Notes under the pieces: model-generated
Seen by the model: the letters and a program-made list of their open reading frames with translations, nothing else
Told to the model about the DNA's origin: nothing
The model's database searches: none
Program-made: the position numbers and the translations under genes
Assembly: GCF_007859765.1 (NCBI RefSeq)
Contig: NZ_SIHJ01000002.1
Span: forward strand, 124,001 to 188,000
DNA: 64,000 nt
From: Posidoniimonas corsicana
GTDB lineage: Bacteria > Planctomycetota > Planctomycetia > Pirellulales > Lacipirellulaceae
Direction: 5' to 3'
In this document: piece after piece, positions 1 through 64,000 of the stretch
Layout: the number at the start of each line of letters is the position of its first letter
Position numbering within the stretch: the first letter of the stretch is position 1

Positions 1-125
1 CGGCGGACCGCCTTGTACGGGCCGGCCTCCCAGGGGAACAGCGCCGCAAACAGGGTCTGGGCGTTGCCGCCCCAGACCAGCGGGTGGGGGCGGAATCGTT
101 GCAGCAATCGCGAAGCAGCTACCAA
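1..125 (-). CDS. YheT-like alpha/beta hydrolase, N-terminal fragment
   Basis: The minus strand read from about 125 to the window edge encodes an open frame containing FRPHPLVWGGNAQTLFAAL. This resembles the start of YheT-family alpha/beta hydrolases, where a short lead is followed by a conserved Pro/His and an N/HxQTL motif. The catalytic Ser, Asp and His would lie beyond the left edge, so activity cannot be judged. No ATG lies close to the conserved block. I chose a TTG at 125 because a GAGGAAGAG purine stretch sits just upstream of it. An in-frame ATG at 260 would give a long, unconserved N-terminus, and a TTG at 107 is another option. The family call is an inference from one short block. 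Confidence 0.45.
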   Translation of the reverse strand, partial: MVAASRLLQRFRPHPLVWGGNAQTLFAALFPWEAGPYKAVR

Positions 126-433
126 GGGACGTCTCTTCCTCTGTTGGACCTCTGAAGATGCTAGCTGGAACCAGCCTACGCAATCCGGAGGGGCACGCCA
201 AGCAGCCCAGACCACCAGGTCGGGACCCCGAAAAGAGGGCGGCCTCCGGCGTGCAAACATAACCGCCGGGGCGCGGCCGCGAAGAGAAGATCCGCCCCGA
301 ATCCGCCGAATTGTGCCCCGCCAGCGCCGGACCTAGCTGACGCGCGGGCTGTGCGTCGCCGGGCGCCTGAGCCGGCCGGGGAAACGCTGCTAGCTGGGGC
401 GGGGGTGACGCCCCGCTGTGCCGGCGGGAGGGG
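126..433. other. Non-coding gap between two minus-strand genes
   Basis: About 308 bases with no convincing gene. It lies downstream of the cytochrome gene that ends at 434 and upstream of the fragment that runs off the left edge. The only structure I see is a GC-rich hairpin candidate around 397-415 (GGGGCG paired with CGCCCC), close after the cytochrome stop. It could act as a transcription end but has no clear T-run. The remainder presumably holds the promoter of the hydrolase fragment. Confidence 0.4.
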
Positions 434-2026
434 TCAGTCCTTGCCGTGGTGCTCGACGTGCGGCCAGTAGAGCTGGAAGTCGAAGTCCGGCGAGTTGTCC
501 TCGTCGTGGCAGAGCAGGCAGTTGTTGACCACCTCGCCCAGCTTCTGCCCGTCCTTGTTGCCCTCGTTCTCCACCAGCTCCATGTGCAGCTCCTGGCGGA
601 GGGCCTCGATCTGCTCGTCGGTAGCGTCGATGTCGCCGTTCTCGGCCGCCACGTGGCGGGCGGCCGGGCCGTGGCAGTTCTCGCAGCCGTTGGCGTTCAG
701 GTGCGACGTGGCCTGCAGGCTCACAAAGCCGGAGTTGAACGGCACGTACTTCTGCGGGCTCCAGCCCGTGACGTGGCAGCTCAGGCACTCGGGGTCGAAG
801 TGCCGCGGCGGGTCGAGTTCGACCAGCGTCTTGGTGGCGTGCGAGTGCGGCGTGTTCTCGAAGACCTCCATCGCCTCGGTGTGGCAGTCGCCACAAACGG
901 CCGAGCCGGCAAACTCGTGCCCGCGGGGGTGGGCCACCGCGCGGATGCCCAGGCCCTTGAGGGTCATGGTCTTGAGCTCGTCCTGGTACTCGACGAGCAT
1001 CTGCTGCATCTGGTCCGAGTCCTCGAACCGGTGGTCCATCGGCACGCTCTGGTAGCGGGCCGCGGCGTTGGGGTCCTTGTACAGGCCGATCGCCACCGCG
1101 TACATGCCCTTGTGGCCGACCTCGATGAGCCGCGCCTTGGCGCCCTCGACCTGGCGGGCCTCGATGGTGGGCACGTCCGAGCCCAGGCCGGCGACCACCC
1201 AGTTGAACGCGGGGAAGTGCTTGGCCAGCTCGGCGGCCTCGTCCGGGTAGCCGTGCACCAAGAGCACATGCTGGTCGCAGTGCTCCTCCATCATCTTCGG
1301 CACGACCTGCTTGATCGCCTCCTCCGGGTCCAGCAGGTCGACGTCGGTGAGCTTGCCGAGCTGGGCGATCTCTTTCTTGCCCAGCACCGACGTGAAGCCG
1401 ACCTTTAAGCCGCCCCGCTCAATCACCTTGTAGCGGCGGCTGAACGCCGGGTCGAAGCCGAAGATGCCGACGTTCGCGCTGACCATCGGGTTCTGTTCCG
1501 GGTCGAAGTTGATCAGCACGCCCAGCAGGTCCATCCGCAGGTCCTTGCTGCCGAACGCCACGCCCTGGTAGTCCATCGCGACCAGCGCCTCGAGCGAGCG
1601 GCGGAGCTTGATCTGGGCCTGCTGGCCGAAACGCTTGATCTGGCCGCCGGCGTCCAGCGCAACCGGGTTCCAGCCCTCGGCCTCGAGCCCCTTGAGGAAT
1701 GTGTGGCGCCGCTTCAGGCCGCCCTTCTGGTTGGTCAGGCCCGCGCAGCCGCACGGCTCCATGTAGCCGTCCTGGGCCCCGGTCAGCACCAGCGTCAGGT
1801 CGGGCTTGGTCCAGTCGACAAAGATCGGGCCGTTGGCCTTAATCGGGTCGACTTTGGCGTGCTTGTCGGGCAGCGGGCGTTTCTCGGCGTAGCCGGGCTT
1901 GGCGGGGGCTTCGGCGCCGCTGGTGTCGGCGATCACGCTGCCCGCGTAGCAAACCACCGCCAGCAGTGACAGCGACAACAGCACGCGCAAGCGGGCGCCG
2001 GCAGAACTTCGAGAAACGTCGGGCAT
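434..2026 (-). CDS. Secreted tetraheme cytochrome fused to a 5'-nucleotidase-like domain
   Basis: A 530-residue exported protein with a hydrophobic signal segment at about residues 11-33. The N-terminal half looks like the UshA/5'-nucleotidase metallophosphatase fold as found in planctomycete multiheme cytochromes (block MEPCGCAGLTNQKGGLKRR). The usual DxH metal motif is not obvious, so phosphatase activity is doubtful. The C-terminal part is cytochrome c554-like, with four CxxCH haem sites starting at Cys378, Cys414, Cys448 and Cys503. The frame extends 30 codons further upstream. I prefer the ATG at 2026 because it directly precedes the signal peptide. A periplasmic electron-transfer role is inferred. 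The DUF1573 gene lies 147 bases upstream on the same strand. Confidence 0.8.
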   Translation of the reverse strand: MPDVSRSSAGARLRVLLSLSLLAVVCYAGSVIADTSGAEAPAKPGYAEKRPLPDKHAKVDPIKANGPIFVDWTKPDLTLVLTGAQDGYMEPCGCAGLTNQKGGLKRRHTFLKGLEAEGWNPVALDAGGQIKRFGQQAQIKLRRSLEALVAMDYQGVAFGSKDLRMDLLGVLINFDPEQNPMVSANVGIFGFDPAFSRRYKVIERGGLKVGFTSVLGKKEIAQLGKLTDVDLLDPEEAIKQVVPKMMEEHCDQHVLLVHGYPDEAAELAKHFPAFNWVVAGLGSDVPTIEARQVEGAKARLIEVGHKGMYAVAIGLYKDPNAAARYQSVPMDHRFEDSDQMQQMLVEYQDELKTMTLKGLGIRAVAHPRGHEFAGSAVCGDCHTEAMEVFENTPHSHATKTLVELDPPRHFDPECLSCHVTGWSPQKYVPFNSGFVSLQATSHLNANGCENCHGPAARHVAAENGDIDATDEQIEALRQELHMELVENEGNKDGQKLGEVVNNCLLCHDEDNSPDFDFQLYWPHVEHHGKD

Positions 2027-2173
2027 CGCCGGCTCCGAGGGTCGCGTCACGGTGGGTGAGTAGTTCGGGTCGTAGTCCCGGAGGATAGCGGATGCCAGCG
2101 GGCCGGGCAAAGCCAACCAATCGGGGCGGTCGGCTCGGCAACCCGCGAAGCAGACGCGGCGATCGGCCGCCCG

Positions 2174-3328
2174 CTACTTGGTCACGGCGAACCGAACCCG
2201 CACCACCACCTCCGGCGATTTGGGGTGCGTGGTCTTGATACGGATGACCCCGTCGTCCCCCTGAGGAGTGTTCAGGTGAATCATCGGCCGGGTCCCCTTA
2301 GGGACTTCAACCGTGAAGTAGGTGTGGTAGACGTCGTCGCTGCGGCGGACGGTCTCGCCCAGCTCGACCTCGAGCTCCGGCGGGTCGACCGACAGCACCT
2401 CGAACCGCGTGTCCGCGGCGTGCTCTCCCTTGGCCGACAACAGGAGCCGGCTCTTGGCGCCCTCGTCGCTGGGCACCATGCCGAAGTTCAGCACGCCGGC
2501 GTTCTCGTTCCACTTGCCGCCGTGCAGGGTGATGTCGCCCACCACGCGGCCGGCGACCGGCACCTCGATCTCGTCGTCCTCGTTCTGGCCCCGCCGCAGC
2601 TTGACCCACTCCATCACCGGCCCGACCGGCAGGCCGGCCGACGAGGTGAGCGTCACGCGGCGGCCGTCCACCGCGTTGGGGGTGGGCAGCTCCGACGCGT
2701 CGACCGGCTCGATCGAGACGTCGTACAACCCGGCGATCTCCTCCCGCGAAGGCGCCTCGGCGGTGAGGTCGATCTCACCCTCCTTGGTGGTGTAGTAGAT
2801 AAGAGAAGCCGTGGCCGGCTCGCCCGCCCGGATCTCGCCAAACTCAAACACGCTCGGCTCCAGGCCGGAGGGCTCGATCACCGTCCCCTCGATCACCAGC
2901 TCGACCACCGGCCGGGTGGGGTCGTTGGTGTTGACCGGCGCGGTCTGGCGGAACGGGCCGGGCACGCTCTTGGCCACCCACTCCAGCCCGATCTCGGCCT
3001 GCCCGCCCGCCGGGATCGACTCGGAGGTGACCTCAAACGCGGTGCACTTGCAGCTCGGCCGGCCGGCGACCAGCCGGAGCGCGGCGGTGCCATCGTTGCG
3101 GATCACGAAGTTGTGCCGCATCTTCGAGCCCCGCTGCATGACGCCGAACTCAAACGTCGGGGCGTCGACCACGATCTTGGGCGCGGAGGTGTCGATCCCC
3201 GGCCCCGCGATCGGGCCGACGTCGTCCAGGCTGACCGGCGCCGGGGGACCCACGCTGACGTACCCCACCGCGCTGCCGATCACCGCTCCGACTACCAACG
3301 AACCGATCGCCACGGGAATTGCTTTCAT
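2174..3328 (-). CDS. DUF1573 domain protein with N-terminal membrane anchor
   Basis: A 384-residue protein with an N-terminal hydrophobic segment (residues 5-27) that should be an anchor or uncleaved signal. Residues of about 50-160 match the DUF1573 pattern: an Ig-like beta domain with F-F-G---G--------NDG followed by GRPSCKC (Cys93, Cys95). The rest is predicted beta-rich and may hold further Ig-like domains. DUF1573 proteins are abundant in Planctomycetes and have no established function. It is transcribed in the same direction as the downstream tetraheme cytochrome, so a shared periplasmic role is possible, but the 147-base gap weakens the case for an operon. Confidence 0.8.
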   Translation of the reverse strand: MKAIPVAIGSLVVGAVIGSAVGYVSVGPPAPVSLDDVGPIAGPGIDTSAPKIVVDAPTFEFGVMQRGSKMRHNFVIRNDGTAALRLVAGRPSCKCTAFEVTSESIPAGGQAEIGLEWVAKSVPGPFRQTAPVNTNDPTRPVVELVIEGTVIEPSGLEPSVFEFGEIRAGEPATASLIYYTTKEGEIDLTAEAPSREEIAGLYDVSIEPVDASELPTPNAVDGRRVTLTSSAGLPVGPVMEWVKLRRGQNEDDEIEVPVAGRVVGDITLHGGKWNENAGVLNFGMVPSDEGAKSRLLLSAKGEHAADTRFEVLSVDPPELEVELGETVRRSDDVYHTYFTVEVPKGTRPMIHLNTPQGDDGVIRIKTTHPKSPEVVVRVRFAVTK

Positions 3329-3416
3329 ACCGCAATTCTAGGATCGATCCGCGGGGGGCGTCAAACTACGCGACCCAGCGGGGAAGTGGGACGGCAGCTC
3401 CGCCGACCGATATCAA

Positions 3417-4925
3417 CTAGTAGGCCCGGGCGAACACGGCCCGCTTGGTGGTCTCGGCGCCGGTGAACAGGCACTTGCCGGGCTGCGGGTCGTCGTCCAG
3501 CGGCACGCAGCGGGGCGTGATCTTGAGGGCCTTGCACTTGGCCTCCATCTCGGGGCCATCGGTGAAGTAAGCGTAGGCCAGCCCGCCGGGCGCCTTGGCG
3601 GCGAAGAACTCCTCGAACTGCTTGAGGTCGTCGATCTCGACGGTCGCCTCGTCGCGGAGCTTGGCCGCGCGGTCGAACAGGCCCTGCTGGATCTCCTCCA
3701 GGATCGACGCCGCGCTGGCGACAAACGCCTCGGCGCTGACCAGGTCTTGCGGCGGCCCGGACAGGTCGCGGCGGGCCGGCTTGAAGCCGCCTTGGGCGAT
3801 GTCGCGGGGGCCGATCTCGATCCGGATCGGCACGCCCTTCTTGACCCACTGCCACTTCTTCTCGCCGCCGCGGAGGTCGCGGCTGTCGACCCGCACGCGG
3901 ATCGGCTCGCCGTCGTACAGCTGGGCCTCCAGCGCGCCCTTCAGGTTCGACACGTACTCCATGACCATGTCCCGCTCCTCGTCGTTGCGGTGCATCGGCA
4001 GGATCACCACGTGGGCCGGCGCCAGCTTGGGGGGCAGCACGAGCCCGTCGTCGTCGGAGTGGGTCATGATCAGCCCGCCCACCAGCCGCGTGCTCACGCC
4101 CCAGCTGGTGGTCCAGGCGTACTCGCGCTGGCCCTCTTCGCTCTGGAACATGATCTCCTGCGCCTTGGCGAAGTTCTGCCCCAGGAAGTGCGAGGTGCCG
4201 GCCTGCAGCGCCTTGCGGTCCTGCATCATGGCCTCGATGGAGTAGGTGGCCACGGCGCCGGGGAACCGCTCGCCAGCGGTCTTCTCGCCCTTGATGACCG
4301 GCATCGCCATGTGCTGCTCGGCGAACGCGGCGTACACGTCGAGCATGAGCCGGGTCTCGTCCTCGGCCTGCTCGCGGGCGGCGTGCACCGTGTGGCCCTC
4401 CTGCCAGAGGAACTCGGTCGTGCGGAGGAACTTGCGGGTGCGCAGCTCCCACCGCACCACGTTGGCCCACTGGTTGATCAGGATCGGCAGGTCGCGGTAG
4501 CTCTGCACCCACCGCGCGAACGTGGCGCCGATGATGGTCTCGCTGGTGGGCCGCACGATGAGCGGCTCGTCGAGCTTCGATTCCGGGTCGGGCCGCAGGC
4601 CGCCCTCGCCGTCGGGCACCAGCTTGTGGTGCGTGACCACCGCGCACTCCTTGGCGAAGCCCTCGACGTGCTCGGCCTCCTTCTCCAGGAAGCTCATCGG
4701 GATGAACAGCGGGAAGTAGGCGTTCTCGTGCCCGGTGGCCTTGAACATGGCGTCCAGCCGCCGCTGGATGTTCTCCCAGATGGCGTAGCCCCACGGCTTG
4801 ATCACCATGCAACCACGCACGTCCGAGTCTTCGGCCAGGTCGGCGGCGGTAATGACCTGCTGGTACCACTCCGGGTAGTTTTCCGCCCGGGTGGGCGAGA
4901 TCGCGTTCTTGGGGCCCTTGGCCAT
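3417..4925 (-). CDS. proS: Prolyl-tRNA synthetase, type 3 (archaeal/eukaryotic-like)
   Basis: 502 residues, the length of short class II prolyl-tRNA synthetases, which charge tRNA-Pro with proline in the cytoplasm. Class II motifs are visible: the motif 1 region near GYAIWENIQRRLDAMFK, motif 2 with the FLRTTEFLWQEGHT block, and motif 3 in the SWGVSTRLVGGLIMTH block. The editing (INS) domain of the common bacterial type is absent. The C-terminus ends in Tyr (VFARAY), as in the archaeal/eukaryotic-type enzymes. This form also occurs in some bacteria, including planctomycetes. The gene is divergent from the YhaM-like gene, with 164 bases between the starts. An AATCCGCAATCCCG motif lies eight bases before the ATG. 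Confidence 0.95.
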   Translation of the reverse strand: MAKGPKNAISPTRAENYPEWYQQVITAADLAEDSDVRGCMVIKPWGYAIWENIQRRLDAMFKATGHENAYFPLFIPMSFLEKEAEHVEGFAKECAVVTHHKLVPDGEGGLRPDPESKLDEPLIVRPTSETIIGATFARWVQSYRDLPILINQWANVVRWELRTRKFLRTTEFLWQEGHTVHAAREQAEDETRLMLDVYAAFAEQHMAMPVIKGEKTAGERFPGAVATYSIEAMMQDRKALQAGTSHFLGQNFAKAQEIMFQSEEGQREYAWTTSWGVSTRLVGGLIMTHSDDDGLVLPPKLAPAHVVILPMHRNDEERDMVMEYVSNLKGALEAQLYDGEPIRVRVDSRDLRGGEKKWQWVKKGVPIRIEIGPRDIAQGGFKPARRDLSGPPQDLVSAEAFVASAASILEEIQQGLFDRAAKLRDEATVEIDDLKQFEEFFAAKAPGGLAYAYFTDGPEMEAKCKALKITPRCVPLDDDPQPGKCLFTGAETTKRAVFARAY

Positions 4926-4933
4926 TGCAGTGC

Positions 4934-5088
4934 CGGGATTGCGGATTGGGGGTTCTGTGGGATCGAGGGGGTGATTCTACGAGATTCGGCCCCCCCGCGG
5001 AATCGCATCCCCCGGGGCAACGGCGGGGCAATCTGCTACGATGCGGGATCACCCGTTTCTGCTCCCCCAGCCGAATTCCGCAATCCCG
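4934..5088. repeat. Inverted AATCCGCAATCCCG leader motifs between divergent genes
   Basis: The proS and yhaM-like genes diverge, and each start is preceded by nearly the same sequence. For proS the minus strand reads AATCCGCAATCCCG (4947 to 4934), then 8 bases, then ATG. For the plus-strand gene AATTCCGCAATCCCG occupies 5074-5088, then one base, then ATG at 5090. The two copies form an inverted repeat spanning the promoter region. A further copy precedes gcvPA at 11405. Function unknown. Confidence 0.75.
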
Positions 5089-5089
5089 C

Positions 5090-6061
5090 ATGTCTCGACG
5101 CTACGTTTCGCAGCTTGGCCACAACGAACAAGTCCAGCAGGTCTTTATCGCCAGCGACAAGCAGCTGCGGCCCAACCGCAGCGGCAACCTGTACCTGCAG
5201 CTCGAGCTGAGCGACAAGTCGGGCAGCATCGCCACTCGGATGTGGAACGCGAACGAGAGCGACTACAAGGCCTTCGAGAACGGCGACTACGTCGTGGTGG
5301 GGGGCGCCACGCAGCTGTTCCAGGGCAACATGCAGCTGATCGCCAACAGCATCCGCAAGGCCCGCCCCGACGAGGTCGACGAGTCGGACTTCCTGACGCT
5401 GCAGAGCGAGGACATCGACAACATGGCCCGGCGGCTGGCGGAGATCCTCCGCGGCATCCAGAGCCCCGCGCTGGCCGCGATCACCGAGTGCTTCCTGGTG
5501 GACGAGGACTTCATGGGCAAGTTCACCCGCGCGCCCGCCGGCATGAAGAACCACCACGCCTACCAGGGCGGCCTGCTGGAGCACGTGCTGAGCCTGTGCG
5601 AGCTGGTGCTGCTGGTGGCGCCCCGCTACAAGGGCCTGGACCAGGACAAGCTGCTGCTGGGCGCCTTCCTGCACGACGCCGCCAAGGTGGACGAGCTGGC
5701 CTACGAGCGCGACATCTCGTACACCGACGAGGGCCAGATGCTGGGCCACATGGTGATGGCCATGAAGATGATCGACGACAAGGTCCGCGAGGCGGAGCGG
5801 CTGACCGGCGACCCCATCGACGCCAACCTGGTGATGGAGATCAAGCACCTGGTGATCAGCCACCACGGCGAGTACGCGTACGGCAGCGCCAAGCTGCCGA
5901 TGACGCTCGAGGCGGTCGCCCTCAACCTGCTGGACAACCTGGACGCCAAGATGGCCAGCTTCAGCCAGCTGATCAACGACTGCCCCAACAGCGAGAGCAA
6001 CTGGACACAGTACTACCCCAACCTGGACCGCAAGCTGTGGAAGGGCGTGCGCGAGGGCTAG
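5090..6061 (+). CDS. YhaM-like 3'-5' exoribonuclease (OB fold + HD domain)
   Basis: 323 residues. The N-terminal third (about 15-100) is an OB-fold nucleic-acid-binding domain (LQLELSDKSGSIATRMWN). The C-terminal part is an HD-superfamily phosphohydrolase domain: NHHAYQGGLLEHVLSLC, then the HD doublet in AFLHDAAKVDEL, then ISHHGEYAYG. This is the architecture and length of YhaM/CBF1, a metal-dependent 3'-5' exonuclease acting on RNA and single-stranded DNA. The frame is open upstream to 4925, but ATG 5090 begins the conserved sequence and is the only start that leaves the divergent proS promoter free. Its stop codon overlaps the stop of the convergent glycosyltransferase gene by three bases. 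Confidence 0.85.
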   Translation: MSRRYVSQLGHNEQVQQVFIASDKQLRPNRSGNLYLQLELSDKSGSIATRMWNANESDYKAFENGDYVVVGGATQLFQGNMQLIANSIRKARPDEVDESDFLTLQSEDIDNMARRLAEILRGIQSPALAAITECFLVDEDFMGKFTRAPAGMKNHHAYQGGLLEHVLSLCELVLLVAPRYKGLDQDKLLLGAFLHDAAKVDELAYERDISYTDEGQMLGHMVMAMKMIDDKVREAERLTGDPIDANLVMEIKHLVISHHGEYAYGSAKLPMTLEAVALNLLDNLDAKMASFSQLINDCPNSESNWTQYYPNLDRKLWKGVREG

Positions 6062-7131
6062 GCCAGGCACAGCGCCGCCGGCGCGGCGATCGCCTCGACG
6101 GCGTCGCCCAGCATCTCGGCGTGGCCGAGCGTCGTGTGGTCGACCGGGAACCAGTCGGGCCGGGGCTGGAAGCGGTGAAGGCCGCCGGCGGCCGAGGCCT
6201 GGTGCACCTCGCAGACCGCGTCCGCAATGCCGGCGGCGTCGGTGCGGCCGGCCGATCGGTCGCCGAAGTGCTGGTCGTACGCGTCGGCGATCCGGTCCCG
6301 GGTGACCGGGCCCAGCCACTCGAAGCCGCTGGCGATCGCCGGGCGACCGTTGTACAACGCCTCCAGGCACGTGTAGCCGCCGCCGATTACTAGCGTCGCG
6401 CGGCGGATGTCGGCCAGCGGGTTGTTGGTCGCCGGACGCACCTCGATCGCGTCGCGGCCGAGCTGTTGGTTCATGTCGCGCGCAGCTTGGCGGATCCGCC
6501 GAGCCCGCGACCCGCTCCCAACAATCGAAACTTCCACGCCCGGGATGCGGTTGGCGATTGCCGGCAGCGCCTCGATCAGCGTGAACGCCGACCAAGACTT
6601 GTTGCCGCTCATGCGGCCCATCCACAGCAGCCGGTTGGGCTCGGCACCGTTTGGATCGACGCGGCTCGCCCGCATCACCGGCCGCGGCCAGCAGTGCAGC
6701 CGCTCGGCCGGGGCGCCGGCGGCGATCGCCTGGTCGTAGATCGGCCGCTCGAGGGCGACCGCCACATCGGCCTCGCACAGGGCGGCGGCCTCGCCGCCGC
6801 TCTTCACGTGGTCCTGCAGCACGCAGACGCCCACCGCGCCGGTCGATCGCACGACGGAGGCCGCCAGGTCCCGGGCGGAGCCCCGGCTGCTGTAGACCAC
6901 CGCGTCCGGGCGGTTGCGGGCGGCCTCGCGGTGGACCACCCAGCTGCTCAGCGGCCCGCCGACGGTGAACAGGCGCCGCACGCCCAGCTGGTCGAAACGC
7001 TCGGCGACCATGCCGGCCCCGGCGGCCAGCGTGACGTTATGGCCGGCGGCCAACAGGCCCTCGGCGAGCATCAATAGGTAGGTGGTTCCCCCCGAGATCT
7101 GGCAGTCGCGGTTGCAGAGCAGGAATCGCAT
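6058..7131 (-). CDS. GT-B type glycosyltransferase
   Basis: 357 residues. The start MRFLLCNRDCQISGGTTYLL is a typical GT4-like N-terminus with a Gly-rich acceptor loop. The middle has the interdomain pattern RLLWMGRMSGNKSW followed by IVGSGSRARRIRQAA, which resembles the nucleotide-sugar-binding half. The segment LADIRRATLVIGGGYTCLEAL with GRPAIASGF matches the C-terminal donor site, where the usual Glu-rich EPFG motif is replaced by GGGYTCLEA. A transfer reaction in surface polysaccharide or glycoconjugate synthesis is likely; donor and acceptor are unknown. The frame runs further upstream to 7554, but that part overlaps rnr and reads as antisense. The start chosen leaves a 144-base divergent promoter region. 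Confidence 0.7.
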   Translation of the reverse strand: MRFLLCNRDCQISGGTTYLLMLAEGLLAAGHNVTLAAGAGMVAERFDQLGVRRLFTVGGPLSSWVVHREAARNRPDAVVYSSRGSARDLAASVVRSTGAVGVCVLQDHVKSGGEAAALCEADVAVALERPIYDQAIAAGAPAERLHCWPRPVMRASRVDPNGAEPNRLLWMGRMSGNKSWSAFTLIEALPAIANRIPGVEVSIVGSGSRARRIRQAARDMNQQLGRDAIEVRPATNNPLADIRRATLVIGGGYTCLEALYNGRPAIASGFEWLGPVTRDRIADAYDQHFGDRSAGRTDAAGIADAVCEVHQASAAGGLHRFQPRPDWFPVDHTTLGHAEMLGDAVEAIAAPAALCLA

Positions 7132-7275
7132 GTCGCGGGCCTCCGGGGGGAGATCGGTATCGCCGTGGGCCCCAGCGCGATAGCATTGCGAGCGGGGGCC
7201 GGGCGTTGCGGACGTTAGCAACATTAGGTTTGCCGCACAACGCCACTCCCAGTACCAGCTAAGAGACCCAACTGC

Positions 7276-9657
7276 ATGCAAGACGAACTCCGCGCCGCCA
7301 TCCTCGCCTACACCAGCAATCAGGCCTACAAGCCGATGAAGCCCCGCCTGATCGGCGAGCGGCTCGGCCTGTCGCAGGACGACATTGCAATGGTCAAGAA
7401 GGTCGTCAAGAAGATGGTCAAGGACGGCGAGCTGGAGTACGGCCCCCGCCACCTGGTGCTGCCGACCGACCCAAAGCACCCGGCCCGCAACTCGCTGGGC
7501 GGGGATGACCTGAAGGAGCCCGCGAAGCAGAAGAAGAAGTCGGGCGGCAAGCACGTGGTGGGCGTGTTCCGCCGCGTCAGCTCCGGCGACGGCTACGTCC
7601 GCCCCGAGGGCACGCCCGCCAGCGCGGGCAAGGACGCGGACGTCTACATCAACAAGCGGAACACGGGCGACGCCGCCAGCGGCGACACGGTGCGGATCTC
7701 GCTCGGCGGCTCGTCGGGCCCGCGTGGCAAGTCAGAGGGCAAGCTGGTGGACGTGGTGTCGCGTTCGACCAGCAAGTTCGTCGGCGCGTACCACGAGAGC
7801 GAGGGCCGCGGGCTGGTGAACGTGGACGGCAAGGTGTTCAACTCGCCGATCTTCGTCGGCGACCCCGGCGCCAAGGGCGCGCAGCCGGACGACAAGGTCG
7901 TGATCGACATGGTCCGGTTCCCGTCCCACTTCCACGAGGGCGAGGGCGTCATCACGCAGGTGCTCGGCGCGCGGGGCCAGCCGGGCGTCGACACGCTGAG
8001 CATCATCTACGAGTTCGGCCTGCCCGGCGAGTTCTCCGAGGAGGTGCTGGCGGAGTCGCGCCGCCAGGCCGAGCTGTTCGACGAGTCGATCCCCGACGAC
8101 CGCCGCGACATGACCTGCGAGGTGATCGCCACCATCGACCCGCTCACCGCCCGCGACTTCGACGACGCCATCTCGCTCAAGCGGGCCGCCAACGGCCACT
8201 GGGAGCTGGGCGTGCACATCGCGGACGTTTCGCACTTTGTCCAAGAGAAGACGCCGCTGGACCGCGAGGCCTACGACCGCGCGACCAGCGTGTACCTGCC
8301 GGACCAGGTCATCCCGATGCTGCCGGAGATCATCAGCAACAACCTGGCGAGCCTGCAGCCGGACAAGGTCCGCTACGCGATGACCGCCGTCATCGAGTTC
8401 ACCGCCGAGGGCGTGCCGATCGGCGCCGAGGTGTTCAAGAGCGCCATCAAGAGCCGCCGCCGGTTTACCTACGAGGAGGTCGACGAGTACCTGGCGGAGA
8501 AGTCGCTGGTCAAGCCCAGCAAGAAGCGGAAGCCGCCGAAGCCGACCGGCGTGGTTGAGTCGCTGAAGCCCGAGGTGGACCGGCTGCTGTCGGACATGTT
8601 CGAGCTGGCGATGATCCTCCGCAAACGCCGCTTCGAACGCGGGGCGCTGGAGCTCAACATGCCCGAGCTCGAGATCGACCTCGACAAGCAGGGCAAGGTC
8701 AGCGGCGCGCACCTGGAGATCAACACCGAGAGCCACCAGATCATCGAGGAGTTCATGCTGGCCGCCAACGAGGCTGTGGCCCGACACCTGGCGGACGCGG
8801 GGCTGATCTTCCTCCGCCGTGTGCACGGCGCGCCCGACCCGCGGAAGACGAAGGCCCTGACCGAGTTTGTCCGCAGCCTGGGCTTCACGGTCAGCAACCT
8901 GCAGGACCGCTTCGAGCTGCAGACGCTGCTCGAGTCGATCAAGGGCGACCCGCGTGAGCACGCGGTCAACTTCGCCACGCTCCGCTCGATGCAGCGCGCC
9001 ATCTACAGCCCCGAGGACGAGGGCCACTACGCCCTGGCCAGCGACTGCTACTGCCACTTCACCTCGCCCATCCGCCGCTACCCCGACCTCACCATCCACC
9101 GGCTGATCAACGAGCTGAACGCCGGCAAGAAGCCCAAGCAGCAGATCGGCACCTACTTCCAGTGGGGCGACCACTGCTCCGACCGCGAGGGCCGCGCCAC
9201 GGCCGCCGAGCGCGAGCTCAACAAGGTCAAGCTGCTCAACTTCCTGTCGGACAAGATCGGCATGGAGATGCAGGGCGTGATCACCGGCGTGGAGAGCTTC
9301 GGCATCTTTGTCGAGGGCAAGGACCTGCCGGCCGAGGGCTTCGTGCACATCACCGCCCTGGGCGACGACTACTACAAGCACGACCGCGCCAGCCACTCGA
9401 TCTCGGGGTTCCGCGGCGGCAACAGCTTCCGCCTGGGCGACGAGGTCCGGGTCGCCGTGGCCGCGGTCAATGTCGACGCCCGCGAGCTGGACTTCCGCAT
9501 GCTGGGCAAAGGCCCGCAGGCCGCGAAGAAGAAAAAGAAGGGCCGCGCCGGCGGCAAGCCGGGCAAGTCTCCCCAGCGGTCGCAGGGCCCCAAAGAGGGC
9601 CGCCCCCCCCGCGGCCGGTCCGACAAGACCGGCAAGCACCGCCGGAAGAAGAAGTAA
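7276..9657 (+). CDS. rnr: Ribonuclease R
   Basis: 793 residues, within the size range of RNase R, a processive 3'-5' exoribonuclease that degrades structured RNA. In order: a winged-helix-like N-terminus, cold-shock/OB region at about 95-240, the RNB catalytic domain with IDPLTARDFDDA (metal-binding Asp288, Asp294, Asp296, Asp297), a C-terminal S1 domain (MQGVITGVESFGIFVEG), and a Lys/Arg-rich tail of about 45 residues, as in E. coli RNase R. A Lys-rich linker lies near residues 84-92. The gene is divergent from the glycosyltransferase and lies 90 bases before gcvT. Confidence 0.95.
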   Translation: MQDELRAAILAYTSNQAYKPMKPRLIGERLGLSQDDIAMVKKVVKKMVKDGELEYGPRHLVLPTDPKHPARNSLGGDDLKEPAKQKKKSGGKHVVGVFRRVSSGDGYVRPEGTPASAGKDADVYINKRNTGDAASGDTVRISLGGSSGPRGKSEGKLVDVVSRSTSKFVGAYHESEGRGLVNVDGKVFNSPIFVGDPGAKGAQPDDKVVIDMVRFPSHFHEGEGVITQVLGARGQPGVDTLSIIYEFGLPGEFSEEVLAESRRQAELFDESIPDDRRDMTCEVIATIDPLTARDFDDAISLKRAANGHWELGVHIADVSHFVQEKTPLDREAYDRATSVYLPDQVIPMLPEIISNNLASLQPDKVRYAMTAVIEFTAEGVPIGAEVFKSAIKSRRRFTYEEVDEYLAEKSLVKPSKKRKPPKPTGVVESLKPEVDRLLSDMFELAMILRKRRFERGALELNMPELEIDLDKQGKVSGAHLEINTESHQIIEEFMLAANEAVARHLADAGLIFLRRVHGAPDPRKTKALTEFVRSLGFTVSNLQDRFELQTLLESIKGDPREHAVNFATLRSMQRAIYSPEDEGHYALASDCYCHFTSPIRRYPDLTIHRLINELNAGKKPKQQIGTYFQWGDHCSDREGRATAAERELNKVKLLNFLSDKIGMEMQGVITGVESFGIFVEGKDLPAEGFVHITALGDDYYKHDRASHSISGFRGGNSFRLGDEVRVAVAAVNVDARELDFRMLGKGPQAAKKKKKGRAGGKPGKSPQRSQGPKEGRPPRGRSDKTGKHRRKKK

Positions 9658-9747
9658 CCGCGCCCGCGCGCCCCTACCGATCCGATCACGAACTCGTAGA
9701 ATACGGCAAAGCCCCCCCGCCCTCCCCCGACGCCCCCCGCCAGCCGG

Positions 9748-10887
9748 ATGAGCACCCCCGACGCCCTCGCCAAGACGCCGCTGTACGACTGGCACGTCGC
9801 CAACGGCGGACGCATGGTCGACTTCGCCGGCTGGGCCATGCCCGTGCAGTACGGCTCGATCGTCGACGAGCACCACGCCACCCGCAACGCGGTCGGCCTG
9901 TTCGACATCTCGCACATGGGGCGGCTGCTGTTCTCCGGCGCCGACGCCGAGGCGCTGCTCGACTCAATCTCCACCCGGCGGGTTACCGACCTCAAGCCGG
10001 GGCAGATCCGCTACTCGCTGATCTGCAACGAGCAGGGCGGCGTGCTGGACGACGTGCTGATCTACCGCATCGAACTCGAGGACGGCGTCCGATCGGGCTC
10101 GGGCCGGCTGTCGGGCTTCGGCATGGTGGTCAACGCCAGCAACCGCCCCAAGATCGTCGAGTGGATCAACGGCCGCATCGGCAACCGCGCCGTGGAGCTG
10201 GAGGACATCTCGGCCGAGTACGCCATGATCGCCGTGCAGGGGCCCAAGGCGATTGAGCTGCTCGACCCGCTGACCGATCACCCGCTCACGTCGCTCCGCT
10301 ACTACACCGGAGCCGAGACCAACGTCGACGGCTGCGGCTGCTACATCAGCCGCACCGGCTACACCGGCGAGGACGGCTGCGAGATTGTCGTCCACGCCGA
10401 CCTGGCCGCCGGACTGTGGGAGAGCCTGCACGCCAAGGCGGAGGAGGTCGACGGAAGCGCCGTCGGCCTGGCGGCCCGCAACACGCTGCGGCTCGAGGCC
10501 GGCATGCCGCTGTACGGGCACGAGCTGACCGAAGAGATCAACCCCATCCAGGCCGGGCTCGGCTTCGCCGTGACGCTCAAGGACCGCGACTTCGTCGGGC
10601 GCGACGCGCTCACGGCGGCCACGCAGGACAAGGGCCAGCGGGTGCGGGTGGGGCTGCAGCTGGAGGGCCGCCGCGCCCCGCGCGAGGGGTACCCGGTGCT
10701 GCAGGAGAACGAGGTCGTGGGCGAGGTGACCAGCGGCACGTTCTCGCCCACGCTCAACAAGCCGATCGCCATGGCCTACGTCAAACCAACCGCCGCGGCG
10801 CCGGGCGAGCCGGTCGCCGTCGACGCCCGCGGCACGCACCTCGCGGCGACCGTCGCCCCGCCGGTGTTCTACGAACGCGGCAAGTAG
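9748..10887 (+). CDS. gcvT: Aminomethyltransferase, glycine cleavage T-protein
   Basis: 379 residues, normal length for GcvT. It transfers the aminomethyl carbon from lipoyl H-protein to tetrahydrofolate, releasing ammonia. Recognisable blocks are the N-terminal LYDWHVANGGRMVDFAGWAM, VGLFDISHMG, the folate-region block YISRTGYTGEDGCEI, and the C-terminal GEVTSGTFSPTLNKPIAMAY. First gene of a gcvT-gcvH-gcvPA run, with 55 bases before gcvH. Its ATG follows a C-rich stretch with no strong ribosome-binding site. Confidence 0.96.
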   Translation: MSTPDALAKTPLYDWHVANGGRMVDFAGWAMPVQYGSIVDEHHATRNAVGLFDISHMGRLLFSGADAEALLDSISTRRVTDLKPGQIRYSLICNEQGGVLDDVLIYRIELEDGVRSGSGRLSGFGMVVNASNRPKIVEWINGRIGNRAVELEDISAEYAMIAVQGPKAIELLDPLTDHPLTSLRYYTGAETNVDGCGCYISRTGYTGEDGCEIVVHADLAAGLWESLHAKAEEVDGSAVGLAARNTLRLEAGMPLYGHELTEEINPIQAGLGFAVTLKDRDFVGRDALTAATQDKGQRVRVGLQLEGRRAPREGYPVLQENEVVGEVTSGTFSPTLNKPIAMAYVKPTAAAPGEPVAVDARGTHLAATVAPPVFYERGK

Positions 10888-10942
10888 GCCCACCGCGGGC
10901 CCGCCGCCGCACGCGACTCATCCCACCCAGGCCCTGAACGAA

Positions 10943-11329
10943 ATGAACCCAGAAGACCTGCGTTTCGCCAAGACACACGAATGGATTTCTGTCGCGGACG
11001 GCGTCGCGACGATGGGCATCTCGGCGTTCGCCGTCGAGGCGCTGACCGACCTGGTGTTCATCGAACTCCCCAAGGTCGGCGCGTCCGTCCAGAAGGAGCA
11101 GTCCTTCTGCGAGATCGAGTCGGTCAAGGCCGTGAGCGACGTCTACGCGCCGGTATCGGGCGAGGTGATCGAGGTCAACGAGCCGCTGGCCGACCAGCTC
11201 GAGCTGTTCAGCGACGACCCGTACGGCGGCGGCTGGATCGCCAAGATCAAGATGTCCGACCCCGCCGAGGCCGACGCCCTGATGGACCACGCCGCCTACC
11301 AGAAGCAGTGCGAGGAAGAAGCCGGCTGA
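10943..11329 (+). CDS. gcvH: Glycine cleavage system H-protein
   Basis: 128 residues, standard H-protein length. It carries a lipoyl arm that shuttles the aminomethyl group between P, T and L proteins. The start LRFAKTHEWISVADGVATMG and the lipoylation site in EIESVKAVSDVYAP, with lipoyl Lys62, are canonical. The C-terminus has the PYGGGWIAKIK block. It sits between gcvT and gcvPA. Confidence 0.97.
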   Translation: MNPEDLRFAKTHEWISVADGVATMGISAFAVEALTDLVFIELPKVGASVQKEQSFCEIESVKAVSDVYAPVSGEVIEVNEPLADQLELFSDDPYGGGWIAKIKMSDPAEADALMDHAAYQKQCEEEAG

Positions 11330-11434
11330 TTGCGGATCGGGGATTGCAGATTGCGGATTGGACGCGAGAAGCCCTACCCCAGATCAACAATCCGCACGGC
11401 GAGTAATCCGCAATCCCGAATCTGCAATCCGCAA
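11329..11434. repeat. GATTGCGGATT-type repeats with inverted arm before gcvPA
   Basis: Between gcvH and gcvPA the left side carries three tandem degenerate units of the type GATTGCGGAT (11329-11361). The right side (11405-11434) carries the reverse complement, AATCCGCAATCCCG, then AATCTGCAATCCGCA running straight into the gcvPA ATG. The arms can pair, giving a hairpin in the gcv transcript just ahead of the gcvPA start. The same motif precedes proS and the YhaM-like gene. It might affect gcvPA translation, but that is inference. Confidence 0.75.
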
Positions 11435-12807
11435 TGCCCTACACCTACAACACCCCCGAAGACGTCGCTGAGATGCTGGCCGCGATTGGCGTGGAGTCCC
11501 TCGAGGAGCTCTACGACATGGTGCCCAGCGACCTGCGGCTCGACCGGCCGCTGGACCTGCCGCCCGCCCTGGGCGAGATGGAGCTGGACCAGCACATGCG
11601 GCGGCTGTCGGGCAAGAACGCGTCGACCGCAAACTCGGTCTGCTTCCTGGGCGCCGGGTCGTACGACCACTTCGTGCCGGCGGTGGTGGACGTGGTCGCG
11701 TCGCGCAGCGAGTTCTACACCAGCTACACGCCGTACCAGCCCGAGGTGGCGCAGGGCAACCTGCAGGCGATGTTCGAGTACCAGTCGCTCATCGCGCGGA
11801 TGACCGGCTTGGACATCTCGAACAACAGCCTGTACGACGGCGCCACCGCCGCCGCCGAGGCGGTGCTGATGGCCATCGCCGCCACCCGCCGCACCGGCCG
11901 CGTGGTGATGCCCGCCTCGGTGCACCCCGAGTACCGCCAGACGATCGCCACCTACCTCGAGTGCCTGGGCGTGGAGGTCGTGACCGTACCGGCGCCCGGC
12001 GGCGCAGTCGACGTCGACGAGCTGCGGGCGGAGCTGACCGACGGGACCGCCGCGGTGCTGCTGCAGCAGCCCAACTTCTTCGGCGCCGTAGAGGAGGCCG
12101 AGGCGATCGGCGCCGCCGCCCACGAGGCCGGCGCGCTGTTCATCGTGGCTTTCGACCCGATCAGCCTTGGACTCATGAAGCGTCCCGGGGACTACGGCGC
12201 GGATATCGCCGTCGCCGAGGGCCAGTCGCTCGGTTCGCCCATGCAGTACGGCGGTCCCTACCTGGGCGTGATGGCCTGCACCGAGAAGCTGGTCCGCCGC
12301 ATGCCGGGCCGCATCGTCGGGCAGACCACCGACCGCCGCGGCAAGCGGTGCTTCACGCTCACGCTGCAGACCCGCGAGCAGCACATTCGCCGCGACAAGG
12401 CGACCAGCAACGTCTGCAGCAACCAGGGCCTGTTCGCCCTGCGCGCGACGGTCTACCTGTCGCTGCTCGGCCCCCAGGGCCTGAAGGAGACCGCCAACCT
12501 CTGCCTGCAGAAGAGCCGCTACCTGGCCGACCAGCTCGCCGGCAGCGACCGGTTCGAGGCGGCCTTCGATCAGCAAACCTTCAAGGAGTTCGTCGTCCGC
12601 GACCGCGAGAACAAGGTCGACGAGCTCGTGCAGACCGCCCTCTCCCAGGGGATGCTGGCGGGCGTGCCGCTGGGGCGGTTCTACCCAGAGCTGTCCGACT
12701 GCCTGCTGATCGCGGTCACCGAGAAGCGGACGAAGGAAGAGATCGACGCGCTGGTCGGCGTGCTGACCGGCGCGGAGGTCCGCTCGACGCCGGTGGCCGC
12801 GGGGTAG
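11434..12807 (+). CDS. gcvPA: Glycine dehydrogenase (decarboxylating) subunit 1
   Basis: 457 residues, the size of the N-terminal half of split P-proteins. With subunit 2 it decarboxylates glycine and loads the aminomethyl group on GcvH. Typical blocks are CFLGAGSYDHFVPAVV, YTSYTPYQPEVAQGNLQAMF, NNSLYDGATAAAEAV and GSPMQYGGPYLGVM. The PLP-binding Lys is on subunit 2 (GcvPB), which is not found in this window. The next gene is an unrelated membrane protein, so the cluster is incomplete here and the partner must be encoded elsewhere for the system to work. Confidence 0.95.
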   Translation: MPYTYNTPEDVAEMLAAIGVESLEELYDMVPSDLRLDRPLDLPPALGEMELDQHMRRLSGKNASTANSVCFLGAGSYDHFVPAVVDVVASRSEFYTSYTPYQPEVAQGNLQAMFEYQSLIARMTGLDISNNSLYDGATAAAEAVLMAIAATRRTGRVVMPASVHPEYRQTIATYLECLGVEVVTVPAPGGAVDVDELRAELTDGTAAVLLQQPNFFGAVEEAEAIGAAAHEAGALFIVAFDPISLGLMKRPGDYGADIAVAEGQSLGSPMQYGGPYLGVMACTEKLVRRMPGRIVGQTTDRRGKRCFTLTLQTREQHIRRDKATSNVCSNQGLFALRATVYLSLLGPQGLKETANLCLQKSRYLADQLAGSDRFEAAFDQQTFKEFVVRDRENKVDELVQTALSQGMLAGVPLGRFYPELSDCLLIAVTEKRTKEEIDALVGVLTGAEVRSTPVAAG

Positions 12808-12849
12808 CCGTTAGTCGCTTTCCACCTCCTCGAGAACCAACACGCGGCG

Positions 12850-13275
12850 ATGCGTCCCCCGCGCTTCAGCCTCGAGACGCTGCTGGCCGTGATGGGCGGT
12901 GCGGCGATGGTCCTCGCAGCGGTGCGTGCGTCGGAGGACGCGATCTTCTTCGCCCTGATCCGCAATTTCGCGATCTGCGTAGCGGCATACGCGGCGGTCT
13001 ACCTGACGGCTTCGGGGTGGTTCCTGCGGGGGCTCCGCCGTGCGGGTGGGCTCACCTTGCTGCTGCTCGCGACGCTGGTCGGCGGGACAGCGTGGCTGTT
13101 GCTGCTGGCCGTCCATCGGCTGGCCTCGCGGGGCCTGATAAGCTGGCCACCGCTATCGCTCGACCTGCTACTCAGCTGGCGCGCCCTGTGGATCGGGTTG
13201 CTGCCCGCGCTGCTGGGCGCCGTGCACGGTTGGCGGTCAAGGCGGTCGCGGGGCGTGAGCCTCCGTGAGGACTAG
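12850..13275 (+). CDS. Small hypothetical membrane protein
   Basis: 141 residues with about four hydrophobic segments (roughly 8-26, 36-56, 64-86 and 106-126) and a basic C-terminus. The start RFSLETLLAVMGGAAMVLA resembles the RFSLRTLLxxxxxxA N-terminus seen in many small planctomycete membrane proteins of unknown function. It lies 42 bases after gcvPA, where gcvPB is found in many bacteria. It has no resemblance to GcvPB, and I infer no link to glycine metabolism. Confidence 0.65.
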   Translation: MRPPRFSLETLLAVMGGAAMVLAAVRASEDAIFFALIRNFAICVAAYAAVYLTASGWFLRGLRRAGGLTLLLLATLVGGTAWLLLLAVHRLASRGLISWPPLSLDLLLSWRALWIGLLPALLGAVHGWRSRRSRGVSLRED

Positions 13276-13401
13276 GCGCTCCCCGTGGGTCCCCGCCCCG
13301 ATTTCTGGTAGATTCTGGGGCGTGGCGGGGCCCTGCCCCGCCGCTTGTCCTGGACCTTATCGGCGTGCTGCACGCCCAATCGAATACCGCGAAAGACTCC
13401 C

Positions 13402-15201
13402 GTGGCCAAGAAGAAAATCGACTTCATGTGCACCGCGTTCCGGGACGGCTTCCAGTCGGCCTACGGCGCGCGGGTGCAGACCCCCGACTTCCTGCCGGCC
13501 CTCGAGGCGGCCCGCGACGCGGGGATCAGCTACTTCGAGGCCGGCGGCGGCGCCCGGTTCCAGTCGCTCTACTTCTACTGCCAAGAAGACGCGTTCGACA
13601 TGATGGACGCGTTCCGCCAGACCGCGGGGCCCGACGCCAACCTGCAGACCCTCGCCCGCGGCGTCAACGTGGTCGGGCTCGAGTCGCAGTCGTCGGACAT
13701 CATCAAGCTGCATGCCGAGATGTTCAAGAAGCACGGCATGACCACCATCCGCAACTTCGACGCGCTGAACGACGTCAACAACCTGATCTACAGCGGGCAG
13801 TGCATCGTCGACGCCGGGCTGAAGCACCAGGTGGTGGTCACCATGATGGAGCTTCCGCCGGGCTGCACCGGCGCGCACGACGCGGAGTTCTACGCCAAGA
13901 CGCTGCAGGACATCCTCGACGCCCAGATCCCGTTCGACGCGGTCTGCTTCAAGGACGCCTCGGGCACTGCCGTGCCGTCCAAGGTGTATGAGACCATCAA
14001 GCAGGCGCGCAAGATGCTGCCCGCCGACGCGTACATCCACTTCCACACGCACGAGACCACCGGCGTGAGCGTGCTGGCCTACCAGGCGGCCATCGACGCC
14101 GGCGCCAACGCCATCGACCTTTCGCTGGCGCCCTGCTCCGGCGGCACCTGCCAGCCGGACGTGATCGTCATGTGGCACGCGCTCCGCGGCACCGACTACA
14201 CGCTGGACGTGGACATCGAGAAGATCCGCGAGGCCGAGGAGGTCTTCAAGGACTGCATGAAGGACTACTTCCTGCCGCCCGAGGCCGTGGCCGTCGAGCC
14301 GCTGATACCGTGGAGCCCGATGCCGGGCGGCGCCCTCACCGCCAACACCCAGATGCTCCGCGACAACGGCATCATGGACCGCTACCCGGACATGATCAAG
14401 GCGATGTCCGACGTGGTCCGCCGCGGCGGGTACGGCACGTCGGTCACGCCGGTCTCGCAGTTCTACTTCCAGCAGGCGTTCAACAACGTGATGTTCGGCC
14501 CCTGGGAGAAGATCGCCGAGCCGTACGGCAAGATGGTGCTCGGCTACTTCGGCAAGACGCCCGTGCCGCCCGACCCGGAGATCGTCGCGCTGGCCAGCAA
14601 GCAGCTCGAGCTGGAGCCGACCACCCGCTCCCCCATCGAGATGAACGACGCCGACCCCAACAAGGGCGTGGCGCCGGCCAAGAAGACCCTCGAAGAGAAC
14701 AACCTTCCGACCACGGACGAGAATATCTTTATCGTCGCGGCGTGCAAGGAGAAGGGCCTCGCGTTCCTGCAGGGCAAGGCCGAGCTCGGCGTGCGGAAGG
14801 TGGAGAAGCCGGCGGCGGCGGGTTCGGCGCCGGCAACCGGCGCCAGCGATTTCGTCCTCAAGGTCGACGGCAAGCAGCACAAGGTCAGCGTCAACGGCGG
14901 CGCGGTCACGGTCAACGGCAAGAGCTACCAGGTGGAGCTCGCCGACGGCCAGGACGGCCCGGCCGCCACGTCGGCCCCGGCCGGCGCCACGACGCCCGTC
15001 AACGCCCAGATGCCCGGCGTGGTGCTCCGCACCCTGGCCAGCGCCGGCGACGCCGTGAAGCAGGGGCAGGCGATCATGGTCCTCGAGGCGATGAAGATGG
15101 AGGTCCCGGTCGCCTCGCCGTGCGACGGCCAGATTGCCGAGATCAACGTCAGCCAGGGCGACCAGGTCGCCAACGGCCAGCAGCTAGCGGCGATTGGGTA
15201 G
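13402..15201 (+). CDS. Biotin-dependent carboxyltransferase (PycB/OadA-type) with BCCP domain
   Basis: 599 residues from a GTG start. The N-terminal TIM barrel follows the pyruvate carboxylase/oxaloacetate decarboxylase alpha pattern, though divergent: TAFRDGFQS (metal Asp15), FEAGGGARFQS, CFKDASG (carbamylated Lys184), HFHTHETTG (His215, His217) and LAPCSGGTCQPD. A PYC/OADA domain follows. The C-terminus is a biotin carrier domain with EAMKME (biotinyl Lys565). It should move a carboxyl group between biotin and an oxo acid such as pyruvate/oxaloacetate. No biotin carboxylase or sodium-pump beta subunit is nearby, so direction and partner are open. An in-frame ATG at 13345 is possible, but conservation begins at VAKKKIDF. 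Confidence 0.85.
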   Translation: MAKKKIDFMCTAFRDGFQSAYGARVQTPDFLPALEAARDAGISYFEAGGGARFQSLYFYCQEDAFDMMDAFRQTAGPDANLQTLARGVNVVGLESQSSDIIKLHAEMFKKHGMTTIRNFDALNDVNNLIYSGQCIVDAGLKHQVVVTMMELPPGCTGAHDAEFYAKTLQDILDAQIPFDAVCFKDASGTAVPSKVYETIKQARKMLPADAYIHFHTHETTGVSVLAYQAAIDAGANAIDLSLAPCSGGTCQPDVIVMWHALRGTDYTLDVDIEKIREAEEVFKDCMKDYFLPPEAVAVEPLIPWSPMPGGALTANTQMLRDNGIMDRYPDMIKAMSDVVRRGGYGTSVTPVSQFYFQQAFNNVMFGPWEKIAEPYGKMVLGYFGKTPVPPDPEIVALASKQLELEPTTRSPIEMNDADPNKGVAPAKKTLEENNLPTTDENIFIVAACKEKGLAFLQGKAELGVRKVEKPAAAGSAPATGASDFVLKVDGKQHKVSVNGGAVTVNGKSYQVELADGQDGPAATSAPAGATTPVNAQMPGVVLRTLASAGDAVKQGQAIMVLEAMKMEVPVASPCDGQIAEINVSQGDQVANGQQLAAIG

Positions 15202-15217
15202 CCGATCCCGCCGCTTG

Positions 15218-17425
15218 CTACAACGGCGAATCTAACCAGCTATCGACCGTCGCGAAGACCTCGCGGACCGGCTCCTCCTCCGCAGTTTCGCCGGTCTCAA
15301 CGTGAGCGTTGAGTTGCTCTGCCTGGGCCGCACGCTGGCGCTGGGCAGCCAGCAGCAGCAACAGGTCCGGCTCCGCTTCAGTCGAAGATAACGCCCGCTG
15401 CGGCCTGACCGGCCCGCCAAGCGACCGCTGCGGGCGCGGCGACGGAGTCAGCACCAGCGGCGCAGCCGGCGCCGGCTGATCGTCAACGACCGCTTCGTCG
15501 GCGTCGGCGACCGCTTCAACTACCAGCGGGGCGGCCGCGGTGGCGCCCAGGTTGTCCCGCCAGACGGTGTAGTCGGCGCTGTCGACCCGCCCGTCGCCGT
15601 TCCCGTCCGCCTGCAGGCGTGAGCCGGTCTGGCCGTAGCTCGACCGCCACAGCGCGTAGTCGGCCTGGTCCACGACGCCGCTGTTGTCGAAGTCGCCCCA
15701 GTCGGCGTTGCTCTCGATGACCTGTGGAGTCACCGAATTCTCAAGCTGGGTTGGGTCGTCGATGCGGCCCATGAACGCGATGGTGTCGGTCACGTTGTCG
15801 CGGATCATCAAGTGGAACGGTCGGTTCGCGTAGAAGCCCGTGTCGTAGAAGTTGTGCGTCCAGACCCCGAAGCCCCAGTCGTCCTCGCCGATAAAGAATG
15901 TTCGGTGCTCCGCGACCCGCAGGTTGAAGACAGCCTCGACCTTGCCGGTCCGCTGCACGTACGACACAGCGATCGCTCCGCCGCGGTCACAGGCCAACCG
16001 GTCTCCTGAGCTGATCTCTGCGGCCGGCAGCCACCCCTGCCCCTCGACGAAAAACGGGTGCAACTCTGTCGTGCGGATCACACGGCGCCCAAGGTGCAGT
16101 TCTAGAATCTCTGCCTCGCCGTGGCGGGTTGCTTCAACCACCCTTGGCTCAACGGGCCCCTCGAGCAGGTGCTCGTTCCGAGCAAGCACGGTGTCGCCAA
16201 CCCGCACCTCCTCGATCGGCGCCGCGCCGTCTGGCGTCAGCACCGACGTGCCGGCGGCAAAACAGAGTGCAAGTTCGACCTCAGTCGCTGCCGCCGCTGT
16301 CGTCCCCTGTTCGTTCACCTCAAGCGTCGCTTTGTGGAAGACCTTGCGAATATAAACCTCCTCCGCCTGGCCATTGGCCCCGAACATCGGCGAGAAGTCG
16401 GCGGAACCGGGAATGAACGCGGTCGGCATGCCGAGGCCTGCAAGCGCGTGGTTGAAATCGGTTGCGATGTCCGTGCTGAACTTAGGGAGGTTAATCAGGG
16501 TCATCCTGCGAGAACGGCCGGCCGAGTTCGTCCAATCGGTGATGCCGACGAACAGCTCCTCGGTCATCATGTTAGAACCGTCTTCTACGAGCGGCATCAT
16601 GAAGATCGCTGACGCCTCGCCGTCGGACATCGTCATCTCGATCACGTCAAACCCGTCAATCGTCGTGCGATAGACGTCTGGTTGACCGTACATGATCTCT
16701 GCGTTAACAACGTCCTTAGGCGTGGTGAAGCTACCCAACTGAGTGAACTCGGGATCGAATGGGTCGTCCCAACTCCCGTTGAAGAACACGGCATTGACGA
16801 TCACAGCAACAGTTGCAGAAGACAGATCGTCGACCAGGTCTTGGATGCGTCCTCGCGTGACGTCACTCACCCACTCGTTGATGCCGTCCTTGACTTGAGC
16901 TGCGTCCGAAAAGTCTGCGCCCTGGATCTGCGCGTCGTAATGCTCGGTGACGACGTCAGAGTAATCACCCATAAGACTCTGACCGCTCCAAATCCCATTC
17001 GCTACATCCATCTGAAAATCGAAAGAAGCAGGGGACCCGCCATGCCACCAGTCCGGCGGGTCACCTGGGAAAGGCCAGACAACCGGCGGCGCCGGGTCCT
17101 CCCCTGTCCGCTCCGCGAACGACGCCAGCAGCTCGCCAAACGCCGCGTGGATGTCTTCGGAGTCGCCAAAGTGCAGCACCTCTTCCATCTCGGCGGCGGT
17201 CTGGCCGCCGGCGCCCGCGTAGGTCATCGCTAGCGCGGTCGAGATGCTCAACGGCGAGAAGAAGAGGTTGCCCTCTTCGTGCTGCATGTGCTGGTAGAGA
17301 TCGAACGCGAACTGGTTGATCGCCGCGGCGGCGTCGCCGGCCAGCAGGCAGCGTTCTTCCAGCGGCTCGTGCCGCAACGTCCGCTGCCGCTTGTGGGTGC
17401 GATCTGCGTGGGTCGATGCCGACAT
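15218..17425 (-). CDS. Secreted serpin with Hint (intein-like) domain in its reactive-centre loop, plus dockerin repeats
   Basis: 735 residues. The N-terminus carries PLEERCLLAG (21-30), an export-associated motif of planctomycete surface proteins. A complete serpin follows: NLFFSPLSISTALAM, VNAVFFNGSW, INLPKFSTD, hinge EVNEQGTTAAAATEV (369-383), and, after an interruption, ANRPFHLMIRDN and AFMGRI. The interruption, Cys388 to Asn525, is a Hint domain with first Cys, TxxH (Thr453, His456) and terminal THN. Residues 577-627 are two dockerin-like EF-hand repeats (DFDNSGVVDQADYALWR, DGNGDGRVDSADYTVWR). The last ~100 residues are Pro/Ala/Glu-rich and unrecognised. The alanine-rich hinge predicts an inhibitory serpin. 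The residue after the Hint is Phe, not Cys/Ser/Thr, so canonical splicing is doubtful. It converges with the biotin enzyme gene; stops are 16 bases apart. Confidence 0.9.
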   Translation of the reverse strand: MSASTHADRTHKRQRTLRHEPLEERCLLAGDAAAAINQFAFDLYQHMQHEEGNLFFSPLSISTALAMTYAGAGGQTAAEMEEVLHFGDSEDIHAAFGELLASFAERTGEDPAPPVVWPFPGDPPDWWHGGSPASFDFQMDVANGIWSGQSLMGDYSDVVTEHYDAQIQGADFSDAAQVKDGINEWVSDVTRGRIQDLVDDLSSATVAVIVNAVFFNGSWDDPFDPEFTQLGSFTTPKDVVNAEIMYGQPDVYRTTIDGFDVIEMTMSDGEASAIFMMPLVEDGSNMMTEELFVGITDWTNSAGRSRRMTLINLPKFSTDIATDFNHALAGLGMPTAFIPGSADFSPMFGANGQAEEVYIRKVFHKATLEVNEQGTTAAAATEVELALCFAAGTSVLTPDGAAPIEEVRVGDTVLARNEHLLEGPVEPRVVEATRHGEAEILELHLGRRVIRTTELHPFFVEGQGWLPAAEISSGDRLACDRGGAIAVSYVQRTGKVEAVFNLRVAEHRTFFIGEDDWGFGVWTHNFYDTGFYANRPFHLMIRDNVTDTIAFMGRIDDPTQLENSVTPQVIESNADWGDFDNSGVVDQADYALWRSSYGQTGSRLQADGNGDGRVDSADYTVWRDNLGATAAAPLVVEAVADADEAVVDDQPAPAAPLVLTPSPRPQRSLGGPVRPQRALSSTEAEPDLLLLLAAQRQRAAQAEQLNAHVETGETAEEEPVREVFATVDSWLDSPL
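15851..16264 (-). other. Hint domain coding segment inside the serpin gene
   Basis: Encodes residues 388-525. Block A is CFAAGTSVLTPDGAAPIEEV, the pattern of pretoxin-type Hint domains. Block B is RTTELHPFFV (Thr453, His456). Block F is VFNLRVAEHRTFFIG, and block G is VWTHN with His524 and Asn525. At 138 residues there is no room for a homing endonuclease. All residues needed for N-S acyl shift and Asn cyclisation are present. The downstream +1 residue Phe526 fits bacterial intein-like (BIL) domains better than classical inteins. By counting from hinge Gly374 as P15, Cys388 occupies the serpin P1 position. Confidence 0.85.
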
Positions 17426-17646
17426 GCCGCCTCCTCCTCTGCCTGGTTCCCGGTGACGAGCCCCGCATTAGTGTGGGACCGCCGGTCACGCCAAACCGCA
17501 TCCTACTCGCGTCGGCAGGCGGCCGCAACGTTTGCCCCCAGCGCCCGCATGGGGTCGACTGCTGCCAGGCAATCTGCACGCGGCAGGCGGATATCAGTAG
17601 AAACCGGCCACCCCGCGCGGTCCAATTGGGGGTGGCTGGTTGCCGC

Positions 17647-17720
17647 CCACTCAGCCGCTGGGCGCTAGCCCTCGATCAATACTGGTTCGCCTCGTGGGCT
17701 AACGCCCAGCGGCTGAGTGG
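17647..17720. repeat. Long hairpin, 25-bp arms
   Basis: Left arm 17647-17671 (CCACTCAGCCGCTGGGCG then CTAGCCC) and right arm 17696-17720 (GGGCTAACGCCCAGCGGC then TGAGTGG) are reverse complements at 24 of 25 positions, with a 24-base loop. It lies in the 506-base gap between the fucose-isomerase-like gene, which ends at 17932, and the serpin start at 17425. Both genes are on the minus strand, so it could be a terminator for the former or a dispersed REP-like element. No T-run follows. Confidence 0.75.
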
Positions 17721-17747
17721 GGTGCGTTGTTGATTATGGCTTGAGGG

Positions 17748-17920
17748 TTTTGTCCACTATTGTCCCTATTGGCGCACAGAGGTGGACAAAAGTCGGCCGC
17801 TGCGACCGAGGAGAAGAACAGCAGACACTGCTATACAAGCGTGAAACGAGCCTGCGGGTTAGTGGTGGGGTCCGACTTTTGTCCCTAAGAATCGATAGCG
17901 CCAAAAGGGACAAAAGTCGG
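17748..17920 (+). repeat. Dispersed two-hairpin repeat, copy A
   Basis: A 173-base non-coding unit. It opens with TTTTGTCCAC (17748-17757) paired with GTGGACAAAA (17782-17791). The middle holds CTGCTATACAAGCGTGAAAC (from 17828). It closes with a perfect 14-base inverted repeat, CCGACTTTTGTCCC (17872-17885) and GGGACAAAAGTCGG (17907-17920). A copy in the opposite orientation lies at 29335-29493; the closing hairpin is 43 of 44 bases identical and the core 22 of 22. It encodes nothing recognisable. With the 17647 hairpin it fills most of the 17426-17931 gap. Confidence 0.85.
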
Positions 17921-17931
17921 GCGTCCGCCTG

Positions 17932-19566
17932 CTACCGCTGGGGCCACGGTTCGTCGCGGCTCCGCTGGCCGCACACGTTGACCTTCATGCCGAGCGCCTG
18001 GGCCATGGCCGCCTTGGCGGCCAGGGTGCGGTCGGCGTCGGCGGCCGAGATGCTGTAGACGCACTGCACGTGGTTGCTCTTGTGCTGGGCCATCAGCTCC
18101 TCGCGCGAGACGCCGTACAGCACCGCGTGCATGATGGGCCACTGCGGGGTGGTGGCGTTCCAGCGGCGCTCGGTCTCGTCGCGGGGCAGCTCGACGACGT
18201 CGCCCCGGCCGAGGTCCATCGCGAGCGAATCGTCCTCGACGTAGATCCGCGACCACACAATTTCGCCCGGCTTGCTGATGCCGCGTAGCGTGCTGCCGCC
18301 GTTTGGGAAGTACATGGCCGGCTGGCGGAAGCCCTCGGCGCCGCCCCAGCCGTCGATGAAGTGGGCGGGCGGCGCGGATCCGCTGATCTCGAACACCCAG
18401 ACGTAGTCGTCGGTCGTCCCGGACTGGTCGCGGTCGCCCCAGCGGACGTCGTGCAGCGTGTTCTCGACCGGCTGGCCGAGCGCCTGCTGCACGCGGTTGG
18501 TCAAGAGGCCGTCGAGGCCCGCGCACTCGTCGACCTCGTTGAAGTGCGTGACCGGCTGGCCGTCGAACAGCACGCGCGAGCCGCAGCGGCTCTTCACGGG
18601 GGGCCGCTCGGAGTTGTTGAGCGTGCCCTCCACCAGGTCGCTGGCGGGCAGCAGGTCCTTCATGCCCTGCTGGTACTGGATGCCGATGAGGTCGCAGCCA
18701 AAGTCGTCCGCGATCCGCACCGCCGCCACGTACATCTGGCACTGCTTGTGGATCTGCTCGTCGGTCAGGTCGTCCTCGTGGGTGGGGCCGGTGTGGAAGG
18801 TCATGCCGCGGTCCTCCATCCACTGGCGGACGGCGCGGGCCTCGTCGTCGGTGACCTGGGTCGACTCGTAGTACAGGGCCGACTGGCTGAGCCGTTCCTT
18901 GAACACGCCGGTGGGGTGCAGCAGGTGGTCCGGGATGATCGCGTTGAACATGCCCATGCAGCCCTCGTCGAAGACGCCCATAATCGCCTTCTCGCTCTGG
19001 AGCTGCGCGGCGAGCTGCTCGCCGACCGCGCGGGCCTCGGGGTCGAGGGCGAGCGAGTCGGCCGGCGCCACGTGCGACACGTCGTGCCCGCAGGCGCCCG
19101 TCTGGAGCCACTGCTGCAGCCGGCTGGTGAAGTACTCGTCGGTGAAGTCGTCCGACCAGAGGGTGGAGTACGCCACGCCCGCCTTGGTGAGCGAGCCGTT
19201 GAGGTTCAGCATGCCCACCAGCCCGGGCCAGGTGCCGGACCAGTTGGCGGCGGTGAGGATCGGGCCGCGGTGGCTGATCAGCCCGGCGAGCACGTGGTGG
19301 CTGTACTGCCAGACCGCCTCGGCGACGATGAGCGGCGCATCGGGATCGACGTCCTTGAAGATCGCCATGCCCTCCTTTTGGCTGGCGATGAAACCGTGGC
19401 CGTCGGGCCCCGGCTGGTGGGCGCGGACCAGCTCGTAGCCGGCCGCGGCGACCGCCTTGGCGAGCGAGGCTTCCATCTCTTGTTGCGCCGGCCAGCACAT
19501 CTGGTTGGCGGAGAGGCGTTGGTCGCCGCTCACGACGAGCTGAACCTGCTTAGGACCACATTTCAT
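17932..19566 (-). CDS. L-fucose isomerase-like protein
   Basis: 544 residues, close to the length of L-fucose/L-arabinose isomerase superfamily enzymes, which interconvert aldoses and ketoses using Mn. The segment [16 protein letters not shown] resembles the metal-binding Glu region, and the C-terminal [20 protein letters not shown] could supply the metal His. It has no signal peptide, so it is likely cytoplasmic. It lies 175 bases downstream of an exported Gfo/Idh/MocA oxidoreductase on the same strand, separated by a hairpin. A sugar-catabolic pairing is plausible but unproven. I am fairly sure of the fold class and unsure of the substrate. The upstream [16 protein letters not shown] start looks right because conserved sequence begins at once. 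Confidence 0.6.
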
Positions 19567-19676
19567 GATGAGTTGCTATCGGGATTTGCCAGGAGTAGGT
19601 AGGGAAGAGCCGCCAAGCCCGCAACATAGGGCGCCGTCGGCCAGGTGGGAAGCAGCTACCGGGCGCCGCCAACGAG

Positions 19677-19711
19677 AGCACGCCCTGAGGAGCGGGTCCC
19701 CAGGGCGTGCT
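19677..19711 (-). terminator. GC-rich hairpin, probable terminator of the oxidoreductase gene
   Basis: AGCACGCCCTG (19677-19687) and CAGGGCGTGCT (19701-19711) form a perfect 11-bp stem with a 13-base loop, about 30 bases past the stop of the Gfo/Idh/MocA gene. No strong T-run follows on the minus strand, so efficiency is uncertain. Confidence 0.6.
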
Positions 19712-19741
19712 GGTGTGGTGCGTCAGCTGGTTGGCCAGGCG

Positions 19742-21199
19742 TTAGACGGCTTCGACGCTCGGCACCTTGAAACCGTCGCGGCCCTCACGCTTCCAGTACT
19801 GCTGACCGGCTTCGCTGTTGACGAGGGTCTCGCTGGCGGGGTCGACCTCGATCCACTCGCCGAGCACCAGGGCGTCGCGGTCGATGTCGACGTCGTTCGC
19901 GCGGAGGTGCGTGGCCATGCGGTCGAACGAGTAGCTGAGCAGCTCGTTGTGGGCCAGGCTGCTAGCGATCTCGCCGGCCGAGGCCCGCTCGCCGATCCGG
20001 TGAGACACGTTGCCGGCGTGGCACAGCGCGCTAGAGACGTGCCCCTCAGCGATGTCGGCGTTCAGGCGGCTGGCGTCGCCTGCAGAGACGGCCGACAGGA
20101 AGTTGCCGAAGTGGTCGCCGGAGCCCTTGAAGTGCTTGACCAGCTTTCCGCTGCGGTCGTAGGCGTAGACGTCGCGGTACGACGCGGGGGCGACCACGTG
20201 CCCGCCCTCGCACTGCACGATCACGCCGATCCGCGAGCCGCGGAACTCGTCCATCGAGCGGCCCCACTGCTTCTGCCCCTCCTTGGAGCGGGGCAGGCCG
20301 CGGGTCTCGAAGATGAGGGGCGCCGACTCGTACTCGTGCACCACCATCTGCGTGTTGGCGGTGTCGCCGCCGTCCTCGTAGCCCAGCCGGGCGCCCACGC
20401 TGAACGTGCGAGGCGCCATGCCGTTCTCACCGAGGAACCAGCGGGCGATGTCCATCTGGTGGATGCCCTGGTTGCCCATGTCGCCGGCGCCGGTGTTGTA
20501 GTCCCAGTGCCAGTCGTAGTGCAGCTTCGGCCGGTAGAGGTCCACCTTGTCGGCCGGGCCGCACCACAGGTCGTAGTCGATGGTGCTCGGGATCGAGAGC
20601 GGCGCGTCGAGCTTGCCAATCGCGGGGCGCGGCTTGTAGCAGGTGCCCAGCGCGTACTGGATCTTGCCGAGCCCGCCGCCCTGCACAAAGGCGACCGCCT
20701 CCTGCAGGCACTTGCTGGAGCGCGACTGCGTGCCGGCCTGCACGATGCGGCGGTTCTTGCGGGCGGCGGCCACCAGCTGGCGGCCCTCCCACACGTTGTT
20801 CGAGACCGGCTTCTCGACGTACACGTCCTTGCCCGCCTGAACCGCGGCGATGCCGATCAGCGAGTGCGTGTGGTTCGGCGTGGCGATCGACACGGCGTCG
20901 ATGTCGTCACGGTCGAGCAGCTCACGGTAGTCGACGTGCTTGTCGAGCGTACGGCCACGCTTCTCCTTGAAGCGGGCGACCGTGCCGTCCAGCACATCCT
21001 GGTCGACGTCGCACACCGCCACCAGCTGGTCGCGGAAGCCGTCGATGTGCGACTTACCACGGCCCCGGGCGCCGATCACCGCGATCCGCAAGTCGGACTT
21101 GTCACGCGCGGCGCTGGCGGAACTCGGCGCGGTGGCGGCGACGCCAACCGCGGCGGCGGCGGCAAGGAACTCACGACGGCTGGCGGGCGGCAACGGCAT
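19742..21199 (-). CDS. Gfo/Idh/MocA family oxidoreductase with Tat signal
   Basis: 485 residues. The N-terminus has a twin-arginine signal (SRREFLAAAAAVGVAAT), so the folded protein should be exported with its cofactor. Residues of about 37-165 form a Rossmann domain (LRIAVIGARGRGKSHIDGF). The EKPVSNNVWEG block carries the Lys typical of this family (EKP). The C-terminal alpha/beta domain includes GDMGNQGIHQMDIARWFLG. Such proteins are NAD(P)-dependent sugar or polyol oxidoreductases and occur in many copies in planctomycetes; substrate unknown. The gene lies directly upstream of the fucose-isomerase-like gene, which suggests sugar metabolism. Confidence 0.85.
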   Translation of the reverse strand: MPLPPASRREFLAAAAAVGVAATAPSSASAARDKSDLRIAVIGARGRGKSHIDGFRDQLVAVCDVDQDVLDGTVARFKEKRGRTLDKHVDYRELLDRDDIDAVSIATPNHTHSLIGIAAVQAGKDVYVEKPVSNNVWEGRQLVAAARKNRRIVQAGTQSRSSKCLQEAVAFVQGGGLGKIQYALGTCYKPRPAIGKLDAPLSIPSTIDYDLWCGPADKVDLYRPKLHYDWHWDYNTGAGDMGNQGIHQMDIARWFLGENGMAPRTFSVGARLGYEDGGDTANTQMVVHEYESAPLIFETRGLPRSKEGQKQWGRSMDEFRGSRIGVIVQCEGGHVVAPASYRDVYAYDRSGKLVKHFKGSGDHFGNFLSAVSAGDASRLNADIAEGHVSSALCHAGNVSHRIGERASAGEIASSLAHNELLSYSFDRMATHLRANDVDIDRDALVLGEWIEVDPASETLVNSEAGQQYWKREGRDGFKVPSVEAV

Positions 21200-21298
21200 G
21201 GCGGTAATCCTCGGGGACGAGGGGAGGCAGGTGAGGAGCGTCTGAACGCGGGGAAGCGTTCAGATTACCACACCCGGGGGCGCCGATCCAGCTTGCCG

Positions 21299-22687
21299 CT
21301 ACTTGCGCAGAATCGCGTTCATGTTGCGTTTATAGGCCTCTACGCCGGGCTGCCCGTACGGGTTGATGCCGATCAGCCGGCCCTCAACCACCGTGGCCAG
21401 CATGAACATCTGCAGCAGCTTACCCATCACGTACTCGTCGAGCTCGGGGCAGATCAGATCGGCGGTCGGGCGGTTGTCCTCCAGGTAGGCCTGGTTGGTG
21501 CCCGCGATCGCGGCCGACAGGATGTTCGGCAGCGTCTTGTCGGCCAGCTCGTTGAGCTGGTCCTGGTTGTTGGCGCTCTCGCCGATCGACAGCGGGTCGC
21601 GGTCGAAGCCTTCGACGATGATGTTCGTGATCAGCTTGTCGCGTTTGCCCTCCTGGTGCTGCTGCCCCCGGCTGTGCAGGTCGCGGGTGTTGACGATGGT
21701 GAGCGGCAGCGCGCCCTTCTCTTCCTTGCCCAGGCTCTCGGCGAGCAGCTGGTCGTACCACAGGCCGAGCGCCTCGAGACGCTTGCCCCAGGTGCTGAGG
21801 ATGCGGATGTCGCAGCCCTGGTTCTCCTCCAGCAGGTGGCAGACGCCGACGTAGTCGAGCACGACGTTCTCGCCCGGCTTGGCCGACGCGAAGTGCTCGT
21901 TCATGTCGGCCGCGCCCTGCAGCAGCTTCTCAATATCCAGCCCCATCACCGCCGCGGGCAGCAGCCCGACCGCCGAGAGCACCGAGAACCGCCCGCCGAC
22001 GCCGTCGGGCACCTCGTAGACCTCCTGGCAGCCGAGGGCCTTGCTGAGATCGAACAGCTTTCCGCTGGTCCCCGTGACCGGGACAAAGTAGTCGGCCAGC
22101 TGCTGGTCGCCGCCGAGCGAATCGCCCAGTTCGCGGATCATGATCCGCGTGGCGGCGGCGGTCTCGAGCGTGCCGCCGCTCTTGCTGATCACCACCACGC
22201 CCCACTGGCCGGTGTCGCTGCCCAGCACGTCGAGCAGGCCCTGCGCGGCGTCGTTGTCGACGTTGTTGCCCTCGTAGTAGACCTTGGGCCGGCCGCCGCG
22301 CATGGCGGGCGGCACCTCGTTGTAGTAGGGGTGGCAGCAGGCCTCCATCAGCGCCCGGGCGCCCATGTACGAGCCGCCGATCCCCAGCACGACAACACTC
22401 GCGCAGCTGTCCGCCAGGCGGTCGGCCGTGGCCTTGAGCCGCGCCAGCTCGCTCTCGGCGCCCTTGTTCTTCAGCTCGGCCAGCAGCCGGTCCGGCAGCA
22501 GGTGGAATCCGGCGTCAAGCGGCTGCTTGGCGGCTGGGACCTCCGCGCCGTCGGCCCACAGCTGAGCGTCGGCGAGCACCTCGTCGCGGGCGGCCTGGAG
22601 TTTCGGGGCGAGCGCCTCGAGGTCGGCGGCGGACGTGCCGCCAGAGCTGAGGAACGCGCCGGCGGGATTGTAGCGGATGCTGGTCAT
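21299..22687 (-). CDS. pgi: Glucose-6-phosphate isomerase
   Basis: 462 residues, the shorter bacterial form. It interconverts glucose-6-phosphate and fructose-6-phosphate in the cytoplasm. Sugar-phosphate-binding blocks are clear: VLGIGGSYMGARALMEA and VVISKSGGTLETAAA, with DGVGGRFSVLSAVGLLPAA and the C-terminal PYGQPGVEAYKRNM. The frame is open to 22744, but ATG 22687 starts the conserved MTSIRYNPAG sequence. It is divergent from the phosphoglycerate mutase, with 178 bases between the starts. Two glycolysis genes thus share one promoter region. Confidence 0.94.
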   Translation of the reverse strand: MTSIRYNPAGAFLSSGGTSAADLEALAPKLQAARDEVLADAQLWADGAEVPAAKQPLDAGFHLLPDRLLAELKNKGAESELARLKATADRLADSCASVVVLGIGGSYMGARALMEACCHPYYNEVPPAMRGGRPKVYYEGNNVDNDAAQGLLDVLGSDTGQWGVVVISKSGGTLETAAATRIMIRELGDSLGGDQQLADYFVPVTGTSGKLFDLSKALGCQEVYEVPDGVGGRFSVLSAVGLLPAAVMGLDIEKLLQGAADMNEHFASAKPGENVVLDYVGVCHLLEENQGCDIRILSTWGKRLEALGLWYDQLLAESLGKEEKGALPLTIVNTRDLHSRGQQHQEGKRDKLITNIIVEGFDRDPLSIGESANNQDQLNELADKTLPNILSAAIAGTNQAYLEDNRPTADLICPELDEYVMGKLLQMFMLATVVEGRLIGINPYGQPGVEAYKRNMNAILRK

Positions 22688-22865
22688 GGCAGTACGGGTA
22701 GCGGGCAGGGAGAGGTGTGGTTGTGGGCCGCCTGAGCGCGTCATGGTCGCCCAGCTTGGCCCCCGTTACAAGAGGGTGCGCGGCCCCTGACGACCCGGCC
22801 GGGCACGGTTAGAATCTACGGTTCGTAAATGATCCCCCTCCTTTCAACGCCCCGCCCAACGAACC

Positions 22866-24074
22866 ATGGACACCCACGCCCTGATCAAGCCGCTCCTGCA
22901 GAAAAACGACTCCAAGATCGTGATGTACGTGGGTGACGGCCTGGGCGGGCTCCCCCAGCAGCCCGGCGGCAAGACCGAGCTGGAAACCGCCGCCACCCCC
23001 AACCTGGACAAGCTGGTCAAGGAGGGCGTGTGCGGCGGCAGCATCCCGGTGGCGCCCGGCATCTCGCCCGGCAGCGGCCCGGGCCACCTGGGGCTGTTCG
23101 GGTTCGACCCGGTGACGTACCTGATCGGCCGCGGCGCGCTCGAGGCGACCGGCATCGGCTTCGAGCTCAAGGAGGGCGACGTCGCGATCCGGGCGAACTT
23201 CTGCACGCTGGACGCCGACGGAAAGATCGCCGACCGCCGGGCGGGCCGCATCCCCAGCGAAGAGTCGTTCAAGGTCGTCGACAAGCTGGCCGCGGGGATC
23301 TCGATCCCCGGCGTCGAGGTGTTTGTGAAGCCGGTCAAGGAGCACCGCTTCGTGGTGGTGTTCCGGGGCGCGGGCCTCGTCGGCAACGTGGCCGACACCG
23401 ACCCGCAGGCCACCGGCGTGCCGCCGCTGTCCGCCCAGGCGAAGGACGACGCCAGCCGCAAGACCGCCGAGATCTGCGACGAGTTCATCGCCCAGGCCAA
23501 GAAGATCCTGGCCGACGAACCCAAGGCCAACTGCTGCACGCTCCGCGGGATCACCGGCAAGCCGAGCATCCCCACCTACGAGGAAGTCTACGGCCTCCGC
23601 GCGGCCGCCATCGCCGTGTACCCGATGTACAAGGGCCTGGCCCAGCTGGTGGGGATGGACGTCATCGGCGACGCCCAGACCCTCGACGAGCAGATGGAGG
23701 TGCTCAAGGCCAACTGGGACAAGTACGACTTCTTCTTCATCCACTTCAAGTACACCGACTCGACCGGCGAGGACGGCGCCTTTGACGCCAAGGTGAAGCG
23801 GACCGAGGAGTACGACGCCGCCGTGCCCAAGATCATGGAGCTGGGCCCGGACGTGGTGATCGCCACCGGCGACCACTCCACCCCCAGCATGCTCGCCAGC
23901 CACAGCTGGCACCCGGTGCCGACGCTGCTGTGGGCCAAGAACTGCCGCACCGACCCGTGCGAGTCGTTCGGCGAGTCGCAGTGCCTGACCGGCGGTCTCG
24001 GCCAGTTTGAGGCCCGCCACCTGATGACGCTCGCGCTGGCCAACGCCGGGCGGCTGGCGAAGTTCGGGGCATAG
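22866..24074 (+). CDS. apgM: Cofactor-independent phosphoglycerate mutase, archaeal (ApgM) type
   Basis: 402 residues, the usual ApgM length and shorter than the ~510 residues of bacterial GpmI. It interconverts 3- and 2-phosphoglycerate using two metals of the alkaline phosphatase superfamily. The N-terminal metal site is in KIVMYVGDGLGGLP, followed by TPNLDKLVKEG and the SPGSGPGHLGLFGFDP block containing the nucleophile Ser. The C-terminal metal ligands are in ATGDHSTPSMLASHSWHPVP. It is divergent from pgi. The start MDTHALIKPLLQKND matches the family's short lead before the first metal Asp. Confidence 0.93.
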   Translation: MDTHALIKPLLQKNDSKIVMYVGDGLGGLPQQPGGKTELETAATPNLDKLVKEGVCGGSIPVAPGISPGSGPGHLGLFGFDPVTYLIGRGALEATGIGFELKEGDVAIRANFCTLDADGKIADRRAGRIPSEESFKVVDKLAAGISIPGVEVFVKPVKEHRFVVVFRGAGLVGNVADTDPQATGVPPLSAQAKDDASRKTAEICDEFIAQAKKILADEPKANCCTLRGITGKPSIPTYEEVYGLRAAAIAVYPMYKGLAQLVGMDVIGDAQTLDEQMEVLKANWDKYDFFFIHFKYTDSTGEDGAFDAKVKRTEEYDAAVPKIMELGPDVVIATGDHSTPSMLASHSWHPVPTLLWAKNCRTDPCESFGESQCLTGGLGQFEARHLMTLALANAGRLAKFGA

Positions 24075-24108
24075 TGGCGGTCGCGGCGCCGTTTCTTACG
24101 TGCGTCCG

Positions 24109-25620
24109 TCACTCGCTGGCAGCAGCGCCAATCATCCGGGAGTCTCCGAAACGCACCTGGTGGATCGCTACTCGTATTTGTTCGTGAGTTTCGCGGGTGT
24201 GCCGTATTACCAACGTTGCCTGCGGGACCCATCGCATGGTTCCATCCTTGGCGCGCTGCTCACGGTCCTCGGATACGACCAGGCGGATCGATCCTACGCC
24301 GTCCGCTTCCGCTTGATTTGGCGCAGTCCACGGTTGAACAAGCTTCGGCAGGTTTTCAGCCATGCTCTTGGCCATGTCGTGGGACATCACATAGTAGTGG
24401 GTCACGACCTCAGCAGGGTCTGGTCCGTAGTGATCACGTTGCCCTGCCGCATGATGGACGCGTCGAACTTCGTCGAGAAGAGCAGCGACTTCGTCGTGAA
24501 CCGGATCGGACTGCCTGATGACCAATACGCCCGGCTTGGCGACAGCCAGCACCCCTCCGTTTCCAACGCCGTCCCATGATTCCGGCGCGGCCTGGCTCTC
24601 GATCAGGTCAGCAAGTGTCACCGTCGAATCAAGGTCGCCGCACAGGTCTAGAACATCGTAGACAGCGGTCTTGAGCATGCTCTCGGCTGGCCAACGGCTG
24701 CTGATCCACACCTGCCCCGCCACAATGCCCCACGTCAGGTCTCGATCGCGCACCAACTCCTGTAGTGCGTCGAACAGGCGACCTCCGGAGCAGTCGAGAG
24801 AAGCAGGCTTAGCAAGATCTATATCGGAGTACCCGTCACACCTAATGTCTATTGCTGCGGCGTCGGCAAGTCCCTTGATCGCTTCGCTCAACGGCGTTTC
24901 TCCCATTCGAATACGGACCGGCTGACGCAACCGACGGCGAATCGAATCATGCGCAGGGGGATCGCAAACAAATGTCCGCCCATCCGGGGATCGGAGCACT
25001 GAGAAGAGCCCTTGCAACTCCAATTGTGGCCGGGCTGCGTGCGTAACGACCAAGACGTCGCCAAGCCATTGGGCGCGTCCCTCTCCTGAAGAGCCGTACC
25101 ATTCTTCGGGCCGCACCACCTTCTCGAGCAGGTGCAGGAGTTGCTCCCGGCCGTAGCCCCGGTCGAGAAGGTCTCCGAGGTCGTAGGCACGTGTGATCAT
25201 GTGGGACGAAATGCCGTCTTCGCTAGTAAAGGTGAGCATGCCGTCTCGGTAGACCCACGCTATGCCCATCGCCCCTAGCCGGTCGAGCAAGAAGTACAGC
25301 GGCTCCTCTTGCAGTGACTCGTGGATATGGTCGTCCAGCGGCACACTGTCGTATCGCAGGGCGGACTGGTCGAGTCGAACCTTCAGGTCTAGATTCGCCA
25401 CGATCCAATCCGCCACCTCTCTGAGCGACTGCCCGTTGAATTCAAGGCTCACCTTCTGAGAAAGCGGCGCCGCCATCAATGCGGCCGGGTCAACCGTCAA
25501 ACGCGAACCGCGAGCTTCCACGCCTTCGGCTGCCAATGGTTCCGCCTCCATGGTCGGCGGCATGGCCGCGGCGGCCCCGATCAGCACCGCGATGAGGGCT
25601 GTTTGAGAGTGTGTCATCAT
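24109..25620 (-). CDS. Secreted protein with secretin/TonB short N-terminal-like domain
   Basis: 503 residues from ATG 25620, with a signal peptide (MMTHSQTALIAVLIGAAAAM, cleavage near residue 26). The segment KVSLEFNGQSLREVADWIVA through the following ~100 residues resembles the STN domain of secretins and TonB receptors, found in many planctomycete periplasmic proteins. A second similar block (SEAIKGLADAAAIDIRCDGY) lies near residue 230. No secretin pore domain is present. The function is unknown; binding or assembly at the cell envelope is inferred. One sampled 60-base line has 34 G/C, lower than flanking genes. The frame continues upstream to 25713, but the signal peptide fixes the start. 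Confidence 0.6.
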   Translation of the reverse strand: MMTHSQTALIAVLIGAAAAMPPTMEAEPLAAEGVEARGSRLTVDPAALMAAPLSQKVSLEFNGQSLREVADWIVANLDLKVRLDQSALRYDSVPLDDHIHESLQEEPLYFLLDRLGAMGIAWVYRDGMLTFTSEDGISSHMITRAYDLGDLLDRGYGREQLLHLLEKVVRPEEWYGSSGEGRAQWLGDVLVVTHAARPQLELQGLFSVLRSPDGRTFVCDPPAHDSIRRRLRQPVRIRMGETPLSEAIKGLADAAAIDIRCDGYSDIDLAKPASLDCSGGRLFDALQELVRDRDLTWGIVAGQVWISSRWPAESMLKTAVYDVLDLCGDLDSTVTLADLIESQAAPESWDGVGNGGVLAVAKPGVLVIRQSDPVHDEVAALLDEVRRVHHAAGQRDHYGPDPAEVVTHYYVMSHDMAKSMAENLPKLVQPWTAPNQAEADGVGSIRLVVSEDREQRAKDGTMRWVPQATLVIRHTRETHEQIRVAIHQVRFGDSRMIGAAASE

Positions 25621-25736
25621 TGGTTCCAGTGCTAGAATGCCGGTTGTACTCCGCCAACCGCGCGTGATCGGAAGTTTCGCCCGGGCAGATTCGGAGTATT
25701 CCATCGTAGTCAAAACCGCTGCGTTTCGTTGAGTCC

Positions 25737-26432
25737 ATGCAACTCATCACCCCCATCCGCCTGTCGCTCTCCAACGCGTTCCTCGTCCGCGGCGAGCGGC
25801 CCGTGCTGGTGGACGCCGGCAGCCCGGGCGAGGAGCGGAAGATCGCTCGGGCGGTGGCCGCCGCCGGGGTTGAGTTGTCGGACATTGCTTTGATCCTGCT
25901 CACGCACGCGCACCGCGACCACGCCGGGTCGGCCAAGGCGGTGCGCGAGCTGACCGGCGCCCCAATCGCGCTGCACCCGGCCGAGGACCGGATGCTCGAG
26001 CGGGGCCACATGGGCAAGCTCACGCCGGTGCGGCCCCGTCACGCGTTGTGGGAACCGTTTCTCAACCGCCCATTCCCGGGCTGCCGCCCCGACATCGCGC
26101 TGCACGACGGTCAACAACTGAACGAATGGGGCCTGGACGCCACGGTGGTCGAAACGCCGGGGCACTCCAGCGGGTCGGTGTCGGTGGTGCTGCCGTTCGA
26201 CGACGCGCTGGCCGGCGACCTGCTGATCGGCGGCTTCCTCGGCGGGCTGGTGGAGCCAAACCGCCCCCGCGTGCCGTACTTCGCCGAGGACCTGCCCCAG
26301 TTGTACGAGAGCGTGGCCAAGCTGTGCGGCCGCGCGGCGGGCCGGTGGTACCTTGGGCACGGCGGGCCCATTGACTCGTCGCAGATCGCCCCGCGGATCC
26401 GCGTCCCGCAGGTCGCGGCGAGCGGCGCGTAG
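25737..26432 (+). CDS. MBL-fold metallo-hydrolase
   Basis: 231 residues with the metallo-beta-lactamase fold. The zinc motif is LTHAHRDHAGS (His57, His59, Asp61, His62). A further His lies in ETPGHSSGSVSVVL, the Asp in ALAGDLLIGG, and the last His in WYLGHGG. This is the glyoxalase II/hydroxyacylglutathione-hydrolase-like subset that cleaves thioesters or related esters; the actual substrate cannot be read. It diverges from the STN-like gene (starts 116 bases apart) and converges with the NPCBM gene, with 18 bases between the stops. Confidence 0.88.
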   Translation: MQLITPIRLSLSNAFLVRGERPVLVDAGSPGEERKIARAVAAAGVELSDIALILLTHAHRDHAGSAKAVRELTGAPIALHPAEDRMLERGHMGKLTPVRPRHALWEPFLNRPFPGCRPDIALHDGQQLNEWGLDATVVETPGHSSGSVSVVLPFDDALAGDLLIGGFLGGLVEPNRPRVPYFAEDLPQLYESVAKLCGRAAGRWYLGHGGPIDSSQIAPRIRVPQVAASGA

Positions 26433-26450
26433 CCCGCGGCGTGTCGTCCG

Positions 26451-27767
26451 TTACCTCTCCAGCCGCGCGTCGAGCCACACGGCGTGGTCGCCGCGGTCGC
26501 CGTAGTCGGCGAAATCGACCAGCAGCGCGACCGCCCGGGCGCCCTCGATGTCGACCGAGATCGGCATGGGGGGATCGCCACTGCGGACGATCGGGCTGTC
26601 GTACGCGGATTCGAAACTACCCTGTCGCGCGACCAGCACGTGGAACGTCACACTGCCCTCGGCGCCCGTGTCCTCCACCGCCAGGCTGGCAGCCAGCCGG
26701 CGCCAGTCGCCCTCGACCCGGTACACCACGCGCGACGCGCTGTGCATCGTGATCCCTCGCAGGAACCGCCGGCCCGCGGCCTGCAGGGCCTCCCCCTGGC
26801 CGCCGGCGTCACGGCCCAGCGGCCAGCCCACGCTCAGGTAGGGCGTGTGCTGGTAGTCGAGCGGCTCGAGGTCGCTGAGGTAGCGGAGGCGGTCGCTATC
26901 GTGTTGCAGGTAGCAGAGCTGAACGCCGGTCCGGCCCTCCACCTGCACGCCGCCGGCCAACGTGACAACGCCCTTGGTCCCGGTCCGCTCGACGCTCTCG
27001 GCCCTCAGCAGCGTGCCGTCTGGCAGGCCGACGACCCACGGCGTAGCGGGCTGCTCGCGCTGGCCGCCAACGGCAATCGCCGCGACGCGCTCGATCGGCA
27101 TGTCGATCGCCTCGCCGGCCACGTCGAACTGCACCGCCTGCTTGCCGATGGCCTTGAGCTCCCCGCTGAGCGTGTCGCCCGAGGTGAGCCAGACGCGGTC
27201 CCCCTCCTCGCTGTAGCTTGCCGACTCGCGGCGGACGCTCCGCAGCAGCGGCTGCTCGCCGGCGGCCGCCAGCCAGGCCGCCCGCACGCGCTCGCGCGGA
27301 ACCGAGAGCGTGCGGAACCGCGGGTTCTTGATCTGCCACTCGCCGTCGTGGTAGCTGAGAGCGCCGCCGTCGGCCCAGGCGGGCCCGCACACCACGACCG
27401 ACCCGTCCGCCAACAACGCTGTGGGTTGGGCCGCCGGCGTGGCTGGCTCGCCCCACCGGACGAGGTCGTCCTGCGGGATGTCGATCTTCTTGTTGTCCGC
27501 GAGGAACTCCAGCTTGCCATCCGCCACGCGGACCAGGTGGGCCTCGGTCCGCAGGCCCTCTACGGTAACCAGTTCGCCCAACCGCTCGGCGGCGTGTAAT
27601 GGGGCTGCCGCAAAAAGCAGTGTTAACGCCACGCCCCACAATCCAACTCGTAGCCCCCGGCTCTGCCGGAGGATGAAGCCGGGGCGGAGGTCTGTCGCCC
27701 GTTGCTGGACAACAGGGGCTGGCTGCGGATCTGGTTGGCTCGCGGACAGCAAAAGCATCAATCCCAT
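26451..27767 (-). CDS. Exported protein with C-terminal NPCBM domain
   Basis: 438 residues. A hydrophobic segment at residues 40-59 (LRVGLWGVALTLLFAAAPLH) ends like a signal peptide after an unusually long N-region, so the true start may be internal. The C-terminal ~150 residues match the NPCBM (novel putative carbohydrate-binding module) pattern: GITMHSASRVVYRVEGDWRR, GSVTFHVLVARQG and the closing DHAVWLDARLER. The central part is beta-rich with no known family. Sugar binding at the cell surface is inferred from the family name only. Its ATG directly abuts the stop of the upstream gene, suggesting translational coupling. Confidence 0.7.
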   Translation of the reverse strand: MGLMLLLSASQPDPQPAPVVQQRATDLRPGFILRQSRGLRVGLWGVALTLLFAAAPLHAAERLGELVTVEGLRTEAHLVRVADGKLEFLADNKKIDIPQDDLVRWGEPATPAAQPTALLADGSVVVCGPAWADGGALSYHDGEWQIKNPRFRTLSVPRERVRAAWLAAAGEQPLLRSVRRESASYSEEGDRVWLTSGDTLSGELKAIGKQAVQFDVAGEAIDMPIERVAAIAVGGQREQPATPWVVGLPDGTLLRAESVERTGTKGVVTLAGGVQVEGRTGVQLCYLQHDSDRLRYLSDLEPLDYQHTPYLSVGWPLGRDAGGQGEALQAAGRRFLRGITMHSASRVVYRVEGDWRRLAASLAVEDTGAEGSVTFHVLVARQGSFESAYDSPIVRSGDPPMPISVDIEGARAVALLVDFADYGDRGDHAVWLDARLER

Positions 27768-28871
27768 TCAGCGTTGGAAGATCGGCAGGAGATCGTTGGG
27801 AATCTGCAGGATGATGCAGGACATCGAGGTGCTGTAGACCGACCCGATGTTGCTGTCGTCCCAGCGGCCGTCGGGCTGCTGGTGGGCGAGCAGGTCGTCG
27901 CGGATGGCGGGGTACCACTGCGCCCACCGCTCGCCGCCCGCCTGCCACATCGCCTGCACGCCGTAGTACTGGCCGTAGTAGAAGTGACCGGACCGGCGGC
28001 CGACGCCACGCATGCCCGCATCGCGGCCCGCACGGTGCCGCTCGAGGTAGGCCAGCCCGCGTTCGATCTCCGGCCCCTCGTACACTCCGGCGCTGTACAG
28101 CGCCACCACGCCGGCCGCCGAGCGGGGGAACACGCTGCCACGCTGGTTGAGCATGTAGCGGAACCCGCCGTCGGGATTCTGGCACTTGCGGACGTAGTTG
28201 GTGCACTTCTCGACCGTGTCGGCGGGCACGTAGATGCCGGCGTTGCGCGCCGCCCGTAGCGCCATGATCTGGCAGATCGTGACCGACAGGTCGGCGTCGT
28301 CGGGCCGTGGCTGGTACCGCCAGCCGCCCTCGTCGTTCTGGGTGGTGACAATCAGGTTGACCGCCGCAACCAGCTTGTCGCGCAGGTCGTCGCGGGGCGA
28401 CATGCCGTACGCCTCGGCCAGGAACAGCGTCGCAAACCCGTGGCCGTACATCGGGCCCTGACTCGTGGCGCCGCCGACCGTGATGAAGCCGCTGGGCTGC
28501 GTATTGGACAGCAGGTAGTTCAGGCACCGCTCCAGGTTGCGGGCGTAGGGCCCGCGTTCGGGCGTGCTGCCGTTGGCCAGAAACGCGATACCCGACAGGC
28601 CGACCACCGCCACGTTCTGGCCGTAGCCGCCGCCGTACGAGCCGTCGTCGTTCTGCTGGCTGGCCAGGTAGTCCAGGCCGCGTTGGATCGCCTGATCGGC
28701 AGGGGCGATAAGCGCAGCGGCGGTCTCCGCGGGGTTCTGACCGTGCGCTGCCGCGGCGGGCAGCGTTAGCGCCGCAGCCAGGAACGCGCGTACGAAGAAC
28801 GGAGGGGGGTGGGAAGCCAATGTGCTGGAGCGGTCGGGTTCGGTAGGTGAGTGAGCGGGCCGCTGCTGCAT
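27768..28871 (-). CDS. Exported prenyltransferase/squalene-oxidase-fold repeat protein
   Basis: 367 residues with a signal peptide (RAFLAAALTLPAAAAHG, ending near residue 45). The rest carries repeats of the alpha/alpha toroid type, each with a G-G-YL--QQ--DGS motif, as in GLDYLASQQNDDGSYGGG, NLIVTTQNDEGGWRYQP and KCQNPDGGFRY. This fold is shared by squalene cyclases and prenyltransferase beta subunits. Enzymatic Asp-rich motifs are not evident, and in planctomycetes such secreted versions are of unknown role. It is probably co-transcribed with the NPCBM gene, whose start abuts its stop. The frame extends to 29246, but the upstream part is a shadow of the ParB-like gene. Confidence 0.75.
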   Translation of the reverse strand: MQQRPAHSPTEPDRSSTLASHPPPFFVRAFLAAALTLPAAAAHGQNPAETAAALIAPADQAIQRGLDYLASQQNDDGSYGGGYGQNVAVVGLSGIAFLANGSTPERGPYARNLERCLNYLLSNTQPSGFITVGGATSQGPMYGHGFATLFLAEAYGMSPRDDLRDKLVAAVNLIVTTQNDEGGWRYQPRPDDADLSVTICQIMALRAARNAGIYVPADTVEKCTNYVRKCQNPDGGFRYMLNQRGSVFPRSAAGVVALYSAGVYEGPEIERGLAYLERHRAGRDAGMRGVGRRSGHFYYGQYYGVQAMWQAGGERWAQWYPAIRDDLLAHQQPDGRWDDSNIGSVYSTSMSCIILQIPNDLLPIFQR

Positions 28872-28914
28872 TCTACCGCCCCGGCGAGCCGGGCGGCTAC
28901 CTGCTGGCGCCGCG

Positions 28915-29283
28915 CTAATCGATGGAGTCGACCACCTCGTCGGGCGGGGGGACCCGCCGCAACTGAACCGCGCGGATGGTCGTTTTCCCCGCGGCCATTG
29001 CCTCCGCGACCCGGTGCGCGCCGTCGAAGATCTGGCCGTTGGGATCGAGCAAGATCGGGATACGCTCGTCGGCTTCCTGCATCCGCACAAAATGCGCCGC
29101 CACGTTCCGCAGCGTGGCTGGGTGGCTGTCGCGGAACCAGCAGACCACGTCCAGGTGCTTGAGGCTCGCGATCTCGACTTCGACCACCGGGTAGTCTTTG
29201 GTCTGCTCCCACAGCCGCGGCGTGTGCCAAACGTGGTACCTATCACCCACCCGCTGCGTGGTCCGGTCGATCCGCTGCGTCAT
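28915..29283 (-). CDS. Small ParB/sulfiredoxin-fold protein
   Basis: 122 residues. The C-terminal half, IPILLDPNGQIFDGAHRVAE, fits the ParB/sulfiredoxin-like fold, where a G(A/G)HR loop binds nucleotide. The N-terminal half (VVEVEIASLKHLDVVCWF) would supply the first strands. It lacks the helix-turn-helix and dimerisation domains of chromosomal ParB, so plasmid-style partitioning is unlikely; a small ATP/CTP-dependent or nuclease-like role is possible. I chose ATG 29283 because sequence upstream is Pro/Gly-rich and atypical. It lies 43 bases upstream of the repeat-fold protein on the same strand, with a dispersed non-coding repeat behind it. Confidence 0.6.
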   Translation of the reverse strand: MTQRIDRTTQRVGDRYHVWHTPRLWEQTKDYPVVEVEIASLKHLDVVCWFRDSHPATLRNVAAHFVRMQEADERIPILLDPNGQIFDGAHRVAEAMAAGKTTIRAVQLRRVPPPDEVVDSID

Positions 29284-29334
29284 GGCTGACCCCTGCGTTG
29301 GCGATCCCGGCGAACCGCCGTGTGGCGCCAAGAG

Positions 29335-29493
29335 TTTTGTCCCTTTTGGCGCTATCGATCCTTAGGGACAAAAGTCGGGCTCCATCTCGAGCCTCGAATT
29401 CGTTTCACGCTTGTATAGCAGCCTCTACGCGTGCCCCACCCACCGAACCTGCCAGACTTTTGTCCCCTGCTGGGACAGAATAGGGACAAAAGT
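29335..29493 (-). repeat. Dispersed two-hairpin repeat, copy B (inverted)
   Basis: Reverse-orientation copy of the unit at 17748-17920. TTTTGTCCC (29335-29343) pairs with GGGACAAAA (29365-29373). Bases 29335-29378 match copy A's closing hairpin at 43 of 44 positions, and 29400-29421 match its core at 22 of 22. The far end (29456-29493) again has a TTTTGTCCC/GGGACAAAA pair but diverges in sequence. It lies in the 433-base gap 29284-29716; the rest of that gap (29494-29716) shows no gene or structure I can name. Confidence 0.85.
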
Positions 29494-29716
29494 GCCCAAC
29501 CCGATCGGGCGCTCAACCTGTGCGACTGCGCCGCTAACAAGCGCACCGCCAACCCATAGTTCTACCCGACAAGGTGGCCGGTTTCTGCACAAAAATGCCG
29601 CGACCTACCGCCCCCAACGCCGCGTGCCGCCTCCTTCCATGAATGCTACGATACCAGCTCGCTGCGACCCGGGGCGACGGCCGGCCCTTCACCATTCCCC
29701 CACTCACCAACGCGCC

Positions 29717-30640
29717 ATGCCCCAGGACCGAGACCCACGCCGCATCCGTGTGACCTGCCCCCACTGCGGCGCATCGGCTTCCGCGCCGGCGGAGTTCGTC
29801 GGCCGGAGGGTGAAGTGCGCCGCGGAGGGCTGCCGCCAATCGTTCGAGCTCCGGGCGCCGGCCGACCCACCGCCTGAGCGTCCGCAGCCGTCCCGCCCTC
29901 CACGCGGCCCGGGGGGCGAGCCGGCGCCCACCCTGCCCCAGCCTCCAGAGCGAACCTTCTTCCAGGACACGGTAGCCAGCAACCCGGGCGAGGTCCGCTT
30001 CAACCCGATCCAGTGGCAGCGTCACCACCCGCTGCCGTTCGTGGCCGCGGTCGCGGCGGCGGTGGTCGCCGTGCTGCTGTGGGTGGGGCTGACCATGGCG
30101 GGCCACAGCGGCGGCATCCCCACCAAGGACGGGGGCGAGACCCCGATCTGGCTGTTCGCGCCCGCGTGCCTGGCCACGCTCGCCTTCTTCACCTGGACGC
30201 ACGCGCGGCGGTTCAAGTCCGGCGACGCCAACCCGGGCGTGGTCGTTGCGTTGAACCCGACGCTCCTTGCCGTGGCGACCGACTTGACGCAGGGCGCCGG
30301 CGAGTTTCCGGCCGTGCGGATCCTGCGCATCAACCTCAAGACATCGGCCGGCGAGCCGTTGCGGGTCGGGTCGCGCGTGCCGACGGTCGCCCTGTACGCG
30401 CAGCCGCACGACAAGCAGGCCGGCCACTGGAGCGACTTCGCGCCGGTCCCGGTCGAGTACGGCACGTCGAACCCACAAGTGGTTCAGCGGGTGCTGGCGA
30501 GCTTCCCCGATGAGCAGTACGACTTCCTCGAGCACGCGCTGTCGCAGATCGAGCAGCCCTTCCAACCCGGCCTGTACGCCCTGTGGTCGACGCCCGGCAA
30601 AGCGCCCGGCCGGAAGATCAACAAGCCGGCCGACTTCTAG
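29717..30640 (+). CDS. Hypothetical membrane protein with zinc-ribbon N-terminus
   Basis: 307 residues. The N-terminus is a short zinc ribbon (TCPHCGASASAPAEF then CAAEGC), of the type found at the head of many planctomycete proteins. A Pro-rich linker follows to about residue 90. Two membrane segments lie at about 112-134 (FVAAVAAAVVAVLLWVGLT) and 145-163. The C-terminal ~130 residues resemble the DUF3239 type, which I recall only weakly. Function unknown. ATG 29717 was chosen because the ribbon begins there; the frame stays open upstream to 29411, across the dispersed repeat. Its stop overlaps the stop of the convergent phosphatase by two bases. Confidence 0.6.
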   Translation: MPQDRDPRRIRVTCPHCGASASAPAEFVGRRVKCAAEGCRQSFELRAPADPPPERPQPSRPPRGPGGEPAPTLPQPPERTFFQDTVASNPGEVRFNPIQWQRHHPLPFVAAVAAAVVAVLLWVGLTMAGHSGGIPTKDGGETPIWLFAPACLATLAFFTWTHARRFKSGDANPGVVVALNPTLLAVATDLTQGAGEFPAVRILRINLKTSAGEPLRVGSRVPTVALYAQPHDKQAGHWSDFAPVPVEYGTSNPQVVQRVLASFPDEQYDFLEHALSQIEQPFQPGLYALWSTPGKAPGRKINKPADF

Positions 30641-32277
30641 GGCGCCGGGTCGGCCTGCTTGAGGTCGACCGTGATCGGCCAGCCCACAAACTGCCGCGCG
30701 TCGGGCGCGGTGACGTCGGCGCCGCGGGGCCAGCACTCGAACGTGACGGTCTGCGCCGGCTTGTTGAAGCGGACCAGCCCGTAGCCGCCGCCGAACGACG
30801 GGGTGTCCGGGTTGGCGTAGGCGTGCATCGTGATCTTGTTGCCGAAGCCGTCCAGGTAGTCGCCGGTCCACGGCAGCGGGCTGTTGGGGTTGTGGGCGCC
30901 GCCGGGCCGCTCGTCCTCCGGCTTCCACCAGCGGCTGTAGTAGTTGTTGACGATCGCCGGCACGACGAACGCCCAGGGGCCGTCGCGGAACTCGTCGACG
31001 CCGTGCTGCACGACGGTCGCCAGGTGCTGGTCGCCGCCGATGTGCACCGCGCCCGCCTTGCGGATCAGCCGCAGAGCCTGGTTGCGGCCCGCCTGGGGCC
31101 AGCCGTTGGAGTCGAGGTCGGCGTGCAGACGGTTGTCCTCCGCGCCGTGGATGTGGGCCGCGCCGCAGAAGCCGGTCTGCGAGAGCACCGCCTTCAACGC
31201 GACGCCGTCACGCTGTTCGGCCCACCGGTCGAGGAACCCAAGCTGACGCCCGCCCAGCAGCTCGAGGCCCGGCAGGTCGATCGACGCGGGGTCGTACTCC
31301 GGGTTGCGGACGTGGTCGGGGCGCGGGCCCTGCTGCGGGATCTTGCCGGCCGGGCCGGACTTGAACTTGCGGTCCTCGATAATCGCGAAGTCGACGCCGC
31401 CCACAATCAGCCGCGTGTAGTACACCCCGATCCCCTGCCCCACCGGCGTCGGGTCGATGGGGTCGGGCAGGTGGGCGGTCTGCTGCCGCTCCACCATCTT
31501 CACGTACTCGGGGTGCAGCAGGTAGCCGCCGTCGGCCGCGCCGGGCAGCCTGGCCCGCTTGCCGCCCTCGCCCCACAGGTTGGGCTGTCCGACGTCGTGG
31601 TCGTCGGGGATGGTGACGCACGGCCGGTCGCGGAAGACGTCACGGAACTGCAGCCCACAGGCCAACCAGGCGGCCGTGTGCTCGCGGTGATCGTACGACT
31701 GGTCGCCGGCGAAGAACAGCACGTCCGGGTCGTGGTGGATCAGGTTGTCGACCATCCGCGCCCGGCCGCCGCGGTCTTTGTTGGAGTTGCACGAGAGCGC
31801 CGCCAGCACGATCTGCTCCTTCTCGCTCGGGTCGCGGCGGACCCGCCCCTCGAACTGGGCCGCGTCGCCGTGCCGCAGCCGGTAGGGGACGTCGCGGGTC
31901 GCGTCCCAGCCCTCGACGCGGAACGTGGTCGACCAGCCGATGTCGTTCACGTCCTGCCGGGCGACCTCGTGCCACCGCCCGTCGCGGAAGAGTTCGAGCC
32001 GCACGGTGCGGCTCTCGTCCGGGTAGAGCGGGTAGAGCTGCGCCGAGAGCTTCAGCACGCCGTCCGCGACCGTGTAGATGCCGAACGCCACAACCTGGTC
32101 ACGAGGCGCCCGGACGTCGAGGATCTTCGACGCCGGGCGGTTCCACCAGTCGTTGGTGGCGAGCGTATCGATCCGCTCGAACGGCGCCCGCACGGGCGGC
32201 TCGCCGTGGTCCGGCTGGCCGCGGGCCGACGGGGGGCTGACAAGCAAAGCGCACATGAGCAGAGTGGCGTAGCGCAT
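30637..32277 (-). CDS. PhoD-like alkaline phosphatase
   Basis: 546 residues with a signal peptide of about 20 residues (MRYATLLMCALLVSPPSARG). The metallophosphatase core resembles PhoD: VLAALSCNSNKDRGG, the metal block DVLFFAGDQSYDHRE, then CVTIPDDHDVGQPNLWGEGG and a later IGGDQHLATV block with His. PhoD enzymes hydrolyse phosphate mono- and diesters outside the cytoplasm with Ca/Fe. An N-terminal beta domain of about 150 residues precedes the core, as in PhoD. It belongs to the divergent PhoD-like set common in planctomycetes, and the physiological substrate may not be a phosphate monoester. Confidence 0.8.
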   Translation of the reverse strand: MRYATLLMCALLVSPPSARGQPDHGEPPVRAPFERIDTLATNDWWNRPASKILDVRAPRDQVVAFGIYTVADGVLKLSAQLYPLYPDESRTVRLELFRDGRWHEVARQDVNDIGWSTTFRVEGWDATRDVPYRLRHGDAAQFEGRVRRDPSEKEQIVLAALSCNSNKDRGGRARMVDNLIHHDPDVLFFAGDQSYDHREHTAAWLACGLQFRDVFRDRPCVTIPDDHDVGQPNLWGEGGKRARLPGAADGGYLLHPEYVKMVERQQTAHLPDPIDPTPVGQGIGVYYTRLIVGGVDFAIIEDRKFKSGPAGKIPQQGPRPDHVRNPEYDPASIDLPGLELLGGRQLGFLDRWAEQRDGVALKAVLSQTGFCGAAHIHGAEDNRLHADLDSNGWPQAGRNQALRLIRKAGAVHIGGDQHLATVVQHGVDEFRDGPWAFVVPAIVNNYYSRWWKPEDERPGGAHNPNSPLPWTGDYLDGFGNKITMHAYANPDTPSFGGGYGLVRFNKPAQTVTFECWPRGADVTAPDARQFVGWPITVDLKQADPAP

Positions 32278-32350
32278 CGGGCTGGCTCCTAGGATGGTGG
32301 CGTCGCGCGTTTACGATCGTAACGCGGACGCCGCGCCGCCGCCAATCCGT

Positions 32351-33703
32351 TTACAGCATCGAGTGGATGTCCGACGCCAGCGTGGGGAACACGAACAGCG
32401 TCGACTCGAGGTCGCCCGCAGTGGCGCCGGTGTGCATCGCCAGCGCGAACAGGTTGATCACCTCCGCCGCGTCCGGGCCGAGCAGGTGGGCGCCGAGGAT
32501 CTTGTCGGTCTGCAGGTCAATCAGCACCTTGTACAGGGCGTGGGTCGCGCCGAGCTTCCTCATCGAGCTGAAGCCGGACCAGTTACCCGAGCTGACGCGG
32601 CAGTCGACGCCGCGCTCGCTCGCCTCCGCTTCGGTCAGTCCGACCGCGGCCAAACCGGGCGAGGTGAACACCGCGGCGGGGACCACCGGGCGCTCGTTCT
32701 GCGCGCTCCCCTCTTCCAGCAGGTTCTGGGCGACAATCCGCGCCGCGTAGTTGGCGGCCGGCGTTAAGGCGGGCAGACCGCTGTCGATGACATCGCCGGC
32801 GGCGTACACGTCGGGGTTCGACACGCTCTGGAAGTGGTCGTTGACCTCGATGCCGCGGTCGCCGTACTGAATGCCGCCCGCCTCGAGGAACAGCCCATCC
32901 ACATTAGGAACCCGCCCCGCCCCGTGCACCACCAGCCCGGCCGCAACCGACGAGAGCTCGCCCTCGGCCGAGGTGTGCACCCGCAGACCGCCGCCGGGCG
33001 CCTGTTCGACCCCCATTACGTCGACGCCCGTTTGGACATGAACGCCGATCTCCTCAGAGCGGTCGATCAATCTCTCCACCAGTTCGTGATCGAACCGCTC
33101 GAGCGGGCGGCTGTGCTCGAGGATCCGCACACGCGCCCCGGCCCGGGCCGCGACGTGGGCGAATTCGAACGAGATGTACCCGCCGCCGATAAACCCAATC
33201 TCCTCGGGCAGCTCGTCGAGCTCCATGAAGGACTCGCTGTCAGTCAGCAGGTCGGCGCCCTCTATGCGTAGCGGCGCGGGTTTGGCGCCGGTGGCGATCA
33301 GCACCTTCCCGGCGGTCAGGCGGCGGCCATCGACCTGCAGCGTGGTCGGCCCGGTGAAGCGGGGTGCGCCCTCGAAGATCTGCACCCCCATCTCCAGGAA
33401 CGAACCCCGCCGGCCCTCGGTGACCGGATCGGTAAACTTGCGCTTGAACCGGATCAAGTCCGACCAATCGACCCGCGCACCGCCCAGGTGGGTCCCCGCG
33501 CCGTCCATCTGCCGGGCCCGGTCGACCAGCTCCGCCGCCCGCACCAGCACCTTCTTCGGGTTGCAGCCCCGCAGCGCGCACGTGCCGCCGACCGGTCGCG
33601 GGTCGATGACCGCCACGCTCCAGCCGGCCTTCGCGCACTTGGCAACCACGCGGGCGGCGGCCGGGCCGCTGCCCAGCACAATGAGGTCGAAGTAGTCGGG
33701 CAT
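32351..33703 (-). CDS. FAD/NAD(P)-dependent disulfide-reductase-like oxidoreductase
   Basis: 450 residues of the glutathione-reductase/dihydrolipoamide-dehydrogenase family. FAD-binding LGSGPAAARVV starts near residue 10, the redox pair is in GGTCALRGCNPKK (Cys42, Cys47), and the NAD(P) Rossmann loop is IGFIGGGYISFEFAHVAARA. The second FAD motif is DVYAAGDVIDS. The C-terminal dimer domain ends FVFPTLASDIHSML. The catalytic HPT-x-E signature of true reductases is replaced by FPT and Asp, so the general acid/base His is missing. It may therefore reduce something other than glutathione or lipoamide. It lies 73 bases upstream of the PhoD-like gene. Confidence 0.83.
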   Translation of the reverse strand: MPDYFDLIVLGSGPAAARVVAKCAKAGWSVAVIDPRPVGGTCALRGCNPKKVLVRAAELVDRARQMDGAGTHLGGARVDWSDLIRFKRKFTDPVTEGRRGSFLEMGVQIFEGAPRFTGPTTLQVDGRRLTAGKVLIATGAKPAPLRIEGADLLTDSESFMELDELPEEIGFIGGGYISFEFAHVAARAGARVRILEHSRPLERFDHELVERLIDRSEEIGVHVQTGVDVMGVEQAPGGGLRVHTSAEGELSSVAAGLVVHGAGRVPNVDGLFLEAGGIQYGDRGIEVNDHFQSVSNPDVYAAGDVIDSGLPALTPAANYAARIVAQNLLEEGSAQNERPVVPAAVFTSPGLAAVGLTEAEASERGVDCRVSSGNWSGFSSMRKLGATHALYKVLIDLQTDKILGAHLLGPDAAEVINLFALAMHTGATAGDLESTLFVFPTLASDIHSML

Positions 33704-33839
33704 GGGGCGCCTCGTGGGTAAGTGATCGAGTCAACCACTGAGGCGGATGGCAGCAACTCCTATGCCGGCCATGAGTGAGGCCGCCCGCAGATGCGCCAAA
33801 CTGCGCGTGCGGCGTGCTATTACCGCCAGTCGGCTGCTG

Positions 33840-34196
33840 CTACTCGGGCCACTGGCGGAACACAACGCACACGCCGGTCTGGTCGAGCACCGCGAACTCC
33901 CGGGCGCCCCACGGCCGGTCGGTTGGCTCGGGCACGTTCGGGTGAAGCAGGTCGGGCCGGCGGGCGGCGATGTCGGCGTGTACCTCGTCGATCGTGTCGG
34001 TCTCGATGGCGACCTCCGGACGGTCCTTCGCCGCGTACTCGGGGCTCTCGACCACGTACGCCTTGGCGCCGTCGCGGGCGACGACCGCCAATGAATCATC
34101 CTGGTGCAGCACCTCAAACCCCAGCCCGTCGACGAACAGGTCGAGGCCCTCGGCCATGTGGTTAAAGAAGATCTTAGGGATCAGGCGGAGGAGCAT
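33840..34196 (-). CDS. VOC-superfamily (glyoxalase/bleomycin-resistance) protein
   Basis: 118 residues, one vicinal-oxygen-chelate domain made of two beta-alpha-beta-beta-beta units. The first unit contains LDLFVDGLGFEVLHQDD and the second VHADIAARRPD followed by WGAREFAVLDQTGVCVVF. The WG-RE-----D--G pattern is typical of the C-terminal metal-binding part. Members act as small metal-dependent isomerases, dioxygenases or resistance proteins; nothing here fixes the role. It stands alone between the flavoprotein and the phosphatase. Confidence 0.75.
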   Translation of the reverse strand: MLLRLIPKIFFNHMAEGLDLFVDGLGFEVLHQDDSLAVVARDGAKAYVVESPEYAAKDRPEVAIETDTIDEVHADIAARRPDLLHPNVPEPTDRPWGAREFAVLDQTGVCVVFRQWPE

Positions 34197-34282
34197 GGGT
34201 AACCCTCGTGTGCTGACTCTTCAGGTGAGCGCTGGCGTTTCGATGAGCGGCGTAACCGGTACCACTTGGGGAGGACTTGATT

Positions 34283-34981
34283 CTACGAGTACTTCAGCAA
34301 AGAGAAGTCACGCACCTCGCCCTTCTCCGACGCCTGGTAGACGTGGTTAGCATCGGCATCCAAGCACGAAAGCCACTGGCCGCCGTGTGCATAGGTGTCG
34401 ATGCACACCCATCCATCGAGAACGAGCGGGACGCCATCTCGCTGCGCGGTGTGACCACAAACCACTCGTTTGCCCGATAGATGCGGTTGCTCAGAGCCCG
34501 ATAGATGCTTCCAGCGGAGGTAGTCCGAGCTCTGATTCGGAAGCGATACGCCTGGCTCCAAGCTGGCGTGCACGAAGACATCGCGATCCGCTTCGAAGTA
34601 ATGGGCAGAAGAGAAGAGCAACCGCGAGTGTGACGGCGGGATGGCGTCTGCGTCGCCTCCGTAGGACCGGATCGTCTCGCGACCGCCCACGTCGAGCCAG
34701 GCGTTGTACAACCCCCGCCCGGAGATCGCGTCTCGCATCATCTCCTCGTGATTCCCCATGATCACGACGACGTTGTGTTCTTCGCGCAGCTCGCAAACAC
34801 AATCCACAACGCCATTGGATGACGGCCCGCGATCGACCAGATCCCCCAAGAAGACGAGCGTGTCCTCCGCCGTCAGCCCGATCTGATCAAGCAGCGACTC
34901 GAGGGCTCGTTGGCACCCGTGCACGTCGCCAATGGCAAGCAATCGTCCGGACACTAGACGCTGCCCTCGTCGCCAGAACAA
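34283..34981 (-). CDS. PPP-family serine/threonine phosphatase or Ap4A-hydrolase-like protein
   Basis: 232 residues with all PPP metallophosphoesterase motifs in order: AIGDVHG (Asp19, His21), FLGDLVDRG, MGNHEEMM, a His in VFVHASLEPG, and CGHT. Such bacterial enzymes dephosphorylate proteins or cleave diadenosine polyphosphates. The start may be ATG 34981 or the in-frame GTG at 34954, which sits only six residues before the first conserved strand. G+C is lower than in neighbouring genes (33 of 60 in one sampled line), so recent acquisition is possible. Confidence 0.85.
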   Translation of the reverse strand: MFWRRGQRLVSGRLLAIGDVHGCQRALESLLDQIGLTAEDTLVFLGDLVDRGPSSNGVVDCVCELREEHNVVVIMGNHEEMMRDAISGRGLYNAWLDVGGRETIRSYGGDADAIPPSHSRLLFSSAHYFEADRDVFVHASLEPGVSLPNQSSDYLRWKHLSGSEQPHLSGKRVVCGHTAQRDGVPLVLDGWVCIDTYAHGGQWLSCLDADANHVYQASEKGEVRDFSLLKYS

Positions 34982-35111
34982 ACGGCAATGGTAGTCGGGA
35001 GCAAGAAGTGCATACCAGACTGCTCCAAACAGAGCACGGGTCGCACGAGGGCGCGCCCCGCCAGTCCGACGAGGATTGCTCGGCCTATCAGTTCACTCAC
35101 CGCTCTGACAC

Positions 35112-35933
35112 CTACCGCCCACCCGCGGCTTCTTCTTCGGCCAGCCGCTGGAAGTACCGCTCGATCTCCTCGCGGTACTGCGGCAGGAACTCGTCGGACG
35201 AGCTCTGCAGCATCTGCTCGCGGAGGCGCTCGGGCAGGTGGCCCCAGACTTCCTTCATCAGCTCCTGGCTGGAGCGACCCTGGGCCTCGGCGGCGGCGCT
35301 GGAGCTGAGCCGCAGCGTCGAATCGCCGGCCGCGCTGGCCGCCTGCGACTGGCCGGGCTTTGGCTGGCCCGGCTTCGGCTGCCCGGGCTTGGGCTTCGAT
35401 TGGGCCTGCTTCGGCTGGCTGCGTTGGCTCTGCTGCGACTCGCTCTGCTGGGGGTTGTTGCACTGACCGCCCTGGCACTGCTTCTCCATCTTGGCGATCA
35501 GCTCGTCGAGGTCGCTGACGATCTGCTGCTGCACCTGCTTGGAGCGGGCGTCGATGCGGTCGATCATCTGCGACGCGTGCCCCATGTTCTGCTGCACACG
35601 CTCCAACGGGTCCTGCTTGGCCTGACCGATGTCCTCGCCAACGATCGGCCCCGGCGGCCCGTCCTCCAAGCCCTGCTGGATCATCTTGTCCAGCAGCTTC
35701 TGGTCCGGCATGAGGCCCGGTGTGGGCTGGCCGAGGGCGGGCTTCTGTTCGACGCCGCCTGCTGACGCCGGTGGGCCGAGCAGGTCGTCGAGCCCCTGCG
35801 TCAGCGAGGGGCTGCTGGAGCCGATGGCGGGCCCGGCGATTGAAACGCACGCGGGCAGCACGGCGGCCAGGCCGAAAGCGGCGCCGTAAACCATGGCGGC
35901 GGGAACAGCGGCGAGGGGGCTACGCGGCGTCAT
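35112..35933 (-). CDS. Lipoprotein-like hypothetical protein with KPGQ repeats, last gene of the MoxR/VWA operon
   Basis: 273 residues. The N-terminus is signal-like and has a lipobox-like AVLPAC with Cys29. Residues of about 95-165 are Gln-rich and probably coiled-coil. They are followed by a short tandem repeat (KPGQP, three copies near 180-192) and a conserved-looking C-terminus EVWGHLPERLREQMLQSS. The ATG at 35933 lies 14 bases inside the end of the upstream gene and has GGAGAA nine bases before it, so the two are translationally coupled. The C-terminal block resembles the tail seen at the ends of such planctomycete operons. Function unknown. Confidence 0.65.
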   Translation of the reverse strand: MTPRSPLAAVPAAMVYGAAFGLAAVLPACVSIAGPAIGSSSPSLTQGLDDLLGPPASAGGVEQKPALGQPTPGLMPDQKLLDKMIQQGLEDGPPGPIVGEDIGQAKQDPLERVQQNMGHASQMIDRIDARSKQVQQQIVSDLDELIAKMEKQCQGGQCNNPQQSESQQSQRSQPKQAQSKPKPGQPKPGQPKPGQSQAASAAGDSTLRLSSSAAAEAQGRSSQELMKEVWGHLPERLREQMLQSSSDEFLPQYREEIERYFQRLAEEEAAGGR

Positions 35934-38900
35934 CGGGCAGTTCTCCTGGATTGGTCTGCCGTTCATTAATACGCTCAATCAGCTCCTGGACAAGATCGCC
36001 CAGCCGCTGCTGCCGGTCGGAGAGCTCGTCCGCCTGGCGGCGGGCCTCGGCGGGCGTCAGGCGGTTGTCGGCGGCCTCGCCCTCCAGTTCGCGGGTCTGG
36101 GCGTTCACGTCCAGCTGCATCAATCGTAGCATCTTCAGCTCGGCCACATCCACCGGCGAGGGGGGCGGCGGCTGACCCGGCTGGCCCCCCTGCCCTCCGC
36201 CCTGCTGCTGTTCCTCCTGCTCCTCCTCGGGGGGCGGGTTCAGTTTAAGGGCGTCGGACACGTGTTTCAGCCGCTGCAGGGCGGAGTACTGCCGCTGCTG
36301 CGTCGGGCGGGACACCTCGGGCTTGGCCAGCAGCTCGAGCGCTTGATCCATATCGGCCACGGCGCCGCGGAGCGCAAGCTCGAAAACTTCCCGCTCCTCG
36401 ACATTGCGGCGGGCGACTTCGACGTCCTCGCGGAGGCCCTGCTGGCCTTCGGCGAGCTGCCGCACGCCGGCCTCGAAGTCCTCGCCGGCGGCGCCCGCCT
36501 GGGATTCCTGCTCGGCGCCGACCGTGCCCTCCAGCAGCTTGGTCTGCCGCTCGATGAGCTCCGGCAGCCGGCCCGCCAGGCGGTCGAGCACCCGCAGCGC
36601 GTGGATCTGTTTCTGCCGCTCGATCTCCTGCTCGAGCTGCTCCTGCGCCTTCTTCAGCTGCTCCTGCGCGTCGGCCAAGCTCTCGCTGCCGGACTCGCCC
36701 TGCCGCGACTGCTCGGCCGACTGCTCCATCTTCTGCGCGCCCTGCTGGGTGCTCTGGCCGGCCTGCTGGGCGCCGAGCCGGTCGAGCTTGCGGCTCATCC
36801 GCTCGGTCTGATCGGCCAGCTTCTGCTGCTGACGCTGCTGCCCGGGTTGGTCGGCCTGCTGCTTGAGCTCGTCGAGCTCCTTCTGCAACTCGGCCAGCTT
36901 CTCCTGCGCCTCGCGGAGCTGCTCGGCCAGCTCCTTGGGGTCGGACGACGCGCGGTCGCGTAGGGTTTCAAGCATGCTGCGCATGTCGTCGGCGCCGGCC
37001 TCTTGCTCGGCGGCCGATCGGCCGAGCTGGCCGTCGCCGAGCTGCCGCTGGGCCTCGTCCAGCTTGCCGCGGGTGGCGTTGTCGCGTGATTCCGCCAAGG
37101 CGTCCTGCAGGGCCTGCGCGGCGTCAGACTTCTGCGCGCCGCCCTCCGACTGATCGCCCTGCGACTGGTCGGCCGCCTTCCGCATGGCGTCCTGCAGCTT
37201 GCCGAACCGCTTGGCAATCTCTGACTGCGCCGCGCGGAGCTTCTCGCGGGCGGCCGTCCGTTCGGGCGATGGAAGGCTAGCGGCCGCGCGGGCGGCCTCC
37301 TTGAGGGTCTCCTCGCGGAGCTCGCGTTGCTCGCGCTCAAGGTCTGCAAGTTCCTGGGCGAACCGCTGGTAGTCCGACCAGCCGGACATCCGCTCGACCA
37401 TGCCCTCCAGCGACTCGATGGCGCGGTCCTGCTGGCCGGCGGCGTCGGCCAGCGAACGGTCGACTTCCTTCTCCGCTGCGGCGTTGGGCTGGCCGTCGGC
37501 CTGCTCGGCCGCCTGCTGGGCGGAGCGGCGGGCGTCGGCGAGGTCGCGACCGGCGTTAGCAAGGGGCCCGTCAGAAAGCTGCCGGAGCCCATCGCGGAGC
37601 GCCTCGAGCTGTTCCCGCAACTCGGGACGATCCTGCTGGTTGCGGGCCAGCTCGTCGAGCAGTTCTTCGGCCCGGGCCGCGGCGCCGCGGCGCTCGTCCG
37701 ACACGCCCTCGTTGATGCGGAGCTGCTCGAACCCGATTGCCGACAACCGGTCGAGCGTCTGCGGGGTCGTCTGTGGGCTCGACTGCCGGTCGATGGTCAG
37801 CTCGCCGGCCGCTGCGCGGGCCTCGCGTTGCTCGGCCAACAGCCGGCTGAGGTCCTGCACCAGCTCGGACTGCATGTCCGCCAGGCGGGAGTCGAACTCC
37901 TCGTCGGTGATGATGATAATCCGACGCGGCAGCGGCGTGACGCCTACGCCCGGCCGGTAGTCGGCGGCCTCGACCAGCAGCAGGATCTGGTCGCCGGGCG
38001 AGAGCCCCAGCGGCTCGAGCGCCAGCTCGTGCGACAACTCGCGCGAGTCGGCCGGCGAATCCCACGGCAGCGACGCCCGCTCGGGCGGCGACTCGGGTCC
38101 GGTGTAGATGATGATCCGCTCCGCCGTGGCTTCGGCGGGTGTCTCGTCGGCAGGCTGCACGGCGCCCGGCTCGTCATCAGTGGACGTGAGCGGTTCGGTT
38201 GCTTCGCGCCGCCAGAGCAGCTCCGCCTTGGCGATCGCCAGGTTGTCCTCCGCCAGCACGCTGACCGGCACGACCGCGCGGGCGGTGACGTAGCTCTCCG
38301 GCGCCGGCGTGAGCCAGTCGATGGCGGGCGGCGCGTCGGGCTCGATGCGGAGCGATCGCGGCTTCGTCTGCCCCTCCAGCCCTCCGGCGCTCGCGACACG
38401 CAGCCGGTAGCTGACGGTGCGTGGGCCGGCGCCATCGGTCTGCGGAAGCCAGGGCGCCGCCAGGCTGAGCGATGTCTCGCCGCTTATGGGCTGCAGCGTG
38501 AGCGGCAGCGGCTGTTGCTCGCCCTCACCGACCACAATCAGTTCGCCCGCGGACAACTCCTCTGGCGTGCGCCCATTGAGGCCGAGCGACGACCCTTCTA
38601 GCACGCGCCCCTCCTCGCGGAGGCTCTGTGCGGGGAGCCCCGAGTAGGCGGGCGGCGTCGACGTGAGGCGCCAGTCGCTAACCTGCGGCGGGTCGACCAC
38701 TTCGACCTGCCGCCAGGCCATCGAGTTGTCATCGCCGCCGACCACGCGGTACGCGAAGGCCTGCTGGACGTTCTCGCGTAGTAGGTTTACCTCGCTGCCG
38801 GTCGACGGCAACGCCTGCTCCTCCACGCGGGTCGCGCCGCCGACGCGGGTGCGGTACTGCACCTTCAGGTCCGCGGGGAGGCGGGCGTCGTGCTCGTCGA

Positions 38901-39543
38901 GGATGCGGGCCTCGAACGACTGGCCGCGGGCGATGCGGCCCGGCGCCTCGTCGACCGCCAGGTGGTTCCGGCGTGGCCAGTGCTGGTCGCTCCAGGGCGC
39001 CACGAGTCGGGCGGCGGCGGTCTGCAGGCCGGCCGGGTCGGCGACGCCAAACACCACCGCGACCGCCACACATGCCGCGACCCACTGGCCCGCGCGGCGC
39101 AGTGGGCGGTGGTCGATCACTTCCTCAAGGGGGAGCTGTTCGACGTCGGCGGTGGTCTCGAAAACGACGGCCCTGCGGAGGTCGGCCGAGCCGGCGGACG
39201 GGTCGTCGGTGCGTTGCTGGAGGAACTCGATGGCGCTGGCCAGGCGGCTGCCGAGCGTGGGGCGGTCGGCCTGGATCTGCTGCGCCACGGTCAGCGGCGT
39301 CACCCCCCGCCACGCGGCGCCGGAGAGCCACCGCACCGCCGCCGCCGCGACCGCCGCCAGCAGCAGCCCGGCGAACAACCAGCGCATGCCGGGGTCCGAG
39401 AGCCGCATCGCGTAGTCCGCCAGCATCAGCACCAACGCCACGCCGAGCGCCACCGCCAGCACGCGCCCCACCGCCGCGCAGACCGCGACCCTGCGGGCAC
39501 GGTCGGCAATGCGGGCAACGCGTTGCAGCAGTGGGTGGGGCAT
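35920..39543 (-). CDS. Large DUF4175-like membrane protein with coiled-coil tail
   Basis: 1207 residues. Three membrane segments are visible: about 22-45, 54-74 and 150-170. An extracytoplasmic beta-rich region of about 400 residues follows. From roughly residue 570 to the end the sequence is Gln/Glu/Ala-rich, with long heptad-like stretches typical of coiled coils. The architecture matches DUF4175-like proteins of MoxR/VWA operons in planctomycetes and other bacteria; the role is unknown and is presumably in envelope assembly or chaperoning with the neighbouring VWA proteins. The start lies 167 bases downstream of the VWA gene stop and just after a degenerate tandem repeat. The end overlaps the next gene. 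Confidence 0.7.
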   Translation of the reverse strand: MPHPLLQRVARIADRARRVAVCAAVGRVLAVALGVALVLMLADYAMRLSDPGMRWLFAGLLLAAVAAAAVRWLSGAAWRGVTPLTVAQQIQADRPTLGSRLASAIEFLQQRTDDPSAGSADLRRAVVFETTADVEQLPLEEVIDHRPLRRAGQWVAACVAVAVVFGVADPAGLQTAAARLVAPWSDQHWPRRNHLAVDEAPGRIARGQSFEARILDEHDARLPADLKVQYRTRVGGATRVEEQALPSTGSEVNLLRENVQQAFAYRVVGGDDNSMAWRQVEVVDPPQVSDWRLTSTPPAYSGLPAQSLREEGRVLEGSSLGLNGRTPEELSAGELIVVGEGEQQPLPLTLQPISGETSLSLAAPWLPQTDGAGPRTVSYRLRVASAGGLEGQTKPRSLRIEPDAPPAIDWLTPAPESYVTARAVVPVSVLAEDNLAIAKAELLWRREATEPLTSTDDEPGAVQPADETPAEATAERIIIYTGPESPPERASLPWDSPADSRELSHELALEPLGLSPGDQILLLVEAADYRPGVGVTPLPRRIIIITDEEFDSRLADMQSELVQDLSRLLAEQREARAAAGELTIDRQSSPQTTPQTLDRLSAIGFEQLRINEGVSDERRGAAARAEELLDELARNQQDRPELREQLEALRDGLRQLSDGPLANAGRDLADARRSAQQAAEQADGQPNAAAEKEVDRSLADAAGQQDRAIESLEGMVERMSGWSDYQRFAQELADLEREQRELREETLKEAARAAASLPSPERTAAREKLRAAQSEIAKRFGKLQDAMRKAADQSQGDQSEGGAQKSDAAQALQDALAESRDNATRGKLDEAQRQLGDGQLGRSAAEQEAGADDMRSMLETLRDRASSDPKELAEQLREAQEKLAELQKELDELKQQADQPGQQRQQQKLADQTERMSRKLDRLGAQQAGQSTQQGAQKMEQSAEQSRQGESGSESLADAQEQLKKAQEQLEQEIERQKQIHALRVLDRLAGRLPELIERQTKLLEGTVGAEQESQAGAAGEDFEAGVRQLAEGQQGLREDVEVARRNVEEREVFELALRGAVADMDQALELLAKPEVSRPTQQRQYSALQRLKHVSDALKLNPPPEEEQEEQQQGGGQGGQPGQPPPPSPVDVAELKMLRLMQLDVNAQTRELEGEAADNRLTPAEARRQADELSDRQQRLGDLVQELIERINERQTNPGELPDDAA

Positions 39544-39546
39544 TTG

Positions 39547-39608
39547 TTGGTGGCCAGTGGTTGGTAACTAGTGGCTGGTGGCTGGTGGCTAGTGCTTGGC
39601 GGCTGGTG
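39547..39608 (-). repeat. Degenerate tandem repeat directly upstream of the DUF4175-like gene
   Basis: About 60 bases made of imperfect units such as GGCTGGTGGCTAGTGG on the plus strand (CCACTAGCCACCAGCC on the coding strand). They end just before the minus-strand ATG at 39543. Units of 7 bases (TGGTGGC, TAGTGGC) alternate. It fills part of the 167-base intergenic region. Confidence 0.65.
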
Positions 39609-39710
39609 TTTGATTACGAAGCGTTGCGGCTCCGCCTTGCTCGAGTTGGACTCCCTCATCCGAATGGGAGAGAGCTTGCCGATGCATTGAACCCTGATTC
39701 TCTCCGTCGG

Positions 39711-42008
39711 TTATAGCATTGCCTTGCGTTTTCGCAGAATCCACTCGGCGCACAGGCAGCCGCAGATGCCGGCGAGCATCCACCAGCGGTTCCACAGCTC
39801 GATCGGGGGGAGCGATTCAATCGGCACCCGCTGGGCCTCTGGCAGGTTGGCGAGCAGCTCCTGAGCCTCGTCCAGACGGTAGAACGCCCCGCCGGTACGC
39901 TCGGCCGCGGCCCGCATGCCGGCCGCGTTCATTTCAAGCTGGGCAAACTCTCCGGGCGGGTTCACCACCTCGAAGGTCGCGCTGACCGACTCGCTGTCGG
40001 CGCCCGCCAGCAGCACGCGGTACCGCCCGGCGGGAAGGTCCTCGAGGTCGGTTTCGAGCACGCCCGGCCGCACCGCGGAGGGGCTCAGCTCGACACGCTG
40101 CTGCGGGCCGCTTTCGGGCTGCAGCAGCACGGCGGCCTCGCGAACCCCACCGTCGGGGGTGCGGAGCCGCACGCGGACCGGCTCGCCACGCTCGTACTCG
40201 CCCCGTTCGACCGCCAGCTCCCAGCCGCGGTCGTCGCGTTTGAGCCGCCCGTGGGCCAGACGGCGGAGCGTCTGCACCCAATAGCGGGCGAAGTAGACGT
40301 CGCCGACGCGTTTGCGCCATAGGTAGCTGCTGTCGAAGCCGTGCATCAGCACCTGACCAGCGCCGAAATACTGGGTCGCGACCAGCGGCAGCGGCCGGCC
40401 CTCGGCCGTGGTGCGGCTAGGGTGCACGGCCAGCACCTGCGCGGCGGGCTTGGGCTCGCCCAGGTCGGCGGCCCAGTTGAGGGCCGTGAGCCGCCGCCAG
40501 ATGGACTGGCTGTCGCGTGGGTTGTCGCCGAGCTGGAACGAGGAGCTCTGCATCCCGAGCGGCGTGGGCCGCAGTAGGTACTGGTCCGGCGGCGTGCGAC
40601 TGGCCAGCGGCGCCGTATCGAGCCGGGTCGGCGATAGCGATTGGAAGTCTTCGTACCGGCGGTACGCCCACGGCAGGTAGCGCGTGCCGGCCACCATCAC
40701 CAGCCCGCCGCCGTCCTCGCTGACGAACCCCGCCAGCTCGCTCCAGACCGAGCGTGGCAGCAGCTGCGGGTCGACATCCAGCAGCACGACCACGTCGTAC
40801 TGGTCGAGGTCGCGGCGGCGGAGGGGGAACCGCTGGATGGCCGTCTGGTCGCTCGTGGCGTACTGCAGGTCCGACTCTTGCAGGTAGGTCTGCAGCGCGA
40901 CGGTCGTGTCGCGGCCCAGCAGGCTCTTGAGGTAGCGGAACTCGTACATCGGGTAGCCCGCCGCCAGCAGCACCCGCACGTGAGCCTTGCGGACCTGCAC
41001 GTCGAACGCGACGCGGTTGTTGTCGGCGTCCCGTTCGCCCTCGACCGGCGCTGCCTCGATCACGTAGCGGTAGTCGCCGGGCTCGGTCGGCCGGTGCAGC
41101 AGCTGCACCGGCGTGGCCGCGTCGGTGGACGGATTGAGCGTCTGTTCGGCGAGCGGCGTGGACTCGCCCTCCTGACGCAGCGTGAGCCGAACGGGCGTCT
41201 TGAGGTCGCCCTTCACGCGCAGGGTGGCGCCGAGCGAGAGGATGTCGTCGACGAACACCACCTCATCGGCCAGCGGGTCGGACAGCACGATGTCGGGCGG
41301 GCTCTCTTCGGCGCCAACGCCGATGAAGAACAGCTGCGTGCCGGCCCGGCGGGCGGCGTCGGCGGCGGCCGACAACGACCGCCCGGCGGTGTTGCGGCCG
41401 TCGGTCCAGACCACCACCGCCTGCGGCGCGGGGCCGGCCGAACGCTCGACCATGCTCTGCACGGCGTCGCCCAGCCGGGTCATCGCGTCCGGGTCGGCGC
41501 GGAGGGTCTCGATGGCGTCGGGCAGCTGGTCGGCGGCGGACGCCAGCGGCTGCTGCGTCGCGCCGAGGGTCAGGGCGTCCATGTCGTACTGCCCGCCCAC
41601 GCCGCGGACGATCGCCGCGTCGTCCTCCAGGAGCTTCTGCTTGACCTTGTCCAGCCGCGACGGCGCGTCCGCCTGGCTGAGCGAATCCGTGACCGACATG
41701 CTCCCCGAGAGGTCGAAGATCCAGCCGAAGCGTGGCCGTCCCGACCGCGTGCCGGCCAACAGCAGCTCGCTAAGCATCACTAGGATCATCGCGATGGTCG
41801 CCAGCCGCAGCAGCCCCAGGAGGGAGCGGTACCACGCGCCGGCCGGCGTCCGCTCGCGGGCGTAGCAGTAGATCACCAGCGCAGCCGCCGACGAGATGAG
41901 CACCACCGTCAGCCACGGGGCGAACGTCCAGTGCGTCTGCAGCCGCCAGACCGCGTCGGTTTCGACCGGCGCAACCTGAGCGATGAATGCCGGAAGGCGT
42001 TGGGTCAT
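39711..42008 (-). CDS. VWA-domain membrane protein with glutamine-amidotransferase-like domain
   Basis: 765 residues. Two membrane segments near the N-terminus (about 30-50 and 62-84) and one at the C-terminus (WWMLAGICGCLCAEWI) place the bulk in the periplasm. The von Willebrand A domain begins at FGWIFDLSGSMSV, with MIDAS residues DxSxS. A later segment, DVVVLLDVDPQLLPRSVW to LVMVAGTRYLPW, resembles the class I amidotransferase-like fold of this planctomycete family, without an obvious catalytic Cys. Metal-dependent protein interaction is the inferred role. Its ATG overlaps the upstream gene's TGA (ATGA), a sign of coupled translation. Confidence 0.8.
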   Translation of the reverse strand: MTQRLPAFIAQVAPVETDAVWRLQTHWTFAPWLTVVLISSAAALVIYCYARERTPAGAWYRSLLGLLRLATIAMILVMLSELLLAGTRSGRPRFGWIFDLSGSMSVTDSLSQADAPSRLDKVKQKLLEDDAAIVRGVGGQYDMDALTLGATQQPLASAADQLPDAIETLRADPDAMTRLGDAVQSMVERSAGPAPQAVVVWTDGRNTAGRSLSAAADAARRAGTQLFFIGVGAEESPPDIVLSDPLADEVVFVDDILSLGATLRVKGDLKTPVRLTLRQEGESTPLAEQTLNPSTDAATPVQLLHRPTEPGDYRYVIEAAPVEGERDADNNRVAFDVQVRKAHVRVLLAAGYPMYEFRYLKSLLGRDTTVALQTYLQESDLQYATSDQTAIQRFPLRRRDLDQYDVVVLLDVDPQLLPRSVWSELAGFVSEDGGGLVMVAGTRYLPWAYRRYEDFQSLSPTRLDTAPLASRTPPDQYLLRPTPLGMQSSSFQLGDNPRDSQSIWRRLTALNWAADLGEPKPAAQVLAVHPSRTTAEGRPLPLVATQYFGAGQVLMHGFDSSYLWRKRVGDVYFARYWVQTLRRLAHGRLKRDDRGWELAVERGEYERGEPVRVRLRTPDGGVREAAVLLQPESGPQQRVELSPSAVRPGVLETDLEDLPAGRYRVLLAGADSESVSATFEVVNPPGEFAQLEMNAAGMRAAAERTGGAFYRLDEAQELLANLPEAQRVPIESLPPIELWNRWWMLAGICGCLCAEWILRKRKAML

Positions 42009-44251
42009 GCCGCCGACCTCCCGAACCAGTACGCGAGGAAGGTCTCGAGCAGGACCAGCAACAGCGCGGCCATCAGCAGCCCGCGGTGCACCCCGGTCGC
42101 CGGCGCAAGGTCGGCGCTGGCGCCGGTGGCGGCGGCCGGGGTATTGCGCAGCCGCAGTTCGGCCGGCAGCGACGCGGTCGACACCCGCGTCAGGTTACTT
42201 TCGCGCGGGTCCGGGTTCACGGCGGCCGCGCCGACCGGGGCGGGCCGGTCGGGCGACTCAACCCGGTACACGCCGGCCCGGTTGGTGCGGTCGTAGGCCC
42301 AGGTCGCCTCGCCGCCGCCCGAGTGGACCAGCGTGGATTCTTCCTCGCCGTCGGGGCGGAGGATGGTCAGCTCGCCGCCGGCGGCCCACTCGGGCGCGGC
42401 GCCGCTGATCGGCTGGCCGACCGTGACGCTCGGCGGCCCACCCCCGCCGGCGGACGCGAAGCTGAGCAGCTCGCGGACAATCGGGAGGAAGCTCGGCCAC
42501 GCCGGCATAACGGTCCACGGCTCGCCGGTCGCGGGGTCGACCGACGTGAGCGACCCGTCGGTCGCGACCAGCACCACCCTGCCCCGCCCATGCTCAGAGC
42601 TGACGACCAAGGGGTCGCCCGAGGGGGTGGCGAGCGCGGTCTGCGACGAAGTCTGCTCCGGCAAGACTAGTTGGTAGTAGCGTGAGATCGGCGTGGTGAT
42701 CAGCCCGGCGCGCTCGCGGCCGCGGAAGGGCGCCACGATGGGGTGGGCGTACTCCAGCGGATCGAGCCGGAACTGCGGCGAGGAGACCGGGGCGCCGATC
42801 TCGGCCGGCAGCAGGCCGCCGTTGTCCTCTTGCCCCGGCTGGAACAGCACCGGCGTCAGCGACCGCCCGGCGGATTCGGAAGGCCCGAGGAGGTCGTTGT
42901 AGCGGTCGGGGTCGACGCGGTCGCCCAGGAAGAACACGGCCCCGCCGCCGCCGCGCACGTAGCTGGCGACCCGGTCCGCCTCGCTGCGTGAGAGCTGGGC
43001 CACGTTGCAGAAGAACACGCAGCGGAAGTCGTTAAGGTCGATCGAGGCGAGCTCGGCGTCCGACACCACCTCCGGCTGGATCGCCGCGTCGGCTTGGCCG
43101 GAGGGGTTCAACGCCCCTGCGACATACATCGCGGCGCCGCGACGGCCCTCGACGCACAGCACCCGCACGTGCTCGTCGACCTGGCAGGCCAGCCACCGCT
43201 GGTTGTCGGCCACCAGCCGGTCCTCCGCCACCCGCACCGAGAGCGTGTGCAGCCCCGGCAGACGGATTGGGTGCGTGAACGAGACGCTCGCCGTTTCGTC
43301 CGGGCCGAACCGCGCCGGCGCCGAGGCGACCGTCACGCCATCGACCACCAGGTCGACCAGCGCGTCTGCATCGGCGTCGGCTTCGCCGAATCGGGCCACC
43401 CTGGCGCGGATGGCCAGCGGCTGCTGTGTGGTTGGTGTGGCGGACTCGATCGCGATCCCCACCACCGCGGCGTTGCCCGCGTCGGGCTGCCCGACGTCGA
43501 CAACCGTCAGCACGGCGTCTTCGACGAGCTGCGAATACAGCTTGGCCGCTTCGGCGGAGTCGCTAGCGTCGACGCCATCGGGCGGCGTGTCGCCGGTCAG
43601 CGGACCCCAGGTGGTCGCGGTCAGGTCGGTGAAGAAGGTCACCTCGTGCCGGTCGACCTTCGTGGCGGCGGCCTCGGCGTTGGTCAGCAGCTGGCGCACC
43701 AGCGTCAGGCCGCGTCCCAGGTCGGCGGTCCCCTCGGTGAGCTTGACTTGCTGCACGGACTGCTTCGCCCGCGAGCTGTCGGACGTTGGCTGGGCGAGCA
43801 CCGCGCGGGGCGGCGCGGCGAGCGTGCAGACCGAGTACACATCGCCCGGGCGGGACTGGTCGATAAGCCGCTCGGCGAGCCGCTTGGCGTGGGTGATCAG
43901 CCGGCCGTCGTCGGTTTCGAGCCCCATCGACAGCGACGCGTCCAGCACCAGCAGCCGGTGAGTCCGTACGCCCGGCCCGACCAGCCCGAGCGAGTCGAGG
44001 GTCGGCTTGGCCGCGGCCAGCACCACGAGCAGGATGATCGCGGTGCGGATCGCCAGCAGGATCCACTGCTGCAGCTGCAACCGCCGCGCGTGCCGCTTGA
44101 TTGCCGCCTGCAGGAACCGCACGGCGGCCCAGCGGGTCTCCTTCCTGACCCGCTTCATCCACAGGTGGATCAGGATCGGCGCAGCCGCCGCCCCGAGCCA
44201 CCCGAGGATGGCAAGGTTGGCGAAGCCGAAGGCTAGTGGGAGGTGATTCAA
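42005..44251 (-). CDS. BatA/VWA-domain membrane protein
   Basis: 748 residues. The N-terminus is the BatA-type aerotolerance domain: a membrane segment ending in APILIHLWMKRVRKETR, then LQLQQWILLAIRTAIILLVV. The VWA domain starts at LLVLDASLSMGLE (MIDAS DxSxS). A second amidotransferase-like domain around residues 385-450 contains FFCNVAQLSRSEADRVASYV and GGGAVFFLGD. A membrane segment closes the protein (LLMAALLLVLLETFLAYWFG). It pairs with the following VWA protein, with which it overlaps by four bases, and with DUF58 and MoxR upstream. Together these form the MoxR-associated envelope system known from Bat operons. Confidence 0.83.
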   Translation of the reverse strand: MNHLPLAFGFANLAILGWLGAAAAPILIHLWMKRVRKETRWAAVRFLQAAIKRHARRLQLQQWILLAIRTAIILLVVLAAAKPTLDSLGLVGPGVRTHRLLVLDASLSMGLETDDGRLITHAKRLAERLIDQSRPGDVYSVCTLAAPPRAVLAQPTSDSSRAKQSVQQVKLTEGTADLGRGLTLVRQLLTNAEAAATKVDRHEVTFFTDLTATTWGPLTGDTPPDGVDASDSAEAAKLYSQLVEDAVLTVVDVGQPDAGNAAVVGIAIESATPTTQQPLAIRARVARFGEADADADALVDLVVDGVTVASAPARFGPDETASVSFTHPIRLPGLHTLSVRVAEDRLVADNQRWLACQVDEHVRVLCVEGRRGAAMYVAGALNPSGQADAAIQPEVVSDAELASIDLNDFRCVFFCNVAQLSRSEADRVASYVRGGGGAVFFLGDRVDPDRYNDLLGPSESAGRSLTPVLFQPGQEDNGGLLPAEIGAPVSSPQFRLDPLEYAHPIVAPFRGRERAGLITTPISRYYQLVLPEQTSSQTALATPSGDPLVVSSEHGRGRVVLVATDGSLTSVDPATGEPWTVMPAWPSFLPIVRELLSFASAGGGGPPSVTVGQPISGAAPEWAAGGELTILRPDGEEESTLVHSGGGEATWAYDRTNRAGVYRVESPDRPAPVGAAAVNPDPRESNLTRVSTASLPAELRLRNTPAAATGASADLAPATGVHRGLLMAALLLVLLETFLAYWFGRSAA

Positions 44252-44327
44252 TGCAATCGCCCCCTCGAAGGACGGTCGATCCTATCGTTGCGCGCAGCCT
44301 TAGTCTGCGTGCTTGCAGCAGAAGGTG

Positions 44328-44399
44328 TCACGCAGAGCCGCAGAGGCGCAGAGTGAGGATAACACTCGTTCTTCTCTGCGACTCTGCGGCTCTGCGTGA
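44328..44399. repeat. Long hairpin, 26-bp arms, CGCAGAG-type repeat
   Basis: Left arm 44328-44353 (TCACGCAGAGCCGCAGAG then GCGCAGAG) and right arm 44374-44399 (CTCTGCGACTCTGCGGCT then CTGCGTGA) are complementary at 25 of 26 positions around a 20-base loop. Each arm is itself built of tandem CGCAGAG units. It sits between DUF58 and the BatA/VWA gene, inside the operon, so it may tune or end transcription or simply be a dispersed palindrome. Confidence 0.8.
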
Positions 44400-44433
44400 T
44401 CGTCATTGTTGTCGTTGTTAAGTAGGCCCAACC

Positions 44434-45378
44434 TCACCGCACGCGTTGCTGCCGCGCGGCGAGGAAGCGGTGCAGCACCGCGTCGAGCGGTTGGTCGGTT
44501 CTGAGTTGCAGGTAGTCGGCGCCCTGACTGCGGCAGCCGGTGGCGACCGCGGTGGTGAACGCGTCGAACTCGGTCTTGTAGGCCTCGCGCAGGCGGGCCG
44601 GGTCGGCCAGGATGTCGCCCGCCTGCTCGAGGCCCTTGAACAGCGTGGGCTGGTCGAACGGGAACTCCAGCTCGGCCGGGTCGAGCACGTGGCACACGAT
44701 CACGTCGTGCCGGCGGTGGCGGAAGTGCTTCAGCCCGGCCAGCATGCTGTCGACATCGTCGAACAGGTCGCTGAACACAAACACCACCCCGCGGCGGCTG
44801 AGCCGCTCGGCCAGGTCGTGGAAGATGGGGCCGGTGGCGGTCTTCTCGCGGGCGTCAACTCGCTCCATCTCGGCCAGCAACTGGTTCAGGGTCGCCGGGC
44901 TGCTGCTGGGCCGCATCACCCGCCGCACGCGGTCGTCGAACGTAGCAAGCCCCACCGCGTCCTGCTGGTGCAGCACCAGGTACGCCAGCGCGGCGGCGGC
45001 TGTCTGGGCGTACTCAAGCTTGGACATCGGGGCGCCCTCCGAGGGCTTACGCCCCCGGCTCTCGCCTGCGCCGCTCTGGTAGGTCATGCTCTCCGACTGG
45101 TCGAGCACGAGGTACGCGATGAGGTTGGTCTCTTCCTCGTACTGCTTGAGGTACACCCGGTCGGTCTTGCCGAACACCTTCCAGTCGACAAACCGCAGGT
45201 CGTCGCCGGGCGCGTACTCGCGGTGCTCGGCGAACTCGATGCTGAACCCCTGGAACGGGCTGCGGTGCAGGCCGGCCACGTACCCCTCAACAATATGCTC
45301 CGCGCGCAGCCGCAGCCCCTTGAGCTTGGCCAAGACCGCGGGGTCGAGGAAACGTTTTGAGGTGGGGGTAGTGGGCAT
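44434..45378 (-). CDS. DUF58 domain protein
   Basis: 314 residues, typical DUF58 length. The signature block is near residues 35-80: GLHRSPFQGFSIEFAEHREY, APGDDLRFVDWKVFGKTD and VYLKQYEEETN. A VWA-like segment follows with YLVLDQSESM and later VVFVFSDLFDDVDSML. DUF58 proteins almost always accompany MoxR ATPases, and the pair is thought to assist folding or metal loading of partner VWA proteins. Here the usual MoxR neighbour is separated from it by an inserted lipoprotein gene flanked by inverted repeats. Confidence 0.88.
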   Translation of the reverse strand: MPTTPTSKRFLDPAVLAKLKGLRLRAEHIVEGYVAGLHRSPFQGFSIEFAEHREYAPGDDLRFVDWKVFGKTDRVYLKQYEEETNLIAYLVLDQSESMTYQSGAGESRGRKPSEGAPMSKLEYAQTAAAALAYLVLHQQDAVGLATFDDRVRRVMRPSSSPATLNQLLAEMERVDAREKTATGPIFHDLAERLSRRGVVFVFSDLFDDVDSMLAGLKHFRHRRHDVIVCHVLDPAELEFPFDQPTLFKGLEQAGDILADPARLREAYKTEFDAFTTAVATGCRSQGADYLQLRTDQPLDAVLHRFLAARQQRVR

Positions 45379-45400
45379 TCAGTGAAGGAGTTCAGGAAAG

Positions 45401-45427
45401 TAGCCGGCGAGCTACGCCTCGGCGGGG
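45401..45427 (+). repeat. 27-bp inverted repeat, left copy
   Basis: TAGCCGGCGAGCTACGCCTC then GGCGGGG. It is the exact reverse complement (27 of 27) of 45990-46016. The two copies bracket the DMP19-like gene between DUF58 and moxR. The outer distance is 616 bases. I see no clear target-site duplication. Confidence 0.9.
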
Positions 45428-45469
45428 GATGTGCTGCCCGAGCAAGACCGTCATTCATTGCTTAGGAGA

Positions 45470-45958
45470 CTAGTACTCTGGATCAAAACCCTGCTCGATG
45501 ACGTATGCTTCCAACTTCTGTTCAAGAGGTTCGATGTACGGTCTCAGAATCGTGTCCACACTTTCACATGCTCGACTCTGAGGACTATCGCTCGCCCAGG
45601 AGTTAATGATCTCGTTCCGCTCAACCATGTCGTCAGGTACTTCATCACCGAAGAATGCGCCGAAGGTCTCAAGCACATCAAGTGCTTCGGCGGCTTCCAG
45701 ATCTGCTAAGGCAAAAACGGTGTCTTCGTAGCGGTCTGCTTGTGAGTTGTAAAAGAAGCTCACCAGCCCACCATTGTCCACTGCGTCGATGAACCCGCGA
45801 GTATTTACCCAGACTTGCTGAGGGGCCGAGAGGGAATCGTAGCCTTCGCTCGACCACTTGTCACACACGTCGTACCAATTCATCTGCTCTTCGACTTCCC
45901 TACCACTGCAGCCCATAGCGGTCAAATACAATGCCAACAGTACCTGATGCATCCTCAT
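45470..45958 (-). CDS. DMP19/DUF4375-like lipoprotein inserted in the MoxR operon
   Basis: 162 residues from ATG 45958. The short signal (MRMHQVLLALYLTAMGCSG) ends in a lipobox-like TAMGC with Cys17. The body has VNTRGFIDAVDNGGLVSFFYN followed by an acidic helix-rich part, resembling the DMP19/DUF4375 family, a small DNA-mimic-like fold of mostly unknown function in bacteria. Two sampled 60-base lines contain 28 and 33 G/C, well below the surrounding genes. It sits between moxR and DUF58, which are usually adjacent, and is bracketed by perfect 27-bp inverted repeats. It was probably inserted. The family call is moderate; the lipoprotein signal is clearer. Confidence 0.65.
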   Translation of the reverse strand: MRMHQVLLALYLTAMGCSGREVEEQMNWYDVCDKWSSEGYDSLSAPQQVWVNTRGFIDAVDNGGLVSFFYNSQADRYEDTVFALADLEAAEALDVLETFGAFFGDEVPDDMVERNEIINSWASDSPQSRACESVDTILRPYIEPLEQKLEAYVIEQGFDPEY

Positions 45959-45989
45959 AGCACTCACTTGTGCTGTGTATTTGAACACA

Positions 45990-46016
45990 CCCCGCCGAGG
46001 CGTAGCTCGCCGGCTA
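45990..46016 (-). repeat. 27-bp inverted repeat, right copy
   Basis: CCCCGCCGAGGCGTAGCTCG then CCGGCTA, the exact reverse complement of 45401-45427. It lies between the start of the DMP19-like gene and the moxR stop at 46025. With the left copy it may mark the ends of a small insertion or form a long-range stem in the operon transcript. Confidence 0.9.
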
Positions 46017-46024
46017 TTACTCGC

Positions 46025-47029
<1,005 letters not shown>

Positions 47030-47093
47030 GGGCGCCTCGATTGGCTGGCTGGAGTTCTTGGCGCCGGCCGGCGCCGCGAGGGGTACCGGTATT

Positions 47094-49418
47094 CTAGTCG
47101 TTTGCGTCGGAAGCTGCGCCGGCGGCAGGCGTTACGGCAGAAAACTGCTTGGGCGGGTCGGGCGGGGGCGCCGGCTGCGGACCGTAGACGGTCATCTTCT
47201 CGCGTCCGGCGGCCACCAGCAGCCCGTGGGCAGGCGTCAGATTAGCGCCGGCGGCGCCGATTGGGCTAAGGTCGATCGGCGTGCGGGTCGCGGCGCCGGT
47301 TTCGGCGTCGCGGGCGTAGATCGCCGAGCGGGTGGGCCAGAAGACCTCGCCACCCGCCAGGCAGCCGCGGCCCATCCCGCGGATGCCAGAGCGGTCGCTG
47401 CTGGGCCATTGGTACCGCCGCGCGCCCGTGTTGGTGTCGAGCCCGGTAAGCAACCCGCCCGCGGCAACGAGCGTCTGCCCCCTGACGCCCAGCAACTCGG
47501 CGCGGCGGTCGACCAGCTCGGCGGACCACAGGCCTCGGCCAGACGCCTGGTCGATCGCCAGGACATAGGGGCAGTCGACCGGCGCGACGAGCAGCCTGCC
47601 GCAGTGGGCGATGCAGGGCGACACCAGCAGCGCGGCGTCAGCCCGGTGGGGCGACTCGCCAAGCTCGTGGCGGGGGTACTCGGCCAGCCAATCGAGCCGG
47701 CCGCTCCGCGCGTCCAGCGCGGCGATCGCGCCCATGTTCGTGTTGAAGTAGATCGCGTCGCCCTGCTTGGTCAGCACGTCGGCCGGACGCACGCCCACGG
47801 CGTCTTCGGCCGGGGCGCCGCTGCAGACCGGCGTAATCCAGACCTGCTTGCCGGTGGCCACCGAGTAGCACGCCACCGCGACGCGCGGCCGCACCTCGTT
47901 GGCGTCCAGCGCGATGAACGCTAGGCCCCCACCGATTAACGGAGGGCCACTGAACCGCCACGGCTCTTCGGGCTCCTCGAACTCGACCACCTGCAGGCCT
48001 TCGCTGAGCAACCCGAACCCCAGCACACGGGGGTCGGCCGCGGTGCGCACCACACGCCCCGTGCGACGCGGCTGGTTACGCCCCACGCGTGCGTACAGCA
48101 CGCCGCGGCTCACCTCCAACGGGCCCAGCGGGGTGACCAGCGCTCCGGCGAGGCCGCGGGCACGCATCAGGTTGAGCACCCGCATGTCCTGCATCTGGTA
48201 GACGGCCCCGCCGCCGACCGCCGCCTGGTACAACAGCCCGTCCTTGGTTACGCCGGCCGCTCCGTCGCGGAGCTGCAGCGCGGACAGGGCGCCCGCGTCA
48301 CGGACCAGCACCCAGGGACCAAACACGACCGGCAACGCCTGCGGGTCCTGGCTGACCTCCGGCTCCACCGTGCGGATAACGCGGCGGCCGCCGACAATCA
48401 CGACCTCGTTGCGGCGCGTCGCCACCTCGCCTGGCAGCGTGACCGGGGTGAGGGTGTGCGGCTCCGGCCAGATCGGCCCGGCGAGCTCGCCCAGTGGCGC
48501 AGCCGCCCCGCTGCGGGTTGCGTCGCCGGCGAAGGTGGGCGCCCCGGCCGGCATGGCGCCGCGTGGCCACTGGTCCGCGGCCTCGATCAGCATTGCAAGT
48601 CGGTCGACGAACGGCCCGGTCTGTCCGGCCAGCAGGCCGGTCGCCTCGGGAGCCGCCTGGCGGAGCAGAGCCGCCTCGGCCCGGGCGCGGTCAAGGTCGA
48701 GCTCAAGGGTCGAGATCAGCGCGAGCCGCGCTAAGGCGGCGGGGAGCTCGGCTTCGGCGTCTGGGTAGGTTGGCGGGAGCGTCTGCCGCGGCTCGCGCAG
48801 CAGCGGGTCGATCTGCTCCCAGTGCGATGGGAGGTCGACGCCGTTCAGCGCGATCCCGATTGGCCGCCCGGCGGGGTCCGTTAGCAGCGGATGCAGGCGG
48901 GCGAGGGCCGCCCGCGCGGCGTTGAAGTCGCCCCGCTCGATGGCCAGGTCGGACAATAACAGCGCGGCGGCCGGCGTGCTCGAGCTCACGAAGTACTCGT
49001 CGATGACGCGCTGCAGCGGCGCGACGTCGCGATCCCGGCGGCCCTCCTCCAGCAGCCGATCGGCGGCCGGGTCGATGCGGCGGCGGTGCTCCGCGAGGAG
49101 CTCGGGTGGCATCCTGGTGAGCCGGGCCTGGCAGGCGTCCCGCAGCCGGACGTAGCGGCCCCCGTCGACGCGGACGAGCTGCCCGTCGGAGTCGTCCATC
49201 ACGAGCGTGATGGTCTCCAGGGCGTCCTCCCACTGGCCATCTTCGAGCAGCGCGTCGGCCTGTGCGAGCAGCCGCTCGGTCCGGCTGGAGATGGACGGCG
49301 CCTCGATCACGGGCTGGGCGGCGCGCGCGGCGCCAGCGCCCAGGACCGCGTGCAGAACGAGCGCCAAAACCGGGGCGAACGCGGCGCAGCGCTGGGCGGG
49401 TGGCGGGGGGACGTGCAT
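47094..49418 (-). CDS. Exported PQQ-like beta-propeller protein with N-terminal repeats
   Basis: 774 residues with a signal peptide (about 1-34, ending GAGAARAA). Residues of about 45-270 are helix-rich and TPR-like ([20 protein letters not shown] and [17 protein letters not shown]). The C-terminal half has propeller blades of the PQQ/BamB type, with repeated A-D--SG---W and G-V-ALDA-SG-L-W patterns such as [17 protein letters not shown] and [17 protein letters not shown]. No PQQ-binding catalytic residues are visible, so a binding or scaffold role is more likely. This combination is common in planctomycete secreted proteins. It immediately precedes moxR on the same strand. Confidence 0.75.
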
Positions 49419-49474
49419 CGCCCGTGATTATACGGCCTAGCCGCCAAGGTGACAAAGAAGCAGCGGCCCGCGGG

Positions 49475-49993
49475 CTACAGCCCCGCCGGCGGCCACAGGT
49501 GGTAGAGCATCACGTACACCACCACGCCGGTCACCGACACGTACAGCCAGATAGGGAAGGTAATCCGGGCAAGCCTGCGGTGCTTGGTCCGGTACCGACC
49601 ACTCGCTTCGAGCGACTCGGGCGAGGGTCCGTCGTCGCTGGCGGGCTGGTTGCATCCGAGGGCGCGGTGGCCGAAGTAGATCGTGGCGAGCGCCAGGAAC
49701 GGCACGGTCACCGCAAGCAGCACGTGCGACAGCAGGATGCCGTAGTACACGTACCTCACCACGCCCTCGGCGGTGAACTTCACGTGCTGCACCTGGTAGT
49801 GGTAGTACAGGTAGCAGACGAGGAACGCCGAGGAGACCGCGAACGCCAGCAGCATCACCCGCTTGTGCGCGACTTCCTTCCGCTGCTTGATGAGCACGTA
49901 GCCTAGCACCAGCAGCACAGCGGCCAACGAGTTGAGCGCCGCGTTGACGTGCACAATCGGGCTGGCGGCGGCGAGGAGCAGGTGGGTGATCAC
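49475..49993 (-). CDS. DUF420 membrane protein
   Basis: 172 residues with five hydrophobic segments, consistent with DUF420: HVNAALNSLAAVLLVLGYVL, HKRVMLLAFAVSSAFLVCYL, VRYVYYGILLSHVLLAVTV and, after a polar loop, FPIWLYVSVTGVVVYVMLYH. Conserved His residues at helix starts suggest haem or copper binding, but that is inference. DUF420 (YozB-like) genes sit with cytochrome oxidase assembly genes. The start is GTG at 49993, overlapping the permease stop as GTGA, so translation is coupled. It is the last gene of the ctaA/ctaB block here; cox structural genes are not downstream. Confidence 0.85.
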   Translation of the reverse strand: MITHLLLAAASPIVHVNAALNSLAAVLLVLGYVLIKQRKEVAHKRVMLLAFAVSSAFLVCYLYYHYQVQHVKFTAEGVVRYVYYGILLSHVLLAVTVPFLALATIYFGHRALGCNQPASDDGPSPESLEASGRYRTKHRRLARITFPIWLYVSVTGVVVYVMLYHLWPPAGL

Positions 49994-50763
49994 GAAACAA
50001 AGTCTCCCTTGGCGCGCGACCCCGCAACCCGCCAGCAGAGGCCCAGCATCACCACGGCGAACAGCACGCTCACCAGCCAGCAGCGCCACAGCGGGATGGT
50101 GGTCTTGCTCAGGGTGACCAGGTAGTGATTCAGTCCGGCAACGCCGTAAGTCAAAGGATTGATCGCCACGATCCAGCCGAGCAGCCCCTCCTCTCCCTGG
50201 GGGAAGAACGCGCCCGACAGCAGCCACATCGGGAACAGGAACACGCTCATGATGGCGTGGTACGCCTGGCTGGAATTCATCCGCCACGCGATGAGGAAGC
50301 CCAGCGAAGTCAGCGCGATGCTCATCACCGCCATCAGCAGCGTCGCGAGGAGCGCCTGCGCCGGCGTGGGCGCGACGTCCGGGCAAGTGATCCAGCCGAG
50401 GATCATGAACAGGATCGCCTGGATCATCGCGATCGCCGAGCCGCCGAGCACCTTGCCCAGCACCATCGCCATCCGCGGCACGGGCGCCACGAGCACGCCC
50501 TGCAAGAACCCCTCGTTGCGGTCCTCGATGATCGAGATCGTGGCGAAGATGGCGGTGAACAGCAGGATCATCGCCAGCGTGCCGGGGTAGAAGTGCACGT
50601 ACCCCAGGTTGCTGGACCGCAGCCCCTCGCTGAACAGCAGCCAGAAGATGATGGGCTGCAGGAACGCACCGATCACGCGGTTGCGCTGCCGGAAGAACCG
50701 CACCAGCTCGCGGTGCGAGAGCGCGAACACGACCGGGATGGCGGGGGCGGTGGCTGAACTCAT
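49990..50763 (-). CDS. ABC-2 type transporter permease
   Basis: 257 residues with six predicted membrane segments: a basic start (ELVRFFRQRNRVIGAFLQPI), then PGTLAMILLFTAIFATISII, MIQAILFMILGWITC, LLMAVMSIALTSLGFLIAW, FLFPMWLLSGAFFPQG and a final segment. The SIIEDRNEGFLQGVLVAPVPR loop is the typical ABC-2 signature region. It pairs with the ATPase gene 107 bases upstream. The start ATG 50763 precedes the conserved region; the frame is open to 50823. Such pairs in cta clusters may export a haem- or copper-related factor, which is inference from position. Confidence 0.88.
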   Translation of the reverse strand: MSSATAPAIPVVFALSHRELVRFFRQRNRVIGAFLQPIIFWLLFSEGLRSSNLGYVHFYPGTLAMILLFTAIFATISIIEDRNEGFLQGVLVAPVPRMAMVLGKVLGGSAIAMIQAILFMILGWITCPDVAPTPAQALLATLLMAVMSIALTSLGFLIAWRMNSSQAYHAIMSVFLFPMWLLSGAFFPQGEEGLLGWIVAINPLTYGVAGLNHYLVTLSKTTIPLWRCWLVSVLFAVVMLGLCWRVAGSRAKGDFVS

Positions 50764-50870
50764 GGCAATGCTCTTAGGTTCTGAGAACGCTACTCGCCGC
50801 TGATGCACACTGGCTAGCGTCAATCATCGCTGATCAGCGTTGCCTCATCGTAAGCAACGATCGTCCTTGT

Positions 50871-51848
50871 CTAGTGCTTGCGTTTCTTGCTTGACGCCTC
50901 GTCGGCTGGCGCGGACTCGCTTCCAAAGAACCTGTGCCCGGTACGGTCGATAAACACGTCCTCGAGCGTTGGCTTGCCGATGGTAAGCTCGCGGATGCGG
51001 TCGCCGAAGGCATCGAACAGCTTGGGCGCCCAGGCCGCTCCATCGGGCTGCTCGAGCCGGACGGCGTGGTTCACCACGCTGGCGGGCGTGGCAAAACGCT
51101 CGGTGATGGCCGCCGCCAGCTCGTCGGGGTTGTCGCTGCGGAGCGTGATCGAGTCGCCGCCCACCTGCGACTTGAGCGCGTCGGGCGTGTCGAGCGCGGC
51201 GACCTGGCCCTCGTGGACGATGGCGATCCGGTCGGCGCGGTCGGCCTCTTCCAGCAGGTGGGTCGTGGTCAGCACCGTGACGCCCTCCGCGTCGCGGGCC
51301 TGGGCGAGGTATCGCCAGAGGTCGCTGCGGGCGGCGGGGTCCAGACCGGTGGAGGGCTCGTCCAGCAGCAGCAGCCGGGGGCTGTGCAGCATGCCCTGGG
51401 CTAGCTCGACACGACGGCGGAGCCCACCCGACAGGTCGGCGACTTTGTCGTTGGTGCGATCGCGGACGCCGAGCTGGTCTAGCATCTCCTCGCAGCGGCG
51501 GGCGAGCGTCAGGCCGCTGAGGCCGTACAGCAGCCCGTGGCACCGGAGGTTCTCGATCACCGACAGGTGCTTGTCGAGGCTGGGCGCCTGGAACACCACG
51601 CCGAGCGAGGCGCGGACGCGGTCGCCCTCGGTGCGGAGGTCGTGCCCAAATACGCTGACCGTGCCCTGCTGCATCGGCGCCAGGGTGGAGAGCAGGCGGA
51701 AGAGCGTCGTCTTGCCGCTGCCGTTGGGGCCGAGCACGGCGAACAGCTCACCCGGCGCCACGTCGAGCGAAAGGCCGCGGAGCGCCTCGCGGTCGCCGTA
51801 ACGGTACCGGAGGTCGGCGACGTGGACCGCGGGCGATTGGCTATCCAT
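50871..51848 (-). CDS. ABC transporter ATP-binding protein
   Basis: 325 residues. Walker A is GPNGSGKTT (about 39-47), the signature is DLSGGLRRRVELAQ, and Walker B is LLLLDEPSTGLD, followed by a TTHLLEEADRADRI switch His. The C-terminal ~90 residues are the extra domain typical of ABC-2 drug/NodI-type ATPases. It energises the permease encoded downstream. It lies between ctaB and the permease on the same strand. Confidence 0.93.
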   Translation of the reverse strand: MDSQSPAVHVADLRYRYGDREALRGLSLDVAPGELFAVLGPNGSGKTTLFRLLSTLAPMQQGTVSVFGHDLRTEGDRVRASLGVVFQAPSLDKHLSVIENLRCHGLLYGLSGLTLARRCEEMLDQLGVRDRTNDKVADLSGGLRRRVELAQGMLHSPRLLLLDEPSTGLDPAARSDLWRYLAQARDAEGVTVLTTTHLLEEADRADRIAIVHEGQVAALDTPDALKSQVGGDSITLRSDNPDELAAAITERFATPASVVNHAVRLEQPDGAAWAPKLFDAFGDRIRELTIGKPTLEDVFIDRTGHRFFGSESAPADEASSKKRKH

Positions 51849-51935
51849 AACAGGCGGGGTTCTGCGGACGCGGCGGCGTGTAGAAGGTGTGCAACGCGTC
51901 CCTTCGGATCGATGGTCAGTCGCAACCCTGTGGGG

Positions 51936-52844
51936 TTACGATCCGAACAGGCACAGCACGACCATCCAAGCCGGCAAGTAGAGCAAACTGGCCCGCAGCA
52001 GCAGCCGGGCGGAGCGGTCGTTGCGGCGGACGAGGAACGCGGCCGCCGCCGCCACAAACGCCAGCGTGAACAGCGAAGCCAACACCGCGTAGGTCTGGGC
52101 CGAGTAGTCGGTGCGGATCGCGGGGAGCAGCGCCGCCGGCAGCAAGAGCGCGCCGCCGGCCACAGCGAGCGCGCCGGCGCGGGCGCCGGTCGGCTCGACT
52201 ACGGTGTCCATCTTGTAGCCGGCCGCGGCGTAGTCGTCCTTGCAGAGCCAGGCGATCGCCATGAAGTGCGGGTACTGCCAGAGGAACAGCACCAGGAACA
52301 GGCCGAGCGCTGTGGCGTCCAGGGCGCCGCCTCCGGCGGTCCAGCCCATCACGATCGGCAGCGCGCCGCTAATGGCGCCAACAAACGTGTTCAGGGGCGT
52401 GCGGGTCTTGAGCGGCGTGTAGACGGCGACGTAGAGGAACCAGCTCGCCAGGCCGAGTAGTGCGGTGGTCCAGTTGACGCCGAGCACCAGCAGCGTGAAG
52501 CCGATCGACACGGTCGCGACGCCGAACACGGCGGCCTCGGCCGGCGCCATCCGCCCGGCCGGTAGCGGGCGGTCGGCGGTGCGGGTCATCTTGGCGTCGA
52601 GCCGACGCTCGAGGTACATGTTCAGCGAGTTGGCGCTGGCCGCCAGCAGCCCGGCGCCCAGCAGCGTCGCGCCGACTACCAGCGGCGACCACTGGGCGTG
52701 GGTCGCGAGGTACATGCCGGCCACCGCGGTCACGAGCTCGAGGATCGTGATGCGGGGCTTGGCCAGCTCCACAAAGTCACGCAGCCGCGACGGTGAAGTG
52801 ACCTGTGACCGGGGGATCGCCAAGGTGGTTGCGCCGGTGCTCAT
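51936..52844 (-). CDS. ctaB: Protohaem IX farnesyltransferase
   Basis: 302 residues, normal length. This polytopic UbiA-family prenyltransferase converts haem b to haem O for aa3-type oxidases. The substrate motif is NSLNMYLERRLDAKMTRTAD followed by RPLPAGR. The first Asp of the usual NxxxDxxxD is Glu here, the second Asp is kept. The second motif region contains LPIVMGWTAGGG. About eight membrane segments are visible. It follows ctaA with 27 bases between them. Confidence 0.94.
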   Translation of the reverse strand: MSTGATTLAIPRSQVTSPSRLRDFVELAKPRITILELVTAVAGMYLATHAQWSPLVVGATLLGAGLLAASANSLNMYLERRLDAKMTRTADRPLPAGRMAPAEAAVFGVATVSIGFTLLVLGVNWTTALLGLASWFLYVAVYTPLKTRTPLNTFVGAISGALPIVMGWTAGGGALDATALGLFLVLFLWQYPHFMAIAWLCKDDYAAAGYKMDTVVEPTGARAGALAVAGGALLLPAALLPAIRTDYSAQTYAVLASLFTLAFVAAAAAFLVRRNDRSARLLLRASLLYLPAWMVVLCLFGS

Positions 52845-52871
52845 GCGCCGTGACTCGGATTGCGGAGTTGA

Positions 52872-53882
52872 TCAGTCCACCGCTACGGCGGACGTCGGTG
52901 AGGGGGAGGCTGTTGAGCGGATGGCGATCGCCGCGGCGGCCGCCGCCAGCCCCAGAATGAGCGAGCCGACGGCGCTATGCGCGGTCGCGATGTGGGTCTG
53001 CGCCCAGCCGTCCGCGACAACTGCTCCCATGGTATCCGGCAGCCACGCCGAGGCCCAGCCTGGGCGTCCGTACTTGAGAAGCCAGGTCGCCACGCCCAGC
53101 GAAAGCTGCACGACCACCGCCAGGGTCATCACAGCGGTCAGCCGACGAACCGCACGGGGGCAACCCTCGCCCTGCCAGGCCCGGACCGCCGACGCCACGA
53201 CATGCCCCGAAACCACGGCCGCCATCACAAGGTGCAGTTTGACGATCGCCGCGAACGCCCACGGGTCCACCGTCACCGGGACGTGCCGCAACTGGGCGCC
53301 GAGCACCAGCTGCAGGTAGGCAAACAGGGCCGTGGCCGCGAGCAGACCGCCCGGGGTGCGACGATTTGTCGCACCCTCATTTGACTCATTGCCGATCAAG
53401 AACCACGCCCGCGAGGTGACCGCCAGCAGCACGCAGGCCAGCGCGAAAAACAGCGGACCGGTGCAGCCGTGCAGCATCGCGAGCTGCCGCTCGTTCAAGA
53501 TCACCCGCATCCCGCCCAGCACGCCTTGCGCGATGACGAGCACGAGAGCGCCGACGGTCAGCCACCGCAGCCAGCGGCGGCTATCGCTGCGCCAAACGGC
53601 GACCAGGAGCCCAATCGTAAGCAGCCCAACCAGCGAACCAAGCAGGCGATGACCGTGCTCGACCAGCAGGTCCCATGGGCCGAACATCCAGGTCTGCCAC
53701 GGGTAGGCGAACATGTTGTAGCCGTAGGTGGTGGGCCAGTCGGGCACCGCCATGCCGGCGTCGGTGGAGGTGACCAGACCGCCGACCCACAACAGTGGGA
53801 ACGTGCAGCAGCAGAGCGCAACCGCCCACCGCCGCGGCCAGGGCGACTCCTGCTGTCTGGGGCTGTCGTTGGCGTCAGTCAT
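52872..53882 (-). CDS. ctaA: Haem A synthase
   Basis: 336 residues, eight predicted membrane segments in two similar halves, as in CtaA/COX15. It oxidises haem O to haem A in the membrane. Conserved features are VGGLVTSTDAGMAVPDWPTT near the start, the haem-ligand His in WDLLVEHGHRLLGSLVGL, and GGMRVILNERQLAMLHGCTG with a second His. The C-terminal half has KLHLVMAAVVSGHVV and WAQTHIATAHSAVGSL. It overlaps the upstream cytochrome gene by eight bases and precedes ctaB. Confidence 0.93.
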   Translation of the reverse strand: MTDANDSPRQQESPWPRRWAVALCCCTFPLLWVGGLVTSTDAGMAVPDWPTTYGYNMFAYPWQTWMFGPWDLLVEHGHRLLGSLVGLLTIGLLVAVWRSDSRRWLRWLTVGALVLVIAQGVLGGMRVILNERQLAMLHGCTGPLFFALACVLLAVTSRAWFLIGNESNEGATNRRTPGGLLAATALFAYLQLVLGAQLRHVPVTVDPWAFAAIVKLHLVMAAVVSGHVVASAVRAWQGEGCPRAVRRLTAVMTLAVVVQLSLGVATWLLKYGRPGWASAWLPDTMGAVVADGWAQTHIATAHSAVGSLILGLAAAAAAIAIRSTASPSPTSAVAVD

Positions 53883-55161
53883 GAATCCCGCCTGTCAGAC
53901 TCTGCACGTACGCAACGAGCCGCCAGATCTCCTCATCGGTCAACGCGCCAACGCCGCCCGGGTCGGTCGCGCCCACGGCCGGCATTGGCGTGCCCGCCAC
54001 GCCCTGCGAGATAATCCGGAACAGGTCGGCGCGCGATCTCACGCCGCGCAGCGCCCCGGGCGCTAGCCGCCGCGGGTCGGCGACGCGGGGCGGCAGCAGT
54101 GCGTCCTGGAACTGCTCGCGGTGGCCGATCTCGGCGTTGAGTTCCGCCAGCTGCTTCTCCAGCAGGCCGCGCCGTGCCGGCGCGGTGCCCGCCATCCTGC
54201 TAGTGAGCGTCTCGCGTGACGCGGCAAGCCGATCTGTCTGCGCGATGAATTCGTGCGTCCGCTTGTCCCAGTCGCTGAAGTCCACCACGTTGACGCCGCC
54301 GGCGCCGTTCTGTCCGTGGCACTTCACGCAGTTGGCGCGGCGGGCGTCGTGGAAGAGCTGCCGGCCGGCTTCAACCTCTGCGGCGCTCGGTGGGTCGGCG
54401 CCCGCCAACGACTCGTCGACCGGCACGATCGAATCCGGCGCGTCACGCCAGCGGCGCGCGATGCGGGGCAGCACCTCGTCAAGCACCAACTCCCTGGTTT
54501 CCTCTTCGCTCCAGTCCAGGCGGGTTTCGTCGCTCGCCTCGCCGGTTACGGGGTCGAAATCGAACTCCTCTCCGACATGCCGCACCAGCGACCGCTCGAG
54601 CTCGCCACGGATCGCGAGGTACTTGATGTACTGGACCAGCGCGCCGATCTCTTCGGGCGGCAGCAATTCGAAGGAGGGCATCGCGGTGCCGGGCAGTCCG
54701 AAGCGGAGCGTCGCGGCGAGGTCGGCGTCGGTCGGGGGGACTCCGCGGTAGGTCGACTTGAACTTGAATACTCCGGCGCGGTAGTCGCGTGGGTAGGGGG
54801 ACTCGTACAACGCGGCCGGGCCGCGGCCGTCGCCGCTCAACCCGTGGCAGACCGCGCAGTGCCGGCGGTACAGGCCGAGCGTGTGTCCGGGTCGGTTGGA
54901 GGCCACACGGCCCGCCGCCTGCTGCAGTTGCGAAAGGTCGAGCAGATCCGCCAGCTGATCGGGAACCCGGGGTTCGCTTGGCGAGCCGAACACCTCGTGC
55001 AGAACATTGGACACCTGCTGCGCGTGGGTCGGCACGACCTGCTGCTCGGCAAGGACAAGCTTGTCTGCCGTAAATCGGTCGGCGTCACCGCAGCCCGCCC
55101 CGAGCGCGCAACAAGCCACCAAGGACATCAGCAGTCTGGGGAATCGGGTTGCGGGAGTCAC
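53875..55161 (-). CDS. Di-haem cytochrome c lipoprotein
   Basis: 428 residues. A lipoprotein signal ends in ALGAGC, so it should be membrane-attached outside the cytoplasm. Haem sites are CAVCH in the first domain (about residue 112) and CVKCH in the second (about 289). Distal Met candidates lie in GTAMPSFELLP and GTPMPAVG, as in class I cytochromes. The insert between the domains is acidic and helical. It presumably passes electrons to the terminal oxidase matured by the downstream ctaA/ctaB products, though the oxidase is not encoded here. It overlaps ctaA by eight bases. Confidence 0.87.
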   Translation of the reverse strand: MTPATRFPRLLMSLVACCALGAGCGDADRFTADKLVLAEQQVVPTHAQQVSNVLHEVFGSPSEPRVPDQLADLLDLSQLQQAAGRVASNRPGHTLGLYRRHCAVCHGLSGDGRGPAALYESPYPRDYRAGVFKFKSTYRGVPPTDADLAATLRFGLPGTAMPSFELLPPEEIGALVQYIKYLAIRGELERSLVRHVGEEFDFDPVTGEASDETRLDWSEEETRELVLDEVLPRIARRWRDAPDSIVPVDESLAGADPPSAAEVEAGRQLFHDARRANCVKCHGQNGAGGVNVVDFSDWDKRTHEFIAQTDRLAASRETLTSRMAGTAPARRGLLEKQLAELNAEIGHREQFQDALLPPRVADPRRLAPGALRGVRSRADLFRIISQGVAGTPMPAVGATDPGGVGALTDEEIWRLVAYVQSLTGGIHD

Positions 55162-55222
55162 GGGTGGCGGGGGCAGCCGGGAAGGATACGTACAGGCGCC
55201 AAGGTACTCTATCCCGTTGGCG

Positions 55223-56014
55223 TCAGTCGACCAGCAGCCCTGCCGGCACGGACACGTCGCCCAGGTCGAGCGTCTGGCCGGCGGTGATCGTCAGCTCCGC
55301 CCTGCCCCGCCGGTCGGTCGCGCCGGTCGGCAGCGGCACGTTCTTCAAGTAGCCGGTCTCGTGCCAGAACTGGATCTCGTGCTCGCCGGCGGGCATCACC
55401 GGGATCTCGAACCGCCCGTCCTTGTCCGACACGGCCATGTAGGGGTCGTCGCGGACCAGCAGGTACCCGCGCATGAAGGGGTGGATGTTGCAGGCCACCG
55501 GCAGCGGCTTGCTCTCGGCCTCGTCGAGCCGTTTAGAGATCTTCCCCTCGGCCGGGATCAGTTGGTTGAACGGGGCGTTGCGGACGAGGTCGAACTTGGT
55601 GTTGTGCCCGGTTGGGTCCTGGTTGGTGATCCGTAGGGTCTGCCCCGTGCGGACCAGCGTCACGTGCGGGGTGAACACGCAATTCTTGTTGGCCAGCTCG
55701 ACCGACTTGCGGAGCGCCTCGGGGTCGCCGGGCGGGAGCGGGATCTTCTCGCCCCGTGGGGGACGCAGCCACACGACCGCATTGGCCAGGCCGCCGGCGT
55801 CGCTCACCACAACCGACTGCTGCTGCGGCTTGCAGTTGATGCAAAACTCGTCCGCGGTGACCTTGGGCGCCGACGGGACCGGCGGCTTGCCATCCACCAC
55901 AAACCGCCCCCGCAGCACACCGAAGCCCGACGCCTGGGCGATGCAGGGCGACACGAGCAACAAGGCCATCGCAGCCGCGCCGCCGGCCATCCGCCTGGAG
56001 TGATATCTGACCAT
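55223..56014 (-). CDS. Cupredoxin-like exported protein
   Basis: 263 residues with a signal peptide (MVRYHSRRMAGGAAAMALLL). A pair of Cys lies in ADEFCINCKPQQQ. A plastocyanin-like core has LRITNQDPTGHNTKFDL and the CNIHPFMRGYLLV block, with the Cys, His and Met of a type 1 copper site. The C-terminal ~90 residues form a beta domain (SDKDGRFEIPVMPAGEHEIQ) like carboxypeptidase-regulatory modules. This resembles the methylamine-utilisation-type cupredoxins of planctomycete respiratory clusters. It is the first gene of the cytochrome/ctaA/ctaB block, 61 bases ahead of the cytochrome gene. Electron or copper handling is inferred. Confidence 0.75.
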   Translation of the reverse strand: MVRYHSRRMAGGAAAMALLLVSPCIAQASGFGVLRGRFVVDGKPPVPSAPKVTADEFCINCKPQQQSVVVSDAGGLANAVVWLRPPRGEKIPLPPGDPEALRKSVELANKNCVFTPHVTLVRTGQTLRITNQDPTGHNTKFDLVRNAPFNQLIPAEGKISKRLDEAESKPLPVACNIHPFMRGYLLVRDDPYMAVSDKDGRFEIPVMPAGEHEIQFWHETGYLKNVPLPTGATDRRGRAELTITAGQTLDLGDVSVPAGLLVD

Positions 56015-56196
56015 CCCGCCTAGTTTAACAGTTCACCGAATCGGCCGCAGGGGGCGCTGCGGCCAGCGTTTTGACCTTCTGGTTTGCTTCGGCGTGCGGC
56101 GATCGGAAATAATCAGCTGCCGGGTCACCGATAGACCCCTACGCGTGCAGCGGTTCCTTCACCGCGATCGGTTCCATCCCTGCAATGCTCACTCTA

Positions 56197-56219
56197 CCGG
56201 GGAGGCCTTGTGTCCCCGG
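56197..56219 (+). promoter_or_regulatory. Short leader hairpin upstream of the orphan 300-aa gene
   Basis: CCGGGG (56197-56202) and CCCCGG (56214-56219) form a small stem with an 11-base loop, 20 bases before the ATG at 56239. A strong ribosome-binding site, GGAGGA, follows it (56228-56233). It could be an attenuator or a chance GC-rich stem. Confidence 0.4.
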
Positions 56220-56238
56220 CCCTACTGGAGGAAACGGT

Positions 56239-57141
56239 ATGAGCGTCTCGCTGCAACAGGTCTCTCCTCAACCAACCGCCGCGCCAAGGCCCTCGGCCGC
56301 AATGCCTGCGGCGACAGCCTCAACCACTCCGACGCCTCGGCTGGTCCCGCGGGCGCGTCCGTTTGCCGACTTCGGCAGTCGGCGCCAGAACGTCACCGTA
56401 GCGCGGCCCGGCACGCTGTGGCGGCTGGGCGACTGGATCGCCTGCCACCGACAGCCCGGCGACTCGCGTGACGCAACCTGGCTGGCCTGTGTTGCGGCCA
56501 ACCCGCACTGCTTCAAGACCTACGCGGTGATCTCGCTGGCTAGGCCCTCGTTCTTCCTGCCGGCGGGCGAGGTGGTGTTCGAGGCGACCGTCAACCCGAC
56601 GCAGATCCCGGAGTCGCCGCCGCAGGGCGTGATGCTCCGCCACATGGAGGCGCTGGACGCCCACCCGGAGGCGACCTTCTACTACCTGGAGCCGGTCTTC
56701 ACGCGCGAGCCGACCCTCCGCCTGTACCCGGCGTGCGAACTCCGCGACGAGGCCGCGGGCGACCGCGCCGACGCGTTCATGCTGGCGCGCAACTACGGCG
56801 GGCTGTTCCGCGCCCGCAGCTGGGCCCGGTGCCAGCGTCGTCGCTTGGCGGACGCCGCGGCGTGGGCCGCCGACCGCCTGGAGGACGCGTTGCTCGAGTT
56901 CACCGCACGGGCGTTCCCGCAGCCGATGAGCCTGCGGAGGCTCGAGCAGCGTTACGAGGTAGCGCGACGCACCGGCCAGCTGGACGAAGCCGAGAAGTTG
57001 GAGAAGGCCATCCGGCAGATCCGCTGGCACGTGACCATCGACCCGATCCTGTGCTTCGGCCTGCCCGCGGAACCCGACCGCCTGAAATTCGAGGCCCACT
57101 GGTACATCGGCGCCGACGGGAAGACCTACGTGCACTACTGA
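56239..57141 (+). CDS. Hypothetical protein, no recognised family
   Basis: 300 residues. The ATG at 56239 has one of the best ribosome-binding sites in the window (GGAGGA five bases upstream). The first ~45 residues are Ala/Pro/Thr-rich and probably disordered. The core (about 50-300) mixes basic and aromatic segments: WRLGDWIACHRQPGDSRDAT, MLARNYGGLFRARSWAR and a helical RRLEQRYEVARRTGQLDEAE. It ends in an unusual WYIGADGKTYVHY. It has no signal peptide or membrane segment. I recognise no motif. It stands alone, divergent from the cupredoxin gene with 224 bases between them, so it has its own promoter. Confidence 0.6.
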   Translation: MSVSLQQVSPQPTAAPRPSAAMPAATASTTPTPRLVPRARPFADFGSRRQNVTVARPGTLWRLGDWIACHRQPGDSRDATWLACVAANPHCFKTYAVISLARPSFFLPAGEVVFEATVNPTQIPESPPQGVMLRHMEALDAHPEATFYYLEPVFTREPTLRLYPACELRDEAAGDRADAFMLARNYGGLFRARSWARCQRRRLADAAAWAADRLEDALLEFTARAFPQPMSLRRLEQRYEVARRTGQLDEAEKLEKAIRQIRWHVTIDPILCFGLPAEPDRLKFEAHWYIGADGKTYVHY

Positions 57142-57206
57142 GACGGCCGCTAGCGGCTTAGCGGGGCGGTAAGCTACAACATGCGCGTCCGGTTTAGGGT
57201 GCGTGT

Positions 57207-58625
57207 ATGCCGCTGCTCTGGTTCGTGTTGATCTACCTCGCCGTTTCGATGGCGATTGGGCTGGCCGCCGCGCGGCGGGTTCACAGCACAACGGACTATA
57301 CGGTCGCCGGCCGCTCGCTCCCGCTACCCATGGTGGTGGCCACCACGTTCGCGACTTGGTTTGGGTCGGAAACGGTGCTCGGCATCCCCGCCACGTTCAT
57401 CTCCAGCGGGCTGGGCGGCACGGTTGAGGACCCCTGGGGCGCCGGGCTGTGCCTGGTGCTGGTCGGCCTGTTCTTCGCGCGCCGGCTGTACCGCATGTCG
57501 CTGCTCACGGTGGGCGACTTCTACCGTCAGCGGTATGGGAAGACCGTCGAGGTTGTCTGCTCAACCGCCAGCATCGTCTCCTACTTGGGCTGGGTCGCGG
57601 CGCAGGTCACCGCGCTCGGGCTGGTGTTCTCGCTGCTGACGGAGGGGCAGATCACCGAAACCCAGGGCGCACTGATCGGCATGGGCGTGGTGCTGTTGTA
57701 CACCGTCTTCGGCGGGATGTGGTCGGTGGCGCTTACCGACGCCGTCCAGATGACCGTGATCGTGGTCGGCCTGGCGCTGATCGCGGTGACGGCCGGTCGG
57801 ATGGCCGGCGGCCCGGCCGCCGTGGTCGTGCACGCCGCGGACGCGGGCCTGCTCAGGTTCCTGCCGGCGCCGACATTCCACGACATCTCGTTCTTTATCG
57901 GAGCGGGCGTGACGATCATGCTTGGCTCGATCCCTCAGCAGGACGTGTTCCAACGGGTGATGTCGGCCCGAGACGAGTCGACCGCCGCTATCGGGCCCGT
58001 CGTGGGCGGCGTTGCGTACATGGCGTTCTCGCTGGTCCCGATGTTCATCGTGGCGTGTGCGCTCGTGCTGGGGTCCGGCGCCGCGGCGGGCGACCCGGAA
58101 GCGGTGCTAACCTCGCTCGTGCTGGAGCGGATGCCCCGCTTCGCTCAGGTGATGTTTTTCGGGGCGCTGCTGTCGGCGATCATGTCTACCGCGTCGGCCA
58201 CCATCTTGGCGCCTTCAACCATTTTCGTGCAGAACATCCTGAAACACGCCCTGCCGGGCATGACCGATCGAGTTGAGCTCCGCCTGATGCGTGCGACCGT
58301 GCTGGTGTTTTCGTTGGGGGTGCTGGCGTACGCTCTCGCCATGCAGGGGGCGACTATCTACGAGCTGGTATCGAGCAGCTACCAGGTGCCGCTCGTCGGC
58401 GCGTTCGTCCCGCTTGCCGCCGGCCTCTACTGGCGGCGGGCAAACAACTGCGGAGCGGTGGCGTCCATCGTGCTCGGGATTGGAGTCTGGGTGCTTTTCT
58501 TCTCGACGCCGCTGGGGGGGCGGTTCCCGTCCCAGCTCGCGGGGCTGATCATGGCCACCGTGGGCATGCTGGTTGGCAGTATCGCCGGGAGCCGAACCGA
58601 GCAGCCCCACGGGCTGTCCCGTTAG
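57207..58625 (+). CDS. Sodium:solute symporter family protein
   Basis: 472 residues with about 13 membrane segments, the SSS family layout. The start LLWFVLIYLAVSMAIGLAAA is followed by DYTVAGRSLPLPMVVATTFA, the family's first-helix signature. GSIPQQDVFQRVMSARDEST matches the conserved intracellular loop after the sodium-site helix. It should co-transport Na with an organic solute (sugar, amino acid or carboxylate); the substrate is unclear. Monocistronic by position, between the orphan gene and the methyltransferase. Confidence 0.88.
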   Translation: MPLLWFVLIYLAVSMAIGLAAARRVHSTTDYTVAGRSLPLPMVVATTFATWFGSETVLGIPATFISSGLGGTVEDPWGAGLCLVLVGLFFARRLYRMSLLTVGDFYRQRYGKTVEVVCSTASIVSYLGWVAAQVTALGLVFSLLTEGQITETQGALIGMGVVLLYTVFGGMWSVALTDAVQMTVIVVGLALIAVTAGRMAGGPAAVVVHAADAGLLRFLPAPTFHDISFFIGAGVTIMLGSIPQQDVFQRVMSARDESTAAIGPVVGGVAYMAFSLVPMFIVACALVLGSGAAAGDPEAVLTSLVLERMPRFAQVMFFGALLSAIMSTASATILAPSTIFVQNILKHALPGMTDRVELRLMRATVLVFSLGVLAYALAMQGATIYELVSSSYQVPLVGAFVPLAAGLYWRRANNCGAVASIVLGIGVWVLFFSTPLGGRFPSQLAGLIMATVGMLVGSIAGSRTEQPHGLSR

Positions 58626-58671
58626 CGAACAGGGATTACCAGAAGAAAACTCAGCTACCGAGGTGTGACCA

Positions 58672-59355
58672 ATGCCCGATTCACTCGCCCACGTCCGATC
58701 CGGTTACGACCGCTGGGCCGCCGTCTATGACAGCGACGCCAACCCACTCCCGCCGTTGGAGGAGCCGCTGGTCCGCACCTCGGTTGGCGACGCCAGAGGC
58801 CTCCGCGTCTTGGACCTTGGGTGCGGCACCGGCCGCCACGCGCTCTGGCTGGCCGCCGCCGGGGCCAATGTGACGGCCGTCGACTTCTCCAGCGGCATGC
58901 TGGACGCCGCCCGCGTGAAGCCGGGCGCCGAGCGGGTGGAGTTCGTCCAGCTCGACCTGCACGAACCGCTACCCTATGCCGAAGCCTTCGACCTGCTGGT
59001 GAGCGGCCTGGTGCTCGAGCACGTCAGCGACCTGCCGCGGCTCTTCTCCGCGGCGTACGCCACGCTCAAGCCGGGCGGCCGGGCGGTGCTCTCCGCGATG
59101 CACCCGGCGATGTTCCTCCGCGGCTCTCAGGCCCGGTTCACCGATCCCGATACGGGCGAGGTCGTCCCGGTCGGCAGCCTGCCGCACTCCATCAGCGAGT
59201 TCGTGATGGCCGCCCTGGGCGGCGGCTTCCAGATCAGCGGCCTGACCGAGTCGGCGCCCGACGCCGACTTCGCAGCCAGGTTCCCGCGGGCGGAAAAGTA
59301 CGTGGGTTATCCGATGGTCGTGGTGATGTCGCTCGAGCGGCCGCCTAGCCCCTGA
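58672..59355 (+). CDS. Class I SAM-dependent methyltransferase
   Basis: 227 residues. Motif I is VLDLGCGTGRHA, with the acidic motif II residue in NVTAVDFSSGML and motif IV/V in FDLLVSGLVLEHVSDL. The start YDRWAAVYDSDANPLPPLEE matches small-molecule methyltransferases of the UbiE/BioC-like type. The substrate is unknown. It lies 46 bases after the symporter, in the same direction, and may be co-transcribed; a GAGGTG ribosome-binding site precedes the ATG. Confidence 0.87.
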   Translation: MPDSLAHVRSGYDRWAAVYDSDANPLPPLEEPLVRTSVGDARGLRVLDLGCGTGRHALWLAAAGANVTAVDFSSGMLDAARVKPGAERVEFVQLDLHEPLPYAEAFDLLVSGLVLEHVSDLPRLFSAAYATLKPGGRAVLSAMHPAMFLRGSQARFTDPDTGEVVPVGSLPHSISEFVMAALGGGFQISGLTESAPDADFAARFPRAEKYVGYPMVVVMSLERPPSP

Positions 59356-59390
59356 CTTGGAGACGAGCCCGAGCGGGCGCCAACGTGCTC

Positions 59391-60188
59391 CTACCCTAAC
59401 GGTGAATCGTGGCTGGACACGGGCGACGAGTCTGCTGCCTGCCCTGCGGGTTCGGGCTCTATGGAGTTGGTCGCGGCCGTCACGCGACCAACCTCGATAC
59501 CTAAGGCCAGCACCACCGCCTGCACGCCAAACTCGACCATCAACGACCGGTGCAAAGAGTTGCCGGCAAGCTCGGCTACCGCGTAGCCAACCGCAACGCC
59601 AACGGCGGTGTGCAGAATGCACCGCAACGCTCCGGGGATCGGCAGCTGTCGGATCGCCACGACGAGAATCGCGATCACGCCAGGCGCCACCACGCCAACC
59701 CACTGGGTCACCGCCAAGGGGCTGCCGTTCTGTTGCGTCGCGCGGCCAATGAGCCCGGCCATTAAAGCGACCGCGGTCATCCAGAACAACAGGTGCTTGA
59801 TCGAGTACCCGAGTGTTAACCCCGCGTGGTCGGATTCACGGCTGACCTGACGCCACGCGGGGGTCCTCGCCAGCAACCACAGCACCACCAGCGGGAACAG
59901 CCCCTGGAGCAGGTTGCGGCAGGTGTAGTCCAAGAACGTGAACTCGAAGAAGAATCCAATCTGCTGGCGGATCCACGAAGCGCACAGCAGGATCACCGGC
60001 GGCGCGAGCCAAGAGACCACGCCGTGTCGGCGCCGGAACGCGAGCCACACGCCGACCAGGCAAATCTGCCCCACCGCAAAGCCGCTGATGATATTCAATG
60101 CAAACGGGAATTGGCCGCCACGCCAACCGGATCCGAACAGCAATGCAACGGTCAGATCAAGCAGCAGGACTACGATGAGCGTCGCCAA
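59391..60188 (-). CDS. Hypothetical polytopic membrane protein
   Basis: 265 residues with about seven hydrophobic segments, such as LIVVLLLDLTVALLFGSG, SAFAVGQICLVGVWLAF-like and LLFWMTAVALMAGLIGRA. The internal LGYSIKHLLFWMTAVALMAG resembles the RFSLKxLLxxMTxxAxxxA motif of planctomycete-only membrane proteins. It ends in a polar Ser/Asp-rich tail. Function unknown. It is convergent with the methyltransferase (35 bases) and transcribed away from nothing obvious upstream. Confidence 0.65.
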   Translation of the reverse strand: MATLIVVLLLDLTVALLFGSGWRGGQFPFALNIISGFAVGQICLVGVWLAFRRRHGVVSWLAPPVILLCASWIRQQIGFFFEFTFLDYTCRNLLQGLFPLVVLWLLARTPAWRQVSRESDHAGLTLGYSIKHLLFWMTAVALMAGLIGRATQQNGSPLAVTQWVGVVAPGVIAILVVAIRQLPIPGALRCILHTAVGVAVGYAVAELAGNSLHRSLMVEFGVQAVVLALGIEVGRVTAATNSIEPEPAGQAADSSPVSSHDSPLG

Positions 60189-60264
60189 CGGCGTGTCCTT
60201 TCGGTTGGCTGCGACGTTCTAGTGAAGCATTACGCCGACGTTGAGCAAAACGCTTTGCCAGTCC

Positions 60265-61587
60265 TTAAACCAGACCTGTAAGCGGCCCTTCGCCGCAGTA
60301 GTCGGGGTTGCCGAAGGTCTCGACCCGGGAGCCAAACTGCTGCGCCAGCCACAGCAGCAGGCGGTTGTGATGCACCCCGCCCATGTGCAGCGTCCGTCCG
60401 CCGGCGGTCCCCAGGCCGCCGCCGATCAGCACAAACGGCGTGTCGACGTGGGTGTGGCTGTTGCCCTTTCCCAGCTCGTTGGTCCACACGATCACCGTGT
60501 TTTCGAGCAGCGAACCGTCGCCGCCCGGCTCAGGCGTCTCGGATAACCGCTTTGCCAGGTGCGCGATCTCGCCGCAGTACCAGGCGTTGATGCGGGTCAG
60601 CTTGTCGACGGCCTCGGCGTTCTTGTCGGGCTCGTGGGATAGCTCGTGGTGCCCTTCGTCCACGCCGATCCACCGCAGGCGGAGCCCGCCGACCGAGTGG
60701 GTGTACTGCAGGGTGGCGACCCGCGAGAAGTCGGCCAGCATGCCGCTCACCAGCAGCTCGATCTGCATGCGGCTGATCTTGGGGACATCGTCGTTCTGTT
60801 CGCTGACATCGGGCTCCAGCTCGGGGGCGGCGTGCTGCGGGCCGGCGGCGCTGTCGGACATCAGGGTCCGCTCCATGCTCCGCACCAGCTCGGCGTGCTC
60901 CGATAAGAGCCGGCGGTCGGCGTCGCTGACCATCGATTCGACCCGCTTGAAGTCCTCCTGGATGTCGTCCAGCACGCTCTTCACCAGTTCGCTGTCGCGT
61001 CGGCTCCCGTAGAGCTTGGCGAACATCTGGTACGGGTTGCTGATCGGCGCGATCGGCTTGTTGGGGCCGGCGTAGACCATCCGGGTCCAGGTGTCGGCGC
61101 GGTCGGGCACGTGCACGCCGAACTCCAGTGAGCCGAACCGCGTCCGCGTGGCGGCATCGGACTGCAACACGCTCTTGATCTCCTGGTCGACGGAGCGGCC
61201 GCTCGACCAACCGGCCGGCGTGTGCCCGCCGCCCTGCACGTTGCCCGGCATCAGCTCGGCGCCGGTCAGCAGGCAGCCGATGCCCCGCATGTGGTCGTCG
61301 CCGTCGCCCTTGACGCTGTTGTTGACCCCCTGCAGCGTGAGCACCTGGTCCTTGAACGGCTCGAGCGGCTTGAGGCTCTCGGGCAGCGTGAAGGACTCCG
61401 CGTTGGCGTCGGGCCAGAAGGTGCTCGGGATCACCCCGTTGGGGCTGAACACCACCACGAGCCGCTTCTTCCGCAGCCCCGCGCCCGGCGCGTCGGCGGC
61501 CAGGCTGGGCAGGTTGAGCACGAACGGCAGCGCGGCGGGCGTGACGCCCAGCGTCCTGAGGAATCGTCTCCGTGAGGTCGGGTACAT
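60265..61587 (-). CDS. DUF1552 domain protein with Tat-like signal
   Basis: 440 residues, typical DUF1552 length. The N-terminus has a twin-arginine signal, [20 protein letters not shown], so it is exported folded. DUF1552 features include [36 protein letters not shown] and [17 protein letters not shown] near the end, reminiscent of the alkaline-phosphatase/sulfatase-like DUF1501 group. Its partner DUF1592 protein is encoded just upstream (31 bases). Such pairs are widespread in planctomycetes; no function is established. Confidence 0.9.
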
Positions 61588-61618
61588 AGCCGCGTTCCTT
61601 TGGTTGTCGGGGGCCCGC

Positions 61619-63937
61619 TTAGTTGGCGTCGTGCGTCGCGATGATGGCGGCCATCTCGGCGGCCAGGCTCCGAATACTAAAGTCGCCGGACTTGAAGATC
61701 TCCATGAGCTGGTCGGGCGTGTCGGCGCCGTAGGCCATCACGGGCTGCTTCGACAGGTGCTCGAACAGCTGAATGACAAACGCCCGCTGCACGTCGCGGC
61801 TGTCGGCCAGGAAGTGGGCCAGCTCGCGGGCGTGGCGGAACTCGTGCTCGTGGCCCTCAGTCGTAACGTAGCCGCCGGATGGGTCGATCGGCTTGCCGTG
61901 CTCCGCTTCTCGAAGCCGGCCTACCGCGTCGAACTGCTCGAGGCTGAAGCCGAGGTCGTTGATCATCACGTGGCAGTGCTGGCACTCGGGGGGACTGGTC
62001 TGCAGCGCGACCCGCTCGCGGGTAGTCATCCCCGGATGCAGGTCGGGCGCGGTCGGCGCCACGGCCACGGGCGGCGGGCGGAGCGCCCGCCCCAGGATGT
62101 GCCGGGCCAGGAATACCCCGCGGTGTATCGGCGAGGTCTCGCGGAAGTACGAGTGGTTTGCGACCACAAACGGGTGGGTCACGACGCCCGCCCGGTGCTC
62201 GGGCTCGAACGAAACCTGCTGAAACCCGTCATCGCCGGGCGGCTCGGCGCCCAGGAACGACGCCAGTCGGTCGTTGAGGTAGATCTGGTTCGACAGGAAC
62301 AGCTGGCGGAAGTCGCTGGCTTCGCTACGCAGCACGTCGGTCACGAAAAGCTCGAGCGAGGTGCGCAGGTCGTCCGCCACATGCTCGTCGAAGCCGGCGA
62401 ACACGTCCGGGTCGCGGCGGATCGGCTCGGGCAGGTTCATCTCCAGCCAGTTGCGGAAGAACTGCACCAGCTTCGCCTCGGAGCGGGGGTCCCCGAGCAT
62501 CCAGTGCGCCTGCTCCAGCGCCTGCGCCAGGGAGTGGATCTCGCCTTTGCGGGCAAGCAAGCTGAGCGTCTCATCGGGCGTCGAGTCCCACAACGAAAGC
62601 GCAAGCCGTGACGCCACCCGCCAGTCCGACTCGGGCCCCGCGGCGCCGAGCTCTGGGTACAAAAAGTACGGCGACTTCAGCGTAGTGAGCAGCGACAGCT
62701 TGGCGGCCTGCCGCCAGCGGGCGTCCGTGTCGAAGTAAGCGTCCACGCAGCGGCGGCGCTGCTCGTCGGTGAGCGGCCGGCGGAACGCGCGGTCGGCGAA
62801 GTCCAGGCAGAAGGTCCGCACCAACGCCCGGTCGTGCTGCGGATCGCCAGAGAGCTTGAGCCGCCCGGGCAGCTCCTCGATCAGCTTGTCGGCCGCTTCC
62901 AGGGCGAGGCGCGTCGTCGCCTCCTCCCACTGCGCCGACACGTTGGCGCCGCGCACGAACCCCTCGCTCTGGTCGTCGGCCGGCAGCGCTGTGTCGAGGA
63001 TCAGCAGCTCGGGCTGGTCATGCGGCGTCAGCATCTGTGTCGGGATGAGCTGCTCCACGCCGGTAGGGGTCTTCCACCGCAGGCGGACGTAGACGTCCTC
63101 CTCAAACACCCGGGTGACCTCCAGCCGCACGTGGTAGACACGCCCCTCGACCAGGTTGATGCGGGCGCGGCCACCGTCGGCGTCGCCGCTCTTGACGCGG
63201 CCGTCGATGAGCGGCTCGTCGCGGTCGTTCAGATGGAGCGTGAAACCCGCGTTGGTCTGGACGATGAACTCGTAGGGCCCCGTTTCCGGCGCCCGCACAC
63301 CGCCGCGCCACAGCATCACAACCGAGTGCTTCCTGGCGCGGGGGATCGGGTCGAGGCTCTTGTCCTCGGGCGGGAAGAGGAACTCCTTGCTGAACAGGCC
63401 GGAATCGATCAGCGCAAAATCGACCCGGGCGTCAACCCGCTCGGCCTTGCGACGATCGCCATTGGGTCGGTGCCCCTCGAAGAACTCAGCGGTGAGACCG
63501 CGGCTGCCGTCCTCCTTTCCGCGCCATGAAAACGACTGCGCGAGATCGATCAGCGTCTGCCGGTGCTGCCGCGCCGTGAGCCGCGACAACGCCACCCGCG
63601 GCGGTCGCAGCCGGGCCTGAGCGATCGGCGAGTAGAACGTATCGTAGACGTAGCGGGCGGCCGCCTCGGCCTCAGCGCCGGTGCAGAGCTCCGGCTCGCC
63701 TTCGGGCATGGTGTCGGAGATCACCTCCGAGAGCCGCGACACCGGCAGGTCCCCGGCGAGGGGGATCTCGTAAATGTCCGTTCCCTGCCCCTTGTCGCCG
63801 TGGCAGGCAGCGCACCGCTCGGCGTAGATCGCCGCGCCATCGGGAGGAGTGGCCCCCACGCCGCACGCGAGCTGCGTGACGAGCAACGCCGCGAGTACGA
63901 TCACGGCTCCGCCGGGACTGGATGCTGGCAAACGCAT
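61619..63937 (-). CDS. DUF1587/1592/1588/1585 cytochrome-type protein with PA14-like domain
   Basis: 772 residues. A lipobox-like LVTQLAC (Cys25) suggests a lipoprotein. A cytochrome c motif, RCAACH (Cys42, Cys45, His46), follows. Then come DUF1587-like sequence ([17 protein letters not shown]), a PA14-like beta domain at about 145-310 ([26 protein letters not shown]), DUF1595/DUF1592 (320-560), DUF1588 with [18 protein letters not shown], and DUF1585 at the C-terminus. This is the large haem-bearing partner of DUF1552 proteins. The PA14 domain may bind carbohydrate, an inference. The DUF1552 gene follows directly downstream. Confidence 0.88.
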
Positions 63938-64000
63938 AGGCAGGATCGGGGCGGCCCGTCGGGCCGCAGGCAGGAGGGTTCCCCCTATTGTGGCGGATCG

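Follow-up and report, generated by a model that had tools for sequence, protein, structure and literature searches.

A dispersed family of intergenic palindromic repeats in Posidoniimonas corsicana, probably of mobile origin

Introduction

The 64,000-nucleotide stretch of the Posidoniimonas corsicana genome analysed in this work (hereinafter, the window) contains two non-coding repeats, copy A and copy B, lying in opposite orientation 11.4 kb apart. An earlier note on this DNA described them as sharing a 22-base core and a 44-base hairpin, and proposed either a MITE-like mobile element or a structured RNA family. The question raised by this locus is what kind of element the two copies represent, whether it is (or was) mobile, and what might keep it in the genome. 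The arrangement itself is as described: both copies are present in the sequence, the 22-base core is identical in the two (17828-17849 and 29400-29421), and the 44-base hairpins differ by one base.

Results

The two copies in the window

The limits of the copies, given in the earlier note as 17748-17920 and 29335-29493, are 17756-17919 and about 29332-29494. The element is, moreover, larger than first described, because a conserved left box, which had been missed, is located upstream of each copy. The features are the following:

17756..17919, + strand: right unit of copy A, 164 bp (profile-model match)
17756..17795, + strand: hairpin 1 of copy A, with arms at 17756-17766 and 17784-17795
17826..17849, + strand: core of copy A, type 1, whose 22-base part (17828-17849) is identical to that of copy B
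17873..17919, + strand: hairpin 2 of copy A, with arms at 17873-17885 and 17907-17919
17748..17755, + strand: additional outer TTTTGTCC motif preceding the copy A unit, read from the sequence, like the doubling in some other copies
17597..17627, + strand: left box of copy A, TAGAAA (17598-17603), 17 bases, TCCAAT (17621-17626); the box is conserved upstream of units, on the same strand
17646..17721, + strand: long hairpin between the box and the unit of copy A, two 30-nt arms, 93% complementary
29332..29494, - strand: right unit of copy B, read from right to left (profile-model match)
29400..29421, - strand: core of copy B, 22 bases, identical to copy A
29557..29588, - strand: left box of copy B, CAGAAA (29582-29587), 17 bases, TAGAAC (29559-29564), from the best-match line

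A repeat search pairs the two copies as an inverted repeat (17857-17918 with 29332-29393, 62 nt, 87% complementary). A sequence-only model built with copy A and without copy B recovers both of them in the window (E 2.6e-32 and 5.9e-28), and its three further rows there overlap the same two copies. Copy A is flanked by the start of a serpin gene on one side and by the 3' end of another minus-strand gene on the other, and copy B is located 48 bp before a small minus-strand gene. The serpin (15218-17425, minus strand) is interrupted, towards its C-terminal half, by an inserted HINT (pretoxin/intein-like) domain. The hairpin at 17646-17721 is peculiar to copy A among the copies folded; a 13-mer of it is found again at window position 46285 (minus strand) and at a few other loci.

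Copy number and genomic context

The genome of P. corsicana (6,765,537 bases in 13 contigs) harbors about 120 merged places of the family (122 when model matches and boxes are merged), and at least 54 places exist in the genome of a sister species of the same genus, referred to as G041. When copy A was used as the query against its own genome, 43 rows were obtained at E ≤ 0.001; the arm 12-mer CTTTTGTCCCTA, with at most one mismatch, matched 174 times (89 + 85), compared with 8 times (5 + 3) for the reversed control. This is a repeat family far beyond chance, and the further copies that the earlier note had suggested looking for exist both in the genome itself and in relatives. A model constructed from 31 copies gave 147 matches in P. 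corsicana and 126 in G041, opposite-strand duplicates being counted in; the distinct places among the matches listed are at least 65 and at least 54, respectively, and together form the 119 places used in the counts below.

The units are mostly intergenic, only 7 of the 119 listed places overlapping a gene predicted by a simple codon-based gene caller. The orientations of the neighbouring genes are spread over all four classes (32, 27, 25, and 23 units, out of 107 for which a gene was called on each side), so that the idea of a leader of downstream genes was rejected. No gene family is typical of the neighbourhood, the commonest one occurring in 3 of 115 neighbouring proteins (best 25 of 143 families). 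Gaps shorter than 10 kb between units are rarer than expected at random (8 of 112 versus 20.1, P 0.0002), i.e., the spacing is more even than random. This hints at a use by the host; alternatively, it could be due to recombination removing closely placed repeats.

Architecture of the right unit

Each unit contains four TTTTGTCC arms around a core, grouped as two hairpins, in the order ACTTTTGTCCC, loop, GGACAAAAGTCG, spacer, core, spacer, CGACTTTTGTCCC, loop, GGGACAAAAGTCG. The geometry is rigid: the distances between successive arm starts are 26 in 100 of 115, 93 in 81 of 111, and 31 in 107 of 113 measurable units, nearly all the other values being off by 1-2 bases, and the unit is exactly 164 bp long in 70 of the 119 listed places. 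The degree of conservation varies along the unit; between type-1 copies of P. corsicana, the identity is 0.94 in the arms, 0.71 in the core, 0.42 in spacer 2, and 0.32 in spacer 1. Two core types were recognized, CACTGCTATACAAGCGTG and one ending in ACTTACGG, and neither fits in 18 of the 119 listed places. By inspection, the feet of the arms read AC/AG before and GTCG/CTC after.

The left box

The left box, TAGAAA-N17-TCCAAT, lies upstream of the unit on the same strand. Its two hexamers resemble -35 and -10 elements about 17 bases apart and are kept while the spacer between them changes, which suggests a promoter-like sequence. The string GTAGAAACCGGCCACC, at no fewer than 13 of 16 positions, is found within the upstream 400 bases on the strand of the unit in 62 of the 119 listed places, compared with 0, 2, and 3 in the other three combinations of strand and side; many of the places lacking it are G041 places carrying the variant GAAAAGAGCCACC. 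A stricter pattern recovers the box in 49 of the 65 P. corsicana places listed, and GAAACCGGCCAC occurs 103 times versus 0 for its control. Twenty-one boxes were located in 20 regions devoid of a listed model match; by inspection, a unit belonging to a second subfamily, or one resembling it, comes after 20 of them, and the remaining box lies inside a gene. The distance between box and unit ranges from 60 to 199 (median 104, 63 places).

Matches to the box 12-mer number 34 and 44 in the two Posidoniimonas genomes; in no other genome of the 296 do they exceed 6. The hexamers recur with different spacers in other genera, at 6 of 28 loci versus 0 of 28 in each of three controls. In 46 of 71 P. corsicana boxes, the AAA is preceded by GTAG. 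A palindrome within the box was also considered, and it was rejected since it does not covary.

Folding and covariation of the unit

Hairpins 1 and 2 fold better than shuffled sequences (mean z from -2.6 to -4.8). For spacers and core, the gain over shuffles is small (z from -0.03 to -0.71; by core type -0.71, -0.17, and -0.64, the value of type 1, -0.71, being slightly below zero). The structured RNA family proposed in the earlier note is not supported for the unit outside the two hairpins, and a separate covarying RNA between box and unit exists in another genus (see below). Core, loops, and spacers show no compensatory changes, with P < 0.05 in 1 of 32 tests. When the loops, spacers, and core halves belonging to the same unit were compared with those taken from different units, they paired no better, and the tests performed per group returned isolated column pairs without any helix. 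Folding of the unit beyond the two hairpins is not supported. Two candidate structures were discarded along the way: a whole-unit RNA structure, for which RNAalifold set the arms in long-range pairs and the covariation ranking tracked subfamily and species, and a core stem spotted by eye in single copies, which failed to hold.

The arms of Posidoniimonas vary too little for a test of compensatory changes. In P. corsicana, the bases next to the arms pair in 50 of 60 cases at the foot of hairpin 1 (46.0 expected) and in 41 of 60 at the foot of hairpin 2 (41.0 expected), with similar figures in G041. The lack of covariation beside the arms favours the arms as DNA motifs, and would be expected of protein-binding sites rather than of stems.

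In Posidoniimonas, the sequence separating box and unit is no more prone to fold than controls (mean z -0.32 versus -0.31). In the search against Rfam, one tRNA was the only match above the curated score, and none was obtained for the element.

Relatives and the young copies of genome G005

By blastn, the family was found in 2 of 43 genomes of the bacterial family; the sequence-only model retrieved related units in 11 of 146 genomes of the order, with strict filters under which weak matches are lost, and all of them belong to the same bacterial family (four genera). One of these genomes, G005, from another genus, contains three full-length copies that are 85-88% identical over 496-538 bp, and pairs of shorter copies reach up to 92%. 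The G005 copies extend from a box-like left end, as read in the three full-length young copies only, through to GGGACAAAATGGACTTT. A search of that genome with the left part of the element returned 39 rows, 19 of them at a contig end; among the 12 left-part loci listed, 7 are followed by a unit, 1 by the start of a unit before the contig end, 3 end too soon, and one (L289) has no unit within 330 bp. The arm sets of G005 mostly change together (TTTTGTCC, TTTTGCCCC, AAGTGACCC), as either pairing or an altered binding specificity would give; in several units of G005 and of genome G003, young G005 copies included, the third arm is AATAAAGTCGCC or AATAAAGCCCCC and mismatched.

Between box and unit, the G005 copies carry a sequence of about 200 nt, repeated in the genome (loci L283-L312), which appears to be a structured RNA family. 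In 13 copies, 10 compensatory pairs were counted, compared with 3.3 in shuffles (0 of 500) and at most 5 when the sequences were slid; these copies are related, and two divergent ones supply several of the changes. A GC hairpin with a T run after it forms an intrinsic terminator. The whole-sequence fold of one such RNA is no better than shuffles (z 0.48), and two matches to Rfam were both below threshold. No RNA like that of G005 was found between box and unit in Posidoniimonas.

Searches in wider collections returned little. Copy A had no match in phages and plasmids; the G005 element matched three records of a plasmid collection, at most 9% covered and taken as chance, and a 20-mer of the G005 RNA had no match in viral contigs. 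Among named genomes, in a collection that may leave out records near P. corsicana, one family pattern had no match and another was found in two MAG records, at a single site each.

Shared sites, empty sites, and age of the copies

Sixteen G041 units, read by eye, share place and orientation with a unit of P. corsicana. In 15 of these 16 orthologous pairs, the arms are 0.906 identical, and spacers and loops 0.401, compared with 0.376 in non-orthologous pairs (P 0.02). The core is no more alike in orthologous pairs than in other pairs (P 0.37); it has thus changed at sites shared by the two species, a change that is unexplained.

Most copies have no close relative, the identity of spacers between nearest neighbours being close to the null (median 0.57 versus 0.53, with 15 of 60 above the 99th percentile of the null), so most copies are old. 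An identity of 0.8 is reached by 2 of 60, i.e., copy A and one other (nearest by whole-unit identity). The Posidoniimonas copies thus appear to be mostly old, yet their arms and spacing are intact. Since the copies were found by profiles favouring intact arms, the strength of any selection is uncertain and may be overstated.

Empty sites, which the earlier note had suggested checking, do exist: at the syntenic position in G041 copy A is missing, and its neighbours lie 345 bp closer together. In the region of copy B, the G041 counterpart is longer and has no unit among the matches listed. In the search for a target-site duplication (112 units, 61 with a box), no offset stood clearly above shuffled pairs.

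Transposases and a guest insertion sequence

The earlier note reported no transposase in the window. This is correct for Y1_Tnp (PF01797), the only family tested, which has five matches in the genome and none in the window. Among 39 Y1 loci drawn from five genomes, 3 have a unit nearby, and in the loci read no autonomous copy with shared ends was found. In one locus (L051), a box and a unit are immediately followed by a Y1-like transposase gene (1405-2306).

Among 20 contig ends of P. corsicana listed (within L014, L032, L044, L045, and L074-L091), 16 start inside one insertion sequence (IS), and 14 of these 16 abut an arm. A short derivative of the IS (L173, 600-1000) is flanked on both sides by AGTTTTGT, an apparent 8-bp duplication. 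A C-terminal fragment of the IS resembles DDE_Tnp_1, with E 0.00048, below the curated cut-off. This IS is preferentially located in the arms, as a guest distinct from the repeat. The starts of contigs C1 and C11 and the end of C3 (L085, L083, and L088, respectively) have a different repeat in common.

Discussion

The family consists of many dispersed copies with a rigid unit and free spacers, some sites being filled in one species only, and near-identical copies exist in G005. We lean, on balance, towards a lineage of non-autonomous, gene-free mobile elements whose old Posidoniimonas copies have been retained by selection, their arms being held by a protein. The element would extend from the promoter-like left box through the right unit of about 164 bp, with its four arms, two hairpins, and core. 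An enzyme encoded elsewhere might have read the arms and moved the element, leaving no target duplication; the host may then have kept the copies as sites, a fate also proposed for REP/BIME sequences, and a multimeric DNA-binding protein could hold the four arms at their fixed spacing. Retention by the host is probable because arms, spacing, and box are kept while the spacers are near random. Against a mobile lineage stands the fact that neither a transposase nor an autonomous copy was found, nor a target-site duplication. The changed core of shared sites, the mismatched third arm of some relatives, and the G005 left part that has no unit nearby (L289) also speak against this reading.

The same observations have to be weighed under other explanations. 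It is possible, if clearly less probable, that the repeats are a multi-copy family of host non-coding RNA genes, the box being the promoter and the two hairpins the 3' domain of the transcript. This would account for the hexamers kept 17 bases apart and recurring with other spacers in other genera, for box and unit lying on one strand, and for the covarying RNA of about 200 nt, with its terminator, after the box in G005; however, covariation is lacking in core, loops, and spacers, whose folding barely exceeds that of shuffles, the Posidoniimonas stretch between box and unit behaves like control sequence, its length varies from 60 to 199, and the whole G005 RNA folds no better than shuffles in the one sequence folded. 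A broader scenario, in which a mobile RNA gene bounded by matching palindromes is still spreading in one genus and was domesticated in Posidoniimonas as about 120 selected sites, box and core co-evolving with a species-specific trans-acting factor, is likewise conceivable and about equally doubtful. The rigid geometry with free spacers, the rarity of gaps below 10 kb, and arms acting as independent motifs would also suit dyad-symmetric binding sites that organise the host chromosome and were never mobile; we consider this unlikely, given the young near-identical copies of G005, the presence or absence of sites between species, and the confinement to one bacterial family among the genomes drawn, and the even spacing is also explicable by recombinational loss of near repeats.

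MITEs are short, gene-free, dispersed elements with inverted arms at their ends and a target-site duplication. The present element is likewise short, gene-free, and dispersed; its unit is bounded by inverted arms on either side, and it has recent copies in G005. The mobile side of the MITE-like proposal of the earlier note finds a basis in the near-identical copies at many sites of that genome and in the presence or absence of copy A between species. Nevertheless, no target-site duplication and no matching full IS were found, and the Posidoniimonas copies look selected: the spacers have diverged almost to saturation with no loss of the arms or of their spacing, in orthologous pairs as well, which makes an ordinary MITE with merely decaying copies very unlikely. 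A standard REPIN system moved by a REP-associated Y1 transposase (RAYT) seems more improbable still. In its favour are the two intergenic palindromes in inverse orientation across a linker, without target duplication, the Y1 gene beside a unit in L051, and the GTAG of the boxes; on the other hand, neither GTAG nor CGTC is found at the feet of the palindromes, GTAG being present only in the box (46/71), the box itself has no covarying palindrome, and a unit is near just 3 of 39 Y1 loci. Since REPIN/RAYT and MITE each fail a defining feature that was tested, the element lies outside these known families and is assigned to none.

Returning to the mobile, host-retained lineage that we favour, the element probably behaves as REP/BIME-type intergenic palindromes do, and a mobile origin is probable. 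According to passages of PMC8266576 and PMC3116915, REP, BIME, and REPIN sequences share with it the many intergenic copies, the inverse palindrome pairs across a linker, the lack of target duplication, and a probable maintenance by the host; unlike them, as far as those passages go, the present unit is longer and rigid, with a core and a promoter-like box, its arms lack the GTAG foot, and no associated Y1 transposase has been established. The GTAG-tagged repeats described in part of PMC3733652 are likewise palindromic and come from the same (PVC) superphylum, and GTAG is in the box of many copies here; it precedes, however, a promoter-like box without a conserved palindrome, rather than the arms. 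IS elements that insert into REP sequences, such as ISPpu9 (PMC8450116), parallel the P. corsicana IS sitting in repeat arms; the latter is a guest of the repeat, and its fragment resembles DDE_Tnp_1 only below the cut-off. A limited literature search returned no description of the element.

The family is of interest since one bacterial family displays a REP-like element from young copies (G005) to old, apparently selected ones (Posidoniimonas), and the shared sites allow selection after insertion to be measured. A single element joins a promoter-like end, a rigid palindromic array, a structured RNA gene (in one genus), and its own parasite IS, and the question of whether such repeats are parasites or host sites is now directly testable. 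As a minor observation on the same genome, Table 2 of PMC7717034 gives 91 tRNAs in P. corsicana compared with 54 in P. polymericola.
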